Of a DNA stretch of 64,000 nucleotides, positions 1 through 64,000 are shown piece after piece. The notes under the pieces were generated by a model. It was not told the DNA's origin and searched no databases. It worked only from the letters and a program-made list of their open reading frames with translations. The DNA lies in contig NC_014664.1 in assembly GCF_000166055.1 (NCBI RefSeq), positions 1,513,927-1,577,926 of the forward strand, read 5' to 3'. Position numbers and translations under genes: made by a program. Each line of letters starts with the position of its first letter. Positions within the stretch are counted from its first letter, which is position 1. The DNA comes from Rhodomicrobium vannielii ATCC 17100. GTDB taxonomy: Bacteria > Pseudomonadota > Alphaproteobacteria > Rhizobiales > Rhodomicrobiaceae.

Positions 1-398
1 TCCCGCCCGGCTACCGCCGCGAGGCCCGAATAATTCGTAAGCACGAGCGTAAAGCCGAGGAGCGTCGCGGCGAGCGGCAGACGTGTCGCGGCCCCGTCCG
101 ACCTTATGCCGACGAGAAGCAGCGCGGCGGTGGTTCCGGTGAACGCCACGAGCGCAGAAAGGGCGAGCAGCTCCGGGTTATGTCCGAGATTAACTGGCGA
201 TTCGAGCGCCAGCAGGCCCACGAAATGCGTCGTCCAAATCGCGCCGCCGAGCACCAGCCCGGCCATGAGAAGCCGGGCGCGCCTTTCGCCGCCGCGAAGC
301 CGATCCAGATTTGACATGAGGATGGCCGCCGTCAGGGCACCGATGAGCGAGATCGCCACCGACAGGATCACCAGCTCTGTCTCGTGTGGAATAGCCAT
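1..398 (-). CDS. MHYT-domain membrane sensor protein, N-terminal part (runs off the left edge)
   Basis: The reading frame starts at an ATG at 398 (MAIPHETELV) and stays open to base 1, so only the first ~132 residues are visible. It shows alternating hydrophobic segments and the sequence WTTHFVGLL. That matches the MHYT signature (W-x-x-H-[FY]-x-G-[ML]), in which Met, His and Tyr side chains are thought to bind a metal near the outer membrane face. Family members usually have two or three such motifs, followed by a cytoplasmic GGDEF/EAL, histidine kinase or LytTR output domain. The output domain lies outside the window, so the signalling role cannot be named. The 172 nt between this start and the next gene hold nothing I recognise. 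Confidence 0.7.
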   Translation of the reverse strand, partial: MAIPHETELVILSVAISLIGALTAAILMSNLDRLRGGERRARLLMAGLVLGGAIWTTHFVGLLALESPVNLGHNPELLALSALVAFTGTTAALLLVGIRSDGAATRLPLAATLLGFTLVLTNYSGLAAVAGR

Positions 399-570
399 CC
401 GGCGCTTTCTGCTCGTGGTCGCTCCGCTAGTTGGCGATGCCCGCGACAAGCCGCCACCCTACCCCTTGCGGGTTTTCCCAAGCTTGAGCGATGGCGACGA
501 CATGGCTGCCTGCCGTGGCGCGCATGGCTGGCCCCATAGCACTGGCTGTCGCAAAACGGATGGCGGCCGA

Positions 571-1458
571 TCAGGGAACCTGCGGCGGCAAGACCACGCC
601 GCGTTTTTTCTCGCGCATCAGCGTCAGCATCCCGGACCCGACGATGAGCGCGATCCCCGCCGCCATCGGCGCGTCGACGTCATCACCGAAGAACAGATAA
701 CCGAACAGCACCGCCCAGATCATCTGGCTGTATTGCGTCGTTCCGACGAGCGAAGCTGGCGCTTCGGCGGTCGCGTGGATGAGCAGCACGCTGGCAACCG
801 CCGCCAGCAGCCCGTATGAGGCGAGCAGCACCCACTCGATCCGCGTCGGCATCTGAAAAGTCGGGATCGACGCGAGGCCGCAAAGGACGATCGCGCCGAG
901 CATGCCCGCTCCGAACAGCGATGCATTCGTTTCCTTCGGCCCCATGGCGCGCAGGATCACCACCGAAACAGCAGCGCCGAGCGCGCAGATGAACGCCCCC
1001 AGATGACCCACGGTAAGCTCGCGAAAGCCGGGACGCAGCACGATCAGCACGCCCGCGAAACCGATCAGCACGGCGGACCACCGCCGCACGCCGACACGCT
1101 CCTTCAGGAAAACCACCGACAGGACGATGATGAGCGAGGGCATGAGGAAGATGAGGACGAAAGCCTCCGCCATGGAAAGATGCGTGAAGGCCACGATCGC
1201 GCCGACCGAACTCAGAGCCGACGAGACGAACCGAACAAACCAGAGCGGCCTGTTCGTCGTACGCACCATGTCGAAGAACCCTTCCCCCTTCGCGAGCGCG
1301 AGCGGCAGCGCCGCCAGCCCGATGAGCGTTCCAAGGAAGGCCGATTCGTAAGCCGGGATCGCGCCCGCGATGGCCTTCACCGAGGCGTCGCTCACGGCAT
1401 AGGCGAAGAAGGCGAGAAAGGCGATGAGAACGCCTCTGAGATGCTGATCGGAGGACAA
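571..1458 (-). CDS. DMT-superfamily (EamA) transporter
   Basis: A 295-residue polytopic membrane protein with about ten hydrophobic segments arranged as two EamA repeats of five. The second half of each repeat carries the usual LxExxxxxxxxGxxLIxxGV-type ending (FLKERVGVRRW, then GVLIVLRPG). Length and repeat layout match drug/metabolite exporters. The substrate cannot be read from sequence. The first codon is TTG (TTG TCC TCC GAT). No ATG occurs before the first membrane segment, so the unusual start is probably real, but no Shine-Dalgarno sequence is evident. The gene stands alone, 132 nt upstream of and in the same direction as the toxin gene's stop. Confidence 0.85.
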   Translation of the reverse strand: MSSDQHLRGVLIAFLAFFAYAVSDASVKAIAGAIPAYESAFLGTLIGLAALPLALAKGEGFFDMVRTTNRPLWFVRFVSSALSSVGAIVAFTHLSMAEAFVLIFLMPSLIIVLSVVFLKERVGVRRWSAVLIGFAGVLIVLRPGFRELTVGHLGAFICALGAAVSVVILRAMGPKETNASLFGAGMLGAIVLCGLASIPTFQMPTRIEWVLLASYGLLAAVASVLLIHATAEAPASLVGTTQYSQMIWAVLFGYLFFGDDVDAPMAAGIALIVGSGMLTLMREKKRGVVLPPQVP

Positions 1459-1590
1459 GGGTTTGCTTTGCGGTGCGAGGGCGGGCGATGCAACGCTGGA
1501 TAGCGCCCGTATGTGGCAGGTTGGCGACAGGGCGGCCGGAAATGATGCCGTGGCGCTACAGCGGTCGCGGGCTGATTTAGTGGAGCGGCG

Positions 1591-2001
1591 TCATTCCCAC
1601 GGATTGAGAAGCGGCACCTCGGTTGCGACGAAATCCTTCACATTGCGGGTCACGACGGTAAGGCCGTGCACAAGCCCCGTCGCCGCGATCAGAGTGTCGA
1701 TCACCGGCGCGCGGCCTTCCTTGCTGAGCGCGCCCCAGACGCGGGCCACTTCAGCGGTCACGTCGAGGATACGGTCGGAGAAATCCGTTTCGATGCGGTC
1801 AGCCCAGCGGCCGATCTGGTCGGCGGCGACCGCGTCCGAAAGACGCTTCTTCTCGACGCCCTTTTTCATTTCGCCGATGGTCAGCACGCTGAGATAGAGC
1901 TTCGTTCCGTCGGCGCCTTCGAGAAAGCGGATCACACCCGCATTCGGACGCAGCTTGCGCGTTTCCGACAGCACACAGGTGTCGAGGAGGTAGCCAGCCA
2001 T
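1591..2001 (-). CDS. vapC: PIN-domain ribonuclease toxin (VapC/FitB type)
   Basis: A 136-residue protein covering one PIN domain. The four acidic positions expected to hold Mg2+ are present: D7 (LLDTCVLSE), E44 (IGEMKKG), D102 (VIDTLIAA) and D123 (TRNVKDF). Known VapC toxins cleave tRNA or rRNA and are held inactive by the cognate antitoxin. The partner is encoded just upstream at 2168-2413 in the same direction. The 166-nt gap between the two is longer than in most TA operons, where the genes usually overlap. It contains a short duplicated stretch (ttcgtgggagc / cttgtgggagc), so the toxin may have a separate leader. Confidence 0.85.
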   Translation of the reverse strand: MAGYLLDTCVLSETRKLRPNAGVIRFLEGADGTKLYLSVLTIGEMKKGVEKKRLSDAVAADQIGRWADRIETDFSDRILDVTAEVARVWGALSKEGRAPVIDTLIAATGLVHGLTVVTRNVKDFVATEVPLLNPWE

Positions 2002-2167
2002 GGTGCGCTTTCAGATGGAGCGGGTGGAGGAGCTGTGCGCCGCGATTGATTCACGACTGAAGCAATTCGGGGTGAGCTTCGTGGGAGCCTTGTGGGAGCT
2101 TCGTGCGGCGCGGCTGGTGCGAGCGCAAGAGTGACGCGTTTACGCCAACCGGCAGCCGACTCGAAAC

Positions 2168-2413
2168 CTAAAAGTCGAAATCGCGGCCCGTGTCGCGGCT
2201 TCGCGGCGTTTCGAACTCCCCGACCTTCGGGCCGCCCAGCAGATGCGCCTTGAAGCCGCCCGAACCCGCCGCAAGCCGCCGGTAATCCTCCATCGAAAGA
2301 ACGACCGCTCGCTCGGCCCCATGCCGCGTGATGATTTGCGGACCTTCGCCCTGCGCGCGCTCAATCACCTCGCTCAAGTGCGCCTTGGCGTCCTGAACCT
2401 GCCAATGTGTCAT
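2168..2413 (-). CDS. Phd/YefM-family antitoxin
   Basis: An 81-residue protein whose first ~50 residues (MTHWQVQDAKAHLSEVIERA, then a ...GAERAVVLSMEDYRRL stretch) fit the Phd/YefM DNA-binding fold. The C-terminal tail (residues ~55-81) is polar and probably unstructured, as expected for the part that wraps the toxin. A good ribosome binding site (GGAGG, 8 nt before the ATG) supports the start. A perfect inverted repeat lies 13 nt upstream of the ATG, the usual place for autorepression by antitoxin or the toxin-antitoxin complex. It would neutralise the PIN toxin at 1591-2001. Confidence 0.85.
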   Translation of the reverse strand: MTHWQVQDAKAHLSEVIERAQGEGPQIITRHGAERAVVLSMEDYRRLAAGSGGFKAHLLGGPKVGEFETPRSRDTGRDFDF

Positions 2414-2425
2414 GTGAGCGTCCTC

Positions 2426-2454
2426 CAGACCAGAATATAGGTCATTCTGGTCTG
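2426..2454. promoter_or_regulatory. Operator of the Phd/VapC operon
   Basis: A perfect 11-bp inverted repeat, CAGACCAGAAT / ATTCTGGTCTG, with a 7-nt spacer. It sits just upstream of the antitoxin start and overlaps the position where its promoter should be. Phd/YefM antitoxins bind such palindromes as dimers. The assignment to this antitoxin is inferred from position. Confidence 0.7.
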
Positions 2455-2631
2455 AGACGGAAGGGCGTGGCTACGACTGGAGACATATGACCACCAGAGC
2501 CGCGCCATGCCGCCGCCGTATTCGTAAGGGGAAATGGCGAAGCTTTACCGAAACTGTGACATGCACGTCGCGTCAGTCATTCCGCGAGCGATATTGGGCT
2601 GACTGCCATTCCGAAGAAAGCGTGAGAATCA

Positions 2632-3246
2632 ATGACTCGTCGTCGGCAGAATCACATCCTCCGCATTGTCGTTGCCGTTCTTGTGGGCTTCATCGCCTTA
2701 TCGCTTTTGTCAAAGATCAACGATGACAACTCCCGCCTTTCCAATCTGTATGAGTTCATAAAGGATTCTTCGCTTCTGATCGCAACCATCGCAGTCGCTT
2801 ATCTGGCGAATATTTATCAGAGAAGGCAGAACTTTCTTGATTCCTTGCGGGAGCAATGGCGCGAAATTGTGAAGACGAAAGGGGTTCTGCTCTATTATTG
2901 CAAGACGTCGGAACCGGATGCCGACCAATATTGGAGAACTTTTACGCAACTCTCCGAATGCATCGACAACATGCGCATCGTCTATGCCAATGTCGGCGAG
3001 ACGAACGAACTGATCGGTGCCTACCCTTTCGAGCCTCTCCATGACATGCGGCGGGCTTTCGAAACGCTCGACCCTGCCCGTGGCGCTTCGACCGCGGAAG
3101 ATCGCGTTCTGGTCTGGGGTAAAATTGAGCAGGCGTTCAACGCAATCCGCGAGAAATTCCTCGACGAATTCGACATTGATGAGCCGTCAAAGCCGATCCT
3201 GAAAAGAGGGGCCGGGCGAACGAAGGTAAAAGGCGCTCGCGTCTGA
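2632..3246 (+). CDS. Hypothetical two-TM membrane protein
   Basis: A 204-residue protein that I do not recognise. It starts with a basic stretch (MTRRRQNHILR) and has two hydrophobic segments, at about residues 10-27 and 46-62. The rest is a soluble, mainly helical C-terminal domain with conserved-looking tryptophans (REQWREIVKTKG, QYWRTFTQL) and a basic tail (KRGAGRTKVKGARV). It lies alone between the TA operator and the ABC exporter, which is convergent with it. Base composition is less GC-rich than its neighbours, which could mean recent acquisition. Confidence 0.6.
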   Translation: MTRRRQNHILRIVVAVLVGFIALSLLSKINDDNSRLSNLYEFIKDSSLLIATIAVAYLANIYQRRQNFLDSLREQWREIVKTKGVLLYYCKTSEPDADQYWRTFTQLSECIDNMRIVYANVGETNELIGAYPFEPLHDMRRAFETLDPARGASTAEDRVLVWGKIEQAFNAIREKFLDEFDIDEPSKPILKRGAGRTKVKGARV

Positions 3247-3257
3247 GACAATGCTTC

Positions 3258-3276
3258 GGCGATTGGCGCTATCGCC
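3258..3276. terminator. Possible bidirectional terminator hairpin
   Basis: GGCGAT / ATCGCC stem (6 bp) with a 7-nt loop, followed by AAAA on the plus strand. On the minus strand it is preceded by CTTC rather than a long T tract. It lies in the 75-nt gap between two converging genes, so termination is plausible, but the hairpin is weak. Confidence 0.35.
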
Positions 3277-3321
3277 AAAAGTGCTCTACAAGCGTATTCG
3301 GCTTCGGGCTTTTCCGAGCCG

Positions 3322-4083
3322 TCACGTCTTCAGCCGGTAACCGGTGCGGAACACCCAGTAGACCGCGAGGATGCACAGCGAGAGGAAACCCGCCGTCATG
3401 GCGAGGCTCACGCCGGGACTCACGTCGGCGATGTTGAAGAACGACCAGCGGAAACCGCTGATGAGGTAGACGATCGGGTTGAACAGCGTCACCGTCTGCC
3501 ACGCGGGCGGCAGCACATGGATGGAATAAAACGCCCCGCCGAGGAAGGTCAGCGGCGTGATGACGAGCAGTGGGATCACCTGAAGCTTCTCGAAATTATC
3601 GGCCCAGATGCCGATCAGGAAGCCGAACAGGCTGAAGGTGATCGCGGTCAGCACAAGGAAGCCGATCATCGCCACCGGATGTGCGATGTCGAGCGGCACG
3701 AACAGACCGGCGGTTGCGAGCACGATCAGGCCGAGAATGATGGATTTCGTCGCCGCCGCGCCGACGCAGCCGAGCGCGATTTCGAGGCCGGAGATTGGCG
3801 CTGACAGAATTTCGTAAATCGTGCCGAGGAAGCGCGGGAAATAGATGCCGAAGGACGCGTTCGCCACTGAGTTCGTCAGGATCGTCAGCATGATGAGGCC
3901 CGGCACGATGAACGCGCCGTAGGTCACGCCCTGCATGTCGGTGATGCGCCCGCCGATGGCCGAGCCGAACACCACGAAGTAAAGCACCGTCGAGATGACG
4001 GGCGAGACCACGCTTTGCAGCAGCGTGCGGCGCATGCGCGCCATCTCGAACTTGTAGATTGCGTAAACGCCGCGCCAGTTCAT
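3322..4083 (-). CDS. ABC-2 type transporter permease
   Basis: A 253-residue integral membrane protein with six predicted hydrophobic segments and the ABC-2 signature region ([16 protein letters not shown], then [14 protein letters not shown] before the last helices). It follows the ATP-binding gene with a 4-nt overlap: its ATG at 4083 overlaps the upstream stop at 4080-4082. The two are therefore translationally coupled and form one exporter. Family members move polysaccharides, lipids, drugs or Nod factors. Nothing nearby indicates which substrate applies here. Confidence 0.9.
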
Positions 4084-5003
4084 TTGCCGCTCACAAGCCC
4101 CACGAAGATATCTTCGAGCGAGCTTTGTTTCGTGTTCAGATCCTTGAAGCGGATGCCCGCCGCTGAAAGCTCATTCAGAAGCGCCGTAATGCCGGTGTGC
4201 TCGCCCTTGGTGTCGTAGGTATAAACGAGTTGCTGGCCGTTCCCGGCGAGCAGAAGACTATGACGGCCTAGTTCCGGCGGAAGCGCCGCGAGCGGCTGCG
4301 CAAGATCGAGGATGAGCTGTTTCTGTCCGAGCTTGCGGATCAGCTCCACCTTTTCCTCGACGAGCACGATCTCGCCCTTGTTGATGACGCCGATGCGGTC
4401 CGCCATCTCCTCCGCTTCCTCGATGTAGTGCGTGGTGAGGATGATGGTCACGCCCGCCTCGCGCAGCTTGCGGATCAACTCCCACATGCTGCGGCGCAGT
4501 TCAACGTCGACGCCTGCCGTCGGTTCGTCGAGAAACAGGATTTGCGGCTCGTGCGCGAGCGCCTTCGCGATCATGACGCGGCGCTTCATGCCACCCGACA
4601 GCGTCATGATCTTGCTGTAACGGCGATCGTAGAGCGAGAGATCCTTCAGCACCTGATCGATGAAAGCGGGGTTCGGCGCTTTGCCGAAAAGACCGCGGCT
4701 GAATGAAACCGTTGCCCACACCTGCTCGAACGTGTCGGTCGCGAGTTCCTGCGGCACAAGCCCGATCAGCGAGCGCGCAGCGCGATAATCCGTCACGTTG
4801 TCGTGGCCGCCAACCGTGACCGTGCCGCCGCTTGCGTTCACGATGCCGCAGATGATGCTGATCAGCGTCGTCTTGCCCGCGCCGTTCGGCCCGAGCAGCG
4901 CGAAAATCTCGCCCGGCGCGATGTCGAGGCTCACGCCCTTGAGCGCGACGAGGCCCGAGGCGTAGGTTTTGCTGACGTTCGAGACGGCGATGATGGGTTG
5001 CAT
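4080..5003 (-). CDS. ABC transporter ATP-binding protein
   Basis: A 307-residue nucleotide-binding subunit. Visible motifs in order are Walker [10 protein letters not shown] (about residue 39), Q-loop LVPQELATD, signature LSGGMKRR, Walker B ILFLDEPT and the H-loop TTHY. The ~70 residues after the core (from [10 protein letters not shown]) form the C-terminal extension typical of ABC-2 exporter ATPases (DrrA/NodI/CcmA-like). It is the first gene of a two-gene operon with the permease at 3322-4083. The promoter should lie in the 97-nt gap to the helicase stop, but I see no clear motif there. Confidence 0.9.
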
Positions 5004-5100
5004 GAGGTCTTCGGTGGGGAGGAAAACGCGGCCGGTGTTCTTCTTCGAGAGCTTAGAAAGCAGAATTCGGCCGCCCTGTCACCTTTCGCGGGCGGTGCCA

Positions 5101-6690
5101 TTATTTCATGATGAGCCCGAGCTTCACGAGCCGCGCGCGAATGCCGCCTTCCTGACGGCCGACAGCGGCGGCGATGGCCTTAACGCTCTCGCCGCGTTTG
5201 TAGCGAGTCGACACGTCGGTCTCTTCCTCCTCGCTCCATTTCTTGTAGGCGTTCGCGATGCGGCCATTCTCCGCGTCTGCGGTGGGCGCGGGCTGGGCGG
5301 CGGTGTGCGACGCTGCGGCCGGACCGGCGGGCAGCCCCTTCATGTCGCGCAGGTTCGAAACGCGCAGCGCCTCGATCGCCTCCGCCCCTTGCGCGGCGAG
5401 CCGGTCGGATTCGCTGGCTGAAGCCTCGCGGAAATCGGCGTCTTTTGCCAGCGCCTCCGGGTGCACGCGAAGCGCGCGCTCGTTCCAGCCGAGGAGATGA
5501 AGCCCGCCGAGCGAGCGAACCCGCGACAGCGCAACATAGCCCTGCCCGTATTCGAACGCATTCGACAGATCCATCAGCGCCGCGTCGAGCGACATGCCCT
5601 GACTTTTGTGCACGGTGATCGCCCAGGCGAGACGCAGCGGCACCTGCTCGATGCCCGCCTTCACTGCGTCGTCCTCCTGCACCTTCCATTCGGCGGGCTT
5701 CGCGGTGACCGTGAAGCCGCTCTTCGTTTCGACCACCGGCCAGCCGCCGTCGCGGTCGAAGTTGCATACGACGCCGAGCGTGCCGTTCACGAAACGGCCT
5801 TCGGGGTCGTTCTTGGTGAACATCACCACCGCGCCGAGCTTCAGCGCCAGTTCTTCCGGCGAAAGACAGCCGCGCTTCAGCCCCTCGGATAGCACCTTGT
5901 CGCCCATCGTGCTCATGAGGAAGACGTTTGGCTCGCCCGGCAGCTTCATGAGTTCGGCGTAGTTGATGCGGTCCACGTCCATGTTGTGGGTGTAGAGCCG
6001 CGTGATGCCGTGCGGCAGCGTTTCGCGCGTCGGCTTGCGGCTGCCGAGGATATCGAGATGCTCGCGGCGGCAGGCGTTCGAGCGGATCGCGCCGAGAAGC
6101 TCGGAGAACTCGCGGTCGGTCTGGCGATGCTGCTCGGTGAGGTAGCAAATGGCGGGGTCGAGGTCGCGCCACGCGCGGCTCGCATAGGCGAAGGGCGACG
6201 CGTCGGCCTCGTCCTGGCTTTCCGTCTCGGCACCCGGATGCTCGTCACGGCGGACCACGGGCGGAAGCTGGAAGAAGTCGCCGACGAACACCGTCTGGAT
6301 GCCGCCGAAAGGCGCGGGCGACTTGCGGACATACTGGCAGACCTGGCTGACAGCGGTGAGCGTCTGCCCGGACAGCATCGACACCTCGTCGATGATGAGC
6401 ACGCGCGCCTTCTTGATGCGGTCGGTGACGCGGCGGTTGCGCGCGATGAAGTCGAGGTCGGAGCGCGATAGCGTCGAGCGCGTGCCGATGCCGCTCCACG
6501 CGTGCACCGTCATGCCGCCGAGTTGAGCGGCCGCGATACCGGTCGAGGCAGTGACGCTGACGGCGATGCCCTCGCGGCGCAGATAGCCGACGAAGCGCGA
6601 TGCGATGTAGCTCTTCCCGCTGCCCGGCTCGCCGGTGAGGAAGGCGCTCGCCCCCGATTTGAGGATTTGAAGTGCTTCGTCCTGTCTCAT
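5101..6690 (-). CDS. PIF1-like superfamily 1B DNA helicase
   Basis: A 529-residue helicase. Motif I is FLTGEPGSGKSY close to the N-terminus, followed by ITASTG-type motif Ia (TASTGIAA), motif II LIIDEVSM, motif III VFVGDFFQLPPV and the C-terminal SF1 motif WAITVHKSQGMSLD plus VALSRVRSL. Pif1/RecD-like enzymes unwind DNA 5' to 3' and resolve G-quadruplex or R-loop structures. The last ~60 residues (KKWSEEEETDVSTRYKRG...) resemble a small DNA-binding helix-turn-helix common in bacterial PIF1 proteins. I chose the ATG at 6690 because family members place the first Met directly before the QDEALxIL segment. An in-frame ATG lies 33 nt upstream, at 6723. Confidence 0.88.
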   Translation of the reverse strand: MRQDEALQILKSGASAFLTGEPGSGKSYIASRFVGYLRREGIAVSVTASTGIAAAQLGGMTVHAWSGIGTRSTLSRSDLDFIARNRRVTDRIKKARVLIIDEVSMLSGQTLTAVSQVCQYVRKSPAPFGGIQTVFVGDFFQLPPVVRRDEHPGAETESQDEADASPFAYASRAWRDLDPAICYLTEQHRQTDREFSELLGAIRSNACRREHLDILGSRKPTRETLPHGITRLYTHNMDVDRINYAELMKLPGEPNVFLMSTMGDKVLSEGLKRGCLSPEELALKLGAVVMFTKNDPEGRFVNGTLGVVCNFDRDGGWPVVETKSGFTVTAKPAEWKVQEDDAVKAGIEQVPLRLAWAITVHKSQGMSLDAALMDLSNAFEYGQGYVALSRVRSLGGLHLLGWNERALRVHPEALAKDADFREASASESDRLAAQGAEAIEALRVSNLRDMKGLPAGPAAASHTAAQPAPTADAENGRIANAYKKWSEEEETDVSTRYKRGESVKAIAAAVGRQEGGIRARLVKLGLIMK

Positions 6691-6920
6691 GCCTGCTCGC
6701 CACCCCTTTGAGGGAGCAAACATAGCGGATCGCGAAAGGCCACAACAAGCTGCGATTGAGCGCTGTCCCCTTCCTTCACGCTCGCACGCGGGCTTTGCGC
6801 TATGCCGTCGGGCTCGCGTTACCGCCGGACGTCAGCACCGCGCATCGCAGCACGTGTGACGCCGGTCGCCGGACGCCGGAACGATGGACCTATCGAACAC
6901 GCTCTGGCGACGCGCGGTCG

Positions 6921-8006
6921 TTACTGGATTTGGCCCGTCACGAGCCAACTGTTGGCCATATAGGCGCCGCCGGTCTGGCCGCCGTTACCGCCACCGCTCG
7001 TGCTGGTCGCCACGTAGCCGCTAGCCGTCTGGCCGCCCGCGCTGGCCGTCTCGGAGCGCGCCTTGCCGGTAAGCTGCTCATTCGCGAGCTTCAACTCGAC
7101 CCACTCGGTCCGCATCACGTCCACGCTTCCGGCCTTGATCTCGGCCCGCGCCGTCCACCGGCCAGCCGTGGCGGCTGTTTCAGGCTTCGCGCGGAATGTG
7201 TCGGCGTTTGCCACCATTTCGGGATTGGGCTGGTAGTTCGTGTTGGAAACGACATGCACGAACTTGTAGCCGTCTTTCTTGAGCGCGGTGATGATGCCGT
7301 CCAGCGCCTCGGCCGTCGGCTTCTTGATATCGTGGAAAAGAATGATGCCCTTGCCTGCCCCGCGAACGCGCGCCAGCACATCCCGCGTCACCTTGGCGGC
7401 ATTCGCGCCGGGGTCCGTATCGCCCGAAATCACATCGACCGACCACGTGCTGATGTTGCGGCTGGCGAGATAGGCGACGACCTCAGGCGAATCGCGAAGA
7501 CCGGGGAAGCGGAAGAACGGCGCGACGGGCTTACCGAGCGCATGGCTGACCGCCGCAAAGCCCTTTTCGATCTCGGCGATGGCGTCCTGCGGTGGCATAC
7601 GGTCCATGGCGAACGGATGCGAAAATGTGTGCGTGCCGATGGTGTGGCCGCGCCGGTCGTATTCCTTGAGCAGCTTCGGATCGGCGAGCGCCATACGCCC
7701 CACGGAGAAGAACGTGGCCTTCACGCAATGCTTGTCGAGCGTGTCGAGCACCGTGCGCGTGTTCGTGCCCAGCGGGCCGTCGTCGAAGGTCAGAACCACT
7801 TCGCGGTCGCGCAGGTTTAGTGTCCGCGCATAGGAGCGGTTCGATTGCGCATTCAGCGCCGTGCCGTAAAGCGCGCCGTGCGTGGAATCGGCGGCGACGA
7901 TGCGCGACATCGCGGAGGTTTTCGGGTCGTACGCGCAGTCATTGTCGCTTGCGAGCGCGCCCGAAAAGACGCCCCCTGCCAAAATCAGACTTAGTACGAA
8001 CCGCAT
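6921..8006 (-). CDS. Secreted polysaccharide deacetylase (NodB fold)
   Basis: A 361-residue protein with a signal peptide (MRFVLSLILAGGVFSGALA) and a NodB homology domain from about residue 65 to 260. The five family motifs are visible: TFDDG (general base and metal Asp), HTFSHP (metal His pair), RFPG, WSVDVISGDTDPG and LFHDIK. Such enzymes remove acetyl groups from chitin-like, peptidoglycan or exopolysaccharide sugars in the periplasm. A Gly/Thr/Ser-rich tail (TASAGGQTASGYVATSTSGG) of unknown role follows. It is a single gene, convergent with nothing and 128 nt downstream of the next gene's stop. Substrate unknown. Confidence 0.87.
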   Translation of the reverse strand: MRFVLSLILAGGVFSGALASDNDCAYDPKTSAMSRIVAADSTHGALYGTALNAQSNRSYARTLNLRDREVVLTFDDGPLGTNTRTVLDTLDKHCVKATFFSVGRMALADPKLLKEYDRRGHTIGTHTFSHPFAMDRMPPQDAIAEIEKGFAAVSHALGKPVAPFFRFPGLRDSPEVVAYLASRNISTWSVDVISGDTDPGANAAKVTRDVLARVRGAGKGIILFHDIKKPTAEALDGIITALKKDGYKFVHVVSNTNYQPNPEMVANADTFRAKPETAATAGRWTARAEIKAGSVDVMRTEWVELKLANEQLTGKARSETASAGGQTASGYVATSTSGGGNGGQTGGAYMANSWLVTGQIQ

Positions 8007-8134
8007 CTCGAAATACCCATCGTCCCGCTAGACGCCAAAACTATAGATCGGAACCGCATACTCGACGAAGCGCAAAGGCCGCGATGCAGTCGGATTTTCC
8101 CCGCCCTGTTGATTCGGGGAGACAGCTCCCGCCA

Positions 8135-9379
8135 TCACGATGCCGGCGCGAGCTTCCGGGTAAGAGTTTCGAATTCCCGCCTTAAATTTTCATTTCGGAA
8201 AATCTGCTCGAAGCCGGGAGCGTCAAGCTTCTGCAAAGAATCGAACGACGTTTTTGCTTCATCCATTAGCGCTTTCAACTGAAAGCTCGCTTCAACAGTT
8301 TCGTAGGTATTGTCGGCAACATTCAGATCGAACAGAGTTTTTTCACGGGTCTGCCATAGAAGTCGCCGCTGCGTAGCGAGATAGTCGCGATAGAAGCCCG
8401 ACACCTTGCGCGAAAGCTCCTGCGCCTTGGCGTTCGCTTCGAGCGTGCGGCGCTGATCGTCGCGCGTCGCCGACTCCATCAAATCCCGCGTCTTCGCGCC
8501 CGTCCTCGCGATGTCGCCGATGATGCCGTCGAGCCGCGCCATATACACCTTGTCGATTTTTTCGATCAGCAACTCCTGAGCCTGCACGAGAAGCGCGAAC
8601 AGCGCCGCATGCATCGCGAAGTAGCGCCGCGCGGCCTTCAGGTCGTCATTCGACTGCACCACGAGCGCCGCAAGCTTGCGGTCGGCGATTTTCGCAACCT
8701 CATACGCGGTCATCAGCCTGAGAAGGTCGCCGCCGAGCACGCTGTCGAGCAACAGGTCGAGCTGATCCTGACTGAGCGGAATCCCCGCCACATCGAGCGC
8801 CTTGCCGATCTCCTGCTTGACGCGGAGGATGTCGGCCTCGCGCTCCTTGATGTCGTCTTGAAGCGCGGCGATGGCCCCGTCGATGGAATCCTTCGTTTCG
8901 GTGAGGATGGCCGGCCAAGCGCTGCCCTGCGGCGCGTCGAGCCGTCGCTCGCGCAACGATGCGATGCGGTCACGGTTCGCCGCGATCTTCTCGCGCTGGC
9001 GGGCGATGTCCTCCTGAAACTTCAGAACAGGCGCGTCGGTGACGATGGAGAGCGCGCCGTCGAGGAGCGCGCGAACGGATTTCTCCCGGTCCTGCCGCGT
9101 TTCGGTGAAGACCGGCTCGAACAGGAACTTGTCACGGTTCGGCAGCGTCTTCGCCGCCTCGCGCTCGGCCGCTGCGCGCTTCAGGATGCGATCGATGGCG
9201 GAAAGCAGCGCGTCCGACTGAAGCCCGCGCGTGTCGGGTGCCACGATCGGGGCGGCGGCGATCGCATCGGGGCGATCCTCGGCGGCACGTGACACAGCGA
9301 GCCCCAGCGGCGCGGCGAGAACGACGAGCGCCATGGCGGCACGAGCAGCGGCGGTTCGGCGTGACAAGGCAGGCAACAT
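8135..9379 (-). CDS. Exported coiled-coil protein of unknown function
   Basis: 414 residues from the ATG at 9379 (MLPALSRRTAAARAAMALVV), which gives a clean signal peptide ending near AVSRAAE. The frame is open further upstream, but that extension has no export signal and odd composition. The mature part is almost wholly charged helix with long heptad-like stretches (REKIAANRDRIASLRERRLD, ALQDDIKEREADILRVKQEIG), so a periplasmic coiled-coil or scaffold role is likely. No enzymatic motif is visible and I do not recognise the family. Confidence 0.65.
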   Translation of the reverse strand: MLPALSRRTAAARAAMALVVLAAPLGLAVSRAAEDRPDAIAAAPIVAPDTRGLQSDALLSAIDRILKRAAAEREAAKTLPNRDKFLFEPVFTETRQDREKSVRALLDGALSIVTDAPVLKFQEDIARQREKIAANRDRIASLRERRLDAPQGSAWPAILTETKDSIDGAIAALQDDIKEREADILRVKQEIGKALDVAGIPLSQDQLDLLLDSVLGGDLLRLMTAYEVAKIADRKLAALVVQSNDDLKAARRYFAMHAALFALLVQAQELLIEKIDKVYMARLDGIIGDIARTGAKTRDLMESATRDDQRRTLEANAKAQELSRKVSGFYRDYLATQRRLLWQTREKTLFDLNVADNTYETVEASFQLKALMDEAKTSFDSLQKLDAPGFEQIFRNENLRREFETLTRKLAPAS

Positions 9380-9639
9380 GATACAAGTCCGGTCTGAAGG
9401 CAGATCCGCCGTAATATGGCGTCGCTTTCGGAGGTTCCAACATCGCCCGCACCCGAGCGAAAAAGAGCAGGCGATCCAAGGTTGCACGCCGGGCGGAAAG
9501 CGCGTGTGGACGGCATGAGACGCGCCATTGCAAGGCCGCATTTTGCTTGCGGGATCGGCGAAGGACATTTAACCAAAAAACACTCTTATCCGGCGTCGCC
9601 TCGCAGGACGCGGACCAATGGGCAGGGGCAGTGTGTGAG

Positions 9640-10524
9640 ATGATTTCGAGCCATGTCGCAGATTCCTATCACGCATCAGGCATCGACGAAAACGCCCTCA
9701 GGGATCAGAAGGAAAAGGTTCGCCGCTTCCGCAAGCGCTTGCAGGCGCGCGAGGCGTTCATCCTGCCCGAGGTCTGGGACGTCATTTCCGCGCGCGTGAT
9801 CGGCGACGCGGGCTTCGATATCGTCGGCATATCGCCCGTTTCCGTCGCGTGGTCGTGCGGGCTGCTGCCGAGCGACCGCGTGCCGCTCGACACGCTCGTC
9901 GAGACTGCGAAGAGCGTCGCGATGAATTTCTCCGTACCCGTCAACGCGGATCTCGAAGGCGTTATCGGCCGGTCCATGGAAGAGATCGGGCGAGCGGTCG
10001 GCGCCGTAATCTCGGCCGGGTGCGTGGGCGTGACCATCGGCGACGGCGGACGCGGCGGCCAGCACGGGATGGCCTCGATGCACGACATGACAGCGGCCAT
10101 CAAGGCGGCGAAGGCGGCCGCGCTCGAAACCCGCGTTCCAGCCGTTGTGACGGCCCGCACCGAGGCGTTCCTGCTCGAACCGCCGCCCTATTCCCCGTTC
10201 GAAACCGCCGTCGAGCGCGCCGAAGCCTATTTCGCGGCGGGCGCGGACTGCATCGCTGTGCCCGGCGTGCAGCATATCCAGATTATCGAGCGGCTTTCCG
10301 CGCATGTGGACGGCCCGCTCCAGATCACCGTCGGGCTGACACCCGCGCCGGATCTGAAGGCGTTGAACGCGGCGGGCGCGTCGTCTGTCGCACTCGGCAC
10401 GGCGCTGATGCGTTCGCTGCTTGGCAATCTGCGCCTCAAGGCCGAGGAAATCTTCGCCTTCGGCCAGTTCAACAACCTCGACAAGGCCATCCCCGCCGAC
10501 GCGCTGAACGATCTGCTGCGGTAA
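9640..10524 (+). CDS. Isocitrate lyase/PEP mutase-superfamily protein
   Basis: 294 residues from the ATG at 9640. The frame is open 31 codons further upstream without a homologous extension. The PEP mutase/ICL TIM barrel is recognisable: ILPEVWDVISARVIGDAGF near the start, VNADLEG (metal Asp region), VVTARTEAFL, and ADCIAVPGV late in the barrel. Family members cleave or form C-C or C-P bonds in 2-oxoacids such as phosphonopyruvate, oxaloacetate or methylisocitrate. The loop that usually reads NIEDG is TIGDG here, losing a conserved acid, so activity may differ. Monocistronic; reaction unassigned. Confidence 0.75.
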   Translation: MISSHVADSYHASGIDENALRDQKEKVRRFRKRLQAREAFILPEVWDVISARVIGDAGFDIVGISPVSVAWSCGLLPSDRVPLDTLVETAKSVAMNFSVPVNADLEGVIGRSMEEIGRAVGAVISAGCVGVTIGDGGRGGQHGMASMHDMTAAIKAAKAAALETRVPAVVTARTEAFLLEPPPYSPFETAVERAEAYFAAGADCIAVPGVQHIQIIERLSAHVDGPLQITVGLTPAPDLKALNAAGASSVALGTALMRSLLGNLRLKAEEIFAFGQFNNLDKAIPADALNDLLR

Positions 10525-10742
10525 CGGGCCGCGCGCCGCAGCGGAAGCTTCGCGTTCGAGCTTGCGCGAATAGAGCGTTCGCATTATCCTTTGCGTCGGT
10601 CGGCAGTTCACCGAGGCGTCGCTGTTCCCTTTGGGAAGCTAAACCTGCCCTCATTATCCTTCGACGGGACACCCTCGGTGCCAGTCGTCAAGAGCGACCC
10701 GCGACCCGTTCTCCAAGCGGTTTGGCGCCATGAGGATGAGCC

Positions 10743-11291
10743 ATGTCCAGAACCGTATTTCCTTACGCCGCCACCGATATTTCCGCACTCGCCCGTTCAC
10801 TCGGCCGCGAGCTTGAAACCACGCCAGAAAAGCCCGGCCACGTCGAATTGCTCAACATGCTCGCGCGGGGAGCAGGATTTCGCAACTTTCAGCATTTCCG
10901 GGCGCAACAAGAGGCCGAGGCCAAGCTCGAACGCACGCCTATTGCGCCCGAGCCCGTGGATTTTGTTCGCGTCGAACGCCTCGCGCGGTATTTCGATGCC
11001 GCCGGGCGCTTCATCCGCTGGCCCTCCAAGGCAAGCCACCGCGATCTCTGCCTTTGGGTGATGTGGTCGCGGTGGCCCGCAGGTCTGGTTCTCCACGAGC
11101 GCGAGGTCAACGGCCTTCTCAACGCAAACCATCTGTTCGGCGATCACGCGCTGCTCAGGCGGGAGATGGTCGACACAGGTCTTCTGACCCGAACGCCGGA
11201 CTGCCGCGAATATCGACGCGTCGAGAAAAAGCCTCCGGCGGATGCGGTCGCGCTGATCCGGCACGTTGGGCGCGCGTGCCAAGTGCAGTGA
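10743..11291 (+). CDS. DUF2087-like protein
   Basis: 182 residues. The C-terminal half (about residues 75-165) has the DUF2087 pattern: a LARYFDAAGRFIRWP segment, then HEREVNGLLNANHLFGDHALLRREMVDTGLL and a closing CREYRRV. This fits a small winged-helix-like domain often joined to HTH regulators or acetyltransferases. The N-terminal ~60 residues resemble a glyoxalase-associated or plasmid-type helical segment (LLNMLARGAGFRNFQHFRA). The function is unknown and a DNA-binding regulator is only a guess. Nothing recognisable lies in the 218 nt before it. Confidence 0.65.
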   Translation: MSRTVFPYAATDISALARSLGRELETTPEKPGHVELLNMLARGAGFRNFQHFRAQQEAEAKLERTPIAPEPVDFVRVERLARYFDAAGRFIRWPSKASHRDLCLWVMWSRWPAGLVLHEREVNGLLNANHLFGDHALLRREMVDTGLLTRTPDCREYRRVEKKPPADAVALIRHVGRACQVQ

Positions 11292-11430
11292 AGTGAAGTG
11301 AGGCGTAGGAGTTTGCTCGGCGCGTGATTCAACGTGCACCAAACGCGTGCGCCAACACACAAGCTCACGCCTGGCCTCGATCTTGCTAACGGAACTTATA
11401 TATAGAGTGATACAAGAAAGGTTCCCGATC

Positions 11431-12099
11431 ATGACCGAGGCCGAAACTCCGAGCAGCACTCCCCCGAGCGCGCGCACGACCGTCAACCGCTATCGCTGGC
11501 TCGCGAAGTACGACAAGGACACCATCCACGCCATCCTCGATGCGCAGCCGCTCTGCCACGTGGCGTTCATCCACGACGGCAAGCCTATCGTGACGCCGAC
11601 GATGCAATGGCGCGAGGGCGACCGCATCTACTGGCACGGCGCGGCGGCCGGGCGCGCGATGAAGGCTTCGACGAGTGCGGAGGTCTGTCTTTGCGTCTCG
11701 ATTCTCGACGGATTTGTCATGGCGCGCGCCGCTTTTAACTTCAATGTCAATCATCGCTCCGTGATGGTGTTCGGCAAGGCCGAGCAAGTTACCGACCGCG
11801 CGGAGAAGGAGCGGCAGTTGAAGCGCATGGTCGATGGCTATGTCGCGGGCCAATGGGATCGTCTGCGCCCCGTCACCGAGGCCGAGATGAACGCAACCAC
11901 GATCCTGTCGCTTTCGCTCGACGAGGCGTCCGCGAAGGTGCGCACCGGTCATCCCGAAGACAATGATGCCGACTATGATTTTCCGGCGTGGGCGGGTACG
12001 ATCCCGATCCGCTTCGATGTCGGCGAACCGATCCCCGACCCGCGCAATCTGCCGGGCGTGGAAATGCCGGCCGGTGTGAAGGACTTCAAGATCGGCTAG
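11431..12099 (+). CDS. Pyridoxamine 5'-phosphate oxidase-fold (FMN-binding) protein
   Basis: 222 residues from the ATG at 11431, preceded by a purine-rich aagaaagg sequence. The frame is open 28 codons upstream but the extra residues look like non-coding leader. The PNPOx split barrel is seen as CHVAFIHDGKPIVTPTMQW, YWHGAAAGRAMKA, VCLCVSILDGFVMAR and SVMVFGKAEQV. Members of this subgroup bind FMN, haem or F420-like cofactors and act as small reductases or oxidases, not true PdxH. It is followed 78 nt later by an amidotransferase in the same direction, possibly co-transcribed. Confidence 0.8.
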   Translation: MTEAETPSSTPPSARTTVNRYRWLAKYDKDTIHAILDAQPLCHVAFIHDGKPIVTPTMQWREGDRIYWHGAAAGRAMKASTSAEVCLCVSILDGFVMARAAFNFNVNHRSVMVFGKAEQVTDRAEKERQLKRMVDGYVAGQWDRLRPVTEAEMNATTILSLSLDEASAKVRTGHPEDNDADYDFPAWAGTIPIRFDVGEPIPDPRNLPGVEMPAGVKDFKIG

Positions 12100-12177
12100 A
12101 CTCCTATTATCTTTCTGACATGTTTTCATCGCGCGAGGCGGGCTCCGTTTCGCGCGAAAACGCTTCGGGGGTTCACC

Positions 12178-12903
12178 ATGCGCATTCTCGTTTTCCAGCA
12201 TCTCGCGGTTGAACATCCCGGCGTCTTCCTCGATTTCTGGCTCGACGCGGGCCATGAGGTGCTGGCGGTCGAACTCGACGAAGGGGACGAGATTCCCGAC
12301 CTCGAAGAGTTCGACCTGCTCGTCGCCATGGGTGGCCCGATGGACGTCTGGCAGGAAGACGAATTGCCTTGGCTCGCGGACGAAAAGCGCGCGATCCGCC
12401 GTTGGGTGGTCGAGCTTGGCCGCCCGTATCTCGGCATTTGTCTTGGACATCAGCTTCTCGCGGCGGCGCTTGGCGGCGAGGTCGGCCCGATGGCCGCGCC
12501 CGAGGTCGGCTTCACGCATGTCGACCTGACCGAAGCGGGTCTCGCCGATCCGATCTTTCGGGGCTTCCCGCCTCGCGCGGAAATCTTCCAGTGGCACGGC
12601 TCGGAGGTGAAGCGCCTGCCCGAAGGTGGTGTCGTGCTCGCATCCAACGCAGCCTGCACCACGCAGGCGATACGCGTCGGCCGCCACGCCTACGGTTTCC
12701 AGTACCATGTCGAGATCACTCCCGACACGGTGCCCGAATGGCGCGACATCCCGGAATACGCCGCGAGCCTCGAAAAAGCGCTGGGCAAGGAAGGCGCGGC
12801 GGCGCTTGAAGGCGAGACGGAAGCGCGGCTGCCAGCCTTCAACGAAGCCGCGCGTCGGCTTGACGACAATCTGATGGCGCTGATCTCCCCCACGAACGCG
12901 TAA
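12178..12903 (+). CDS. Class I glutamine amidotransferase (GMP synthase-like domain)
   Basis: A 241-residue single-domain GATase1. The catalytic triad is visible: Cys88 in GICLGHQLLA, and His177 and Glu179 in GFQYHVE. MGGPMDVW near residue 51 forms the oxyanion-hole loop. Stand-alone members of this group hydrolyse glutamine, or act on gamma-glutamyl compounds such as gamma-glutamyl polyamines, and are often labelled GMP synthase-like without being GuaA. No synthase domain is present here. The neighbours do not name a substrate. Confidence 0.85.
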   Translation: MRILVFQHLAVEHPGVFLDFWLDAGHEVLAVELDEGDEIPDLEEFDLLVAMGGPMDVWQEDELPWLADEKRAIRRWVVELGRPYLGICLGHQLLAAALGGEVGPMAAPEVGFTHVDLTEAGLADPIFRGFPPRAEIFQWHGSEVKRLPEGGVVLASNAACTTQAIRVGRHAYGFQYHVEITPDTVPEWRDIPEYAASLEKALGKEGAAALEGETEARLPAFNEAARRLDDNLMALISPTNA

Positions 12904-12924
12904 CTTCGGCAGGCGGCAAATTGG

Positions 12925-13461
12925 CTACGCTGCGGGCGCGCGTCCGATCATGGGTGCGAGGTCCGCGAGGTCGATGAACTGATCGGCCATGCGGCGAAGA
13001 TCGTCGGCGACGATGGGCGGCTGCGTGCGGATCGTGGATACGACGGTCACACGCCGCCCCCTCCGCTGCAAGGCCGACACCAGACCGCAGAAATCGCCAA
13101 GGCCCGAAAACAGCACAATATGGTCGAGCGAGTTCGCGAGACTCAACGCGTCAACCGCCAGTTCGATGTCCATGCCACTCTTGATCTTGCGTCGGCCGTT
13201 CGCATCCACGTAGTCCTTCGCGGGCTTCGTGATGACGGTGTAGCCATTATACTGAAGCCAGTCCGAGACGCCGCGCAGCGGCGAGGTGGCGAAATCGTCG
13301 GCGATCGGGAGATAGTAGTTCACGCGAATGAGTTGGCCCGAGTTGCGAAACAGCCGCAGAAGCGAGCCGTAATCGATCATGAAACCGAGCGTTCTCGCCG
13401 CCGCAAACAGATTCGGCCCGTCGAGAAATAGCCCGAGGCGTTCGTTCTGGTAAAATTGCAT
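12925..13461 (-). CDS. NYN-domain (LabA/DUF88-like) putative RNase
   Basis: 178 residues from the ATG at 13461. The open frame continues 36 codons upstream but the NYN core begins immediately here. The PIN-like NYN fold shows its acidic positions: FLDGPNLF (first Asp and Asn), KSGMDIELAVDAL (middle Asp pair) and LFSGLGDFCGLV (the SGDGDF equivalent, here SGLGDF, with one Asp replaced by Leu). NYN proteins cleave structured RNA. The substitution in the last motif could weaken metal binding. Monocistronic, convergent with the amidotransferase gene. Confidence 0.78.
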   Translation of the reverse strand: MQFYQNERLGLFLDGPNLFAAARTLGFMIDYGSLLRLFRNSGQLIRVNYYLPIADDFATSPLRGVSDWLQYNGYTVITKPAKDYVDANGRRKIKSGMDIELAVDALSLANSLDHIVLFSGLGDFCGLVSALQRRGRRVTVVSTIRTQPPIVADDLRRMADQFIDLADLAPMIGRAPAA

Positions 13462-13627
13462 CTTCGAAAAAGGTCCACAAAGGTTGGAGAAGCTGGGAAA
13501 AGGGAAAGCGCGGCGGCCTTCCCTCCTCTGGAGCGGCGCCCAACGAACGTGCATGCCGCTCCATGCCATTGATTTGATTGAGCCTATCGCCGATCGAAGT
13601 TATTCATTCGCGCGAGGATCAATCTCC

Positions 13628-14206
13628 TCACGAGCGATGCTCATGCGGCGGAGGGGGCGGCGGAAAGCGCAACCGGGCTTCCGCATCGGCGAGTTTCGTC
13701 AGCTGCTCCGGCGTGAGCTTGGCGCGAAGGGCCTCGACGGACTTGACGAGCGCGTCGGCGGATTTTGCCCGCTGGCTCGCGGACTCGGCGAGGCGCAACG
13801 CCAGTTCGAACGGCTTCGCCTTTTCAGGCGCGTCAGCGGGAACCGGAGGTTTCGGCGGGCGGGGCGGCTGGGCGACCGCAAGGAACGCATCGGTGAAATC
13901 GCGCCAGGCGTCGATCTGGTTCGCGCGGATGCCGATCTCGGTTTCTAGTGTGGAAAGCACCTGCGCGAGCGGGGGCCGGGGCGGATGGCGGAAGCCGTCG
14001 CGCGAGAACGGCGGAGCGTCGCCGCGAGGTGCGCCCGGACCAGCGGCCTCACCCGGTCCACCGGGGGCGCCCGGCAACGGCGGCTGAGCGGCGAACGCAA
14101 CGTTCGGAAGCGGCGGGCGATCCGGCGTCTGCGCGGAAGCCGAAGATGCGATGCACGGGACCAGAAGCGCTGCAACAAGCGCGCCCCGCGAGAGTGAGCA
14201 AACCAT
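13628..14206 (-). CDS. Spy/CpxP-like periplasmic protein
   Basis: 192 residues with a signal peptide ([25 protein letters not shown]), a proline/glycine-rich segment (residues ~28-75) and a helical C-terminal domain with the LTXXQ-type motif ([18 protein letters not shown]). It ends in a [11 protein letters not shown] stretch. CpxP and Spy proteins are periplasmic chaperones or stress sensors under envelope-stress two-component control. A clear RBS (GGAG, 8 nt before the ATG) fixes the start. Upstream lies a 17-bp inverted repeat that recurs in front of the response-regulator gene at 16265. This suggests the gene is a target of that system and perhaps its modulator. Confidence 0.75.
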
Positions 14207-14229
14207 CGAATATACTCCTTGTTCGATAG

Positions 14230-16107
<1,878 letters not shown>

Positions 16108-16181
16108 GGTATAACGCGAACGCCTCCACACATGACTTATGCGGCGACGGTACGGCAATGGATCGGCGCGAGGCGACCGCG

Positions 16182-16198
16182 TGTAACGCTCGTTTACA
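16182..16198. promoter_or_regulatory. Shared inverted repeat, copy 2 (response-regulator promoter)
   Basis: TGTAACGCTCGTTTACA, 67 bp upstream of the response-regulator start. It differs from copy 1 at one base, is likewise preceded by CGCGAGGCGAC, and keeps the TGTAA...TTACA half-sites. Position and recurrence suggest autoregulation by the OmpR-type regulator. Confidence 0.65.
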
Positions 16199-16264
16199 CG
16201 CGGAGGGTGGCGGCGTAAGCTTTGCCCCTTTATAGGTGCGCAAGTCCGGTAAGCGGAGGTTACC

Positions 16265-16999
16265 TTGGCTTCGACACCTCATATTCTCGTCGTGGATGAC
16301 GACAGGCGCATCAGGACCAGCCTGAAGCGCTTTCTCACCGACAACGGCATGCGTGTTACGGAAGTCGCCGACGGCGTTGCCATGTTCGCCGCTGTCGAGG
16401 CGGGGCGGTTCGATCTGATCGTGCTCGACGTGATGATGCCGGGCGAGGACGGGCTTTCGCTCTGCCGCAGACTTCGCGGGACGAGCAAGATTCCAGTCGT
16501 GCTGCTCACCGCCATGTCCGGCGAGACGGATCGCATCATCGGCCTCGAAATCGGCGCGGACGACTATGTGTGCAAGCCCTTCAGTCCGCGCGAGCTTCTC
16601 GCCCGCATCCGCGCCGTGCTGAGGCGAACCGGCGACGCCGCGTCCGAAACGAGAGTGGCGGGCCTCACCTATGTCTTCGAGAACTGGCGGCTCGACGTGG
16701 TGCGCCGGACGCTGCGCAATCCCGAGGGCGCGCTCGTGGACCTGACCGCGGGCGAGCACGATCTCCTGCTCGCCTTCCTCGAACGGCCGCAGCACGTCCT
16801 CACACGCGACCAGCTTCTCGATCTCGCGCGCGGCCGCGTGGCGTCGCCCTTCGATCGCAGCATCGACGTGCAGGTGTCGCGGCTGCGCCGCAAGATCGAG
16901 GCCGACCCACAGACGCCCGAACTTATCAAGACCGTGCGCAGCGGCGGCTACATCTTCTGCGCGCCGGTTGCGGTCGAAGACACAAGACAATCGGCGTGA
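16265..16999 (+). CDS. OmpR-family response regulator
   Basis: 244 residues. The receiver domain (1-120) shows the acidic pair VVDDD, the phospho-acceptor Asp in IVLDVMMPGEDGL, the LLTAM Thr and the CKPF Lys. The C-terminal winged helix (about 140-235) ends with the recognition region (VDVQVSRLRRKI...IKTVRSGGY). The start codon is TTG, supported by a strong GGAGG five bases upstream. The next possible start would cut into the receiver. The histidine kinase gene begins 4 nt after the stop. An inverted repeat in the promoter recurs before the Spy-like gene, so the likely regulon includes itself and that periplasmic protein. Confidence 0.93.
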   Translation: MASTPHILVVDDDRRIRTSLKRFLTDNGMRVTEVADGVAMFAAVEAGRFDLIVLDVMMPGEDGLSLCRRLRGTSKIPVVLLTAMSGETDRIIGLEIGADDYVCKPFSPRELLARIRAVLRRTGDAASETRVAGLTYVFENWRLDVVRRTLRNPEGALVDLTAGEHDLLLAFLERPQHVLTRDQLLDLARGRVASPFDRSIDVQVSRLRRKIEADPQTPELIKTVRSGGYIFCAPVAVEDTRQSA

Positions 17000-17003
17000 C
17001 GGA

Positions 17004-18461
17004 ATGAGACTGCCGAGCCTTCGCCCGCGTTTCAGCCTCGGCACGCGCATCGCCATCACGACGCTGATTGCCCTCATCGCGGTGCAGGCGCTGAACTCGG
17101 CCGTCTTTTTCCTGATGCCGCGCCCGCCCGTAACGGTTTACAGCGCGCGCTGGCTCATAGCCGAAGTGACCGAAACGACGCGCGCCGTCTTCGCCGTTCC
17201 CGAGGCGGAGCGGCAGGTCGCCGCAAGAGAATTCGCAACCCGCACCGGCCTCGAAATCCGCTGGCACCCGCGCGAAATGGCCCCGCCGCCCCCTCCGCCC
17301 GACTTTCCGCTCACCGGACGCCGCTCGTTCCATGAAAGGATCCGCGCGACCCTTGCCAGCGAACTCGACGGATCGGGCACGGGCGTCATCATCACGAGCC
17401 GAGGCCCGCCGTCATTTCCGAGGCTGGAGCCTGGCGAAACGCGCTTCGTTCCCCCGGAGTTCATGAAGGCGATGCGGACCGGCCCCCTTGAACCCGGGGA
17501 GGGCGATCTTCCGCTGTTCGGCGATTTCGAGATCGTCATGCAGGGCATTAACGGCGACACGCTCACGATCGGGCCGAACCGCCCGCCGCGATTCGCACCC
17601 TTCTTCGATCCGAGGATGGCGAGCATCCTGTGTGCCATCCTGCTTGTGGTGATTCTGTCCGCGATAACGTCGCGCCGTGTCCTCGCTCCGCTCAGCCGAC
17701 TCGTGGATGCCGCCCAGCGTCTCGGCCGCACGCGCGACCCGGTTCCAATCGACACGACCAATCTGAACGAGTTCACCGTCGTCGCCGAGGCGCTGAATGA
17801 CATGCAGGACCGCATCAAGCGCTTCATCGACGAACGAACGCAGATGCTTGCCGCGATCTCGCATGACCTGCGCTCCTCGCTCACCGGCCTTCGCCTGGAT
17901 GCCGAGCGGCTGCAGGACGGCGGGACCAAGGACGACCTCATCGCCGCCATGGAGGAGATGGAGCGGATGATTTCGGCGACGCTCACCTTCGCCGGCGACG
18001 ACCTCAAGGGCGAGCGCGCCGAACGCGTGGATCTCGCGGCGATGCTCATCAGCCTGTGCGATACGTTCTCCGACCGCGGCCGCCCCGCCGAGTATGAGGG
18101 ACCGGATCACGCCTTTCTCATCTGCCAGCCGACCGCGATGAAACGCGTCTTCGCCAACCTGATCGATAATGCGGTGAAGTACGGCAGCCGCGCGGAGGTT
18201 CGGCTGGCGGCGAAGGAGGACGGCGTCGAGGTGACGGTGGCCGATCACGGGCCGGGCATTCCGCCGGGCAAGACGGAGATCGCCTTCCAGCCGTTCCGCC
18301 GCCTCGAAGATTCCCGCTGCCCCGAGACGGGCGGCGTCGGCCTCGGCCTCGCCATCGCGCGGGACATCGTGCGAGCCCATGGCGGCGAAATCGCACTGGC
18401 GAACAGGCGCGAAGGCGGCCTCAGGGTGCGGGTGTGGCTCCCTGCCGCCAGCGCGTCGTAG
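17004..18461 (+). CDS. Sensor histidine kinase (EnvZ-like)
   Basis: 485 residues from the ATG at 17004. It has a first membrane helix (residues ~13-35) and a periplasmic domain of ~160 residues with a proline run (MAPPPPPPDFP). A second helix (SILCAILLVVILSAIT), a HAMP linker, the dimerisation His (AAISHDLRSSLT) and the ATPase domain follow, the last with the N box NLIDNAVKYG, G1 DHGPGIPP and G2 GVGLGLAIARD. The Pro that normally follows the phospho-His region (HDLRTPL) is Ser here. The gene is in an operon with the response regulator. Envelope stress is a likely input, given the Spy-like gene that shares its putative operator. Confidence 0.92.
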   Translation: MRLPSLRPRFSLGTRIAITTLIALIAVQALNSAVFFLMPRPPVTVYSARWLIAEVTETTRAVFAVPEAERQVAAREFATRTGLEIRWHPREMAPPPPPPDFPLTGRRSFHERIRATLASELDGSGTGVIITSRGPPSFPRLEPGETRFVPPEFMKAMRTGPLEPGEGDLPLFGDFEIVMQGINGDTLTIGPNRPPRFAPFFDPRMASILCAILLVVILSAITSRRVLAPLSRLVDAAQRLGRTRDPVPIDTTNLNEFTVVAEALNDMQDRIKRFIDERTQMLAAISHDLRSSLTGLRLDAERLQDGGTKDDLIAAMEEMERMISATLTFAGDDLKGERAERVDLAAMLISLCDTFSDRGRPAEYEGPDHAFLICQPTAMKRVFANLIDNAVKYGSRAEVRLAAKEDGVEVTVADHGPGIPPGKTEIAFQPFRRLEDSRCPETGGVGLGLAIARDIVRAHGGEIALANRREGGLRVRVWLPAASAS

Positions 18462-18510
18462 GCGGCCTGCAACCTACCGGAAAGCGCGCCGAAAACGCCT
18501 CGCGAGCCGA

Positions 18511-20763
18511 TCAGGCGGTTTCGAACCCCGTCAGCCCGAAGCGGCCCGATTTCGGCCAGCCCTTCGGTACGGCCGAGCCAGCAGCCGCGCGCGCGCCCTT
18601 GAACTCGTCCAGTTCGGTCACGGTGCGAACACGCCCTGACGTATCGCTGAGCTTGAGGCCCGTCGCCGCCGTGAACACCTGCACATCGGCGAGGCCGCCA
18701 TCCTTGTATTTCTGGAGGCGAACGCCGCGACCGCGCGTCAATTCGTTCAGCTCGGCGAGCGGGAACACGAGCAACCGGCGGTTCTCGCCGACCACGGCCA
18801 CCGCATCCCCTTCCGCCGGGCGACACAACAGAGCGCGCTCGCCATCGCCGAGGTTCAGCACCTGCTTGCCCTTGCGCGTCTGCGCGACGACCTCATCCTC
18901 GGTCACAACGAAGCCGTTGCCCACACTCGACGCCACGACGAGCTTGCGGCCCGGCTTGTGCACGAAGGTTTCAAGCAGTTCGTCCGCCTCGTCCAGATCG
19001 ATCATGAGACGCACTGGCTCCCCCTGCCCGCGCCCGCCCGGAAGCTCGCTCGCTTCGAGCGTGTAGAATTTCCCGTTGGTGGCGAACAGCACGATCTTGT
19101 CCGTCGTCTGCGCCTTGATCGCGACCTTCAGCACATCGTCCGTCTTGAAGGTAAGCTTGGCGAGATCGCCGTCATGGCCCTTCAGCGCGCGGATCCAGCC
19201 CTTCTCCGACAGCACAACCGTCACCGGCTCCTTGTCGATCAGCGCTTCCTCGACGGCCACGTCGATGTCCGGCAGCGCCGCGGTGACGGTCTTCCGTTTG
19301 CCGAGCGGCGTCGCCTTGCCGAACTGCTTCTTGATGCCCTTGATCTCGGCCGAAATCCTGTCCCATTGCATCTCGTCGGAGCCCAGAAGCTCGACCAGCC
19401 CTTCGCGCTCCGTCGTGAGGCGATCGTTCTCGGCGCGGATTTCGATCTCTTCGAGCTTGCGCAGCGACCGCAGCCGCATGTTGAGGATCGCTTCGGCCTG
19501 CACGTCGGTCAGCGCGAAGCGCGCGATCAACGCCGGCTTCGGCTCGTCCTCGTTACGGATGATGCGGATCACTTCGTCGAGGTTCAGATAGGCGATGAGC
19601 AGGCCGCCCAGCACTTCGAGCCGGTGATCGATTTCGCGCAACCGATGCTCGGAGCGGCGGCGCAGCACGACGCGGCGATGGTCGAGCCACTCCTGAAGCA
19701 CCTGCGCGAGGCCCAGCACCTGCGGCACCTGCCCCTTCGACAGCACCGTCATGTTGAGCGGGATGCGCGCCTCAAGCTCGGTCAGGCGGAAAAGCTGCTC
19801 CATAAGCAGCGCCGCGTCCACGTTGCGTGATTTCGGCTCGATGACAATGCGGATGTCCTCGGCGCTTTCGTCGTCGATGTCGCCGAGCAGCGGCAGCTTC
19901 TTCGCCTGAAGCAGGTCGGCCATCTTCTCGATAAGCCGCGACTTCTGCACGCCATAGGGGATTTCGGTGACGATGATCTGATAGCCGCCGCGCCCCGTGT
20001 CCTCGGTATGCCAGCGCGCGCGCAGGCGGAACGAGCCGCGCCCCGTGCGGTAGGCTTCAACGAGGCCCGCCGTGTCGTCCACGAGCACGCCGCCGGTCGG
20101 GAAGTCCGGCCCCGGCAGATAGGTGAGCAGCGTCTCGACGCTCGCCTTCGGGTGCTTGATGAGATAAAGCGCCGCGTCGCAAACCTCGTCGGCGTTGTGC
20201 GGCGGGATCGACGTTGCCATACCGACCGCGATGCCCGACGAACCGTTCGCGAGCAGGTTCGGGAAGGCGGCGGGCAGCACCACCGGTTCCTCTTCCTCGC
20301 CGTCGTAGGTCTCGCGAAAATCGACCGTGTCCTCGTCGATGCCGTCGAGCAGCGCGGCCGCGATGGCCGTCATGCGCGCTTCGGTGTACCGCATCGCGGC
20401 CGCGTTATCGCCGTCGATATTGCCGAAATTGCCCTGCCCGTCGACGAGCGGGTAGCGCTGCGAGAAGCTCTGCGCGAGGCGCACCAACGCGTCGTAGACC
20501 GACTGATCGCCGTGTGGGTGATATTTACCGATCACGTCGCCTACGACGCGCGCGCATTTCTTGAAGCCGCCCGCCGGGTCGAGCTTCAATTGTCGCATCG
20601 CGAACAGCAGGCGGCGGTGCACCGGCTTCAGGCCGTCGCGGACGTCGGGCAACGCGCGATGCATGATGGTGGAGAGCGCGTAGGCGAGGTAGCGCTCTTC
20701 GAGCGCGTCCTTCAGCCGGATCGGCTCGATGGGGGGGGGTGCGAGAATCGTTTCGTCGGCCAT
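18511..20763 (-). CDS. parC: DNA topoisomerase IV subunit A
   Basis: 750 residues. The N-terminal breakage-reunion domain has the active-site Tyr126 in [10 protein letters not shown] and the quinolone region [13 protein letters not shown], where the positions of E. coli ParC S80 and E84 read Gln87 and Asp91. The C-terminal half has the beta-propeller-type repeats ([13 protein letters not shown]) seen in ParC. ParC with ParE decatenates daughter chromosomes. The length and the absence of a GyrA box argue for ParC over GyrA. Codons 9-11 are a run of nine C (three prolines), a possible slippage or sequencing-error site. It is convergent with the kinase gene and monocistronic. Confidence 0.93.
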
Positions 20764-20984
20764 GGGGAAGAGGTAGCGGGTTCGCAGCGGCGGCTCAAGG
20801 GCGGATCAGATTGCCGTCGCTCGAAATGGCGAAGCTATTTCGGCTTATTCTGGATCAGCCGCACCGATATCGGTCCCTCATCTTTTACGGTTAGTCGTTC
20901 AGGCGAGAAGTTAACGTTGGATTCTGTATCGAGAGGAAAGAGGTAGAAGGCGGGCATCGCGCGCCCGCCACGTGGCGTCAGAGC

Positions 20985-22838
20985 CTACGCCCCCGCGCGC
21001 ACGTAGGATCCCGGCGCGTCCTCGATGGGCGCGTAGCCGTTGCCGCCGGGTTCGCGCGGCGGAACCTTGTCGCCGGCAAGCGCGCCGAGCCACTTCGCGT
21101 AATCCGGCCACCACGAACCCGCATATTCCTTCGCGCGCGCCACGAACGCGTCGACGGTCGGGATCGATTTCGGATCGCCGTCCTCAAGGATCCAGTGCTG
21201 GTATTTCGACCGGCTGGTGGGGTTGACGACGCCCGCGATGTGCCCCGACCCGGCCAGCACGAAGCGTACCGGCCCGCCGAACAGCTTCGAGCCGACAAGC
21301 ACCGACTGCGCGGGCGCGATGTGGTCCTCACGCGTGGCGAGTTCATAGATCGGGATCGTCACGCGGGACAGGTCGAGCGGCACGCCGCCGAGCGACAGAA
21401 GCCCACGCGCGAGCTTGTTGTCACGATAGAACTCGCGCAGGTAGAAGCTGTGGTTCGCGGGCGGCATGCGCGTCGAATCCGCGTTCCAGTAAAGAAGGTC
21501 GAACGGGAACGGCTGCTTGCCGAGCAGGTAATTGTTGACGATGTAGGGCCAGATGAGGTCACGCGGGCGGAGCATATTGAAAACCGCCGACATACGCGCG
21601 CCGTCGAGGAAGCCGCGTTCCGCCATCACTTCGTCGAGCGCCTTCAATTGCTCGTCGTCGATGAAGACGAGCAGATCGCCTGCGTGGCTGAAATCGGTTT
21701 GCGCCGCGAGGAATGTGGCCGAGGCGATGCGGTCGTCGCCGGTCGCGGCCATATAGGCGAGCGTGCTAGCGAGCAGCGTGCCGCCGACGCAATAGCCGAC
21801 CGCGTTGGTGCGCGGCTCGCCCGTGATTCGAAGCACCGCCTCGGTCGCGTCGAGCACGCCCTCGCGCATGTAATTCTCGAACGATTTCGAAGCAAGGCTC
21901 GCGTCCGGATTGACCCAGGAAACCACAAAGACTGTGAAACCCTGATCGACGACCCATTTGATGAAAGACTTCGGCGGCGTCAGGTCGAGGATGTAATATT
22001 TGTTGATCCACGGAGGCACAATCATCAGCGGCACGCGATACACGCTCTCGGTCGACGGCGTGTACTGGATGAGCTGCATGATGTCGTTTTGGTAGACGAC
22101 CTTCCCCGGCGTGACGGCGAGATTCTTGCCCACCTCGAACGCCGACATGTCGGTCTGTCGGATGCGGAGAAGCTCGCCCGACTGGTTCAGATCTTCGACG
22201 AGGTGCTGCATCCCCTCGGCGAGGTTCTGCCCTCCGGTCGAAACCGTGGTGCGGATCACCTCCGGATTGGTGAACGGGAAATTCGAGGGCGAAAGCGCGG
22301 TCACGATCTGGTTCAGATAAAAATCCGCGCGCATCTTCGCATGTTTATCGACGGTCGACGCGTTTTCGACGAGATCGCCCGCCCATTTTCCGGTCAGGAG
22401 ATAGGCCTGCTTCAGGAAATCGAAAAACGCGTTATCGGACCACTCCTTGTCCTTGAAGCGCGGATCGCTGGGAGCCGGCTCGATCAGCGGCTTGACCTCT
22501 TCGCCAAGGAAACGCTGATAGGTTCGCCCCCAAAGATCGATGAGATCCTCGTTAAGCTTCGCCTGGGCTGCGGCAAGCTTCTGCGGATCGTTCATCCAAT
22601 ATTGCGCGATCGGCGCGAAAATCTTGCCGATGTCCGCCATTCCGCCCGCAACCGTGAAAGCTCCAGAGCGCTTGTCCTTGTCCTCGTAGATTTTCGCGAC
22701 GGCCTGCCCGCTTGCCTCGAAGGCGCGAAGAAGGTTCGTCGCGAATTGCTCCGGAGACTGAAGGCCCGGCAAAGGTCTGGATGGCGCCGGGCCGCTTGCG
22801 GCTTCTCGCTTGTCGCCTTTTTGACGCTTGTCTGACAT
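20985..22838 (-). CDS. phaC: Class I poly(R)-hydroxyalkanoic acid synthase
   Basis: 617 residues from the ATG at 22838 (MSDKRQKGDK), preceded by a GGGAG sequence. The frame is open a further 28 codons, but the family's N-terminus is variable and those residues look like leader. The catalytic Cys sits in the lipase-like box GYCVGG. The Asp (REDHIAPAQS) and His (GSGHIAGVVNP) of the triad follow, and the conserved WNAD segment is present. It polymerises 3-hydroxyacyl-CoA into storage polyester. PhaA, PhaB and phasins are not in the window. Confidence 0.94.
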   Translation of the reverse strand: MSDKRQKGDKREAASGPAPSRPLPGLQSPEQFATNLLRAFEASGQAVAKIYEDKDKRSGAFTVAGGMADIGKIFAPIAQYWMNDPQKLAAAQAKLNEDLIDLWGRTYQRFLGEEVKPLIEPAPSDPRFKDKEWSDNAFFDFLKQAYLLTGKWAGDLVENASTVDKHAKMRADFYLNQIVTALSPSNFPFTNPEVIRTTVSTGGQNLAEGMQHLVEDLNQSGELLRIRQTDMSAFEVGKNLAVTPGKVVYQNDIMQLIQYTPSTESVYRVPLMIVPPWINKYYILDLTPPKSFIKWVVDQGFTVFVVSWVNPDASLASKSFENYMREGVLDATEAVLRITGEPRTNAVGYCVGGTLLASTLAYMAATGDDRIASATFLAAQTDFSHAGDLLVFIDDEQLKALDEVMAERGFLDGARMSAVFNMLRPRDLIWPYIVNNYLLGKQPFPFDLLYWNADSTRMPPANHSFYLREFYRDNKLARGLLSLGGVPLDLSRVTIPIYELATREDHIAPAQSVLVGSKLFGGPVRFVLAGSGHIAGVVNPTSRSKYQHWILEDGDPKSIPTVDAFVARAKEYAGSWWPDYAKWLGALAGDKVPPREPGGNGYAPIEDAPGSYVRAGA

Positions 22839-23067
22839 CCGTGCGTAGCTCTCCCAAACCGCAAAGTTATTCTTGCGTCCTTTTGCGCCCGTTGAATCGA
22901 GCATGGACCAATAATATAACATTCTGGCGTCGTTTGGTGAGGGGCTAAAGGCATTTCTTAGCCCGCTGCAATAGTCCTCCGACTAAGTACGCACTATAGC
23001 GCTTCGTGCGCGCATGTCCCGCTTCCGCGTTGTCGTCATATCAGCCATGACTCGACGCGATGGCGAC

Positions 23068-23784
23068 TTAAAATCGTCGCAGGAGCGCGACCAGCTTGCC
23101 TTGGATTTTCACGCGGTCTGGACCGAAAATCCGTGTCTCGTAAGCCGGGTTGGCGGGTTCGAGAGCAATCGATTGTCCACGCTTGCGAAGCCGCTTCAGC
23201 GTGGCCTCCTCGTCGTCGATGAGCGCGACCACGATATCCCCGCTCTCGGCAGCCGCCGTCTTTTTCAGAACGACGGTATCGCCCTCTTGAATGCCGGCCT
23301 CAATCATCGAATCGCCGCGTACTTCAAGCGCGAAATGATCGCCCGTCGAAAGGTATTCGGGCGGCATGACGAGAACGTGGCTGTGGTCCTCGATGGCCGA
23401 GCGGGGCACGCCCGCCGCGATGCGGCCCATGACGGGAACCGAAATGCCGCCATCGTCACGGTCGCGGATGAAAGGAGCCTGCGGTGCTTCTTCGAAAGAC
23501 GAGCGGCGCGCCCCCTCGATCACGGTTGGCATGAAGCCTCGCCTTCGGTCGGCTTCAAACCCGACGCGGCGCTCCGGCATCTTCATCACCTCAAGCGCGC
23601 GAGCGCGGTGCGGAAGCCGTCGGATGAAGCCGCGCTCTTCCAGCGCCATGATGAGGCGATGAATACCAGACTTGGATTTGAGGTGCAGCGCCTCCTTCAT
23701 TTCGTCGAACGACGGAGGAACGCCGGTCGCTTCAATGCGCTCGTTGATATAGAGAAGGAGTTGCTTTTGCTTCGGTGTCAGCAT
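23068..23784 (-). CDS. lexA: LexA repressor
   Basis: 238 residues from the ATG at 23784. The N-terminal winged helix ([13 protein letters not shown]...GVPPSFDEM...[18 protein letters not shown]) binds the SOS box. The self-cleavage site is Ala124-Gly125 (RIAAGVP), with catalytic Ser159 (RGDSMIEAG) and Lys197 (EEATLKRL). RecA filaments trigger cleavage and so induce DNA-repair genes. The linker between the domains is long, as usual for alphaproteobacteria. A GTTC-N7-GTAC site 28 nt upstream of the start suggests autoregulation. Confidence 0.96.
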
Positions 23785-23811
23785 GGGCGGCCCGGTTGTG
23801 GCGAAGGACTT

Positions 23812-23826
23812 GTACAAACCAAGAAC
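23812..23826 (-). promoter_or_regulatory. Putative SOS (LexA) box of lexA
   Basis: On the minus strand the sequence reads GTTC-TTGGTTT-GTAC. This is one base from the alphaproteobacterial SOS consensus GTTC-N7-GTTC and lies just upstream of the lexA start. It is assigned by similarity and position. Confidence 0.6.
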
Positions 23827-23988
23827 ACCAATAAGCGTTCTCATTAAGTTCCGCAAGGGAAAAGGGCACTTTTGCAACCCGCCCTGCACAGATGGGAATC
23901 TGTAGCCTCCCGAGATTTCCCAATGGCTAATTCGCCTTTCATGGCACGAATTTCGGGAAAGAATGATGTCTTTGCGCGAAGCGGAAGA

Positions 23989-25467
23989 TCAGCGATAGCC
24001 ACGATTCATGCGAACCTGACTGCGATGGACGACGCGTTCTCCGTCTTCTCTTTTCAATCCGGCGAAGATGAAGGTCGATAGAATCGTCATGATCCCGAGG
24101 ACGATGAAGGCTTCGTGAAGACCGAAGCCCATCATTGCCTTTTCACGCGAAGGCGCATGTTCTGGAATGAAGAACGCCGTGATAAGCCCCGCCGCCGCGA
24201 TGCCGAAACTGATGGAAAGTTCCTGAGCGGTGCTTGCAATCGAGCCCGCGCTGCTTGTCTTGTGCTGGTCCATATCGGCATAGGCCATGCTGTTCATCGT
24301 CGTATACTGCAACGAGCTGAACGCGCCGTAGAGGGAGGCCTGCAACACGATGAGCCAGACGGGGGTGTATGGCCCCACGGTTGCGAACAGCATCAGGAGC
24401 GCCCCGAGAATGATCGTGTTCGACGTGAGCATGTTGCGATAGCCGAGGCGGTCGAGAATGCGGGACAGCGCAAGCTTCGCAAGAATGCCGCCGATAGCCT
24501 GGGGCATGATGAGCAGTCCCGACTGCATCGGCGTGAAGCCCAGCGGGATCTGGTAGAGGAGCGGCAGAAGGAAGGGCACGCCGCCAACGCCGAGGCGGGT
24601 GAAGAAGCTGCCGCTGACGGAGATGCGGAACGTGCGGATGCGGAACAGGCCAAGCTCAAGCAGCGGCCAACGTGTCCGCAGCGAATGATATCCGTAGGCG
24701 AGGATGAGGGCGACGGAAACCGCCAGAAGCGCGATGGTTTGGGATGGCGTCAGGATATGCTCGCCGAAGATCTCCAGCACGTAGGACATCAAGGCGACGC
24801 CTGCCCCGAAAAGCAGGAAGCCCTTTATGTCGGGTGGCCTTTTCTCTTCGCGATAATCGGGCAGATAACGGGCGACAAGGATAAGGCCGAGAATGCCAAT
24901 CGGCACGTTCACGAAAAATATGAAGCTCCAATGGAGGTGAGCGACCATGAAGCCGCCCACCGTCGGGCCGATGACCGGGCCGATCCAGCCGGGAATGGTG
25001 ACGAGGCTCAGGATGCGGATGAACTCGGTTCGATCGAACGTCCGCACCAGCGTCAGCCGACCCACGGGCACCATCATCGCGCCGCCGCACCCCTGAAGGA
25101 TCCGGCAGGCGATGAGCATGTACATATTTTGCGAGAGCCCGGCGAGCAAAGACGCCAGCGTGAACAGCCCGATTGCCCCCGCGAACACGCGGCGCGTCCC
25201 GAAACGGTCCGCCATCCAACCGCTGATCGGGATGAAAATCGCCAGACTAAGCGTGTAACTCGCCAGCACGGCTTTCATGCTGAGCGGGGGCACGTCCATC
25301 GCTTTCGCGATCACCGGCACCGCCGTGTTGAGGATGGTCGTGTCGAGCGATTCCATGAAATACGCGACCGCGACCAGCCACGGCAGCAGCCGCTTGACCG
25401 CGTCGGATGGCGGCTCTGGGCATGTGCCACTCGTGTCGGTTCGACGAGTTCTTACCTGATCGTCCAT
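23989..25467 (-). CDS. MFS multidrug exporter, DHA2 (EmrB/QacA) family
   Basis: 492 residues from the ATG at 25467; an in-frame TTG eight codons upstream is a less likely start. About 14 hydrophobic segments are present. Visible motifs are LDTTILNTAVPVI in helix 1 (motif D1), GWMADRFGTRRVF (motif A, loop 2-3), CRILQGCGGAMMVPVGR (motif B, helix 4) and GWIGPVIGPTVGGF (motif C, the antiporter motif). These proteins export drugs by proton antiport. No membrane-fusion partner is adjacent. Two short palindromes upstream may bind a local repressor not encoded beside it. Confidence 0.9.
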   Translation of the reverse strand: MDDQVRTRRTDTSGTCPEPPSDAVKRLLPWLVAVAYFMESLDTTILNTAVPVIAKAMDVPPLSMKAVLASYTLSLAIFIPISGWMADRFGTRRVFAGAIGLFTLASLLAGLSQNMYMLIACRILQGCGGAMMVPVGRLTLVRTFDRTEFIRILSLVTIPGWIGPVIGPTVGGFMVAHLHWSFIFFVNVPIGILGLILVARYLPDYREEKRPPDIKGFLLFGAGVALMSYVLEIFGEHILTPSQTIALLAVSVALILAYGYHSLRTRWPLLELGLFRIRTFRISVSGSFFTRLGVGGVPFLLPLLYQIPLGFTPMQSGLLIMPQAIGGILAKLALSRILDRLGYRNMLTSNTIILGALLMLFATVGPYTPVWLIVLQASLYGAFSSLQYTTMNSMAYADMDQHKTSSAGSIASTAQELSISFGIAAAGLITAFFIPEHAPSREKAMMGFGLHEAFIVLGIMTILSTFIFAGLKREDGERVVHRSQVRMNRGYR

Positions 25468-25524
25468 AGGCCTGGCTGTTCTTGCTGGCAAAGCCGGATC
25501 AAAAGATCATAGACAGGCCGTATA

Positions 25525-25546
25525 GTAAAGTTTACAAGCTAAGCTT
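25525..25546. promoter_or_regulatory. Paired palindromes upstream of the MFS exporter
   Basis: Two adjacent 11-bp palindromes, GTAAAGTTTAC (25525-25535) and AAGCTAAGCTT (25536-25546), lie about 60 bp upstream of the exporter ATG in an AT-rich intergenic region of ~195 bp. They could be repressor sites. No regulator gene is adjacent, so this rests on symmetry and position only. Confidence 0.4.
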
Positions 25547-25705
25547 TAACGAGAAGCAATATTGCTAATGTCCTTATTCATATCCAAACAGTATTGTGAT
25601 GCGCATTTTGATTTGCGTTTTTATTTATGGTGAACGGGCTCCGATTAGAATCGAGAGATTGGAAAGCTACAACGTTGGCCTTCCGGCGTTGAGCAGAAGG
25701 TTCAG

Positions 25706-26674
25706 ATGCACATCGACTCGCCACTCGTTCTAGACCGCTATGAGGCTCGGATCGAAGAGTTCGACCGGCTGTTCATCGACGCATCGCTGGCGCAGGTTCA
25801 TCCCCTGATCCGCAGTTGGGGCGCCGACGCCACCGAAGTGGAGTTGCATGAGACACAACGCAACGCAATCCGCGCGCTCGTGGAAAGCGGCGAGCGGATG
25901 GCGCGAGCCTCGCGCCATCGCCTATCGCTGCCGATAAGCCGCCTTATCGAAATCGAAGGCCACCGGCTGATTGCGACCCTCAACATGCAAAACGCGGCGG
26001 ACGAACGCCCGTTCATCTGCCTTTTCCGCTCGACCATTCCGCCGGGCACGATCCCGGACTGGTCACGCCTGAAGCGACGGCTTCTCCATCGCTTTGCCGC
26101 GTTCGAGCCGAGGGCGGTTCTTTTCTTTCATCCGTCCCACCTCCCCCTCATCGCGGAAACTGCGGGCATCGACGATCACCTCCTCGCCGCTCCTGCTCGT
26201 GAAATCGCCGGGATGCCGAAGGCCGTGGGTTCCGAGCGCGTCTTCCTGAAACGAAGCACAAGCCTCGCGTTCTACCCGCGTTACAAGGCCGTCTACGAAG
26301 CGACCTATGTCGAGCGGCCAGAGCTACGCGGCGAGGTGCGAACCGAGACCGAGGGCAGCCTCGCCTATTGTCTCCGGCGCGGCTTCCTTTTCGAAATCTT
26401 CGTCGATGGCAAATGGGCAGGCGTCGTTGCGGCGAAGTGGCGGACGCTCGTCGGCATCCGTGGCGTCTTCATGGTCGAGATCGTGCTGGCAGGGGATGTG
26501 CGCGGGCAACGGCTCGGCCCAGCGGTCCACCAGCTTTTCGCCGAAGCCGTTGCGCAGGCGGAGCCGGGCGCGGTCATCATCGGCACGATTTCGGCGAAAA
26601 ATCCGTGGTCACTCAAGGCCGCGCTGCGGGCCGGGCGGATCGAGATCGGCGCATGGCATTGGGTCGATTTGTGA
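25706..26674 (+). CDS. N-acyltransferase-like (GNAT fold) protein
   Basis: A 322-residue protein without a family name I can assign. The C-terminal ~120 residues look like a GNAT core. An acyl-CoA loop-like stretch GDVRGQRLGPAVHQLFAEAV is followed by VIIGTISAKNPWSLKAALRAGRIEIGAWHWVDL, the beta-bulge and helix usual in amino-acid acetyltransferases. The N-terminal ~200 residues have no motif I recognise. It converges with the ATP-grasp ligase gene, whose stop lies 14 nt away. Together with that ligase it may act in synthesis of an acylated small peptide, which is an inference. Confidence 0.6.
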   Translation: MHIDSPLVLDRYEARIEEFDRLFIDASLAQVHPLIRSWGADATEVELHETQRNAIRALVESGERMARASRHRLSLPISRLIEIEGHRLIATLNMQNAADERPFICLFRSTIPPGTIPDWSRLKRRLLHRFAAFEPRAVLFFHPSHLPLIAETAGIDDHLLAAPAREIAGMPKAVGSERVFLKRSTSLAFYPRYKAVYEATYVERPELRGEVRTETEGSLAYCLRRGFLFEIFVDGKWAGVVAAKWRTLVGIRGVFMVEIVLAGDVRGQRLGPAVHQLFAEAVAQAEPGAVIIGTISAKNPWSLKAALRAGRIEIGAWHWVDL

Positions 26675-26688
26675 TTGCTGAGGCTTCG

Positions 26689-27987
26689 CTATTCGATCTC
26701 GACGCCGATCCAACCCAACAATTCGTTGGCTCTGCGTTGAGCGGCGCCGCAGGTCTTCCCCGACACGCAAAATTCGACGAGATAGGCTTCGCGGTCCATC
26801 CGGTCGATTTCGCCCCCCTCAGGCACAAGCTTCCTGACGAAAACGCAGTCGGTCTGTTGCCGCACCTTGTCGATCCCGCGGTAGCGCCTCACCCTGCCCG
26901 ACCTTTCCGGCTGCACCACGACGGTAACGAAGCTCCGGTTGACGCGAACCTTGTCGAGCACGGCCTTGATGCCAAGCTCATGCAGATTGACCGCGTGAAT
27001 CGAAGCGACAAGGTCTGCAATCGAGCCGCCGCCAACCCTTGGATTGAACTCGACCGGCTTCATCCTGGCCGATCCCTTCAGTTCGATATGAAAGGGCGAA
27101 TGCTCGAATTCCAGAACGCGAAGGAGCGACGAAACGCACTCCATGGCCTTTTCATTCGGATGATTGTTGCTGACGAGATATTCGAGGTCGCGGAAAACCG
27201 GCTCCTCCACCCTCCTCGTCTTCCGTTGCGCCACGAAATACGCGATGCCGCCGTCCGAAGTAGCGAAGCCTTCCATGCTCCGTTCCGTGCCTTCGATATA
27301 GGCCTCGACAAGCACGAAGTCGTTCACCGGGCGACGGCAGGCGAACTCCAGAAAGGGCGCGGCGACCCTGTCCCCGAACATGCCGCGCTGCAAGGCCAGC
27401 GCTTTCTCGGCGGCGCGCCCGAGATTGCGCTCGAACGCATCGTCGTTTTCGACATGGGTCACGCCGAATCCGCCCGAGCCGACCACGGGCTTCACGATCA
27501 GGCGGCCGCTCCGCTCGGCCAAAGCGCGCAACGGCGGAAATTTGCCCGGCCGTTCGATGTATCGGCGCGGCAGGAGAACATAGGGAACGTGATGTTCGGA
27601 ATTCCGCAAAAGGAACCGCAAATTGGGCTTCACCGATGTCTTGACGATGAGCGAGGGCGGAACCCCGGCGGCTGAGGGAAACGCTCGCCGAAGATCGAGG
27701 TAGCAGAGCCACATACGGTCCTGCCCGTTGAGGATGGCCCTGACGTGGATGCGCCCGCCGCCGAGGACGCGCCCCATGCGGCGGATTTCGTCGACCAGCG
27801 CGCGGTGATCGCGGTTCACGTTGCCCGACCGCAGGATCAGCGCCTCGGGCAGCCAGTCGCTGTAATCGGCACCGCCGCGGTTAAGGACCACGATCGGTAT
27901 CAGAGCCGCTGCCTTGGCCGCCTGGATCGCGGGGACAACCTCGCCAAGCGCGTCGTAGCCAAGTATCAGGGCCACATCCACAGCCAT
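26689..27987 (-). CDS. ATP-grasp carboxylate-amine ligase
   Basis: A 432-residue ATP-grasp enzyme. The Gly-rich ATP loop is visible (RLIVKPVVGSGGFGVTHV, with Lys binding phosphate), as are the adenine-binding VLVEAYIEGTERSMEG and the metal-binding end FHIELKGSARMKPVEFNPRVGGGSI (Glu and Asn ligands). Members join a carboxylate, activated as acyl-phosphate, to an amine, making dipeptides, siderophore pieces or osmolytes. The OPT transporter gene ends 66 nt upstream in the same direction, so the two are probably one operon. A peptide-like substrate or product is likely but unproven. Confidence 0.85.
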   Translation of the reverse strand: MAVDVALILGYDALGEVVPAIQAAKAAALIPIVVLNRGGADYSDWLPEALILRSGNVNRDHRALVDEIRRMGRVLGGGRIHVRAILNGQDRMWLCYLDLRRAFPSAAGVPPSLIVKTSVKPNLRFLLRNSEHHVPYVLLPRRYIERPGKFPPLRALAERSGRLIVKPVVGSGGFGVTHVENDDAFERNLGRAAEKALALQRGMFGDRVAAPFLEFACRRPVNDFVLVEAYIEGTERSMEGFATSDGGIAYFVAQRKTRRVEEPVFRDLEYLVSNNHPNEKAMECVSSLLRVLEFEHSPFHIELKGSARMKPVEFNPRVGGGSIADLVASIHAVNLHELGIKAVLDKVRVNRSFVTVVVQPERSGRVRRYRGIDKVRQQTDCVFVRKLVPEGGEIDRMDREAYLVEFCVSGKTCGAAQRRANELLGWIGVEIE

Positions 27988-28053
27988 GTTCCGCTCTCTG
28001 CGTCAGCTTCGAAGGGCGCACGATGCGCGAAATTTCCTTCGATTTCGATAGTC

Positions 28054-29943
28054 TCACCTTATGTGAACGCCGACGGCCGCCAGAAGCGGGATGAGCAGCC
28101 CGCCGAGCAGCGCCTCGCCCGCGATCATTCCCGAGGCCACGGTGATCGCATAACGGTCGTAGGTTTGCCGGTGGAAACGCCTCCAGACGAAGCCCGCTAC
28201 GCCGCCAAGCGCTATGGGAATGTTCAACTCCCCCGGAAGGATGAGCGCGAAACCGAACCCGGTCACGCTCGGTATCCAGCCGACCCATGCCCGGTCTGAC
28301 AATTCCCTGATGACGCTGACGACGATCCCCGCAATCCCGGCGATAATGGTCGCAAGCAGCGCATATTCCGGCAGTGCTTCGATGCCCTTGGAAAGCAGCA
28401 CCGCCATGTTCGCGATCTTGAGCCCCGTGGGCGCGACGAGGCCATCGCCGCCAAGGCCGTATTTCTCGATGAGGATGGGATACATGATCGCGACGGCGGC
28501 CGCGCCGATGGGAACGGTCGCAATCTGCACATAGGTGAGAATCTGCGGCGAGGAGCCGATTATCCTGCCGGTCCTGTAATCCTGGATCATCCCTTCGGAT
28601 TGCGAGGTTATGTTTCCGGCGATGCCCGCCGCGATCAGGTTAGAGCTGATATGCGTCGGCCAGAAGACCGCGAACAGCGCCTGAAGCGCGTTTGCCATCG
28701 CCGAAACGGGACCGATATTGGTCTCTCCCTGCACGCGCATGCCTATGAGCATCAGCGGCAAAGACGCCAGCACCGCGACGAATGTCTGGAGATACGACAT
28801 CTGGAAGAACGCATGCTGGATCACGGCGAGCAGGATTGTCAGGCACACGGCGCTGACGGCGACGGCTCTCAGCGGTATGTCCTTTTCTCTGAAACCCCGC
28901 TCGATATGGAGATCCTGGAAAATCTCCGCGATCGACCGCCATTTCATGAACAGCGTCGTGAAGGTCGCCGTGACCATGAGCGCGGTCGCGGGCCACATCA
29001 CCCAGAAGACGACAATCGGAAAATACTTCTGGGCGTGCATGTTTTGCATGAGCCCGCAATGCTGCGAGATGAACAGGGCCTGATCGGGCGCGGGTTTGAC
29101 GAGCGCGACGAGGGCCTGGCATCTGTCCCAATATTCGGGCGCGATCTGGCCCCGGACGATGTCGTCCCCGATCCCCGACCCGATGACCCACGGGCCGATG
29201 ATGTATCCCGTCACGAGAGTGCCGAGCAGCATCGAGAGGCCGACATTAATCCCGACAAGCAGGCCGCTGCCGACGTTGAGGAAACTCCATTCGAAGCCCA
29301 TGCGATAGGGCTTCGCAAGGTAAAGCGTCGGCAGCCAGCCGAGCCCTTCGCGCAACAAGACCACGCCTGCGGAAGCCACCGCCGTCAGCCCGAGTGCGCG
29401 CATCTTGTGCCGCGCTTCGCTCGGATGCGAGTCGAGAACCTCAATGGTTTCCGCCGCCGCCACGCCGCTCGCAAAGACCATTCTCGGGTCGTCGAGAATG
29501 TGCCTGCGGAAAATCACGGTGAAGACGACGCCGATCATGCCCGAGCAGGTGAGCCACAGGAACATCGGCCACGGGGCGATCTTGAGATGCATCTCGACGG
29601 TGTCGTTCAGGTCGAGATAGCCGAATGCAGCCGCGACAACGCACATGAACGCGGTCGAAGCCGCGCTCGTCCCGGCGGTCTGGATGACGTTGTTGAGGAA
29701 GCGGTTCTGTCCCCGCGTGCTGTACGCCGTGACGTTGAGGAACATCGCGCCGAGAAAGGCGGAAACGACGCTCGCGTTCGGACCGAAGCCAAGCTTGAGG
29801 ACGATATAGGGATAGGCGCCCGCGACGAGCGACGAGATCAGGGCGGCGCCGATGACGGACTGCCATGTAATTGCGCGAAGCGGTGATCTGTCGGGCCGCG
29901 TAATCCGCTCGGGTATGCCAGAGGGGTCTAACGAATGATCCAT
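28054..29943 (-). CDS. OPT-family oligopeptide transporter
   Basis: A 629-residue protein with about 15 hydrophobic segments and the OPT family pattern. It begins with an ITWQSVIGAALISSLVAGAYPYIVLKLGFGPNASVVSAFLG-type membrane entry (shown here split by its helices). Later come NRFLNNVIQTAGTSAAS and MRVQGETNIGPVSAMANALQ, typical of the prokaryotic YSL/OPT branch. These proton-coupled transporters import small peptides, glutathione-like compounds or metal chelates. It is first in the operon with the ATP-grasp ligase, which suggests that import or recycling of a peptide is tied to ligase action. Confidence 0.88.
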   Translation of the reverse strand: MDHSLDPSGIPERITRPDRSPLRAITWQSVIGAALISSLVAGAYPYIVLKLGFGPNASVVSAFLGAMFLNVTAYSTRGQNRFLNNVIQTAGTSAASTAFMCVVAAAFGYLDLNDTVEMHLKIAPWPMFLWLTCSGMIGVVFTVIFRRHILDDPRMVFASGVAAAETIEVLDSHPSEARHKMRALGLTAVASAGVVLLREGLGWLPTLYLAKPYRMGFEWSFLNVGSGLLVGINVGLSMLLGTLVTGYIIGPWVIGSGIGDDIVRGQIAPEYWDRCQALVALVKPAPDQALFISQHCGLMQNMHAQKYFPIVVFWVMWPATALMVTATFTTLFMKWRSIAEIFQDLHIERGFREKDIPLRAVAVSAVCLTILLAVIQHAFFQMSYLQTFVAVLASLPLMLIGMRVQGETNIGPVSAMANALQALFAVFWPTHISSNLIAAGIAGNITSQSEGMIQDYRTGRIIGSSPQILTYVQIATVPIGAAAVAIMYPILIEKYGLGGDGLVAPTGLKIANMAVLLSKGIEALPEYALLATIIAGIAGIVVSVIRELSDRAWVGWIPSVTGFGFALILPGELNIPIALGGVAGFVWRRFHRQTYDRYAITVASGMIAGEALLGGLLIPLLAAVGVHIR

Positions 29944-29978
29944 GTTCCCATCGCGCGCGGCAGCTTAACCCGTGAAGC

Positions 29979-30032
29979 GAATTTGACATTGGAGTTCCGG
30001 TTACTGCGGGCCCTCGCTCAAATGTCAAATTC
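29979..30032. repeat. 12-bp perfect inverted repeat, 30-nt loop
   Basis: GAATTTGACATT (29979-29990) and AATGTCAAATTC (30021-30032) in the 330-nt gap between the OPT and dioxygenase genes. A second, related inverted repeat follows at 30074-30126. The rest of this gap shows no gene. The arms are AT-rich, so a rho-independent terminator is unlikely. Confidence 0.75.
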
Positions 30033-30073
30033 AGAAGCCCCACTGGAAGCAAAGGTTCGCTAGTGGTCTTTGT

Positions 30074-30126
30074 GATTCCGACATTTTCTCGCGAGCGTGC
30101 TGCAAATGGATGCAAATGTCGGAATC
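30074..30126. repeat. 13-bp perfect inverted repeat, 27-nt loop
   Basis: GATTCCGACATTT (30074-30086) and AAATGTCGGAATC (30114-30126). It shares the GACATT...AATGTC core and the loop size with the repeat at 29979-30032, as if both were copies of one element or operator. Confidence 0.75.
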
Positions 30127-30273
30127 GAGCCATCAGGATACGCATGAAAGGTTTCGCAATGGATCAGCGCAATTCAGCTGTGCGAACGAGCTTGATTACT
30201 GCCGCCCGTAAAAAGGAATTTGAAGCTTTTGTGATTCACTGAGAGGACACGCGCGAAGGTCGATGCATGAGCG

Positions 30274-31302
30274 GTGCAGTTCCGTGACCTGCGGCCGGAA
30301 ACGCGGCTTCGCGCAGATTTCCGCCCGCAACCGGATGTAAAAGAGATGGGCCACGAAAACCTTGGCGATGCACTGCCATATAGAGTTTCGGCGGAAGAGA
30401 TGCCTTCGCCGACGCCGCTTGCCGACTACTTCGCCGCAAACGAGCCATCCCTTCGAGCGGCGCTCTACAAGCACGGCGCGATCCTGTTCCGCGGGTTCGA
30501 TATCGTCGATGGGGCTGCGTTCGGAGCCGCCGCCACCGGTATGGCTGGGCCTCTCCTGGATTACCGGGGCGGCGTCGCGCGGCGGCGGCAACTTGGCCAC
30601 GGCGTTTACAACTCCACGGAGATGCCCGCCGACCGGACGCTCGCGGCCCACAATGAGAAATCCTACTCCGCTTCACACCCTGATCTGGTGCTTTTTTGCA
30701 GCGTGACGGTGGCAGCCACGGGCGGGGCTACGCCTCTCGCGGATGGCAGGCGCGTCTGGCAAAGACTGAGCACGCGCCTCAAGGAGGCACTCCGAACGCG
30801 GCGGATCACATACATCCAGAACCTGCACGGGGGCGTTGGGGCCGGAAAGTCGTGGATGGCGGCTTACGAGACGGAGGATCGCGCAGAGGTGGAAGCGTTG
30901 CTGACCTCTATCGGCGCGCGCTTCCGCTGGAAGCCGGACGGCTCGCTGCATGTCGAGGAGACGGTCAGCCCGATCAAGGTGCATCCCGTGACGGGGGCCG
31001 AGGCTTTGTTCTGCCCGGCCGACACATGGTATCGCAGCACGAGCGATTTCGGCAGCGGACGAACGGGCGCGGATCGCGGGGCGGAGGAGTTCCCTCAATA
31101 TTGCCGGTTCGAAGACGGGGAAGAAATCGAGCCCTGGATGGTCGACGAAATCAGGTCCGCGATTTTGGCCGAGCTTCGCGAGTTTGCGTGGCGTCGCGGC
31201 GATGTGTTGCTCGTCGATAATCGCATCGCGCTTCACGGGCGTGCTTCGTTCACCGGCGAGCGGCTGGTGCTCGTCGCCATAGCAATGGATGAACCGCGCT
31301 GA
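30274..31302 (+). CDS. TauD/TfdA-like Fe(II)/2-oxoglutarate dioxygenase (SyrP-like)
   Basis: 342 residues from the GTG at 30274; an ATG at 30346 is an alternative start. The jelly-roll fold is marked by LRAALYKHGAILFRGFD near residue 65. The first iron ligands are in AAHNEKSYS (His-x-Glu in place of the common His-x-Asp). The distal His is in LLVDNRIALHGRASF, with Arg at its end for 2-oxoglutarate. The HNE version is typical of SyrP-type hydroxylases used in siderophore and non-ribosomal peptide pathways. The iron(III) ABC operon downstream is oriented the same way. Substrate unknown. Confidence 0.85.
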   Translation: MQFRDLRPETRLRADFRPQPDVKEMGHENLGDALPYRVSAEEMPSPTPLADYFAANEPSLRAALYKHGAILFRGFDIVDGAAFGAAATGMAGPLLDYRGGVARRRQLGHGVYNSTEMPADRTLAAHNEKSYSASHPDLVLFCSVTVAATGGATPLADGRRVWQRLSTRLKEALRTRRITYIQNLHGGVGAGKSWMAAYETEDRAEVEALLTSIGARFRWKPDGSLHVEETVSPIKVHPVTGAEALFCPADTWYRSTSDFGSGRTGADRGAEEFPQYCRFEDGEEIEPWMVDEIRSAILAELREFAWRRGDVLLVDNRIALHGRASFTGERLVLVAIAMDEPR

Positions 31303-31561
31303 TCGCAGCGCCGAGGTCGGTATCACGGGATAAGCCGGGAGCAATGTCCGGTCTTGGCCACACAAACGCGACAAAAACGCCACGCTCACGCCCGATTTAC
31401 CACAAAGCCTCACGACGCGGCTCGCGTGTTTCATGACGATGCGCGGCGAAGTATATCTTGAATGCAATCTCTCCATTGAAGTCACCATGAGTAGTTTATA
31501 ATTATTCTATTTCTATATTATTCTTGAGTTATAAAGGCTTGCCCCTCATCTCCGTTTGTCT

Positions 31562-31580
31562 TAAATGCAAGATGCATTTA
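31562..31580. promoter_or_regulatory. Inverted repeat before the iron ABC operon
   Basis: TAAATGCA-AGA-TGCATTTA, a perfect 8-bp inverted repeat with a 3-nt spacer, 24 nt upstream of the fbpA-type ATG. The surrounding 302-nt intergenic stretch (31303-31604) is AT-rich near its end and holds no gene. An iron-responsive repressor (Fur, Irr or RirA type) is a reasonable owner, but the sequence is not a textbook match to any. Confidence 0.5.
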
Positions 31581-31604
31581 GAGGTAATGACACGGGAAGC
31601 CACC

Positions 31605-32600
31605 ATGAGAAAAACTATTTTTGCCGGCGCGCTTTCAATCGCAACGATTATTTCGGCAATCGCGGCGCAAGCGCAGGAATTGACCGTTTATTCCGGTCGC
31701 GGCGAAAGCTTCGCTGGCCCGATCTTCAAGATCTTCGAGGAGCAGACGGGGATCAAGATCAAGGCGCGTTACGGTTCCACGGCCGAATTGTCCGCACTTC
31801 TGAAGGAAGAAGGTGCGAAATCGCCCGCCGACGTGTTCCTTGCGCAGGACGCTGGCGCGCTGATCGAAAACCGCCCGCTTTTCGCCGATGCGCCGAAGGC
31901 TCTCTCCGAAACCGTGCTGCCTCAGTTCCGAAGCAACGATTCGAAGTGGCTTGCCACTTCTGGCCGCGCGCGCACGCTCGCCTACTCGAAGGAGCGCGTC
32001 AAAGGCGACCAACTTCCGAAATCCGCGTTCGACCTGACAAAACCGGAGTGGAAGGGCAAGGTCGGCTATTCGCCAAAGAACGCAAGCTTTCAGGCGTTCC
32101 TGACGGCGCTACGCGTTCAGGAAGGCGAGGAAAAGGCCAAGGCGTTCGTCAAAGGGCTCGTCGATAATGGCGCGAAGACCTACGCGAACAACGTCGCCAT
32201 CGTGCAGGCCATAGCCGACGGCGAAATCGATGCCGGCCTCGTCAACTCCTATTACCTGACGCGCTTCGTCGCCCGCGATGCCAAGGTGCCGGTCGCGCAG
32301 ACCTTCTTCGAGAAGGGCGATATCGGCAATCTGTTGTTCGTGTCGGGCGCAGGAATCGTCGAGACCAGCAAGAACAAGGCGGACGCGGCGAAGCTGCTGG
32401 ACTTTTTCCTTAGCCCCGCCGTGCAGCAGCACTTCGCAAGCGCCATCGGCGAATATCCGGTCATCAAGGGCGTTATCCCGAACCCGACGCTGACCGGCCC
32501 CCTCGCGACGCCGACCGACTACGCGCCCAAGGTTCCGCTCGAAAAGCTCGGCGACGTCAGCGCGACCAAGAAGCTCCTGACCGAGCTTGGCCTCCTGTAA
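31605..32600 (+). CDS. fbpA: Iron(III) ABC transporter, periplasmic binding protein
   Basis: 331 residues from the ATG at 31605, which opens a clean signal peptide (MRKTIFAGALSIATIISAIA) ending at AQA-QELTVYSGR. The frame is open a further 27 codons without export features. The family entry VYSGRGESFAGPIFKIFEEQTGIKI-type start, the YAN segment (GAKTYANNVAIVQ) and the paired tyrosines in GLVNSYYLTRF, which bind ferric iron, are all present. It captures Fe3+ in the periplasm. First gene of a three-gene operon with permease and ATPase. Confidence 0.92.
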   Translation: MRKTIFAGALSIATIISAIAAQAQELTVYSGRGESFAGPIFKIFEEQTGIKIKARYGSTAELSALLKEEGAKSPADVFLAQDAGALIENRPLFADAPKALSETVLPQFRSNDSKWLATSGRARTLAYSKERVKGDQLPKSAFDLTKPEWKGKVGYSPKNASFQAFLTALRVQEGEEKAKAFVKGLVDNGAKTYANNVAIVQAIADGEIDAGLVNSYYLTRFVARDAKVPVAQTFFEKGDIGNLLFVSGAGIVETSKNKADAAKLLDFFLSPAVQQHFASAIGEYPVIKGVIPNPTLTGPLATPTDYAPKVPLEKLGDVSATKKLLTELGLL

Positions 32601-32658
32601 CGATGAAGCTTCGGACCGAAACGGCAGGCGGGATGCGCAGCCCCCGCGCACAGGCGAG

Positions 32659-34287
32659 ATGACAGCCCAACCGCAAGCCACCGCCGAGCGTCCGGCACCA
32701 TGGATCGAGGTTTTCGGCCGTCGCCGCGCGACCGGGCGAAAACCGCCGCTGTTCCTCATGCTGCCCGCCATCGTTGCGGGCGGCATGATGCTCATCCCGC
32801 TCGTCTATCTCGTCGTTCGGGCCAGCGCCACGGAGCGCTCCGAACTCGCCGCCATCGTGCTGCGTCCGTTCACGTTGGAAGTCACGCTCAACACGCTGGC
32901 GCTCGTCGGCTCGGTGCTCGCGCTTGCGACGGCGATTGCATTGCCGCTCGCGCTCATCGTCACGCGCACGGACGTTCCGGCGAAACGCGCGATCACAATC
33001 CTCGCCACGCTGCCGCTTGCCATTCCCGGCTATGTGATGGCCTACGCATTGATCGGGCTTTCCGGCTATTACGGGCCTCTCAACGCGTTCTTCGGCCTGC
33101 GCCTTCCGCGCCCGGAAGGGCTGTTCGGCGCGGCGCTGGCGCTCTCGCTCTACACCTTCCCTTACGTCTTCCTCAACGTGCGCGCGGCGCTCCTCGGCCT
33201 CGATCCGGCGCTGGAGGAAAGCGCGCGCAGCCTCGGCCGCTCGCCGCGTGCCGCCTTCCTGTCGGTGACGCTTCCGCACCTGCGCCCTGCCCTGCTGTCG
33301 GCCTGGCTCGTTGTCGCGCTCTATACGCTTGGCGATTACGGCGCGATTGCCCTTATGCGCTACGATGTGCTCTCGTCCGCGATCTTCAGCCAATACGCCA
33401 ATGCCTTCGAGGTGAACTACGCAGCGTGGCTCGCGCTGATGCTGCTCGCGATTGCGGCGGCCTTTCTCGTGCTCGAAGGTGCGTTGAACCGCGGGCGGCG
33501 TCTGGCGCGGACGGGCACAGGAACGCGCCGGAGCGTTCCCGTCGTGAGGCTCGGGCGATGGCGCTGGCCGGCGCTCGGGTTTGCCGCGCTCGTTCACCTC
33601 GCGTCGCTCGGCGTGCCCGCGCTCGTCATCGCCTTCTGGCTTTCGCGTGCTCCCGCCGATGTGGATTGGGCCAAGGTGCCGGCCACGGTGCTGGGCACAC
33701 TTTCGGTCGCGCTGCCCGCCGCAGCGCTCGCCGTCGCCATCGCGGTGCCGGTGGCGCTGGTCGCAACCCGCTGGCCGTCGCGGCTGACCTACGGCATCGA
33801 GCGCATGACGTATTTCGGCTATGCCGTGCCCGCGCTCCCCTTTGCGCTCGCAACCGTGTTCTTCACGCTCGCGGTCGTGCCCGCCCTCTACCAGACGCTT
33901 GCGATCCTCGTCATCGCGCTGGCGCTGCACTCGGCGGCGCTGGCCGTCGGTCCCGTCCGCGTACGCCTCCTGCAGATCGGCCCACGCGTCGAGGAAAGCG
34001 CGCGTTCGTTCGGCTATTCCGCGCCAGCCGCCTTCCGCTCCGTGACGCTTCCGGCGCTCTCGCGAAGTGTGCTGGCCGGCGCGATCTTCGTTTTCATAAT
34101 GGTCGCGAAAGAACTGCCGATAACGCTTATTCTCGCGCCCTCCGGCTTCACCACCATGGCGATGAACGTCTTCAGCCGCACGCATGAGGGCATGCTCTAC
34201 GAAGCCGCGCCCTATGCCGCGCTCATGATCGCCTTTTCGGCGATATCCGTCGCGCTGATGCTCCGTTCCGAAAGGGATCGCCCGTGA
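32659..34287 (+). CDS. fbpB: Iron(III) ABC transporter permease
   Basis: 542 residues from the ATG at 32659. The length reflects two fused permease halves. Each half has about six hydrophobic segments and an EAA loop that contacts the ATPase: ALEESARSLGRSPRAAFLSVTLP in the first (about residue 185), then EESARSFGYSAPAAFRSVTLP in the second (about residue 440). This tandem form is usual for FbpB/SfuB. The gap to the binding-protein gene is 58 nt. The last bases overlap the ATPase GTG start by four nt, so translation is coupled. Confidence 0.92.
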   Translation: MTAQPQATAERPAPWIEVFGRRRATGRKPPLFLMLPAIVAGGMMLIPLVYLVVRASATERSELAAIVLRPFTLEVTLNTLALVGSVLALATAIALPLALIVTRTDVPAKRAITILATLPLAIPGYVMAYALIGLSGYYGPLNAFFGLRLPRPEGLFGAALALSLYTFPYVFLNVRAALLGLDPALEESARSLGRSPRAAFLSVTLPHLRPALLSAWLVVALYTLGDYGAIALMRYDVLSSAIFSQYANAFEVNYAAWLALMLLAIAAAFLVLEGALNRGRRLARTGTGTRRSVPVVRLGRWRWPALGFAALVHLASLGVPALVIAFWLSRAPADVDWAKVPATVLGTLSVALPAAALAVAIAVPVALVATRWPSRLTYGIERMTYFGYAVPALPFALATVFFTLAVVPALYQTLAILVIALALHSAALAVGPVRVRLLQIGPRVEESARSFGYSAPAAFRSVTLPALSRSVLAGAIFVFIMVAKELPITLILAPSGFTTMAMNVFSRTHEGMLYEAAPYAALMIAFSAISVALMLRSERDRP

Positions 34288-35318
34288 CCGACCTCACGAA
34301 AACCGCCGCGCCCTTCCTGCGCATCAATGGCGTTTCGAAGCGCTTCGGCGATGTGGCCGCGCTTCGCGACGTCTCGCTCGATCTTCGCGAAGGCGAGATC
34401 CATGCGCTGATCGGCCCTTCGGGCTGCGGAAAATCCACGCTTCTTCGCATCGCGGCCGGTTTTGAGGCAGCGGACGAAGGCGCCGTTCATCTTGGCCAGC
34501 GCCGCATAGACACGCTCAAGCCCGAGGCGCGCGGGATCGGCATCGTCTTTCAGGACTACGCGCTGTTTCCGCATCTGACGGTGGCGCAAAACGTGGCGTT
34601 CGCGCTGAAATACGCGGACGACGCCCGCCGGGCGGACGGGACAGCGCCGCTTCTGCGCATGGTCCGCCTCGACGGGCTCGAAAGTCGCTACCCGGACGAA
34701 TTGTCGGGCGGGCAGCAGCAGCGCTGCGCACTGGCGCGGACGTTTGCCGCGGGTCCGCGCGCCATCCTGCTGGACGAGCCATTTTCCAATCTCGACGCAT
34801 CCTTGCGCGAGACGACCCGGCGCGAGATCCGAGACATCTTGAAGGCGAGCGGTCTCGGCATCCTGTTCGTCACCCACGATCGCGAGGAGGCGTTGTCTTT
34901 CGCCGACCGCATAAGCGTGCTGCGGGATGGCCGCGTCGAGCAGACGGGCCTGCCGAAGGACTTGTATTTCCGCCCGGCGAATGCCTTCGTCGCGGGGTTT
35001 CTCGGCTCGACCAACTTCCTCGACGGCATTGCGGACGGGCGGAGTGCCGAAACGCCGCTCGGGCGCGTGACCCTCGACCGCCCCGCTAGCGGACCCGTTC
35101 TGCTGTCGCTGCGTCCCGAAGCGATCGGCATCGCGCCCGAGGGCGGCGGCGTGCCCGCCATCGTCGCGAGCCTCGTGTTCAAGGGGCACGACGCCTCGGC
35201 TTTCGTGCGGGTGGGCGAGACGACGTTCGAGGTGCTGATGCCAGCATCGCTCGACGTCCAGCCGGGGCAATGCGTGAGCGTCGCGGCGCGCGCGTCCGCC
35301 GTGGTGCTGAAGGAATGA
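34284..35318 (+). CDS. fbpC: Iron(III) ABC transporter ATP-binding protein
   Basis: 344 residues from a GTG at 34284 that overlaps the permease stop (GTGA). Motifs are Walker A GPSGCGKST, Q-loop VFQDYALFPH, signature LSGGQQQR, Walker B AILLDEPF and H-loop VTHD. A TOBE domain occupies the C-terminal ~90 residues (LSLRPEAIGIAPEG). It powers ferric-iron import with the binding protein and permease upstream. Closest families are FbpC/PotA-like. The operon order A-B-C is canonical. Confidence 0.93.
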   Translation: MTDLTKTAAPFLRINGVSKRFGDVAALRDVSLDLREGEIHALIGPSGCGKSTLLRIAAGFEAADEGAVHLGQRRIDTLKPEARGIGIVFQDYALFPHLTVAQNVAFALKYADDARRADGTAPLLRMVRLDGLESRYPDELSGGQQQRCALARTFAAGPRAILLDEPFSNLDASLRETTRREIRDILKASGLGILFVTHDREEALSFADRISVLRDGRVEQTGLPKDLYFRPANAFVAGFLGSTNFLDGIADGRSAETPLGRVTLDRPASGPVLLSLRPEAIGIAPEGGGVPAIVASLVFKGHDASAFVRVGETTFEVLMPASLDVQPGQCVSVAARASAVVLKE

Positions 35319-35747
35319 GAAGGAAACCGAGGTTAGTCGCGCGCGCTCCGGGTGGCCTTTGGAGCATGCGGCGCTTCGTGCCGCCTCCATGATTACTCGG
35401 CGACCTATTTCGGATTTTGGCGCCCTGGATCGGTCGTACGGCCCGAGTGTAATACCAGCGTCCGAGGTTGGGTTGATGATCTGGTCGTTTCCGGCGACGA
35501 TCCCCCAACTTGGCTTTGTTCTCCGGGCGGCTTCGGGGAAACCGGCTGTTGATCGCTCTGGCGGGGTCGCTAGCGTTTGGTAATCACGCAGCCTCATAAG
35601 ATCGAGACGCTGGCGAACGCAATCGGGAGTTTCGACAGTGGAGAGACATACGCCTGTGATATATTTCTAAGTAATATCTATCGCACTTATGGCCCCTAGC
35701 CGAAGCCCTCTTGACCTTTTGTCGAACCGCGCTCTAATGAGGCTGCG
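35319..35747. other. Gene-free stretch before the tRNA
   Basis: About 430 nt with no convincing gene. Short open frames on the plus strand have no RBS or recognisable product. An imperfect hairpin (GGAG...GCGGC, loop, GCCGC...CTCC, 35361-35388) follows the iron operon and could end its transcription. The last ~100 nt turn AT-rich and should hold the tRNA promoter. Confidence 0.5.
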
Positions 35748-35824
35748 GTCCTCGTAGCTCAGCAGGATAGAGCACCAGATTCCTAATCTGGGGGTCACAG
35801 GTTCGAATCCTGTCGGGGACGCCA
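35748..35824 (+). tRNA. tRNA-Arg (anticodon CCT)
   Basis: A 77-nt cloverleaf. The acceptor stem GTCCTCG pairs with CGGGGAC (one T-G pair). A D-arm with AGCTC...GAGC follows, then an anticodon stem CCAGA/TCTGG with loop TTCCTAA (anticodon CCT) and a T-arm with GTTCGAAT. The encoded CCA end is at 35822-35824. It reads AGG codons. Everything after it differs in gene content from the chromosomal side, so its 3' end is the probable attachment site of an integrated element. tRNA-Arg(CCT) is a common target for tyrosine integrases. Confidence 0.97.
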
Positions 35825-35967
35825 TAAAATCAAGGGTTTAGGCTCCAAGCTCTCCCTCTTCAAAGTTACAACCTACCACCGGCCTACCAAAATAAAGCGG
35901 TATCTCTGCCGGAGACGCATGACTTGTGATGCGAAAGTCGCTCGGCGATGCGGTGATTACTGCTCAC

Positions 35968-36042
35968 ATTCTCCGCAATGCATGCGGAGAATGACTTGCC
36001 TTTGCGGAGAATAGGCGCTCTTATGTCCGCATAAAGTGCGGA
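35968..36042. promoter_or_regulatory. Cluster of TGCGGAGA palindromes before the Fic gene
   Basis: Three sites share one motif. Arms ATTCTCCGCA (35968-35977) and TGCGGAGAAT (35983-35992) are separated by ATGCA. A lone TGCGGAGAAT lies at 36003-36012. TCCGCA (36026-36031) pairs with TGCGGA (36037-36042), ending 6 nt before the ATG. The last site would also cover the RBS region. The Fic protein has a C-terminal winged helix, which makes autorepression through these sites plausible. Confidence 0.7.
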
Positions 36043-36048
36043 GATTAG

Positions 36049-37167
36049 ATGACCTACATCCACGAGCGCAAAGATTGGCCGAACCTGACATGGGATGCGG
36101 GGAGGCTGGCTGCGCCGTTGGCACATGTGCGCCATCGACAGGGGCGGCTGATCGGCCGCATGGAAGGACTGGGCTTCCCGCTGCGCGCAGAAGCGTTTCT
36201 CCAGACGCTCACCCAGGATGTGCTCAAGTCGAGTGAAATCGAGGGTGAGAATCTCGACAAGGAGCAGGTGCGCTCATCCATTGCGCGTCGGCTCGGCATG
36301 GACATCGGCGGCCTGGTTGCTGCGGATCGCCATGTGGAAGGCGTGGTCGAGATGATGCTTGATGCCACCCAGAACTACGCCGAGCCCTTGACCGAAGATC
36401 GTCTGTTCGCCTGGCATGCGGCCCTGTTTCCGACCGGACGCAGCGGCATGACCAAAATTGTCGTCGGCGGCTGGCGCACCAACCATGCAGGGCCGATGCG
36501 CGTCGTGTCCGGGCCGATCGGCAAGGAGAACGTGCATTTCGAGGCGCCCGAGGCATCGCGTCTGCCGCAGGAAATGGCGGACTTTCTGGGATGGCTTGAG
36601 GGACCTCATCAGATCGACCCGGTTCTGGTGGCGGGGCTCGCGCATTTGCGGTTCGTCACCATTCACCCGTTCGAAGACGGCAACGGCCGCATCGCGCGCG
36701 CGATCGCCGATATGGCGCTGGCGCGCTCGGAACAAAGCGCGCAGCGGTTTTACAGCATGTCCGCGCAGATCCGGCTGGAACGCAATGCCTATTACGACAT
36801 CCTGGAACACACCCAGAAGGGCGATCTGGATGTGACGCCCTGGCTCGGATGGTTCCTGGGCTGCCTTGACCGGGCGTTCAACGGTGCAGAAGCGACACTG
36901 GCCATCGTCTTGCGGAAGGCACGCTTCTGGGAGGCACAGGGCGGCCGGGCCTTGAACCCGCGTCAACAGGCCATGCTCAATCGCCTGTTCGATGGCTTTG
37001 AGGGCAAGCTCACATCCTCGAAATGGGCAAGGATCTGCAAATGTTCGCCGGATACCGCGCTTCGGGATATCGCCGAGTTGGTTAAGGATGGGGTTCTCGT
37101 GAAGGAAGCTGGTGGCGGCCGCAGCACCAGCTATGCTCTGGCTCCGGAATGGGGGGAAGAAGCATAA
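36049..37167 (+). CDS. Fic-domain AMPylase with C-terminal winged helix
   Basis: 372 residues. The N-terminal DUF4172-like segment contains the inhibitory motif SSEIEG (residues 61-66, pattern S-x-x-x-E-G), whose Glu blocks ATP until relieved. The Fic core has HPFEDGNGRIAR with catalytic His206. The flap-like part is near FPTGRSGMTKIVVGGWR. Residues ~310-365 form a winged helix (SKWARICKCSPDTALRDIAELVKDG). Fic proteins transfer AMP to hydroxyl groups of target proteins. The fused DNA-binding domain and the promoter palindromes suggest self-regulation. It is followed by the AIPR gene after 93 nt. Confidence 0.9.
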   Translation: MTYIHERKDWPNLTWDAGRLAAPLAHVRHRQGRLIGRMEGLGFPLRAEAFLQTLTQDVLKSSEIEGENLDKEQVRSSIARRLGMDIGGLVAADRHVEGVVEMMLDATQNYAEPLTEDRLFAWHAALFPTGRSGMTKIVVGGWRTNHAGPMRVVSGPIGKENVHFEAPEASRLPQEMADFLGWLEGPHQIDPVLVAGLAHLRFVTIHPFEDGNGRIARAIADMALARSEQSAQRFYSMSAQIRLERNAYYDILEHTQKGDLDVTPWLGWFLGCLDRAFNGAEATLAIVLRKARFWEAQGGRALNPRQQAMLNRLFDGFEGKLTSSKWARICKCSPDTALRDIAELVKDGVLVKEAGGGRSTSYALAPEWGEEA

Positions 37168-37260
37168 CCAAACCGCGCCTGCTGGGGCATAGGTCTCCCC
37201 ATTTATTATTTACAACTTAACTAAATAGCTCTAATGGTGTTTTATTCTTAAGGGGGAAGC

Positions 37261-39180
37261 ATGACTGACATTGTTAGCTTTGAGGACTTTAAGGAAAGTT
37301 GGCTCGAATCCGTTACTGTCGATAACCCGACCACGGTGCAGCTCGGACAGAGGTTTGCGCAGAAGATTGTCAGCCAGTGGCTAGACACTGACGATGAGTC
37401 TTTAGATATCACTTACTGCGATGGCTCTGGTGACGGCGGTATCGATATAGCGGTTTTAGAGCGCAATAGCCCCGCTATTGCCGATGAAGATCAGGAAGGA
37501 GATACTTGGTACATCATTCAGAGTAAGTATGGTTCTGCTTTTGCAGGGACAGAAACATTGCTTCTGGAGGGCCAAAAAGTTATCGAGACGCTTTCTGGAC
37601 AGAGAAATAACCTGTCATCACTTGCCAGTGGGTTACTTGAGAAATTAATCAACTTTCGCGCCAAGGCAACAGAACACGATCATATCCGCCTTGTTTACGC
37701 TACTGTGGATCCACTTACGCCGAAGCAGCAAGATGCGCTTGAGTATGTTCGCGTCATGGGGCGTGCTAGGCTGGGGCAACTTTTCGATGTCTCGGCTATC
37801 TCAATCGCCTCCATCCATGATGCACAAGCGGAAGAAGCTCAGCTCGCCACACGTCGACATCTCACGTTTCCGCTCAATGGGCATTTGACACCAGCAGGAA
37901 CGGACCTATTGGTTGGATCGGTCTCATTGCCAGACCTATACACTTTCCTAAAAGCATATCAAAAGCGGACAGGATCGCTTGATCAGCTCTACGAGAAAAA
38001 TGTTCGTCGGTTTCTTGGAGGGCGAGTAAAAGTCAATAAAGGGATGCAGGGAACCCTGCGCGAGGCGCCAGAAAAGTTCGGACTTTACAACAACGGAATC
38101 ACCATAACTGTATCAGATTTCTATCCATCCGGTTCTGGGGTTTATGAGTTGGTGGAGCCGTACGTGGTGAATGGATGCCAGACGACGCGTTCGATTTGGG
38201 AAGTGCTTTCCAGCAAGTTGGATACTGGCGGCAGCGGAAAAAACATCAAGCTCGACGAATGGCGAGAACGTGCCGAAAAGGGATGTGTTGTTGCAAAAAT
38301 CGCCAAGGTTGGTAGCGACGGAGAGGCGTTGCTTCAGGATATTACCCGTTACACAAACAGCCAAAACGCTGTCCGGGAAAAAGATTTTGTTGCAATAAAT
38401 CAAGGATTTAAAACTTGGCACAAGGAGCTTGCTTCAGAGCAATACAAGCTTTTCCTTGAGATACAGCGCGGCGGTTGGGATTCGCAGCGCGCATTCCAAA
38501 AACAAAATCCAACAAGTCGGCAGTTTACGCGTTTTGCAAGCGCCCTTGACCTTACAAAAGTATATGGAGCTGGCTGGCTCGCCGAGCCTGGCCTTGCTTT
38601 CGGAAAAAATCCCCCGTTTCTCCCAAGTGGAAGCGTGTTCAATAAAATGATCGCGGAGCGTCCAAGTGGTCCCCAGTTTGGATCTCGCGAGCTTTATGCT
38701 GCCTATCTTTTACTAGAGTCTGGCCGGAAGATGGGATTTGGGCGTGGCGGCATTACGTCAAGGCGCCAAACCAAATTCTTATACTATTTCGTCCTGATCA
38801 ACTTGCTGCGCGATGTGTTACAGAAAGAGCAATTATCTTCCACCTTGGTGGATATCACCGAGGCGGTGATAAAATTGTTGGAAAAACAGAATGACGCGGG
38901 TACCTCTCTGGAAGAGATCGCTGCGGCGCTTATCGACAGTTACATGACCGAGAGTGATGAAAATAGCGTTTTCCACGAGGAAAAGTTTCGTGACGGTAAC
39001 GGCTTCAATTTCGATCTGAACGGATTTTTGAAGTGGGAACAGCTTGGAAGAAGCTTGGAGCAGACAGCCTGCTTGCAGGCGCAACTATTCTTTCAAAAGC
39101 AATTCATGGGTATGAGCCATTCTGGTGGCCGTACGGTAAGGAAGACGTTATCGGACTATCTCAAAGCAAATAATGCTTAA
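37261..39180 (+). CDS. AIPR-family phage-resistance protein with nuclease-like N-terminus
   Basis: 639 residues, low GC compared with the neighbours. The AIPR domain (about 230-560) is recognised by KFGLYNNGITITVSDFYPSG-type sequence and VVNGCQTTRSIW, and by QDITRYTNSQNAVREKDF. Residues 45-95 look like a PD-(D/E)XK core: GSGDGGIDIAVLE then WYIIQSKYG, with D-x-D and Q-x-K spacing as in Mrr-type nucleases. AIPR proteins were named for abortive infection against phage. A nuclease that acts on infection is the inferred mechanism. A GGGGGAAGC stretch just before the ATG serves as RBS. It is probably a defence gene on its own, with the Fic gene upstream. Confidence 0.85.
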   Translation: MTDIVSFEDFKESWLESVTVDNPTTVQLGQRFAQKIVSQWLDTDDESLDITYCDGSGDGGIDIAVLERNSPAIADEDQEGDTWYIIQSKYGSAFAGTETLLLEGQKVIETLSGQRNNLSSLASGLLEKLINFRAKATEHDHIRLVYATVDPLTPKQQDALEYVRVMGRARLGQLFDVSAISIASIHDAQAEEAQLATRRHLTFPLNGHLTPAGTDLLVGSVSLPDLYTFLKAYQKRTGSLDQLYEKNVRRFLGGRVKVNKGMQGTLREAPEKFGLYNNGITITVSDFYPSGSGVYELVEPYVVNGCQTTRSIWEVLSSKLDTGGSGKNIKLDEWRERAEKGCVVAKIAKVGSDGEALLQDITRYTNSQNAVREKDFVAINQGFKTWHKELASEQYKLFLEIQRGGWDSQRAFQKQNPTSRQFTRFASALDLTKVYGAGWLAEPGLAFGKNPPFLPSGSVFNKMIAERPSGPQFGSRELYAAYLLLESGRKMGFGRGGITSRRQTKFLYYFVLINLLRDVLQKEQLSSTLVDITEAVIKLLEKQNDAGTSLEEIAAALIDSYMTESDENSVFHEEKFRDGNGFNFDLNGFLKWEQLGRSLEQTACLQAQLFFQKQFMGMSHSGGRTVRKTLSDYLKANNA

Positions 39181-39206
39181 GGCGAAAGCCACGAAGAAAC
39201 ACAGGA

Positions 39207-39440
39207 TCAGCTCCGCCCATACTCCGACGTCGAATTAAACCCGAACTGGGTGAACCACGCTTCCAGGTCTTCCTTGCGATAGACGACCTTTGACCGCTTG
39301 CCCGGCCCGAGCTTGAAGTAGCGCGGGCCGGTGCCGGTCACGCGCATGTCTTCGAGCGTGCGGGGTGAGAGGCGCAGGAACGCCGCCGCTTCGACGGTGG
39401 TGAGAAGGCCGGAGATTGCGGAGAGCGGGTGATCGCTCAT
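39207..39440 (-). CDS. AlpA/MerR-like helix-turn-helix protein
   Basis: 77 residues with an excisionase-type winged helix: LLTTVEAAAFLRLSPRTLEDMR forms the helix-turn-helix and YRKEDLEAWF the wing-following helix. Such small proteins control excision or the mobilization genes of integrative elements. It is divergent from the gene at 39504, so the 63-nt gap between them is a likely site of action. No integrase is adjacent in the window. Confidence 0.8.
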   Translation of the reverse strand: MSDHPLSAISGLLTTVEAAAFLRLSPRTLEDMRVTGTGPRYFKLGPGKRSKVVYRKEDLEAWFTQFGFNSTSEYGRS

Positions 39441-39503
39441 TGCGTCCTCTAGAAAGAATCTTTATTTCTGATTCTTAGCAGGCCTTTACCACAGGTGGAA
39501 GCG

Positions 39504-39998
39504 ATGTCGAAGGTCGACGAAGAGTTGCGCCGCGCCATTTCGCGGGCGAGCGCGGAGTTTTTCGAGGCGCGCGACCGGCTGGAAGAGCTGTTCCCGCAGC
39601 TGCTGGGATCGAGATACGACCCCGTCGGGCTCACCGAGGAGTTCGGTGCCACCTACACAGAATCCCTGGTCAGCCGGGATCCCGTCAAGTTCGGCCTTTC
39701 GGAGACCGAAGCGAGGGAGGCGGCGTTCAACGTGGAGTTGCGTAAGCGGCTCGCCGCTTTCGTCACCGCGCAGGACAGGCTCGATACGTTGACCCTGGAG
39801 GACAACATGCGCCGTGACGTCACCCACGACGGGGAGCGGGTCATGGCGATCGATGGTGAGCTTGCCACCCTCGACATCATCAGACGTACGATGTCACGCA
39901 ACGGTGAGGCGCCCGAGCCGCTGGTGCTGACCGAAGGGGCGGGACCGGAGCATGGTGCCACCCGTTCCCGCCGCCGAGACCGGGGGCGGAGTCGCTAG
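39504..39998 (+). CDS. Helical protein with arginine-rich C-terminal tail
   Basis: 164 residues from the ATG at 39504 (RBS-like AGGTGG upstream); function not recognised. It is mostly charged helix (SKVDEELRRAISRASAEFF, ELRKRLAAFVTAQDRLDTL). The end TRSRRRDRGRSR is nearly the same as the end of the relaxase encoded 1.2 kb downstream (QRRRDRGRGR). Four other genes of this element also end in similar RxR tails. This is consistent with a signal for the type IV coupling protein. A GGCACC-AC-GGTGCC hairpin just after the stop, followed by a pyrimidine tract, may terminate transcription. Confidence 0.65.
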   Translation: MSKVDEELRRAISRASAEFFEARDRLEELFPQLLGSRYDPVGLTEEFGATYTESLVSRDPVKFGLSETEAREAAFNVELRKRLAAFVTAQDRLDTLTLEDNMRRDVTHDGERVMAIDGELATLDIIRRTMSRNGEAPEPLVLTEGAGPEHGATRSRRRDRGRSR

Positions 39999-40140
39999 TT
40001 TACTGAGACCTGCATGGCACCACGGTGCCCGGCTTTCTTCTTCGTTTCAGGACCATGCTGTCAGGATAGGACGTATCACGACTGCTTGTTAGCTTGGCAC
40101 CAAGGTTGCGTGGTTCTGTTGAATGCAGGAGCATGGCGCC

Positions 40141-40479
40141 ATGCTGTTCGCACACCAGATTGATGGACGGGACCGGGAGTGTATCTTCGTGCTGCCGATG
40201 GGTTCGGTGGTGAGCTACTTCATGGCCGAGGGCAGCTGCATGCGGCTGCATATCGAGGCGGGTCTTTGTGCGTATGAGGACGAGTTTGAGGCCAACCGGT
40301 ACGCGGTGCGTGAGGCCGTGCTGGCCGAGGCGGCGCGGCGACTTGGGGTGCCGCTGTCTGAGGTGCTGCTGCTGCCGTTCGAGCGGTTGAAGGCGGTTTG
40401 CGACCGTGAGGCCGTTTGCGGCAACCCCTGGGGCATCCGCAGGCGCGCCAGAAACCGTTCTGCGTCGTTTTGCCGATAG
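40141..40479 (+). CDS. Hypothetical protein of the mobilization region
   Basis: 112 residues from the ATG at 40141, chosen over the in-frame ATG at 40123 because GGAG lies about 9 nt before it. The first half looks beta-rich (LFAHQIDGRDRECIFVLPMG). The second half is helical (DEFEANRYAVREAVLAEAARRLGVP) and ends in an arginine-rich segment (GIRRRARNRSASFCR). The family is not recognised. It is followed by a 318-nt non-coding stretch before the MobC-like gene. Confidence 0.5.
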   Translation: MLFAHQIDGRDRECIFVLPMGSVVSYFMAEGSCMRLHIEAGLCAYEDEFEANRYAVREAVLAEAARRLGVPLSEVLLLPFERLKAVCDREAVCGNPWGIRRRARNRSASFCR

Positions 40480-40568
40480 GGAGTGAGTTCCCCGTCAGTC
40501 CAGTTGAATCTATGCCCGCAGGGGTAAGCAGAGGCTTTCGCATCACCGGCCGACAAATCCTCGGGGGT

Positions 40569-40589
40569 GCGGGGGCAGACAGCCCCCGC
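40569..40589. other. GC-rich hairpin in the non-coding stretch before the mob genes
   Basis: GCGGGGGC-AGACA-GCCCCCGC, an 8-bp perfect stem with a 5-nt loop, without a following T tract. It lies in the 318-nt gene-free stretch 40480-40797. That stretch also has GGCACC-TT-GGTG (about 40605) and a CCCA-AAAA-TGGG hairpin (about 40710). Transfer origins usually lie beside the relaxase genes, so this stretch is a candidate, but no nic consensus is recognisable. Confidence 0.5.
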
Positions 40590-40797
40590 CGTGATCTTTC
40601 AATCGTGGCACCTTGGTGACAAGCTTGGCGTTATTTTGGGCAGTGCGTCTGGTACGAAGAGTCGGGGAGTCGGTATCGTTTGTGTAAGGGAGCAAGCAAT
40701 GCCTTTGTGCCCAAAAATGGGCTCAAAGGCCCGCGCATTCGCCTGTGGCTCAAGCGCAGTTGCTTGCCCCTCAAACGCCGGGGAGGCTTAACGAACC

Positions 40798-41187
40798 ATG
40801 CCCGCGAGGGGATACCAGAAACCCGATCCCGTGGACCGGCGTATCCGGGTCCAGCTGACCGATGCCCAGGCGGAGAAGCTTGCGCGACTGTCCGATGGAG
40901 CGGGCGTAAGCCAGAGTGAATACATGCGGAGCCTCCTCGATGGTGTGGGCGCCGCCACGCCGAAGGAGCCGCCAAAACCGAAGCGGGCTTCTCCCGCGAT
41001 GCTGAAGCTCGTTGAGATTCACGAGTTGGCGATGCAGGTGAAGAAGCTCGGCACCAATGTGAACCAGCTGGCGCGGCAGGCCAACACCGGCATGGTGCCG
41101 CTGACACGGCGAGAGATTGAAGCGATGCTGGCCCAGCATGAGGCGCTCCTCAAGGCCGCCATCACCGTCATCGAGGCGTCGCTCTGA
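40798..41187 (+). CDS. mobC: MobC-like relaxosome accessory protein
   Basis: 129 residues. The N-terminal ~50 residues (VDRRIRVQLTDAQAEKLARLSDGAGVSQSEYMRSLL) form a ribbon-helix-helix-like DNA-binding unit. The C-terminal MobC motif is LGTNVNQLARQANTG. MobC proteins help the relaxase open the strands at oriT. The stop TGA shares its last base with the relaxase ATG (TGATG), so the two are translationally coupled. Confidence 0.85.
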   Translation: MPARGYQKPDPVDRRIRVQLTDAQAEKLARLSDGAGVSQSEYMRSLLDGVGAATPKEPPKPKRASPAMLKLVEIHELAMQVKKLGTNVNQLARQANTGMVPLTRREIEAMLAQHEALLKAAITVIEASL

Positions 41188-42395
41188 TGATTGGCAAGGT
41201 GCCGGATCAGGGGAAAAGCTTTCGCGGCGTCGTGAACTACCTCCTGTTCGGCAAGAAGGATGAGCCGTCGCCCGAACGCGTGGCGTGGGTGGAGACGCGG
41301 AACCTGCTCGTCACCGATCCGAAGAAAGCGGCGACGCTGATGCGGCTCACGGCGCAGAAGTCGAAGCGGGTGAAGACGCCTGTCTACCATTACGTCATCA
41401 GCTGGCGCCATGACGAGGCCCCGACAGATGACATCATGCGGATTGTGGCTGATACCACCTGTCAGGATCTGGGCCTTGATGAGCACCAGATGCTGTATGT
41501 CGCGCACCGCGATACCGATCACCGCCACGTCCATATCGTCGCGAACCGCGTCCATCCGGACACGGGTCGCGCATGGAAGAACAGCCACGACTACCGCCGC
41601 ATCGAGTGCTCGTTGCGCCGCCAGGCCGAGGGCATGGGGATGGACTATGTGCCGGGGCGGCACAACGATCCCGAGCGGTTTCACGGAAAGTCACGGGCTC
41701 CCGCGAATCCGGAGCGCCAGCGCAACAGGCGCCTCAAGCAGCGCGACCTTCCGCGCTTTGATGAGGCAACGCGGTCGAAACACCGGGAACGGCTGCACCA
41801 GTTGGTACTGGGTGCCTCCTCATGGGCAGACCTCGATAGTCAGCTCGCGAGCGAGGGATTCGCGGTGTTGCGAAAGGGGCAGGGGTTGGTGCTGGCCGAT
41901 GCAAGCGGCACCATGAAGCTCTCTGATCTTGGGAGGGATATCCGGCTCAAGGGGCTGGAGGAGCGGTTTGCAGGCAGCTTTGCCGATCACGAAGAGGAAC
42001 GGAAACAGCAGCAGGCCATGCAGAAGGCGCTCGTGCCGTCACGTCCGAAGACGGTAGAGCGCCAGCCGGAGCCGCCCGCCGACAAGCCCGCAGAGGTCCC
42101 GCCCCCCGGTCCGAAGCCCAAAGAGCCAAATCAGAGCGCCGAGCGGTTCGAAGCGCTGAAGGACGCGGGCGATAAGGCCGATATGACGTATTCTCTCTAC
42201 AACATGGGCCTCGCTTCCCGCGAGCAGGTGAAAAATGCGGCGCGAGAACTGAAGCAGGCGCGGGAGAAGCTGGACGAGGGCAGGCCGCTTATTGAGCAAC
42301 TCACGAGGGACATGTTCAAGGAAAAAGAGCTCGAACCGGAGCCACGGGCTGAACCTTCGCGGCAGCGGCGTCGTGATCGCGGGCGGGGGCGGTAA
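41187..42395 (+). CDS. HUH relaxase (VirD2/MobP-like)
   Basis: 402 residues. The relaxase domain covers about 1-190. The nucleophile is probably Tyr18 (GVVNYLLFG), and the metal triad is His112, His114 and His116 in HRHVHIVANRVHPDTG. It nicks oriT and stays bound to the 5' end of the strand to be moved. The middle is a Pro/Lys-rich linker (PPADKPAEVPPPGPKPKEP). The C-terminus QRRRDRGRGR is an arginine-rich tail like that required for VirD2 or VirE2 recognition by VirD4-type couplers. The coupler gene follows after 133 nt that hold no gene. Confidence 0.92.
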   Translation: MIGKVPDQGKSFRGVVNYLLFGKKDEPSPERVAWVETRNLLVTDPKKAATLMRLTAQKSKRVKTPVYHYVISWRHDEAPTDDIMRIVADTTCQDLGLDEHQMLYVAHRDTDHRHVHIVANRVHPDTGRAWKNSHDYRRIECSLRRQAEGMGMDYVPGRHNDPERFHGKSRAPANPERQRNRRLKQRDLPRFDEATRSKHRERLHQLVLGASSWADLDSQLASEGFAVLRKGQGLVLADASGTMKLSDLGRDIRLKGLEERFAGSFADHEEERKQQQAMQKALVPSRPKTVERQPEPPADKPAEVPPPGPKPKEPNQSAERFEALKDAGDKADMTYSLYNMGLASREQVKNAARELKQAREKLDEGRPLIEQLTRDMFKEKELEPEPRAEPSRQRRRDRGRGR

Positions 42396-42528
42396 TCATC
42401 ATGCCGGGCGGAGCCGCAGCCGCTGAATTTTGAGGATAGCCGCTTTTCGGAAAGGAAAAGCCGATGCGAATCATCGCGCGCATTGGTTAAGTTGACGCTA
42501 CCAATGGTTGCGAACTTTCCGGGATCCG

Positions 42529-44502
42529 ATGACGCCCTCTCTTTTCCTGTCCTCGCTTGATGCATTGTTGAACGACCCTGCGGGGCGGATTTCCGCGCCC
42601 GTGGCGGATATCCTTGCGACAATCCCCGACAGGCAGCTCCAGAAGATCTTCGACGGGGCGCTTGGCGAGCATCCGATGGTGTCGAAGGAGGACATCCTCG
42701 GTCCCATCGGCGCGAGCGGCGTCGGTATCCTGACGTATTTCCTCGGTTCTGCGCAGAGGGGGTACGATCGCGGCAAACGGCTGAAGCTGGAACGGATCAT
42801 CCGGAGCTATACGGTGTCGCGGCCGTCCATTTCGCTGACGGATCAGGAGAAGGGGCTTGTGCGCGGCATGGCGGCGCTCAGGGCCGGTGAGCATATCAGC
42901 GGGCGGGAGTATGAGGCCTTTCTCGCTGAGTTTGCCTATGGTGGCGGGCAATGCGCCGTCATTGCAGACCCCCATTGGCAGGGCGAAAAGCACGAGCGCG
43001 ACGCAAATCAGGGGCTGCATGCTGTGCTGCGGGTCATCCTCAAGCCCTATCAGCAGTTTCTGGCGCAGACAGCCAATACGGTCGCGGGTGCCCGGCACGT
43101 GACGTCGCCCGCCGGTTCTGAAATCGGCACCTTCCTCAATCAGGGCAGCCGCTGGTTCGAGCACACGGCGCCGAGCGGGACGTTCACGACCGCGTCCAAT
43201 ATGGGCGACCTCACCATCGGCTGGACACCGGACGGCAAACCGTTCCGCTATGGCGGCGACGAAAGCCTCATCACCATCGCGGCGCCCGGAACCGGCAAGA
43301 GCCAGGTGCAGGTGATCCCGAATCTTCTGTCCTATCCGGGCTCCGCCTTCGTGCTCGACGTGAAAGGCGAGCTGTGGGAGGCGACGGCGGGCTACCGCGA
43401 GAAACATTTCGGGCCGGTCTACCGCTTCGCGCCCACCGACCCGGCAGGCAACACCCACGCCTATAACCCGTTTGATTTTGTCAGTGCCGACCCCATTCAG
43501 GCGGCAGTGGACTGCGAGCTCATCGCCAGCCAGATCATCGCGCCTGACGCGGGCGGCAAGGATCCGTTCTGGGACAACCGGGGCCGGGATTACCTTTTTA
43601 CCTTCGCGCTCGCGGTTGCGTTCTCCGAACCAGCGGAGCGGCGCAATCTGGCGACCGTGATGGAGATGCTTGCCGTCCCGGTCAACTTCCCGGACGGTGT
43701 GGCCGACGCCGCCTACTGGGCTTCTCCCACGCCGAAGCTGATGGCACGGCTGAAGGCGCTGGCACAGCATTACAACATCCCGGCACTGGCGGATAATGCG
43801 GTGGCCGTGGAATCAAGCCTCAACGACCGCATCGACGGCGTATTCGACGCGGCGCGCCGCTATCTTTCAATCTTTTCCCGGTCGGTTCGCTTGCGGGCGG
43901 CGATGGCGCGCTCGGACTGGACGCCGCTCGCCTTGCGCGAGCAGCCGGGGACGACAGTCTATCTGTGCCTGAGCGGCGACGACATCGACACCTACACCCC
44001 GATCGTGCGGCTCATCATCCAGCAGCATGCCAATCTCCTGCTGCGTCATACGGTCGGGAGCAGGCTTCCGATCACGTTCTTCCTCGACGAATTCCCCCAG
44101 CTCGGCAACATGGCGAGCATCCTGCGTCTTCTCGACGTGGGGCGCGGCGCCAAGCTTCGCCTGTGGCTGTTTGCGCAATATCTGGGGCAGCTCCGGGATA
44201 CCTACGGCAAGCGCGCGGATGGTCTCATCAACGCCTGCCGGGTGCGGAGCTTCATGCAGCCCGACAATCAGGCCGCAAGCTTCCTTGCACCCCAGCTCGG
44301 CACGGTGGTCCACCTGTTCAGCGGCGAGAAGAAGCCGCTTGCAGAGCCTTACGAGCTCATGGGCCGCGCTTATGCCGACAAGATCATCGTGACCGCGCGC
44401 GGCCACGACCCGGTGCTCCTCGACAAACGCTACGCTTACCGCGACTTCGCGGACGAGATGGCGCTGTCTCCTCCCCGCATCCGTCTTTCCCAACAGGCAT
44501 AG
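42529..44502 (+). CDS. VirD4/TraG-type IV secretion coupling protein
   Basis: 657 residues from the ATG at 42529; a TTG seven codons upstream is also possible. The nucleotide-binding core has Walker A ITIAAPGTGKSQVQVIP (about residue 252), then FVLDVKGELW, and Walker B ITFFLDEFPQLGNM (about residue 515). A WDNRGRDYLFTFALA segment lies between them. The hexameric ATPase brings relaxase-DNA and protein substrates to the mating channel. The N-terminus has only a weak membrane segment (GPIGASGVGILTYFLG). It is the natural reader of the RxR tails found in this region. Confidence 0.92.
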   Translation: MTPSLFLSSLDALLNDPAGRISAPVADILATIPDRQLQKIFDGALGEHPMVSKEDILGPIGASGVGILTYFLGSAQRGYDRGKRLKLERIIRSYTVSRPSISLTDQEKGLVRGMAALRAGEHISGREYEAFLAEFAYGGGQCAVIADPHWQGEKHERDANQGLHAVLRVILKPYQQFLAQTANTVAGARHVTSPAGSEIGTFLNQGSRWFEHTAPSGTFTTASNMGDLTIGWTPDGKPFRYGGDESLITIAAPGTGKSQVQVIPNLLSYPGSAFVLDVKGELWEATAGYREKHFGPVYRFAPTDPAGNTHAYNPFDFVSADPIQAAVDCELIASQIIAPDAGGKDPFWDNRGRDYLFTFALAVAFSEPAERRNLATVMEMLAVPVNFPDGVADAAYWASPTPKLMARLKALAQHYNIPALADNAVAVESSLNDRIDGVFDAARRYLSIFSRSVRLRAAMARSDWTPLALREQPGTTVYLCLSGDDIDTYTPIVRLIIQQHANLLLRHTVGSRLPITFFLDEFPQLGNMASILRLLDVGRGAKLRLWLFAQYLGQLRDTYGKRADGLINACRVRSFMQPDNQAASFLAPQLGTVVHLFSGEKKPLAEPYELMGRAYADKIIVTARGHDPVLLDKRYAYRDFADEMALSPPRIRLSQQA

Positions 44503-44513
44503 GATGACCCAGA

Positions 44514-45032
44514 ATGGAGAACGACCAGCGCCGTCAAGGGCGGCTACTTGCCTTCCTCAATCCGGACAAGGAGCCGGGTGATGCCCGACCCGCTTTCAGC
44601 GGCAGCCTCACCCTTCCGGATGATGCGAGCGAGCGGCGGATTGCTCTTTGGGCACACACTACGAAGAAGGGGCACACGCTTCTTGCCGGGCGGGTAAGCC
44701 AGAGCGCGCAGGAGCAGATCGCGGCGCTGTTGCGTCCGGTATCCGCCTCGGAAACCCTTATTGAAGAGGCGCAGTCGGACGGGAAGGAATTTGCGGTCGA
44801 TCCGGGAGAGGTGCTGCTGTTCGCCAACATCCGGAAAACCCCGGAGCACGCCCAGGCCCCGGATTACTGGGGCTATTTCAATCCCGGCAACGGCGAAGCC
44901 CTGATGCGGGTGAGCGTCTGGGCGAAAACGGATGCGCGTGGCAAGGCGATGCTGTCAGGCGCGCTTGATGTGCATGAGCCCGCGCGGGATTTGCAACGGC
45001 AGCGGGAGCGTCATCGTGGGCGGAGCCGCTGA
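44514..45032 (+). CDS. Two-module WGxxNPG protein with arginine-rich tail
   Basis: 172 residues, 11 nt after the coupling-protein stop. It contains the same ~35-residue module twice: AFSGSLTLPDDASERRIALW (then THTTKKG-like AHTTKKGHTLLAG) and YWGYFNPGNGEALMRVSVW (then AKTDARGKAMLSG). A PGEVLLFAN strand separates them. A second copy of the whole protein lies at 47689-48290 but is frameshifted. The C-terminus is QRQRERHRGRSR. The fold is unknown; the short beta-rich modules recall DUF736-type proteins of alphaproteobacterial plasmids. It could be a substrate of the coupling protein. Confidence 0.6.
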   Translation: MENDQRRQGRLLAFLNPDKEPGDARPAFSGSLTLPDDASERRIALWAHTTKKGHTLLAGRVSQSAQEQIAALLRPVSASETLIEEAQSDGKEFAVDPGEVLLFANIRKTPEHAQAPDYWGYFNPGNGEALMRVSVWAKTDARGKAMLSGALDVHEPARDLQRQRERHRGRSR

Positions 45033-45038
45033 GCGATG

Positions 45039-45407
45039 CTAGCGGCTGCGGCCTCGGCCGCGCCTGCGGGACGGAGTGTCGGGCGCTGGTTCCGGCCCAT
45101 CGTCGAGGCTGCGGATCCTGCCCTGCACGTCTTCGAGTGCGCGGGAGAGCGCATAATGCATGACACCCTTGAGGAGCCTGTCGTCGACATGCCCCGCGAG
45201 CTCGGTGAGCCGCGTCCATTCCTCGGGTTCGGCGGCGTCGACAATGCGGTCGAGGGCTTCCTTTGCGGCGTCACGGTCGATGCCCTCTTCCTGCGTGAGC
45301 CCCTGCCAGCGGGCATAGGCCAGCACCGCCGCATCGGCGTTGGGGAGCTGTTCCTTCGCCTTCCGGCGCTTTTCGACAAGGTCAACCAGTGCGTCGCGGG
45401 ACCACAT
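45039..45407 (-). CDS. Small helical protein with arginine-rich tail
   Basis: 122 residues from the ATG at 45407, preceded by GGAGG at a 7-nt distance; the longer open frame upstream lacks such a site. It is mostly helix (MWSRDALVDLVEKRRKAKEQL, AAKEALDRIVDAAEPEEWTRL) and ends SRRRGRGRSR after a Pro/Asp-rich linker. It converges with the gene ending at 45032, with only 6 nt between the stops. It is the only tailed protein of this block on the minus strand. Function unknown. Confidence 0.65.
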   Translation of the reverse strand: MWSRDALVDLVEKRRKAKEQLPNADAAVLAYARWQGLTQEEGIDRDAAKEALDRIVDAAEPEEWTRLTELAGHVDDRLLKGVMHYALSRALEDVQGRIRSLDDGPEPAPDTPSRRRGRGRSR

Positions 45408-45482
45408 GCCGGGCCTCCGATGGATTTGAGCCAAACGTAACATAGCCCTTTTCGCACGCGAGTCATTTCCGAGGATTGTCCA

Positions 45483-46907
45483 ATGACTTCGTCTCAACCC
45501 CTTGATTACCGCAAGCTGTGGCTGCCTGCGTGGACCATTCCGCTTCAGCTCACGGCCGCGTTCGCGGCATCGCTCTATGCCGTGTTGTCCTCCATGCCGC
45601 CGGTCAAACCCTGCTTTTACTGCACGCCGCAGCCGTTCCCCGCCCTGTCGACCGCGCTTCAAGTCGCGCTTGTGGTCGGCCTCGCAGGGCTTTTTTTCGG
45701 GTCCGTCCGGAACGGCGCCATGAAGGGCAAAGCGGCAAGAATGTTCGGGGTCATCTACCTGTCCCCGTCAGATCCCCTGACCAAGCGGGTCCATGACCTT
45801 GCCCGCAAGCTCCAGATGCCGCTACCCACCGTTGGAACCGTGTCCATCGCCAATGCCTTTGCGGTTGGCTCCAGTCCCCACGATGCTGCCGTGATCATCG
45901 GCCAACCGCTGCTTGGCAGACTGACCGAAAAGGAACTGGACGCCGTGATTGGCCATGAACTCGGTCACATCGCCACCGGCGACATGAGCCGGATGCAAAT
46001 GGCGGCGGGCTTCCAGTCCATGTTCGACTGGGTGTTCAAAATCATCGGCTTCGGATTGATGATTGCCCTGTATTTCGCGGCCTCCGTGTCCGACAAGCGG
46101 GCGCGTGATGCCGAAGGCGGTCTCGTTATCGGCCTTGGTCTTGCTGCTCTCGGTCGCCTTACGGTGGGGATCGCTTCGGAGCTCCTCACGCGGCGCCTGT
46201 CCCGCTCGCGGGAATTCTACGCCGACGCCATCGGGGCGTCGCTCACCAGTCCCGACGCCATGCAGAACGCGCTCAGGAAGGTCGAGGGACTCGGCGGCGA
46301 GATGAGCCCGCGTGAGAAGGAATACAGGACCCTGATGTTCCGCGCATCGTGGGCGGGCGGCCTCTGGGCCACCCATCCGTCGCTGGAGCAGCGCATTGTG
46401 GCCTTGCAGAGAGGAACTTACACGCGTGCCATCGAAAAGGCGGGGGAGCGTATTGACGAGGCAGCGGCGCTGGTGGGCAAGGTCGCCGCCGGGCTGGAGC
46501 CCGGAAAGCTTGCGGCGAGGGGACGGACGGCACTGGACGCCGCCGAGCCGCATCTTTCCGCGCTGTCGCAAGGGATATCCTCGGGCGCGCAGGCCGCGAG
46601 TTCGGGGTTGCGGGGAGTGTTGGAGGCTTTGCCGCGTCCCCGGTTGCCGTCGTTGCAGGCATTGCGGGTGTTTGTGCTCTACCCGGTTCTGTTTGTCGGC
46701 GTTGCCGCGTCGGTCGGTGCGCTGTCCGTTTGGATGAGTGCTGCCTCGGTCGTGACACCGGCTGTCGCACCCGTTCCATCGTGGTCAACGACAACCACGG
46801 TAAAGGAAAGCCTGAAGCCTGAGCCTGCTACGCCCGTGGCAAGGAGCGGCAAGGGCTCCCCTCATGTGCCACCCCGGCCCCCCGGAGCCAAGTCCAATAA
46901 TCTATAG
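45483..46907 (+). CDS. M48-family (HtpX-like) membrane metalloprotease
   Basis: 474 residues. Membrane segments lie at about 17-37 and 56-75, the zinc site HELGH at about 156-160 ([13 protein letters not shown]), then further hydrophobic stretches and the third ligand region [15 protein letters not shown]-terminal membrane helix ([21 protein letters not shown]) precedes a Pro/Ser-rich tail. The C-terminal ~200 residues are longer than in HtpX and contain Ala-rich helices. HtpX degrades misfolded membrane proteins. On a mobile element it may serve membrane quality control during mating. It diverges from the gene at 45407. Confidence 0.87.
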
Positions 46908-46999
46908 AACTTATCAATAATGCGGCTATCCTTCGGTCATCTGCCGCGACAGTAGGAACAGGAAAGGTCGGCGGCGTTTACACGCATCATGGAGGACCA

Positions 47000-47581
47000 A
47001 TGAGCAAGATTGTTGATGAAGTTCTTGAATCCAATCGCGCCTATCAGGCGGAGTTTGGTGACAAAGGCAGCCTGCCGCTGCCTCCGGGCCGTCATTTTGC
47101 GATCCTGACCTGCATGGACGCCCGGCTCGATCCCGCGAAATATGCAGGGCTTGCCGAGGGCGACGCGCATGTCATCCGGAACGCGGGCGGGCGGGCGAGC
47201 GATGACGCCATCCGCTCGCTTGTCATCTCCTACAAGCTTCTCGGCACCCGCGAGTGGTTCGTCATACATCATAGCGACTGCGGGATGGAGCTGTTCACCA
47301 ACGAGGTGATTTCGGAGCTCCTGCATGACAGTCTGGAAACCGCGACCATCGACGAGAACGGCTGGCATGATCACGGGCACGGTCCCGGCTCGGATGAAGG
47401 CAAGTACATCAACTGGCTCACGATTTCCGACCAGAAGGCCAGCGTGGTCGAGGACGTGAAGCGCATTCGCAGCCATCCCCTCGTGCCGAAGGCCATTCCC
47501 GTTTACGGCTACGTCTATGACGTCCATACCGGCGCTTTGATTGAGGTTCCGGAGGCGACGGAAGCCGGTCGGGCCTCCTAG
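47000..47581 (+). CDS. Beta-class carbonic anhydrase
   Basis: 193 residues. The zinc ligands and catalytic dyad are present: Cys38, Asp40 and Arg42 in LTCMDARLD, and His91 and Cys94 in IHHSDCGM. The size and C-terminus ([21 protein letters not shown]) match the short, Rv1284-like subgroup. It converts CO2 and water to bicarbonate. It has a GGAGG RBS (ATGGAGGACCAATG). It sits between the protease and the two-module protein gene with no evident link to transfer, so it is likely cargo. Confidence 0.9.
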
Positions 47582-47688
47582 AGGTTTGCTGGCGGCTTCC
47601 GTGACGCGGGAGCCGCTTTCTTAGGCAGATCCGTTGCCCCGCACGCGTGCTCTTGGCAGTCTCCTTTACAAAAAGGAGAACAAAAACA

Positions 47689-48290
47689 ATGAGCGAAGCG
47701 CCAGCACGCGGCAATTTCATTGCCGGTCTCAATCGGGGCAAGGAGATGGGATCGAAGGATCCTGATTTTACGGGTCGTCTCGGCGTTCCCGGACGCGAGC
47801 ATGAGCACCGGCTCGTGCTGTGGACGCACCGGGACTCCCGGGGGCGGGCCTATTTTGCGGGATCCATCAACGGGCTTCCCATTGACGGCAACGCTCTGCG
47901 CAGATCGAGCGGCTGGCCGACCAGCACCAGACCGCAACCGGGGAAGTGCTTGAGGTCGCGCCGAACCTTGAGCTCGGGCCGCGTCAGGTCATCCTGTTCC
48001 CTAACGGCTTCAAGGAACCGCAAGCGACCGACACGCCCGAAGAGGCGGAAAAGCGGGCGAAGCGGCCTGATTTCTGGGGGCGGTTGAATCCCGGCGACGG
48101 CACGCCGGGTGTGGGCCTGTCGGTCTGGCTTCGGACGGACCGCTACCAGAACCCGCTGCTGACCGGCAGCACGAGCTATCCCATTCCGGGCCGGACGGAT
48201 GGGCTTGATGAGCAGGCTCCCGACCAGGCACCCGCCGAGACGGTTCGCCGGAGCCGTCGCCGTTCGGCTGAAGAGGGGGTGGAACGATAG
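47689..48290 (+). pseudogene. Frameshifted copy of the two-module WGxxNPG protein
   Basis: A strong RBS (AAGGAG, 10 nt before the ATG) starts a frame with the first module (FTGRLGVPGREHEHRLVLW, then THRDSRGRAYFAG). The second half (GPRQVILFPNG, then FWGRLNPGDGTPGVGLSVW) is in the -1 frame. The switch must fall between the in-frame TGA at 47883-47885 of the second frame and about 47900. The product aligns end to end with the protein at 44514-45032. I see no X XXY YYZ slippery heptamer there, so a lost base is more likely than programmed frameshifting. The end (VRRSRRRSAEEGVER) keeps an arginine-rich stretch followed by four to six extra residues. Confidence 0.75.
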
Positions 48291-48860
48291 GTGTCTGACG
48301 GCACCGCCCGCTATCTCACCGAGCGGGCACTGGCGGAGCTGGAGAAGTTCCGGGGGCGATTGCGCCGGTCGGTTCTCGATGAAACCACAGCCCTATCGGC
48401 GGCGCTGGTGCGGCAGTTGCCGGAAGCTGGGATGACCTTGAATGGCAGGACCGCGCCGCCCGCGTCTTGGACGGGGCGGATGCTTACCCTCCATGTGTTC
48501 GTCAAGCGAACCCGCGACAGCCTGCTTCTCCTCAGCCATACGATGCTCGACCAGACCGCGCGGCAGGATGAGGACGGGCGTCCGTTCGGCTGGACGTGCT
48601 CTCTCCGGCAGGAGTTGCATGGGGCCGATCTTGCCGTTCTGCGCGCACGGGAGATTGCGGTCACCTATTCCGGGGCGCTGGGGGATGAGCCGCTGCCGGT
48701 GAAGCTTTCGGAGGCGGCGCAGGAATTTGCGGCTGCGCTGGAGGCCGGGCGGTTCGCCATCGGGGTTTCCGGGCTGGTGCAGGAGATGATGACCGCCGCG
48801 CGGCCTCTTCTGCCCCAGAAACCCGAGCACCGTTCCGGCAGATCCGGGCGCGGGCGGTGA
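48291..48860 (+). CDS. Helical protein with arginine-rich tail
   Basis: 189 residues from a GTG placed directly after the preceding TAG, with a purine-rich stretch (GAGGGGGTGGAA) as RBS. No family is recognised. It is mostly helical (RYLTERALAELEKFRGRLRR, LHVFVKRTRDSLLLLSH) and ends HRSGRSGRGR. The stop overlaps the next gene (GTGA), so 47689-49402 is one transcription unit. The frameshift upstream could reduce its translation. Confidence 0.6.
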   Translation: MSDGTARYLTERALAELEKFRGRLRRSVLDETTALSAALVRQLPEAGMTLNGRTAPPASWTGRMLTLHVFVKRTRDSLLLLSHTMLDQTARQDEDGRPFGWTCSLRQELHGADLAVLRAREIAVTYSGALGDEPLPVKLSEAAQEFAAALEAGRFAIGVSGLVQEMMTAARPLLPQKPEHRSGRSGRGR

Positions 48861-49402
48861 CGGGGCTGTGCCGTGTGAGTTCGCATCGTCACCTCAAGGG
48901 CCGCACCATTCTTTACCGCCCCAAAACGGACTTCGTTGACGCCATGACCGAGGCGCTATCGCTGCAACTCCTCCATCACTGGATGGCCCGTGAGCCGCGT
49001 CCGTTCAGGGTGCTCGCCAGTCCAACGCTGGAGGAGTTCACGGCTGCCACACGCCACATCTACCGGACGCCGGATGAGCGGCAGCGGCATTGGCAGAGCT
49101 TCTTCACGCAACGCCTGCACTCAGCGCCCGGCAAGCTGCAATCGCTCGTGCAATTCCATCCTGCCCTTGCCGAAGCGGCGGTTTCGCGGCCGCAGCTTTG
49201 GCGCATCGTTGCGCATTGCAGCGCGTTCCCGACGCCGCTCACGTGGCGGTTGATGGATCAGCCCCTACAGGAGATCTACATCGCACGAATGCCGTACGGC
49301 ATGATGGACATCGGCGTGCAAACCGAGATCACCGCCCGTTTGCATAAAGGCGTGGAGCGGCTTGATTACCGTTTTGCGACGCTGGACGAAAATGCACGGT
49401 AA
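48857..49402 (+). CDS. Hypothetical protein, last gene of the operon
   Basis: 181 residues from a GTG that overlaps the upstream stop by four nt. Composition is normal for the region and aromatic residues are frequent (LHHWMAREPRPF, HWQSFFTQRLH). No domain is recognised and it lacks the arginine tail of its neighbours. A structured repeat element starts 18 nt after the stop. Confidence 0.55.
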   Translation: MTGLCRVSSHRHLKGRTILYRPKTDFVDAMTEALSLQLLHHWMAREPRPFRVLASPTLEEFTAATRHIYRTPDERQRHWQSFFTQRLHSAPGKLQSLVQFHPALAEAAVSRPQLWRIVAHCSAFPTPLTWRLMDQPLQEIYIARMPYGMMDIGVQTEITARLHKGVERLDYRFATLDENAR

Positions 49403-49419
49403 CCAGCCAAGCTCGGGAC

Positions 49420-49530
49420 TCACCAAAAAACTGCACCCGGAAGTGGCAGGCTGCCGTTTAATGCGAGCCGCCCCGCTGGCGCTCGCGGGTTCGGGCGGCT
49501 CGAAAACGGTCACTGGGGGGATGTCCACAT
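49420..49530. repeat. Structured intergenic element, copy A
   Basis: It contains ACCAAAAAACTGC, then a 10-bp perfect stem CGAGCCGCCC / GGGCGGCTCG (49464-49473 with 49493-49502) with CCGCTGG-like loop bases, then GAAAAC and GGGGGGATG. A second copy with the same order of blocks lies at 54170-54302, with the stem preserved by base-pair exchange. It lies in a 284-nt gap before the large repetitive protein gene. Confidence 0.6.
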
Positions 49531-49686
49531 TTGCAGCCCCCCTCGTCTTTCCGGATAGGAGAAGTGGCGCAAATGCGGCTCTGTGTCCGGTAGCCCGATG
49601 TCCGGCTGGCAGCGTGAGCACACCCCCTTACTTGAAAAACTCACAGAAAGAGGTGTTTGCGGGCGATTGTGTACTAAGCTGCGGCC

Positions 49687-52600
49687 ATGAACCGATTTGG
49701 GCTGGCTATGTGTGCGGCGCTGGTGCTGGCCAGCGGTGCCGCGCATGCCGATTCTTGGGGTCAAATCCCGTTTATTTCTGCAACGCTTGGCGATATGCCG
49801 AACCGCCTGTGTATGGGCGCCCCGGACCCCGCTCATCAACACGACATCGGCTGCCCGAGCTATTCCCCCTACCTCACCAGCGGCGGGTTGCTGGGAGTGG
49901 GGACGTCTTCGCCTACGGCGACATTGCAGGTGTCTGGAAGCTTTATTGTTTCTACCAGCGCGCAAACCACTAATCCCAGTCTGTATGTGGGGACGAATGG
50001 GAATGTGGGGATTGGGACGACGGCACTGGCAGAAAAGTTGCGTATAGAGGGCAATATCAAAATGCCCGCGAATTCTTACATCGACTACGGGAGCAATTGG
50101 GCAGACGGAACTTTTTCGATCAGGAACTCGGGAACTGATATTCTTACAGTTGGTAGTACGTCCCAATTCACTTCGCATCTACCGATAAGGACTAATGACG
50201 GCGATATCTTTTTGCCCGGTTACGGTTTCCGAGACCAACAGGGCGTGGGTATGCGGCGCATAAGCTCCAACAAGCTCGGCCTCCTTACTAATTACGTTGA
50301 CTGGTTAGTTATCAATAGCACCGGCAACGTCGGCATTGGCACGGCCACTCCCACCACAGCCCTCGAAGTCTCCGGCACCATCAGCGCCACAAACCTTGTG
50401 ATCAACGGCGTCCCCATCACGGGCGGAGCGACCAGCAGTGACCGCATTACCAGCAACACCGACAACGTCACGGTCAACGGCACCACCCACACCATCAGCT
50501 TCACCACCAACGGCAGCGTGGCGAACTATTTGGATTCCTCCGGCCGCCTCGTCACTACGGGGATTTCCGTCACCACCAACCAGCTTTCGGCGACGACTGG
50601 ATATTTTTCGGGGAATGTGGGGATTGGGGTGGCTCCGACAGCATCCGGAACTTTACATGTCAAGGGAACGATTTACCGATCTAATGGAGCTTATGAATCG
50701 ACCATTGATAGTTCGGGCTTATCCATTAGCAGTCCAAATGGAACATCTTCTAACATTAGATTTACCCAAGTTGGAATTTCTGACTGGACAATAACTAATA
50801 AAGCTGGAACTGGAAGTTTGGCTTTCCAATTGTCAGGTGTGCCTCTAATGGAAATACTTCCGAGCGGCAAAATTGGCCTCGGAACCATCACCCCCACCAC
50901 CGCGCTTGAAGTCTCCGGCACCATCAGCGCCACGCACTTTGTGGGTGATGGTAGCGGCCTGACCGGCCTTGCCGCCAGCGGAGACCGCATCACCAGCGGC
51001 ACCACCGCCGTCACAGTTAACGGCGCCACCAGTACCATCAGCTTCACCACCAACAATGTCGTGACGGGGTATGTGGATTCCTCTGGCCGACTCATCACGC
51101 CGGGCATTTCCGTCACCACCAACCAGCTTTCGGCGACGACGGGGTATTTCTCGGGGTATGTGAACATCGGCAATGCCACGTCAGGAAAGCTTGGATGGAA
51201 TGGTAGCCTTAATAACTCCATATCGTTTTCACCTGGTTATACGAAAATAGCAGGCAATCCTTACATCCAACTGGGCAGTGATAGCGTATGGAGTCTCTTG
51301 GCTTATCCTACGAATACGAGTCTCAATGCTGGTGTTTTGATTCGAGCTCCAGTTGATGATAAGCCCGCGCTAGTAGTTTTTCCGAAGAATCCGACACACA
51401 CCGCTGATCTGCAACAGTGGCAGGATAGTAGTGGCAATGTGTTGGCTGAAGTTACGAATAGTGGAAGTCTCGGCATAGGCACCACCACCCCCACGGCCAC
51501 CCTGCAGGTCTCCGGCAGTTTCATCGTCTCAACCAGCGGCCAAACCACCAACCCCAGCCTGTATGTGGGGACGGATGGAAATGTGGGGATTGGAACGGCT
51601 ATTCCATCTACCACTCTATCTGTGAGCGGTACGGGCTCCTTTGGAAGTATCATAAGCTCATATGGGCTTTTGGGTAGTCTGAACAATAGCACTGGGCTTC
51701 TGCTTTCGTTAGGCGGTAACAGTGGCGGATCCAGCAGTATCGTCAGCGTACTTGGCAGTGCCAGCAATCGTCAGCCAGCTTCCGCAATTACCTTTGTGGG
51801 GACTGGCAATGTCGGTGGTTGGCAAGGAGGCGAGATCCGTTTCCAAACCATTCCTGCCGGTGATAGCAATAACTTACGCGATCGCCTTACCATCAAATCA
51901 GATGGTACCATCGGCATAGGCACTACAGCCCCCAACGCCAATCTCGAAGTCTCCGGCACCATCAGCGCCACGCACTTTGTCGGAGACGGCAGCGGGCTGA
52001 CCAATCTTTCGGTGCAGGGAGACCGCATTACCAGCGGCACCACCGCCGTCACGGTGAACAGCGCAACCAGCACCATCAGCTTCACCACCAACGGCAGCGT
52101 GGCGAATTATGTGGATTCCTCCGGCCGCCTCGTCACCACCGGGATTTCCGTCACCACCAACCAGCTTTCGGCTACGACTGCGTATTTCAGTGGAGATGTA
52201 GGAATTGGTTCGGCATTCGTGGTTCAGCAATCGCCAAATAACACAGGAACAGATAACTTCTATGCGGGTCACCAAGCTGGAGTACTGAACACGTCCGGCT
52301 ATCATAATGCCGGGGTGAGTGAGCGGGCACTCTCAGCAAATACAACCGGAAACGAGAACACGGCGTTCGGGTATATTGCACTTGGGCTTAATACAACGGG
52401 ATATTGGAATACCGGCCTTGGCGCGGGGGCGAACTACACCAATGTTTCCGGCAGCGAGAACACGGCGGTAGGCGCTGATGCGCTCAACAAGAACCTGGCA
52501 AATAACAATACTGCGGTCGGCTCGCAGGCGCTTGCAGCGAATACCACTGGCACGCTGAACGATGCCTTCGGACGAAATGCACTCAAGGCAAACACAACTG

Positions 52601-53232
52601 GCTCGAACAATGCCGCGTTTGGGGGTGGTGCACTAGGTAGTAACGTCGATGGTTCTGGTAACATCGCCATAGGTTCAGCTGCTCTAAACGGAAATATTCA
52701 TGGTAATACAAACGTTGGGATTGGAATTTACTCTCTTCTTACGTCTACCGGAAACGACAACATAGCTATTGGCAATAGCGCTGGTTCTAACCTTACGACC
52801 GGCAATGCCAATATCCTATTGGGGTTCAATGTCAATGCGCCAAGCAACACAACCTCCAACTGGCTTAATATAGGTAACATCATTTCTGGCAGTATTGCCA
52901 CTACCGGTGTCATCGGCTTCGGCGGCAGCGTAACCGTGGCAGGAACAGTTTCCGCAACCCGCTTCGTGGGAGACGGCAGCGGACTGACCGGCATTGCCAC
53001 CGGCAGCACCGACCGCATCACCAGCGGCACGGCAAGCGTGATTGCCAACCAGAACACCGGCGTGAGCGTTTCCGCGCCGATGGATGTTTCAGGGAATGTA
53101 GCCGTCTCGGGAACGGTCAGTGGCAACGCCATGCAGCTTACGGGAGCAGGAACGCCAACCTGCGACGCCGCCCATAAGGGGCTGGTGTACTACAATGACG
53201 CCGCAGGCACCATAGAAGTGTGCCGCCCGTAG
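49687..53232 (+). CDS. Large secreted repetitive protein (tail-fibre / YadA-head-like)
   Basis: 1181 residues with a signal peptide (MNRFGLAMCAALVLASGAAHA). Residues ~75-850 repeat modules of the type GNVGIGT-TPT-ALEVSGTISA, FVGDGSGLTG, ISFTTNGSVANYLDSSGRLV and SVTTNQLSATTGYFSG. Residues ~870-1040 consist of NTAxGxxAL-type repeats (ENTAVGADALNKN, NNTAVGSQALAAN) that resemble the YadA head or phage fibre folds. The end (CDAAHKGLVYYN then TIEVC) has two Cys likely to be bridged. No autotransporter barrel or sorting signal is seen, so attachment is unclear. A role as adhesin or pilus/fibre tip is inferred. No Shine-Dalgarno sequence is obvious. Confidence 0.75.
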   Translation: MNRFGLAMCAALVLASGAAHADSWGQIPFISATLGDMPNRLCMGAPDPAHQHDIGCPSYSPYLTSGGLLGVGTSSPTATLQVSGSFIVSTSAQTTNPSLYVGTNGNVGIGTTALAEKLRIEGNIKMPANSYIDYGSNWADGTFSIRNSGTDILTVGSTSQFTSHLPIRTNDGDIFLPGYGFRDQQGVGMRRISSNKLGLLTNYVDWLVINSTGNVGIGTATPTTALEVSGTISATNLVINGVPITGGATSSDRITSNTDNVTVNGTTHTISFTTNGSVANYLDSSGRLVTTGISVTTNQLSATTGYFSGNVGIGVAPTASGTLHVKGTIYRSNGAYESTIDSSGLSISSPNGTSSNIRFTQVGISDWTITNKAGTGSLAFQLSGVPLMEILPSGKIGLGTITPTTALEVSGTISATHFVGDGSGLTGLAASGDRITSGTTAVTVNGATSTISFTTNNVVTGYVDSSGRLITPGISVTTNQLSATTGYFSGYVNIGNATSGKLGWNGSLNNSISFSPGYTKIAGNPYIQLGSDSVWSLLAYPTNTSLNAGVLIRAPVDDKPALVVFPKNPTHTADLQQWQDSSGNVLAEVTNSGSLGIGTTTPTATLQVSGSFIVSTSGQTTNPSLYVGTDGNVGIGTAIPSTTLSVSGTGSFGSIISSYGLLGSLNNSTGLLLSLGGNSGGSSSIVSVLGSASNRQPASAITFVGTGNVGGWQGGEIRFQTIPAGDSNNLRDRLTIKSDGTIGIGTTAPNANLEVSGTISATHFVGDGSGLTNLSVQGDRITSGTTAVTVNSATSTISFTTNGSVANYVDSSGRLVTTGISVTTNQLSATTAYFSGDVGIGSAFVVQQSPNNTGTDNFYAGHQAGVLNTSGYHNAGVSERALSANTTGNENTAFGYIALGLNTTGYWNTGLGAGANYTNVSGSENTAVGADALNKNLANNNTAVGSQALAANTTGTLNDAFGRNALKANTTGSNNAAFGGGALGSNVDGSGNIAIGSAALNGNIHGNTNVGIGIYSLLTSTGNDNIAIGNSAGSNLTTGNANILLGFNVNAPSNTTSNWLNIGNIISGSIATTGVIGFGGSVTVAGTVSATRFVGDGSGLTGIATGSTDRITSGTASVIANQNTGVSVSAPMDVSGNVAVSGTVSGNAMQLTGAGTPTCDAAHKGLVYYNDAAGTIEVCRP
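50330..52205 (+). repeat. Three DNA-level repeats inside the large secreted-protein gene
   Basis: Units at about 50330-50610, 50872-51165 and 51906-52205 encode the module VSGTISA...LSATTGYFSG. They share long near-identical DNA, including an identical stretch from ATTTCCGTC to CAGCTTTCGG (50563-50590, 51106-51133, 52144-52171). Unique segments of different length separate them. Recombination between units could change the protein's length. Confidence 0.8.
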
Positions 53233-53304
53233 CTTTCAACCCCTCTTCCTGCCCGAACAATCGCCCGCGACAACGGTATTCATGCGCGGCAGGAAGTGAC
53301 CCCC

Positions 53305-54066
53305 TCAGATATCCATCTCAAACTGCCCGCGCTTGCCCTCACGGGCGAGAACGATAGCGGGCGCGGGCTCGGGGCCGGGTTGCGGCTGCATCTTCCGCAC
53401 GGAATCCTCCAGAAGCTTCTGCGCTTCCGGCTCGGGGAGCCAGCGGAGCTGGCCGCCGAGGATGGTGGAGGCCGTGGCCCAGCCGCCGCGCCCCTTGAGG
53501 CGCAGCGTATCGCCCCAGATGATGGTGGAATCCACATTGCGCCAGAGCAGGTTGAGCGCCGCCATCTTGGCGCAGGTGCGGTCGAGGTCCACCCCGAAAA
53601 AATACCCCTGGGGCCGAAGCGGAATGCAGGCCATGAGCATCCGCCCGCTGCCGCAGGCGGGGTCGGCGATGGAGGCCCGTTCGGGTGTGCTGTCATCGAT
53701 GAGCATGAACGCCATCATCCGGCAGAGCGGCATGGGCGAGAAATACTGCGACATGGCGCGCTCACTGCCGCCTTCGGCCTCGTAGATCTCGCCGAGATGG
53801 TCGCGGAGCGTGCCGGTCTGGTTGTCCTTGTGCATTTCCAGCTGGATGGCGCCGAGCGCATGGGCGAAGTGGTCGGCGGGGTGCTCCTTGCCCGCTTCGC
53901 GCGGGCCGTAGCGGCGGATCACCTCCATGTAGCGGTCTTCCTCGCGGGCATAGGCCGCGAGGGCGAGTTCAAGCCAGTCGTCGAACACCCGGAAGAACCG
54001 CTCGCCCGCAATTTTGCGGAGTTCCTGCGTGGCGGGATGGGGCGCGGCCATGCGCCAGTCTGGCAT
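53305..54066 (-). CDS. N6-adenine methyltransferase-like protein lacking the NPPY motif
   Basis: 253 residues. It begins with helices typical of HsdM-like or ICE-borne methylases (TQELRKIAGERFFRVFDDWL), then AMSQYFSPMPLCRMMAFML and motif I IADPACGSGRMLMA (SAM binding, about residue 140), then GVDLDRTCAKMAALNLLW. After GDTL one expects an (N/D)PP(Y/F) catalytic motif, but the sequence reads [16 protein letters not shown] instead. It may bind SAM without methylating DNA, or use another site. It converges with the large secreted-protein gene and has no restriction partner nearby. Confidence 0.75.
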   Translation of the reverse strand: MPDWRMAAPHPATQELRKIAGERFFRVFDDWLELALAAYAREEDRYMEVIRRYGPREAGKEHPADHFAHALGAIQLEMHKDNQTGTLRDHLGEIYEAEGGSERAMSQYFSPMPLCRMMAFMLIDDSTPERASIADPACGSGRMLMACIPLRPQGYFFGVDLDRTCAKMAALNLLWRNVDSTIIWGDTLRLKGRGGWATASTILGGQLRWLPEPEAQKLLEDSVRKMQPQPGPEPAPAIVLAREGKRGQFEMDI

Positions 54067-54169
54067 CCGTGCCTTTGCCGGTGAATCCCTCCGGATGTGC
54101 CGTTGCCGCCTCGGGCGGCAGCGTCATGGGGCAAATGCTGTGTCAGATGAAGGACAACCCGCCGCCCGA

Positions 54170-54302
54170 ACCCACCAAAAACCTGCCCCGGCCGAGGCAG
54201 GCGAGGCGGAGGCCGTCACGGGCCGCCCCGCTGGGCGCGGGGTGTAGGCGGCCCGTGACGGACGGCTCCGAAAACCTGCCCTTTGCCGGGGGGATGCGTC
54301 CA
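54170..54302. repeat. Structured intergenic element, copy B
   Basis: In the 513-nt gene-free stretch 54067-54579. It has the same block order as copy A: CCACCAAAAACCTGCC, a 15-bp perfect stem CCGTCACGGGCCGCC / GGCGGCCCGTGACGG (54213-54227 with 54247-54261), CCGAAAACC, then GGGGGGATG. The pair A-T in the stem of copy A is G-C here, a compensatory change. Apart from this element the stretch holds only a possible AT-rich promoter just before 54580. Confidence 0.6.
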
Positions 54303-54579
54303 AAGGGCCGATTGCGGTCATTGAACCAATTTCCGAAAATGCCTCAAGTTGTGGGTAAGCTGGCGTTCCTGCCTGCGTCGGCCCATGGCACGGAACGCGG
54401 CTTTCGCTCTTCCGCAAAATTCTTGGGCTAATTTCGGTCGCGATCCCTGGAACTCGCTCAGAGAGCGGGCACCGGCTTCCATTTCCGGGTCTCTGGGGGA
54501 GAAGCTGCCATCGTAACACCATTAGAGGCACGAATCACCTCAACCTGTTTCTTGTGCAATTCCAAATGGCTATAATTCG

Positions 54580-55482
54580 ATGCCCCTAGGCATTCCCGTC
54601 GTCTATGACTCTATTAGTGGCAATCTTGTCGAGACCAAGCTAGCCCTCGATCTCGACGACAAAGGAATCTCCCATCTTCGCGCCCGGACGCGACAAGAAC
54701 GCAGGTCAGGGGCCAGCAGATATCATTGCGGCCTTTGCCGCGATCCGCTGTACGTTTCGAACTCTGGCGGCATACCGCATTTTGCTCATTACATCGAAAG
54801 CGGCCGCCATTGTGCATGGCGCGCAGGGTCGCCCCGCAATCTTGACGAAATCAGCGCATCTAGGTTTGGTGGCAAGCCTGAGGGCAAACTACACGCTGGA
54901 TTGCTCCGCACTTTGAAGGTGCTGTGCGAGCGTTCGACCGGCTTCAGCGAGGTGGGAACTCCGAATGCCACGTTTTTCGGAATTGAAGGCACCGGCCACC
55001 GTTATCCTGACCTGCAAGCGTGCTTTCTTGAGCATCGACTTGCCTTCGAGTTTCAACCGTCAAGGACGTATCTGACTACAATTAGCGATCGAGAGATTTT
55101 TTATCGGCAAAATCGCGTATTTCTAATCTGGCTGTTTCATGATTTCGAAAATTGGAAAGGGCGGCAGACCGAACGAGACATTGTAGCTCTGAGAAGCCGC
55201 CACGCTTTTGAATTGGATGAGCAAGCAATCATTTCGACAATCGAAAGCGGAAGTCTTACGTTCAAGGCTCATTGGCAACTACCGGAATACAATGGCGCAC
55301 AGTTGAGTTGGCATTGGGAATCGCGCCTGGTGAGAATGGAAGAACTACACTTCGATGATTTCCTAGTGGAAACGCTGGCTGCGCAGCCGTGGCTCTGCGA
55401 GGCAGAACTGCTTAATATGACGCACGCAGCGCTGATAATAAAGTTCGAAAAATACTGGGCTGAGAGATTGGATTGGGGGTAG
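54580..55482 (+). pseudogene. CoiA/DUF6035-like nuclease gene, 5' part, cut by a transposon
   Basis: Residues 1-299 of the original protein, up to LDW; the stop after that comes from the transposon end. A zinc-ribbon-like YHCGLCRDPL...HFAHYIESGRHC is followed by a PD-(D/E)XK-type core HRYPDLQA...LAFEFQPS and by REIFYRQNRVFLIWLF. This is the layout of CoiA-like competence proteins and DUF6035 proteins. Removing bases 55478-59134 joins this frame exactly to the one at 59135-59682, giving about 481 residues. The ancestral gene was thus intact before insertion. It is low GC and accessory. The shortened protein might still fold but lacks its C-terminal third. Confidence 0.85.
55470..55477. repeat. 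Target-site duplication, left copy
   Basis: GGATTGGG immediately outside the left terminal repeat. The same eight bases follow the right terminal repeat at 59127-59134. Length 8 fits IS1-family transposition (usually 8-9 bp). Confidence 0.93.
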
Positions 55483-55500
55483 TGTCTCAGTTTGAAATTT
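55478..55500. repeat. Left terminal inverted repeat of the transposon
   Basis: 23 bases beginning GGTAGTGTCTCAGTTTG, perfectly complementary to 59104-59126. Weaker similarity continues inward (TTGAC shared) for about 14 more bases. Confidence 0.95.
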
Positions 55501-55592
55501 CGGTGGGTTGACACTCCATCCCAACCACCTCGTGGAATGTCTTCCAGCTTAAGTTGGATAGGCTAAAGTCATCCAAATTTGTGGGTGATTCG

Positions 55593-55991
55593 ATGCCGAA
55601 ACCAAATTCATTAGCCCTGCCTCAAGCGACAGATCAAAACGATGTTGCGGCGCTTGCGTTGCAAGCTGTCGATTCAATCGCCAACTTATCTAACCAGTAT
55701 ATGACTTATACAGCCGTCCTGCTTGGGGTTTTTGCCTTGATAGGGCTTGGTGTCGTTTTGAGTGCGGTTCGGTGGTATGCTAAGGATGCCAGCAAGAAGT
55801 GCGCCAACGAACACATGCAAAGGTACATCCAAAATGGCCAGGCAAGGGAACTATTGGCGCAACTTGTCGATGAAGCTGTTCAGAAGGAGTTCTCGACAAG
55901 AACTTTCGTGAGTGTCCGACCGCAAAGGGCACCTAAAGACGGTGGACCCCGTTTCACAGAAGACCCAAAGTCAAAGCGGAGCCAAGAATGA
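55593..55991 (+). CDS. Single-TM protein upstream of the ImmA-like protease
   Basis: 132 residues from the ATG at 55593; an open 13-codon extension upstream reaches toward the transposon end. It has one membrane helix at about residues 37-58 (YTAVLLGVFALIGLGVVLSAV) with flanking helical, polar parts and a C-terminal KDGGPRFTEDPKSKRSQE tail. No family is recognised. Its stop overlaps the protease ATG by four nt (ATGA), so the two proteins are co-translated and may work together. Cargo gene of the transposon. Confidence 0.65.
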   Translation: MPKPNSLALPQATDQNDVAALALQAVDSIANLSNQYMTYTAVLLGVFALIGLGVVLSAVRWYAKDASKKCANEHMQRYIQNGQARELLAQLVDEAVQKEFSTRTFVSVRPQRAPKDGGPRFTEDPKSKRSQE

Positions 55992-56470
55992 GCATCATCC
56001 CGTCTGAAATTTTGGCTGTGATTGGCCCAAGGCTACGTTCTTCTCCTGTTGACGTCAATGCAATTGCATCAGACCTCGGGTTGGGGATTTACGAAAGCAA
56101 TTTAGGTAACGGCATATCTGGGGTGTTAGTCCGTGAGCCAGCCTACGGGTCTCCATCTGGCTTTGTGATTTTCGTGAACAGAGATGAGCCTTACGTGCGA
56201 CAGCGGTTTACCGCAGCCCACGAGATTGGCCATTTTGTCCTGCACCGGGAACGAATTGGTCAGCGCGTTGAAGATAATTATTTGCTGAGAGCACAGGGGC
56301 TATCCAACACGCTGGAGTCTCAAGCGAATAGGTTCGCCGCAGACATCCTGATGCCCTACGAGCTTATTCAAACGCTTGTAGATCAGGGCATTAATGGCAT
56401 TGATGCTTTGGCCAATAGCTTGCAGGTCTCCCAAATCGCCTTGGCAATTCGCTTGGGGCACCCGACCTAA
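55988..56470 (+). CDS. ImmA/IrrE-family metallopeptidase
   Basis: 160 residues. The zinc site HEIGH is at 78-82 (RFTAAHEIGHFVLHRERI), followed by the downstream acidic region NRFAADILMPYELI, which is typical. ImmA-type proteases cleave a repressor or antitoxin to switch mobile-element or toxin-antitoxin genes. The usual XRE-type partner is missing; the upstream partner is a membrane protein instead. The target is therefore unknown. Its stop overlaps the transposase stop on the other strand by a few bases. Confidence 0.88.
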   Translation: MSIIPSEILAVIGPRLRSSPVDVNAIASDLGLGIYESNLGNGISGVLVREPAYGSPSGFVIFVNRDEPYVRQRFTAAHEIGHFVLHRERIGQRVEDNYLLRAQGLSNTLESQANRFAADILMPYELIQTLVDQGINGIDALANSLQVSQIALAIRLGHPT

Positions 56471-57339
56471 GCGGCCTTCTTTTTATAAGGCCCGCGCTTC
56501 TTCGGCTCACACTTCGCGGCGTCGATAAGGGCAATCACGTCATCCCAGCCCCAAAGCTTTTCGGTCAAGCCAGCGGCCATCGCGGGCGAAACCTTCAGGC
56601 TCTTATGGATGCGGACGAAATTGTAATAGACGAAGTAGAGCGCCAGAGCGTGGCAGTGGCTTTCGAATTTCTTTGAGAAGGCGTTCGTAAGCCGCGTGAA
56701 GCGGCGCATGGACATGCGCATCGTGAGGTTCTGGCGCTCCGCGTAGCTCGTGGAGATGTCCTTCTCCTTCGGGTTTCCGATCTTCGCCGTCTTCTTGATG
56801 CCGGTGCATTCTGCTGGGCTGTAGCGGCCCTTAAAGGCTTCCGGTGCGGTGCCGTACATCTTCACGAGCATCGCGTAGTCGATCTCAGACCCGAACGCGC
56901 CTTCGACCGCTTGCATGTAGACCTTGTAGCCGTCCGTGGTCATCTGGATGCGGCCATTAAGGCGCGAAGCCAGATCGTCCATGAACAGCTTGGCGAAGTC
57001 GGCATCGCGACCGCCCACGAACCAGTTGCAGATCAGCTTGCTATCCGCACAAATCGAGGTCCACGTCCACACGTCGCCAGCGAAGTCGGGAGCCTTCTCA
57101 GGAACGTTCTTTTCCTTGGCGTAGACGAAGCTCCAGATCTCATCGCACTGAATTTTCTTGCAGTTCAGGCCCTTCACGTTCTCGTCGTGATAGGCGAGGC
57201 AGGCTTCGCCCGCTTCCGCAAGGAGCTTAGCGACCGTGTTTATGGAGACGCCGACCACGCGGGAAATCGACCGCATGGAAGAGCCTTCCACCAGCATGGA
57301 GAGGATTTGGACGCGTTTCTCGTGGGGCAGTTTGTTCAT
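56467..57339 (-). CDS. IS1-family transposase
   Basis: 290 residues from the ATG at 57339 (MNKLPHEKRVQIL). An in-frame ATG at 57378 overlaps the stop of the P63C gene but would place an 18-bp palindrome inside the coding sequence. An N-terminal helix-turn-helix (GSSMRSISRVVGVSINTVAKLL) and zinc-finger-like cysteines precede the DDE core: Asp in CDEIWSFVY, Asp in TTDGYKVY and Glu in YAERQNLTMRM. The single-frame layout is that of the long IS1 variants, not the frameshifted insAB type. It should act on the terminal repeats at 55478 and 59126. Confidence 0.9.
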   Translation of the reverse strand: MNKLPHEKRVQILSMLVEGSSMRSISRVVGVSINTVAKLLAEAGEACLAYHDENVKGLNCKKIQCDEIWSFVYAKEKNVPEKAPDFAGDVWTWTSICADSKLICNWFVGGRDADFAKLFMDDLASRLNGRIQMTTDGYKVYMQAVEGAFGSEIDYAMLVKMYGTAPEAFKGRYSPAECTGIKKTAKIGNPKEKDISTSYAERQNLTMRMSMRRFTRLTNAFSKKFESHCHALALYFVYYNFVRIHKSLKVSPAMAAGLTEKLWGWDDVIALIDAAKCEPKKRGPYKKKAA

Positions 57340-57360
57340 GCCCTCAATATATGAACTTTT

Positions 57361-57378
57361 ATGCTTAGCGTCAAGCAT
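57361..57378. promoter_or_regulatory. Palindrome ATGCTT-AGCGTC-AAGCAT, copy 1
   Basis: It lies between the P63C stop region and the transposase ATG at 57339. It differs by one base from the copy at 59043-59060, which lies before the last gene of the transposon. A looser pair (AAGCAT at 58455-58460, ATGCTT at 58479-58484) lies before the P63C gene. Probably an operator for a transposon-encoded regulator. Confidence 0.6.
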
Positions 57379-58399
57379 GTTTTTCTTCTTCCGGAGGTGG
57401 AAGAGAAAATAGGTCGTTGGGGCCCGGTGGGAATTTCTTGCAAAATAACCTAGTAAAGTCTGCCCAGTCGTCGGCGACTGAGAGAAGGGTGGTTACGGCG
57501 ACAATCTGTTTTTGCAAATGAGGATCGCCGATATCTTCGGTAAGAAAGCGATAATGCAGTTGCCGCCGTCTCCCAGTTTCTGGGGCGCGAGGGTTTTTCC
57601 GGCGAAGTTCATCGAGAACGCCTTCTGGTAGTTGCTTATAAATCAATTCATTAGTTAGCTTCCCGATATAATGATTCCGCTTGTTCGAGCCGGGGACATA
57701 TTTCCATCCTCGCACACGGTGGAGTTCAGCGTAGAAGCTTTGCGGGAAGCGCTGCGACCATGGCATCAGTTCAGGGGATACGTAGGCAGCGAGAATTTTC
57801 TGTAATTCATCGCGGGCTCGAAATTCCTGGTAACCTGTGGCTTCATCAACGAGTGCGACAATGCCGATATCGGCAAGGGCCCTCATTAGCTCTTCGGCAC
57901 GTTGTGCTTTGTCGAGTTGCTGCTCTTGAAGCGCCCCCGCCGCGCGAGCTTTGAGCCATATTTCGCAAACTACGCGCAAGATTCTCGCATCGTATCCGAT
58001 CACTACTGACCTGCCGTCGACGTACTGAATCGGCGTAAGGGGCCCTGACTCTAAGTCATTGGGAATAAAGGGCTCAAGATGCCTTGGGGCGATGAATAAG
58101 GGCAAATGGGCCCCGGCCTCTTCGGCGGCTTTTTTCTTTCGTTTGGATGCGCCGCTTCTGCTCCCCAGAATAGCGTTCGTTATCCCAAACTCTGACAGGA
58201 CGCGCGTCCCATCCGTCAGGATGGCGCAGGGGATCGTTACATTACCGAGATTCAGGGTTCCTGAAAAATCGACGGATGGTAGGCTTGATCTTTTTTCCCA
58301 GCGTGCCGTCGCGGCGATAGATGCGATTGCGGTTCTTTCCTCTGACGTCAGCTTCTGCGCCCGAGCTTCACCGCCCTTGCTTTGGATGGATTTTGACAC
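57371..58399 (-). CDS. P63C-domain protein
   Basis: 342 residues from a GTG at 58399 (GTG TCA AAA TCC) with AGGAG 8 nt before it; the frame is open to a TTG at 58456. The N-terminus (SKGGEARAQKLTSEERTAIA, then ATARW) is the same motif as the end of the small protein encoded next to it. The P63C domain (about 215-320) is recognised by LVDEATGYQEFRARDELQKIL, FPQSFYAELHRVRGW, IGKLTNELIYKQLPEGVL and LTEDIGDPHLQ. P63C proteins occur in phages and mobile elements; the function is unknown. Cargo of the transposon. Confidence 0.85.
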   Translation of the reverse strand: MSKSIQSKGGEARAQKLTSEERTAIASIAATARWEKRSSLPSVDFSGTLNLGNVTIPCAILTDGTRVLSEFGITNAILGSRSGASKRKKKAAEEAGAHLPLFIAPRHLEPFIPNDLESGPLTPIQYVDGRSVVIGYDARILRVVCEIWLKARAAGALQEQQLDKAQRAEELMRALADIGIVALVDEATGYQEFRARDELQKILAAYVSPELMPWSQRFPQSFYAELHRVRGWKYVPGSNKRNHYIGKLTNELIYKQLPEGVLDELRRKNPRAPETGRRRQLHYRFLTEDIGDPHLQKQIVAVTTLLSVADDWADFTRLFCKKFPPGPNDLFSLPPPEEEKHA

Positions 58400-58485
58400 A
58401 GCGTATTCTCCTGAGAAAGCAGGCCAGAGAATTTCCGATTCTGTGCGTGCAAGCAAGCATAAAAATTTTGATTAGCGCATGCTTG

Positions 58486-58728
58486 CTATTTGCCCCACCG
58501 CTTCTCAGCGGCCTTCTTCGCGATCTCCGCGCGCCGCTCTGGCGTCATGGCTTGAGCGCGCGCCTTCCCGCCTCGCTTGCCCATGGATACAGCAGCGGGG
58601 TCTTTGCCTTCGTCTTCAGGTTTGGAAGGTGCGTCTTCTTCGACTTCGCCTGTCGCGATCTTCGCAATCTTGACGGCAGCGCCAATCACATCGGCGGGGC
58701 GCTTCTCGCCTTTAGGTCCTTTAGGCAT
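58486..58728 (-). CDS. Small basic KGGKARA-motif protein
   Basis: 80 residues. The N-terminal part is MPKGPKGEKRPADVIGAAVK. An acidic middle (GEVEEDAPSKPEDEGKD) and a basic C-terminal motif (GKRGGKARAQAMTPERRAEI, then AAEKRW) follow. The last motif also opens the P63C protein downstream. It suggests a common DNA/RNA or partner-binding helix, as in histone H1-like tails of bacteria. It lies 9 nt after the stop of the membrane protein gene, hence in the same operon. Confidence 0.7.
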   Translation of the reverse strand: MPKGPKGEKRPADVIGAAVKIAKIATGEVEEDAPSKPEDEGKDPAAVSMGKRGGKARAQAMTPERRAEIAKKAAEKRWGK

Positions 58729-58737
58729 CGGATTTCC

Positions 58738-59031
58738 TCACTTCCCGGAATGGTGGACGATATATTGCAGGATGTCAGGGATGAACCAAATGCCAGCGCA
58801 GAGAACGAAAGTCATGACAATCGTTCTTGCGACCGCGCCGCGCCATTTTACCGTGAACAGCGCAAGCCTCTCCGCAATGTAGTGGAGAAATCGAAAAGCC
58901 GCGCAGATCATGGCTAGACCGACCGTAGCCCCAAAGGTGGCGTTAGGAGTGTAAAGGTCGATCACCGCTTGGGCGGCGACGAAGAGCAACATCCAGTCAG
59001 AGTATGTGTAGGGAGTAGCCTTTTGTTCCAT
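58738..59031 (-). CDS. Small membrane protein of the transposon
   Basis: 97 residues with two or three hydrophobic segments (WMLLFVAAQAVIDLY, TVGLAMICAAFRFLHYI, TIVMTFVLCAGIWFIPDIL) and no recognised family. It is the first gene of the minus-strand cargo operon. The 18-bp palindrome at 59043-59060 ends 12 nt before its ATG, a site expected to overlap the promoter or RBS. Confidence 0.65.
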   Translation of the reverse strand: MEQKATPYTYSDWMLLFVAAQAVIDLYTPNATFGATVGLAMICAAFRFLHYIAERLALFTVKWRGAVARTIVMTFVLCAGIWFIPDILQYIVHHSGK

Positions 59032-59042
59032 ATCCCGGCTCC

Positions 59043-59060
59043 ATGCTTAGCGTAAAGCAT
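59043..59060. promoter_or_regulatory. Palindrome ATGCTT-AGCGTA-AAGCAT, copy 2
   Basis: Just upstream of the first gene of the minus-strand cargo operon. 17 of 18 bases match the copy at 57361-57378. Its location close to the right terminal repeat (44 bp) also permits a role in transposase binding. Confidence 0.6.
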
Positions 59061-59103
59061 ACGGCACATGGAGCAGGAAAGCCACCCCCGCGTCAAGCGG
59101 GCC

Positions 59104-59126
59104 AAATTTCAAACTGAGACACTACC
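59104..59126. repeat. Right terminal inverted repeat of the transposon
   Basis: 23 bases ending ACTGAGACACTACC, the exact complement of 55478-55500. It is followed directly by the target duplication. Confidence 0.95.
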
Positions 59127-59134
59127 GGATTGGG
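59127..59134. repeat. Target-site duplication, right copy
   Basis: GGATTGGG, identical to 55470-55477. Its last G starts the Ala codon (GCG, 59134-59136) at which the interrupted gene resumes. Confidence 0.93.
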
Positions 59135-59682
59135 CGGATAAACTATCGCGAGAGGCCGTTTACTGCATCAGATCCGGTCAAACGATCAATAAATCGCGTA
59201 GTAGTGAGGCCGTAACATCACGTGCATTTATGGAACTGTTTGGTGCGTGCGGTATGTCTTCACACATGGCCGATCGTGTTAACGAGCTTAACTTTGACGA
59301 TCTGCTAGATCGCCTTATTTTTTTGAGAGACGGGGTAAATAGATTCAACAAAGAGAATATTCCGGGCTCATTAAACACCGTTCTTGAGAACTGGCCGCAT
59401 TTCACCGACGCGCTTGTGGCTGTCGCAACAGCATATGGCCATTCAGAGTATCTGAAGAGGCCAAAGATGCTCTCCAAGATCGAGAGGAACGCGAAAGGTA
59501 ACGACAGGCAAAGACCAGCATCCCAATGTCATGATTTCGACCCGGCTATCGCGATGATCTGTCCTAAGTCGGCCGGGTGGGTCAGGGCTTCATGTCTCCC
59601 GATAACGGAGCTTTGGAAACAGCGATCTGTTTCGGCGGAGTCCGGTTCTGAGGGGGCTGCCGCCTACACATGCTCCCACTGA
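59127..59682 (+). pseudogene. CoiA/DUF6035-like gene, 3' part after the transposon
   Basis: The C-terminal ~182 residues of the interrupted gene at 54580, resuming at ADKLSREAVYCIRSGQTINK and ending AAAYTCSH. The frame is open back to an ATG at 59068 inside the transposon, so a chimeric product could be made, but that start would run through the terminal repeat. The reading frame and the shared codon at the target site show that it continues LDW from the left part. The domain in this part is not recognised. Confidence 0.85.
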
Positions 59683-59710
59683 GACTTTCTCTTATCGACC
59701 CCAAACGCCA

Positions 59711-59923
59711 TTAAGCCTCCCGCCGCCCATCCCGCTCGGCAGCGGCAAGCCGGGCGTCCATCTCGGCCTGCACATCCTTGGCCCGGAACAGCAATGTCTT
59801 GACCTTCGCGGTCACAGCGACATCGTTGCCGTTCTCGGCAACGGTGAGCGCATCTTCGATAAATACGCGCGCGCGGGAAAGCAGCGCGCAAACGCTCTTG
59901 AGCTCCTGCACACACAGGGACAT
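59711..59923 (-). CDS. Small helical hypothetical protein
   Basis: 70 residues from the ATG at 59923 (MSLCVQELKSVCALLSRARV). The frame is open 22 codons further, with cysteine- and histidine-rich residues that look non-coding. One or two amphipathic helices are likely. It is divergent from the HTH gene at 59994, so the short gap of 70 nt probably holds both promoters. Function unknown. Confidence 0.5.
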   Translation of the reverse strand: MSLCVQELKSVCALLSRARVFIEDALTVAENGNDVAVTAKVKTLLFRAKDVQAEMDARLAAAERDGRREA

Positions 59924-59993
59924 GGTCAGCCGCCAACAGATTGTGCTAGTGTCACTTTCATGGATTATTATCATATGACAATGGCACATTCAA

Positions 59994-60440
59994 GTGACTA
60001 AAGTCTCTGTCACGCCCACCCAGTTCCGCATGGCGCGGGCCGCGCTGCTGCTGACCGTGCGCGAGCTCGCCGAGATCGCTGGCGTCCATCGCAACACCAT
60101 CATCCGCATTGAGGCAGGCGAAGCTTCCCACGGGCCGACCGTGGCGGCCGTCCAGCGCGCGCTGGAGGAGGCCGGGATCATGTTCCTGATGCCGGGTGAG
60201 ACGCACGGGCCGGGCGTAGCATTGAAGCCCGGCGTGGCGGAGCCGCGCCGTGTTCCGGGTGCGACCTCAGCATCAGAGAGTAGCGACGGCGGCATAAAGG
60301 CGCGGGATCCGGAGCTTGCGGCGTTCTGGGAAGCCCGTCCCGCCGGATGGGCGGAATTGTCCGAGGAAGGGCGGCGGGTGATCTCCGAAGCCGCGTTCGG
60401 CGATGCGTTGGTCATGGAAGACAGCAGATTGCCGGGCTGA
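59994..60440 (+). CDS. XRE-family HTH regulator
   Basis: 148 residues from a GTG. The helix-turn-helix is at about 9-55: QFRMARAALLLTVRELAEIA then GVHRNTIIRIEAGEASHGPT. The C-terminal ~80 residues have no recognised domain (RDPELAAFWEARPAGWAELSEEGRRVI). It is likely a regulator of the element, perhaps acting on the divergent promoter with the gene at 59923. Confidence 0.82.
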   Translation: MTKVSVTPTQFRMARAALLLTVRELAEIAGVHRNTIIRIEAGEASHGPTVAAVQRALEEAGIMFLMPGETHGPGVALKPGVAEPRRVPGATSASESSDGGIKARDPELAAFWEARPAGWAELSEEGRRVISEAAFGDALVMEDSRLPG

Positions 60441-60608
60441 TTAGGGTTCCATGCGCTGTGTTGCCCACCCGTTCCAGCTTCAACCCCGACATGGCCTCAC
60501 GAGTCGTCGCGCCTGCGTTCGTTTGAGCAGAACATACCTAAATAATTAACAGAACAACTTGTCAACGGAGCACATACGTTACTATGATGATGTAGTGAAA
60601 GGGTTTCA

Positions 60609-60899
60609 ATGGTGGCCTCAAATTCTGATTCTTCTGCGCTGAAATCGCCCGTTTCTGTAGGAATTGTCGAACTAACTCCTGCGTCGCTCCGATGCATGGG
60701 AGAGACCAGTGCATGTCCGGCTGTTTTTCGAACATCGCAGGGTAATCTCTTGATAGTTGGACGTCGTGTCGACACAAGTCAGTATCCTGGCTTAGCCGGT
60801 AGAATTGCGGAAGGCGAGGAAGCCGTAGAGATAGAGGAGAAAATTATTACCGGAGCTCTATCCCAGAACACCAAACATGACGAAGAACCAAGCATCTAA
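60609..60899 (+). CDS. Hypothetical protein, 96 residues
   Basis: Starts at an ATG with AAAGGG about 7 nt upstream. The middle resembles a short beta-rich unit (CPAVFRTSQGNLLIVGRRVD) that recalls immunity-type or DUF proteins, followed by an acidic helix (GRIAEGEEAVEIEEKII). No family is recognised. It lies alone in a lower-GC stretch between 60441 and 61009. Confidence 0.5.
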   Translation: MVASNSDSSALKSPVSVGIVELTPASLRCMGETSACPAVFRTSQGNLLIVGRRVDTSQYPGLAGRIAEGEEAVEIEEKIITGALSQNTKHDEEPSI

Positions 60900-61009
60900 G
60901 CCGTATTTTGAGCTTCGAGCAGCCTGAGCATGTGTACACCGGTCATGACGGACCTGCTGCCCCACAGCTAAAGTGACAAATTATGCGTCACACGTGGGCA
61001 ATATCCCCA

Positions 61010-61573
61010 TCACCGGCTGCGCGATCGCGTGCGTCGGCGGGAGCGCTCCGGCCCGGGTGACGGTTGCGGAAAGTCCGGCTCCGGCGTCGGAATGAACACC
61101 CTGGCCTCGACACGCGGCACCGGTACAGGTTCGGCCCGCTTCCATTCCTGCGGCTTTGGCTCGGCAGGCTGGATAGCTGGGGCGTTCCGCATGGCGGGCG
61201 CGGGCTTTGGCGCCGGTGCCACCGGCTGAGGTTTTGCAGGCTGCGGCGCCTTTGTGGGCCGCATGGCACGCCACGCTCCCCTGGACACCCGGAGAAGGCG
61301 ACGGAGAAAGCCGCGTTTTGGGGCAAGGGAAGGATGATCGGGCTTGGGCTGCCGGGAGACAGCCCTGCCGGGGCCGGAGGAAGGGTGCGACCCGAACAGA
61401 ATGGGCAAATACTTGAACAGGGGAAAGAACGGCCACGTATAAAAAAGGCCCGGCCCGCGCGTGAAGAAGCGCCAAAGCCCCGATGAATCGTTTCCAGCCA
61501 TGCGGCGACCCAAGTGTAGCTCCTTGCAAGAGGATAGCAGCTCTTGCTTGCGCGCAGATGTCGCCGTAGTCAC
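61010..61573 (-). CDS. Membrane-anchored Pro-rich protein with arginine-rich tail
   Basis: 187 residues from a GTG at 61573, or 163 from the ATG at 61501; neither has an ideal RBS. It has a hydrophobic segment (GLFYTWPFFPLFKYLPILFG), a basic patch (KRGFLRRLLRVSRGAWRAMR) and a long Pro/Ala/Lys linker (APQPAKPQPVAPAPKPAPAM). The end RSRRRTRSRSR is close in kind to the tails of the relaxase block 12-20 kb away. It could be a membrane-bound partner of the transfer system. The function is unknown. Confidence 0.55.
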   Translation of the reverse strand: MTTATSARKQELLSSCKELHLGRRMAGNDSSGLWRFFTRGPGLFYTWPFFPLFKYLPILFGSHPSSGPGRAVSRQPKPDHPSLAPKRGFLRRLLRVSRGAWRAMRPTKAPQPAKPQPVAPAPKPAPAMRNAPAIQPAEPKPQEWKRAEPVPVPRVEARVFIPTPEPDFPQPSPGPERSRRRTRSRSR

Positions 61574-61756
61574 TTTGACTTTATGATACTAAATTCGATG
61601 AGAACTTGAGGCGCCAGCTCAGCCATTAACGACATACCCTCTTACAGGCACAAGAAAAAATATTCTCACCGCTATCGCCCCCGCCTCAACCGTGGCAATG
61701 TCCTCCCACGAGTGAAGGCACGCTGCGGAAAACACATCCAATCAAGAACTTCTATC

Positions 61757-64000
61757 ATGACAACCGATGCGACTACCTCCGAGACAACAGCGCCGGGCAC
61801 CCAGGCCCTGAATGGCTTTTGGTATCAGGTCAATGTCTCGGTTTGGGCGGCACTGGACCTTCTGCTCGCCAAGAAGGCCGCAAATGAGGTGATTCTGGAA
61901 CCAACGAGTCAGGAGGATCTTGAGGCAGACCTAGATGATACTGAACAAGGCCCGATGGCTGCTCGGGCTAATTATGAGAGCTATCGCCTCATTATTCAGG
62001 CGAAACTGCGCAGTACCGATACTTGGAACGTCCAGGGCCTAAAATCCCTCCTCACGCATGGCAGCGAGCGTCTTCCCGCCGCGTCGCGGCTGAAAGATGA
62101 TCCCAGCACCAAATATGTTCTGGTTACAAGCGCGGCTCTTTCCGGCAAGGCGCGGAAACTCGGGGTGCAAGTTTTCGGAGCTTGGCCCCCGCCTGCAGAT
62201 TTGCCCTCATCTCTTAGATCAGCTGTCCCCGACGCTGCCGGTCGCCTAGCAGTTCTTGCTGGCGAGGACTTGGAGTTCAAGATTCCCAGGCGTTTGCGGG
62301 AATTATTGGAAGACAGCTTCAAGGTGCCGCATTCGCGGTATGAGGATTGCGTCAGAGCCCTCCAACACGAAGCGCTAAGACGCATGCGCGGCGATTTCAA
62401 TGGTATTTGGGCACGGACGGATCTTGAATTAACGATCAAAGCCCATGATGGTATGATCGCCAGCTCCGCCGAAGCGGAAAGCTTCGTAAAGCCAACCAAT
62501 TGGGCACAGTTCAAACAGCAGCTTGAGGAGCGGCACGCCATCATTATTGTGGGGCATTCGGGCACCGGTAAGACTACAGCCGCCGAAGTCCTCATGAGCG
62601 AACTGCGCGAAGCAATACCAGGCCTTTCGGTGATCAGGGTTACGCAAGGTCCCGCACAAGTCAGGAACGCGCCTAATGGCCCGGTAGTGTTCATGATTGA
62701 GGATCCCTGGGGGCGCTATCGGTTCGAGCCCTCTTCCGAACCTTGGAATGACGAACTGCCCGAGTTTCTCAAGACTTCCAAGCCTAACCGGCTCTTTATC
62801 ATCACTAGCCGTTCAGATGTTTTAGGCGAAGCCCACACACGCAAGCTCTTGAACAGGTGGTTCGCAGAGCTTGAGTCCGAACACTACGGCCTTCGGCAAC
62901 GCCACCAGTTGTTTGATAACCGTGTACGAGCGCTGCCACCCCAACTCCAGAGGTTAGCTGTACAGAGCCGAGATCACGTTTTAGGGGAACTTGCTACTCC
63001 ACTTGAAATTCAGAAATTCTTCGATGGTCTGATCGATACACGAGAACCAGAAATAAACGATCCTGAGTTTATCCGGCAGTGCCTGGAGGCTGCTCACCGG
63101 GATTCGATTGAGGCGACCGTGGTCAGTCAGGTTAGAAACCGGGATGCCTGGGGTAGCGCGGCCGTCGTATGGGGGCTTCTTAAGGCCTGCTCGAAAGTGT
63201 CCCGTGCCTCAACTCTTCCCGCCATAGAAACTAGACTTGCGCAGCGAGACAGGGATTTTGAGGATGGATTAGAGCCCTTTATCAACTTTCTGGTAGCAGG
63301 CAGGAATCTCCGTCAGGTGGATTCCATCGTCAGCTATTATCACCCGCGGGTTGAGGCCGGGCTGGAAACCGCCATTGGTGAGAAAAAACAGCTTACCAGA
63401 CGTGTGCTTGGCTATTTGGTGGATGAACTACTAGCCCTGGATCACTCGACAGAGTGGGGTTACGAACCAGCCGCCCGGCTCATTCAGGCGGTAAGGCGGC
63501 AAAAGGCGTTTACAATCCAGGTAACACCTGCGTCTCAAATCGCCCTCGATACTTGGTTTCGCAAACGCCTTACAACCGAAAGCCCCCATTTTGAGGAGGA
63601 CCTACAACTTGCCGCAGATGTTGGTTCCGAAAGTTCAGCGACCGCCGAGTTTTCGCGTTGGCTGTTTGAGCGTGACCTTCAGCGCCACCTGTTTGATGAT
63701 GAGTGGGCCGCGCCCGTTCGAGATGAAGCCTGGTATCAACGAATGCAGAGTGACCCTGACATCGCTCGAATTGCAGGCATTTTCGTGCGCCAGGTTATGC
63801 CGATAGGTCCTCACGATTACTCATCAGATTGGCCGCCATTGTTAAGACGCCTAGCCCCAGATATCACAAAGGATTTTTTGGTGGCCGCTACGAGGCTTGC
63901 TCGTTCCGGCTTTCATGGCAGTGTCAATATGATTGCCAAGGAGGCTGCTGCTGATCTTGACGCGTTTGCTGCCGTTGCGAGTCAGGCAATACAAATACTG
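61757..64000 (+). CDS. Avs-like STAND NTPase with N-terminal nuclease fold (runs off the right edge)
   Basis: 748 residues are visible from the ATG at 61757 and the frame is open at the window end. Residues 15-90 fit a Cap4/Mrr-type PD-(D/E)XK domain: GFWYQVNVSVWAALDLLLA, an acidic strand, then YRLIIQAKLRSTDTW with the Q-x-K motif. Walker A GHSGTGKTT is at 266-274 and a Walker B-like VVFMIEDPWG near 310; IITSRS forms sensor 1. This is the arrangement of nSTAND3-type antiviral proteins, which sense a phage protein by a C-terminal repeat domain and then cut DNA. The sensor part lies beyond the window. The long helical part after residue 400 is already repeat-like. Confidence 0.82.
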   Translation, partial: MTTDATTSETTAPGTQALNGFWYQVNVSVWAALDLLLAKKAANEVILEPTSQEDLEADLDDTEQGPMAARANYESYRLIIQAKLRSTDTWNVQGLKSLLTHGSERLPAASRLKDDPSTKYVLVTSAALSGKARKLGVQVFGAWPPPADLPSSLRSAVPDAAGRLAVLAGEDLEFKIPRRLRELLEDSFKVPHSRYEDCVRALQHEALRRMRGDFNGIWARTDLELTIKAHDGMIASSAEAESFVKPTNWAQFKQQLEERHAIIIVGHSGTGKTTAAEVLMSELREAIPGLSVIRVTQGPAQVRNAPNGPVVFMIEDPWGRYRFEPSSEPWNDELPEFLKTSKPNRLFIITSRSDVLGEAHTRKLLNRWFAELESEHYGLRQRHQLFDNRVRALPPQLQRLAVQSRDHVLGELATPLEIQKFFDGLIDTREPEINDPEFIRQCLEAAHRDSIEATVVSQVRNRDAWGSAAVVWGLLKACSKVSRASTLPAIETRLAQRDRDFEDGLEPFINFLVAGRNLRQVDSIVSYYHPRVEAGLETAIGEKKQLTRRVLGYLVDELLALDHSTEWGYEPAARLIQAVRRQKAFTIQVTPASQIALDTWFRKRLTTESPHFEEDLQLAADVGSESSATAEFSRWLFERDLQRHLFDDEWAAPVRDEAWYQRMQSDPDIARIAGIFVRQVMPIGPHDYSSDWPPLLRRLAPDITKDFLVAATRLARSGFHGSVNMIAKEAAADLDAFAAVASQAIQIL

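What the first reader, a model, noticed from the sequence alone, without database searches (positions are those of the whole stretch)
55470..59134. IS1-family transposon carrying five passenger genes, caught inside a gene that can be rebuilt
Seen directly: perfect 23-bp terminal inverted repeats (55478-55500 and 59104-59126), an 8-bp duplication GGATTGGG on both sides, and an IS1-type DDE transposase inside. IS1 elements usually hold only the transposase. This one carries an ImmA/IrrE protease, a P63C protein, a basic KGGKARA protein and two membrane proteins. That is an unusual accessory set, possibly a repressor-protease switch or defence module.
Basis: partly seen in the sequence, partly recalled or inferred. 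Interest (0 to 1): 0.88.

Follow-up and report, generated by a model that had tools for sequence, protein, structure and literature searches.

The report
IS1-like transposon with regulator and cargo
A small jumping DNA element is sitting inside another gene; it belongs to a widespread family whose members keep similar ends, the same kind of transposase and one tiny, unnamed, probably DNA-binding protein while swapping the rest of their load, part of which looks like toxin-antitoxin or anti-phage genes.

Summary
In detail: perfect 23-bp ends, an 8-bp duplication, an intact DDE transposase, single copy in its genome. It is not a one-off. I collected 60 distinct elements, this one included, with similar ends and an 8-bp duplication (exact in 56), 1.9-4.4 kb long, from ten named phyla. 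Besides the transposase, 56 of 60 encode an ~80-aa basic 'KGG' protein without a Pfam family; the rest varies and often matches toxin-antitoxin or defence families (ImmA/IrrE in 15, P63C 11, Panacea 5). A palindrome, TGCTT-n-AAGCA, lies at transposase and KGG-operon promoters: 41 sites in 187 kb inside elements, 0 in 504 kb of flanks; in this 4-Mb genome its pattern occurs only in the element. Its length tracks a hinge in the KGG protein (27 of 27 elements; a second set agrees), and P63C genes with the same motif mostly have the same half-sites upstream. Best reading: KGG is the element's own repressor and the passengers are swappable defence or addiction modules. Regulation and defence are inferred. 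An ImmA switch as the control circuit is not supported.

The parts
55470..55477 (.). 8-bp target duplication, left copy (GGATTGGG)
   Evidence: sequence
55478..55500 (+). terminal inverted repeat, end distal to the KGG operon
   Evidence: perfect match to 59104-59126
55593..55991 (+). small protein with one hydrophobic (TM-like) segment and a charged C-terminal tail (132 aa from ATG; frame open from TTG at 55554), overlaps the ImmA gene by 4 bp; putative toxin or effector partner (inferred)
   Evidence: similar layout upstream of ImmA relatives in two plasmids, sequence likeness weak
55988..56470 (+). ImmA/IrrE-type metalloprotease (HEIGH), no HTH domain recognised; putative antitoxin or regulator of the pair (inferred)
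   Evidence: Pfam M78 1.1e-17; PADLOC capP 4.9e-30; PDB CapP 7t5t 1.9e-6
56467..57339 (-). single-ORF IS1-like DDE transposase (290 aa; frame open from 57378)
57346..57374 (-). candidate transposase promoter TTGACG-17-TATATT; its -35 lies inside the operator
   Evidence: best of 4 promoter-like hits, 10 of 12; shuffles give 2.8 hits
57361..57378 (.). operator palindrome (ATGCTTGACGCTAAGCAT on the - strand) at the transposase promoter
57371..58399 (-). P63C-domain protein (342 aa, GTG start) with an N-terminal KGG motif
   Evidence: Pfam P63C 1.1e-37; alignment
58449..58487 (.). AGCAAGCAT and ATGCTTGCTTGC half-sites upstream of P63C
58486..58728 (-). KGG protein, 80 aa, basic; core gene of the transposon family; proposed repressor (inferred)
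58738..59031 (-). 97-aa protein with two hydrophobic segments; first gene of the KGG operon; the genes in this place in other elements differ
59043..59060 (.). operator palindrome (ATGCTTTACGCTAAGCAT on the - strand) before the KGG operon
59104..59126 (-). terminal inverted repeat, KGG-operon end
59127..59134 (.). 8-bp target duplication, right copy
   Evidence: sequence
54580..55477 (+). interrupted gene, left part (DUF6035 / CoiA-like region)
   Evidence: frame
59135..59682 (+). interrupted gene, right part (frame continues; no independent match)

Best explanation
This is one member of a widespread family of IS1-like transposons with a two-gene core (single-ORF transposase and an ~80-aa KGG protein) between ~23-bp ends, and a swappable passenger bay. 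The KGG protein most likely binds, as a dimer, palindromes of TGCTT/AAGCA half-sites at the promoter of its own operon and of the transposase gene, and so limits transposition (inferred). In this copy the passengers are P63C, which carries the same motif and probably controls its own promoter through the same half-sites (inferred), and a pair formed by a small membrane protein and an ImmA/IrrE protease, most likely a toxin-antitoxin or anti-phage module of the RosmerTA/CapP type that rewards the host for keeping the element (inferred). Shown by computation: the ends, duplications, conserved core, cargo exchange, operator location and its covariation with the KGG protein.
For: 60 distinct elements with such ends and an 8-bp duplication, exact in 56 of 60. 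KGG protein in 56 of 60; among 23 elements whose KGG gene was not in the model, 20. Search by KGG: 27 of 34 transposase-bearing genomes (one, G085, only through its P63C protein) against 2 of 46 without the transposase, one a 30-residue motif match and one marginal. Reverse search by KGG in 299 genomes: 10 hits, 8 beside the transposase or a remnant of it. Operator: 41 sites in 187,128 bp inside 59 elements, 0 in 504,255 bp outside; the own 4.01-Mb genome has only the two element sites with up to 1 mismatch. Operator length and KGG hinge agree in 27 of 27 elements. In a second set 26 of 28 loci agree as scored by the script; L218 was scored against and L256 left unscored, and both agree read by eye. 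Of the 27 operator-bearing elements 18 lack P63C and 21 lack ImmA. P63C genes with the KGG motif have 3-6 half-sites within 150 bp upstream in 8 of 9 non-transposon loci, and 3-6 in a 220-bp window in 10 of 10 elements with the transposase operator masked; without the motif, 0 in 3 of 3 (L269, L270 in 150 bp; L050). Cargo labels change on the transposase tree as often as shuffled labels (27 against 25.8); two same-genome pairs share ends, KGG and transposase but not cargo. M78 in 13 of 143 passenger ORFs, not among the families with 2 or more members in 143 flanking ORFs.
Against: No binding, toxicity or transposition was tested. On the transposase tree the operator/hinge covariation rests on only 3 independent pairs, so shared ancestry is not excluded. 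Under the filter used, 33 of 60 elements have no exact operator; the filter was set after seeing sites and dropped two elements with off-promoter hits (L041, L043). Gordonia phage Barco P63C has the motif but no half-sites, and other motif-bearing ORFs of viral contigs are not clearly enriched. I chose the upstream anchors for P63C myself: with the annotated start of the phage SPN9CC gene the count is 0 (the sites lie inside the annotated frame), with the first possible start of L222 it is 1, with the annotated start of L264 it is 4. The promoter hit is not above chance in number (4 against 2.8). The KGG model has modest confidence (pLDDT 74.9, pTM 0.33) and no structural match. The membrane-protein/ImmA pair is in no other of the 60 elements that I recognised, the membrane protein has no plasmid match, its likeness to the neighbours in two plasmids is weak (E 5e-4 and 0.005 as single comparisons), and four of six ImmA relatives examined have no such neighbour. 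M78 could still occur once in the control, which shows only 25 of 121 families, and flanking ORFs do match some PADLOC models (48 families).
Confidence: 0.6

Rival explanations
1. The transposase itself is the regulator: its N-terminal HTH binds the palindrome and represses its own promoter, as InsA does in IS1 (recalled), and the KGG protein does something else (DNA packaging, accessory in transposition).
For: The transposase is common to the family and has a weak HTH-like N-terminus; the operator sits at its candidate promoter.
Against: The palindrome does not resemble the terminal repeats (by eye); a transposase-less element keeps KGG and an operator (L155); the KGG hinge follows operator length; the same half-sites precede P63C genes with the KGG motif in five plasmids (L238, L264, L265, L266, L268) that are not among the 26 plasmid records matched by the transposase.
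Confidence: 0.2
2. ImmA/IrrE is an anti-repressor, as ImmA is to ImmR, and cuts a repressor to release transposition on stress.
For: ImmA is described as an anti-repressor that allows expression of an integrase (PMC10440598, passages); the ImmA protein here has an intact HEIGH motif.
Against: No HTH repressor gene recognised in the element; 21 of 27 operator-bearing elements lack an ImmA-type protein; the two genes run towards the transposase and do not share its operon. A variant in which ImmA cuts KGG is not excluded.
Confidence: 0.12
3. P63C, not the KGG protein, binds the operator and governs the element.
For: P63C genes with the motif mostly have the same half-sites upstream.
Against: 18 of 27 elements with the operator have no P63C.
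Confidence: 0.1
4. The passengers are random hitchhikers with no common theme, and KGG is a chance early acquisition.
For: Many passenger ORFs match no family (for example 6 of 10 match none), and flanking ORFs also match some PADLOC models.
Against: KGG in 56 of 60 across ten phyla; recurring ImmA, Panacea, HigB, P63C and PD-Lambda-2-type genes, none of which is among the families with 2 or more members in 143 flanking ORFs.
Confidence: 0.05

Closest known systems
IS1 family (single-ORF members; ISfinder's ISMhu11 subgroup is recalled, not tested)
   Same: DDE transposase related to IS1 (NCBIfam IS1 model 69.9 bits), 23-bp ends starting GG, 8-bp duplication; several plasmid relatives are annotated 'IS1 family transposase'
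   Different: one ORF instead of two with a frameshift (IS1 layout recalled), scores below the curated IS1 cut-offs, 1.9-4.4 kb with a near-constant second gene and passengers
tIS: insertion sequences with passenger genes (term seen in PMC7986276, passages)
   Same: an IS-type transposase between inverted ends plus passenger genes
   Different: here one small gene recurs in nearly every member and an operator is shared by its promoter and the transposase promoter
Tn3-family transposons with toxin-antitoxin pairs (PMC7157771: outline with abstract, and discussion read)
   Same: type II toxin-antitoxin pairs inside a transposon, acquired repeatedly; palindromic promoter control is discussed there
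   Different: other transposase family; ImmA-, Panacea-, P63C- and PD-Lambda-2-type cargo; I did not search for a resolvase beyond the family scans, whose lists are capped
RosmerTA (RmrT/RmrA) and CapH/CapP (PMC10440598, passages; the CapH/CapP pairing is recalled)
   Same: ImmA/IrrE protease paired with varied toxins, one with predicted TM regions; L101 has full-length RmrA and RmrT matches
   Different: the window's ImmA has no recognised HTH and its partner matches no PADLOC family
PanAT (Panacea) systems (PMC8832971, passages)
   Same: Panacea proteins next to a protein with a hydrophobic C-terminus (read by eye) in L037, L039 and L041; the paper notes PanATs near transposases
   Different: the window element has no Panacea protein

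Membership tests
IS1 family | DDE transposase with IS1-type catalytic region | tested here: met
   D79, D149, E214 invariant in 57 of 57; IS1 model E 2.7e-19
IS1 family | curated IS1 model cut-off | tested here: not met
   69.9 bits against 100 (NCBIfam); 21.2 against 24.1 (Pfam)
IS1 family | two overlapping ORFs (insA, insB) with frameshift (recalled as the classic layout) | tested here: not met
   one unbroken ORF
IS1 family | ~23-bp ends beginning GG and 8-9-bp duplication | tested here: met
   window: 23 bp, GG, 8 bp. In the 60 elements GG starts and at most one mismatch in the duplication were required by my scan; the duplication is exact in 56
IS1 family | ISfinder subgroup assignment | not testable with these tools
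   ISfinder not available; 'ISMhu11' in 0 papers
RosmerTA | ImmA/IrrE protease antitoxin | tested here: inconclusive
   M78 1.1e-17; RmrA models only partly covered, best 5.2e-14, capP better at 4.9e-30
RosmerTA | recognised RmrT toxin partner | tested here: not met
   membrane protein: 0 PADLOC families
RosmerTA | toxicity neutralised by the partner; phage defence | not testable with these tools
   bench test needed
P63C family | P63C domain above gathering score | tested here: met
   128.9 bits against 26.1

The most novel reading that the evidence does not exclude
The GGxARAxxLTPERRxEIAxxAAxxRW ('KGG') motif is a new kind of short sequence-specific DNA-binding module that reads TGCTT/ATGCTTG half-sites. 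In one small protein it is the master repressor of a transposon family spread over many phyla that ferries anti-phage and addiction modules; fused to P63C it autoregulates a phage and plasmid gene.
Probability: 0.4. Interest if true: 0.85.

Novelty: new variant of a known kind. Interest (0 to 1): 0.72.

Why it matters
It links a transposon family, seen here in ten phyla, to the spread of ImmA-type, Panacea-type and PD-Lambda-2-type modules, gives a concrete vehicle for the partner swapping reported for such systems, and proposes a function and a target sequence for a small protein family with no Pfam entry. The DNA-binding claim can be tested with one 80-aa protein and an 18-bp site.

Tried and rejected
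Structure: AlphaFold models of KGG (pLDDT 74.9) and P63C (71.1) gave no usable PDB match, so fold neither supports nor refutes DNA binding. PDB sequence search: nothing convincing for KGG or the transposase. Empty site in relatives: the interrupted gene's left part has two weak matches in 100 relatives, so no natural empty site was found. Same unit elsewhere: none in 60 relatives. Membrane protein in plasmids: no match. Upstream half-sites in all motif-bearing viral ORFs: not clearly enriched (14 of 57 small ORFs and 4 of 10 longer ones with two or more sites), perhaps because the operator lies before the first gene of the operon. Literature: ten searches (IS1/IS1595 passenger terms, ISMhu11, P63C, Panacea plus transposon, end sequences, RosmerTA terms) showed no description of this family in the listings seen; the two Siguier papers tried are not held, so earlier description in ISfinder-based work is quite possible.

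Rows dropped before counts: one search listed 176 candidate passenger ORFs outside the window; 143 sequences went to (ORFs under about 78 aa and the ORFs of the degenerate L124 and L132 dropped; frame-extended Panacea ORFs of L039 and L041 put in). Controls: 143 of 300 flanking ORFs drawn at random. One search used 34 of the 52 transposase-bearing genomes (18 left out, some fragmentary, some only for room) and 46 without. L077 was dropped as identical to L037. L115 and L118 are the same loci as L023 and L026, whose KGG genes were in the KGG model, hence 20 of 23 rather than 22 of 25. P63C loci L223 (2 sites) and L224 (copy of L222) were left out of the 8 of 9; the motif of L268 is degenerate (no GG) and was counted as present. 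Further closed elements seen later (for example L144, L146, L147, L149, L150, L258, L261) were not added to the 60. Viral KGG loci: the best 80 of 219 were kept. A P63C count of '13ish' in a notebook entry was wrong; 11 is the counted figure. The report's first version said 'neither full length' for the two matches; G016 covers most of the model but is marginal (2.8e-4).
Full report
1. The observation. The element runs from 55478 to 59126 (3649 bp), bounded by perfect 23-bp inverted repeats and flanked by GGATTGGG on both sides. Its ends occur once as a pair in the 4.01-Mb genome (up to 3 mismatches) and in none of four other genomes of the genus (up to 2 mismatches); one of these, G003, does hold a related element with more diverged sequence (L147, 4708 bp, duplication GAAACTCT). 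The transposase is related to IS1 (NCBIfam IS1 model E 2.7e-19, 69.9 bits, under the cut-off of 100), has a single ORF, and keeps D79, D149 and E214, invariant in the 57 transposases aligned. Joining the flanks with one duplication copy gives an unbroken 481-codon frame from 54580 to 59682. The left part is DUF6035-like; the right part found no match among plasmids.

2. A family, not a one-off. The transposase has matches in 52 of 385 genomes of the class, own genome and fragments included, and at 60 loci of the genome collection. Scanning loci for paired ends (GG start, at most 8 of 19 mismatches to the window's end) with an 8-bp duplication (at most one mismatch) gave 59 elements in 100 transposase rows. 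Two more (L063, L072), found, were missed there because the transposase match overran the end; after removing one identical copy there are 60 distinct elements, the window's included. The duplication is exact in 56 of 60, length 1888-4438 bp, median 3200, and the consensus over 120 ends is the window's own sequence. Two elements (L124, L132) are degenerate. Rows without a closed element (contig ends, fragments, decayed copies) were not examined one by one.

3. The near-constant second gene. An ~80-aa basic protein ending in GG(K)ARAxxLTPERRxEIAxxAAxxRW is found in 56 of 60 elements at E < 1e-5 (L047 is weak at 9e-4; L123 lacks the small protein but has P63C with the motif; L124 and L132 have none). 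It lies before the transposase in 56 of 56 and on the same strand in 53 of 56. None of 16 members matches a fitting Pfam family; one plasmid annotation calls it 'histone H1'. Searching by this protein, 27 of 34 transposase-bearing genomes had it (G085 only through its P63C protein) against 2 of 46 without the transposase: G007, a 30-residue motif match, and G016, marginal at 2.8e-4. In 299 genomes of the phylum it occurs in 10 at E <= 1e-10; in 8 it lies beside the transposase or a remnant of it, three of these being genomes already in the set. In the other two, L259 has two such ends with an exact duplication 817 bp apart and L260 one end. Among 45 strong viral-contig loci 26 also have the transposase, and 7 of 35 weaker ones (the best 80 of 219 loci were kept). 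Several of the rest still have the typical end nearby, and some are closed transposase-less elements with matching duplications: L155 (1801 bp), L213 (1264 bp, with an MT-A70 methyltransferase) and L203 (1839 bp, 9-bp duplication).

4. The operator. TGCTT-n-AAGCA palindromes lie at two places in many elements: usually 55-75 bp from the left end, before the KGG operon (35 bp in L055 and L060, 516 bp in L101), and near the 5' end of the transposase gene. Exact sites number 43, in 29 of 60 elements, against 0.44 expected in single-base shuffles. Inside 59 elements there are 41 in 187,128 bp; in their flanks 0 in 504,255 bp. In the window's own genome the pattern ATGCTTNRCGYNAAGCAT with up to one mismatch occurs only at the two element sites. 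The best promoter-like site of the region (TTGACG-17-TATATT, 10 of 12) has its -35 inside the operator of the transposase gene, though four such hits against 2.8 in shuffles is not an excess. A relaxed scan gives 89 sites against 13.1 expected, with a site at one of the two promoter places in 37 of 60 elements and at both in 16.

5. Who binds it. After a filter on the inner bases (set after seeing sites; it removed L041 and L043, whose hits are not at the promoters), 27 elements have an exact operator. All 27 have the KGG protein, while 18 lack P63C and 21 lack an ImmA-type protein. Operator length follows the KGG hinge: 18 of 18 with the short hinge have 16-bp sites and 9 of 9 with the long hinge (GG..GG) have 17- or 18-bp sites. 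L048 and L111, and L179 in the second set, have the N-terminus of the short-hinge group but a long hinge, and they have 17-bp sites. In the second set of 28 loci, 23 were scored short/16 and 3 long/17-18; L218 was scored against, but its hinge is long with one G changed to A, and L256 (short, 16) was left unscored by the pattern. On the transposase tree only three independent pairs exist, one on well-supported branches, which cannot reach significance. A separate line comes from P63C: genes whose N-terminus carries the motif have 3-6 half-sites within 150 bp upstream in 8 of 9 non-transposon loci (Methylorubrum, Deinococcus, Acinetobacter, Roseomonas, Paraburkholderia, phage SPN9CC, two viral contigs; not Gordonia phage Barco). 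With the transposase operator masked, P63C genes with the motif inside elements have 3-6 in a 220-bp window in 10 of 10. P63C proteins without the motif (L269, L270, and L050 inside an element) have none there. The anchors are mine: with the annotated start the SPN9CC gene has 0 (its sites lie inside the annotated frame), L264 has 4, and the first possible start of L222 gives 1. My pattern for the motif failed, so presence was read by eye from the printed N-termini. Other motif-bearing ORFs are not clearly enriched. Two-state comparisons give Fisher p of 2e-7 (hinge and operator) and 0.003 (P63C), post hoc and uncorrected for ancestry.

6. The passengers. Of 143 passenger ORFs, Pfam finds Peptidase_M78 (ImmA/IrrE) in 13, Panacea in 5, HigB-like toxins in 4, NYN in 4, Fic in 2, and single cases of PemK, Abi_2, GmrSD, Bro-N and nSTAND (one search shows 25 of 37 families). 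PADLOC finds RmrA, PD-Lambda-2_B (8 ORFs), capP, SoFic and others. In 143 flanking ORFs none of these families appears among those with two or more members (single-member families beyond the first 25 are not shown), though flanks do match other PADLOC models such as mad8 and AriA. By iterative profile search M78 is in 15 of 60 elements, P63C in 11, Panacea in 5, and the PD-Lambda-2-like set (M78 plus the neighbour C4) in 8. L101 holds full-length RmrA (2e-180) and RmrT (2.2e-88) matches. Cargo labels need 27 changes on the transposase tree against 25.8 for shuffled labels (bootstrap not settled). L055/L060 (one MAG) and L100/L103 (one genome) share ends, KGG and transposase at about 80-92% but carry different passengers.

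7. The window's own cargo. The ImmA/IrrE protein (HEIGH, no HTH recognised) is closest to CapP-type proteases (PADLOC 4.9e-30; PDB 7t5t 1.9e-6). It overlaps by 4 bp the gene of a small protein with one hydrophobic segment and a charged tail. Of six ImmA relatives on plasmids whose surroundings I read, two (Niveispirillum, Neorhizobium) have a similarly built protein in the same place; two have an HTH gene there, one another gene, one nothing clear. ImmA-domain antitoxins with varied toxins, one with predicted TM regions, are described as RosmerTA (PMC10440598, passages). P63C lies directly downstream of cI in phage SPN9CC, after an HTH regulator gene beside a CII-type gene in an E. coli plasmid, near an Abi gene in Paraburkholderia and near a restriction enzyme gene in Acinetobacter. 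This suggests a lysogeny-expressed exclusion gene (inference; the likeness to lambda rex genes is recalled).

8. Model. KGG holds down its own operon and the transposase; absence of KGG after entry into a new cell would let the element jump and then settle. P63C and the ImmA pair give the host or the carrying replicon a reason to keep it. The ends, core, operator, covariation and cargo exchange are shown by computation; binding, repression, toxicity and defence are inferred.

9. Known or new. Passenger-bearing IS elements (tIS, PMC7986276 passages) and toxin-antitoxin genes in Tn3 transposons (PMC7157771, outline with abstract, and discussion) are known. PanAT systems near transposases were noted before (PMC8832971 passages). 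I found no description of this family or of the KGG protein in the listings of ten searches; none of these searched for the KGG motif by name, the IS1/IS1595 papers I tried are not held, and ISfinder subgroups may already contain such elements. I rate it a new variant of a known kind.

Noticed in passing
window 41187-44502: MobA/VirD2-type relaxase and a type IV coupling protein: the insertion lies in or near an integrated conjugative or mobilizable region.
   Followed up: no
window 36049-39180: Fic protein (DUF4172-Fic) followed by an AIPR protein, both possible defence genes (role recalled).
   Followed up: no
L267 (Salmonella phage SPN9CC) 1282-2511; L269 1468-2340: P63C genes sit directly downstream of a phage repressor or repressor-like gene, the place of superinfection-exclusion genes in other phages (position; comparison recalled).
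   Followed up: partly
L213 4937-6200, L155 4683-6483, L203 4900-6738, L259 5953-6769: Transposase-less elements with the family's ends and target duplications that still hold a KGG gene and, in the first three, another gene; one carries an MT-A70 methyltransferase.
   Followed up: partly
L238 upstream of 5007: Three palindromes of the form TGCTTGC...GCAAGCA, about 28 bp apart, in front of a plasmid P63C gene of Roseomonas mucosa.
   Followed up: partly
60 elements, target duplications: The 8-bp duplications are uneven in composition: A-rich at positions 2-3 and T/C-rich at position 7, hinting at a weak target preference.
   Followed up: no
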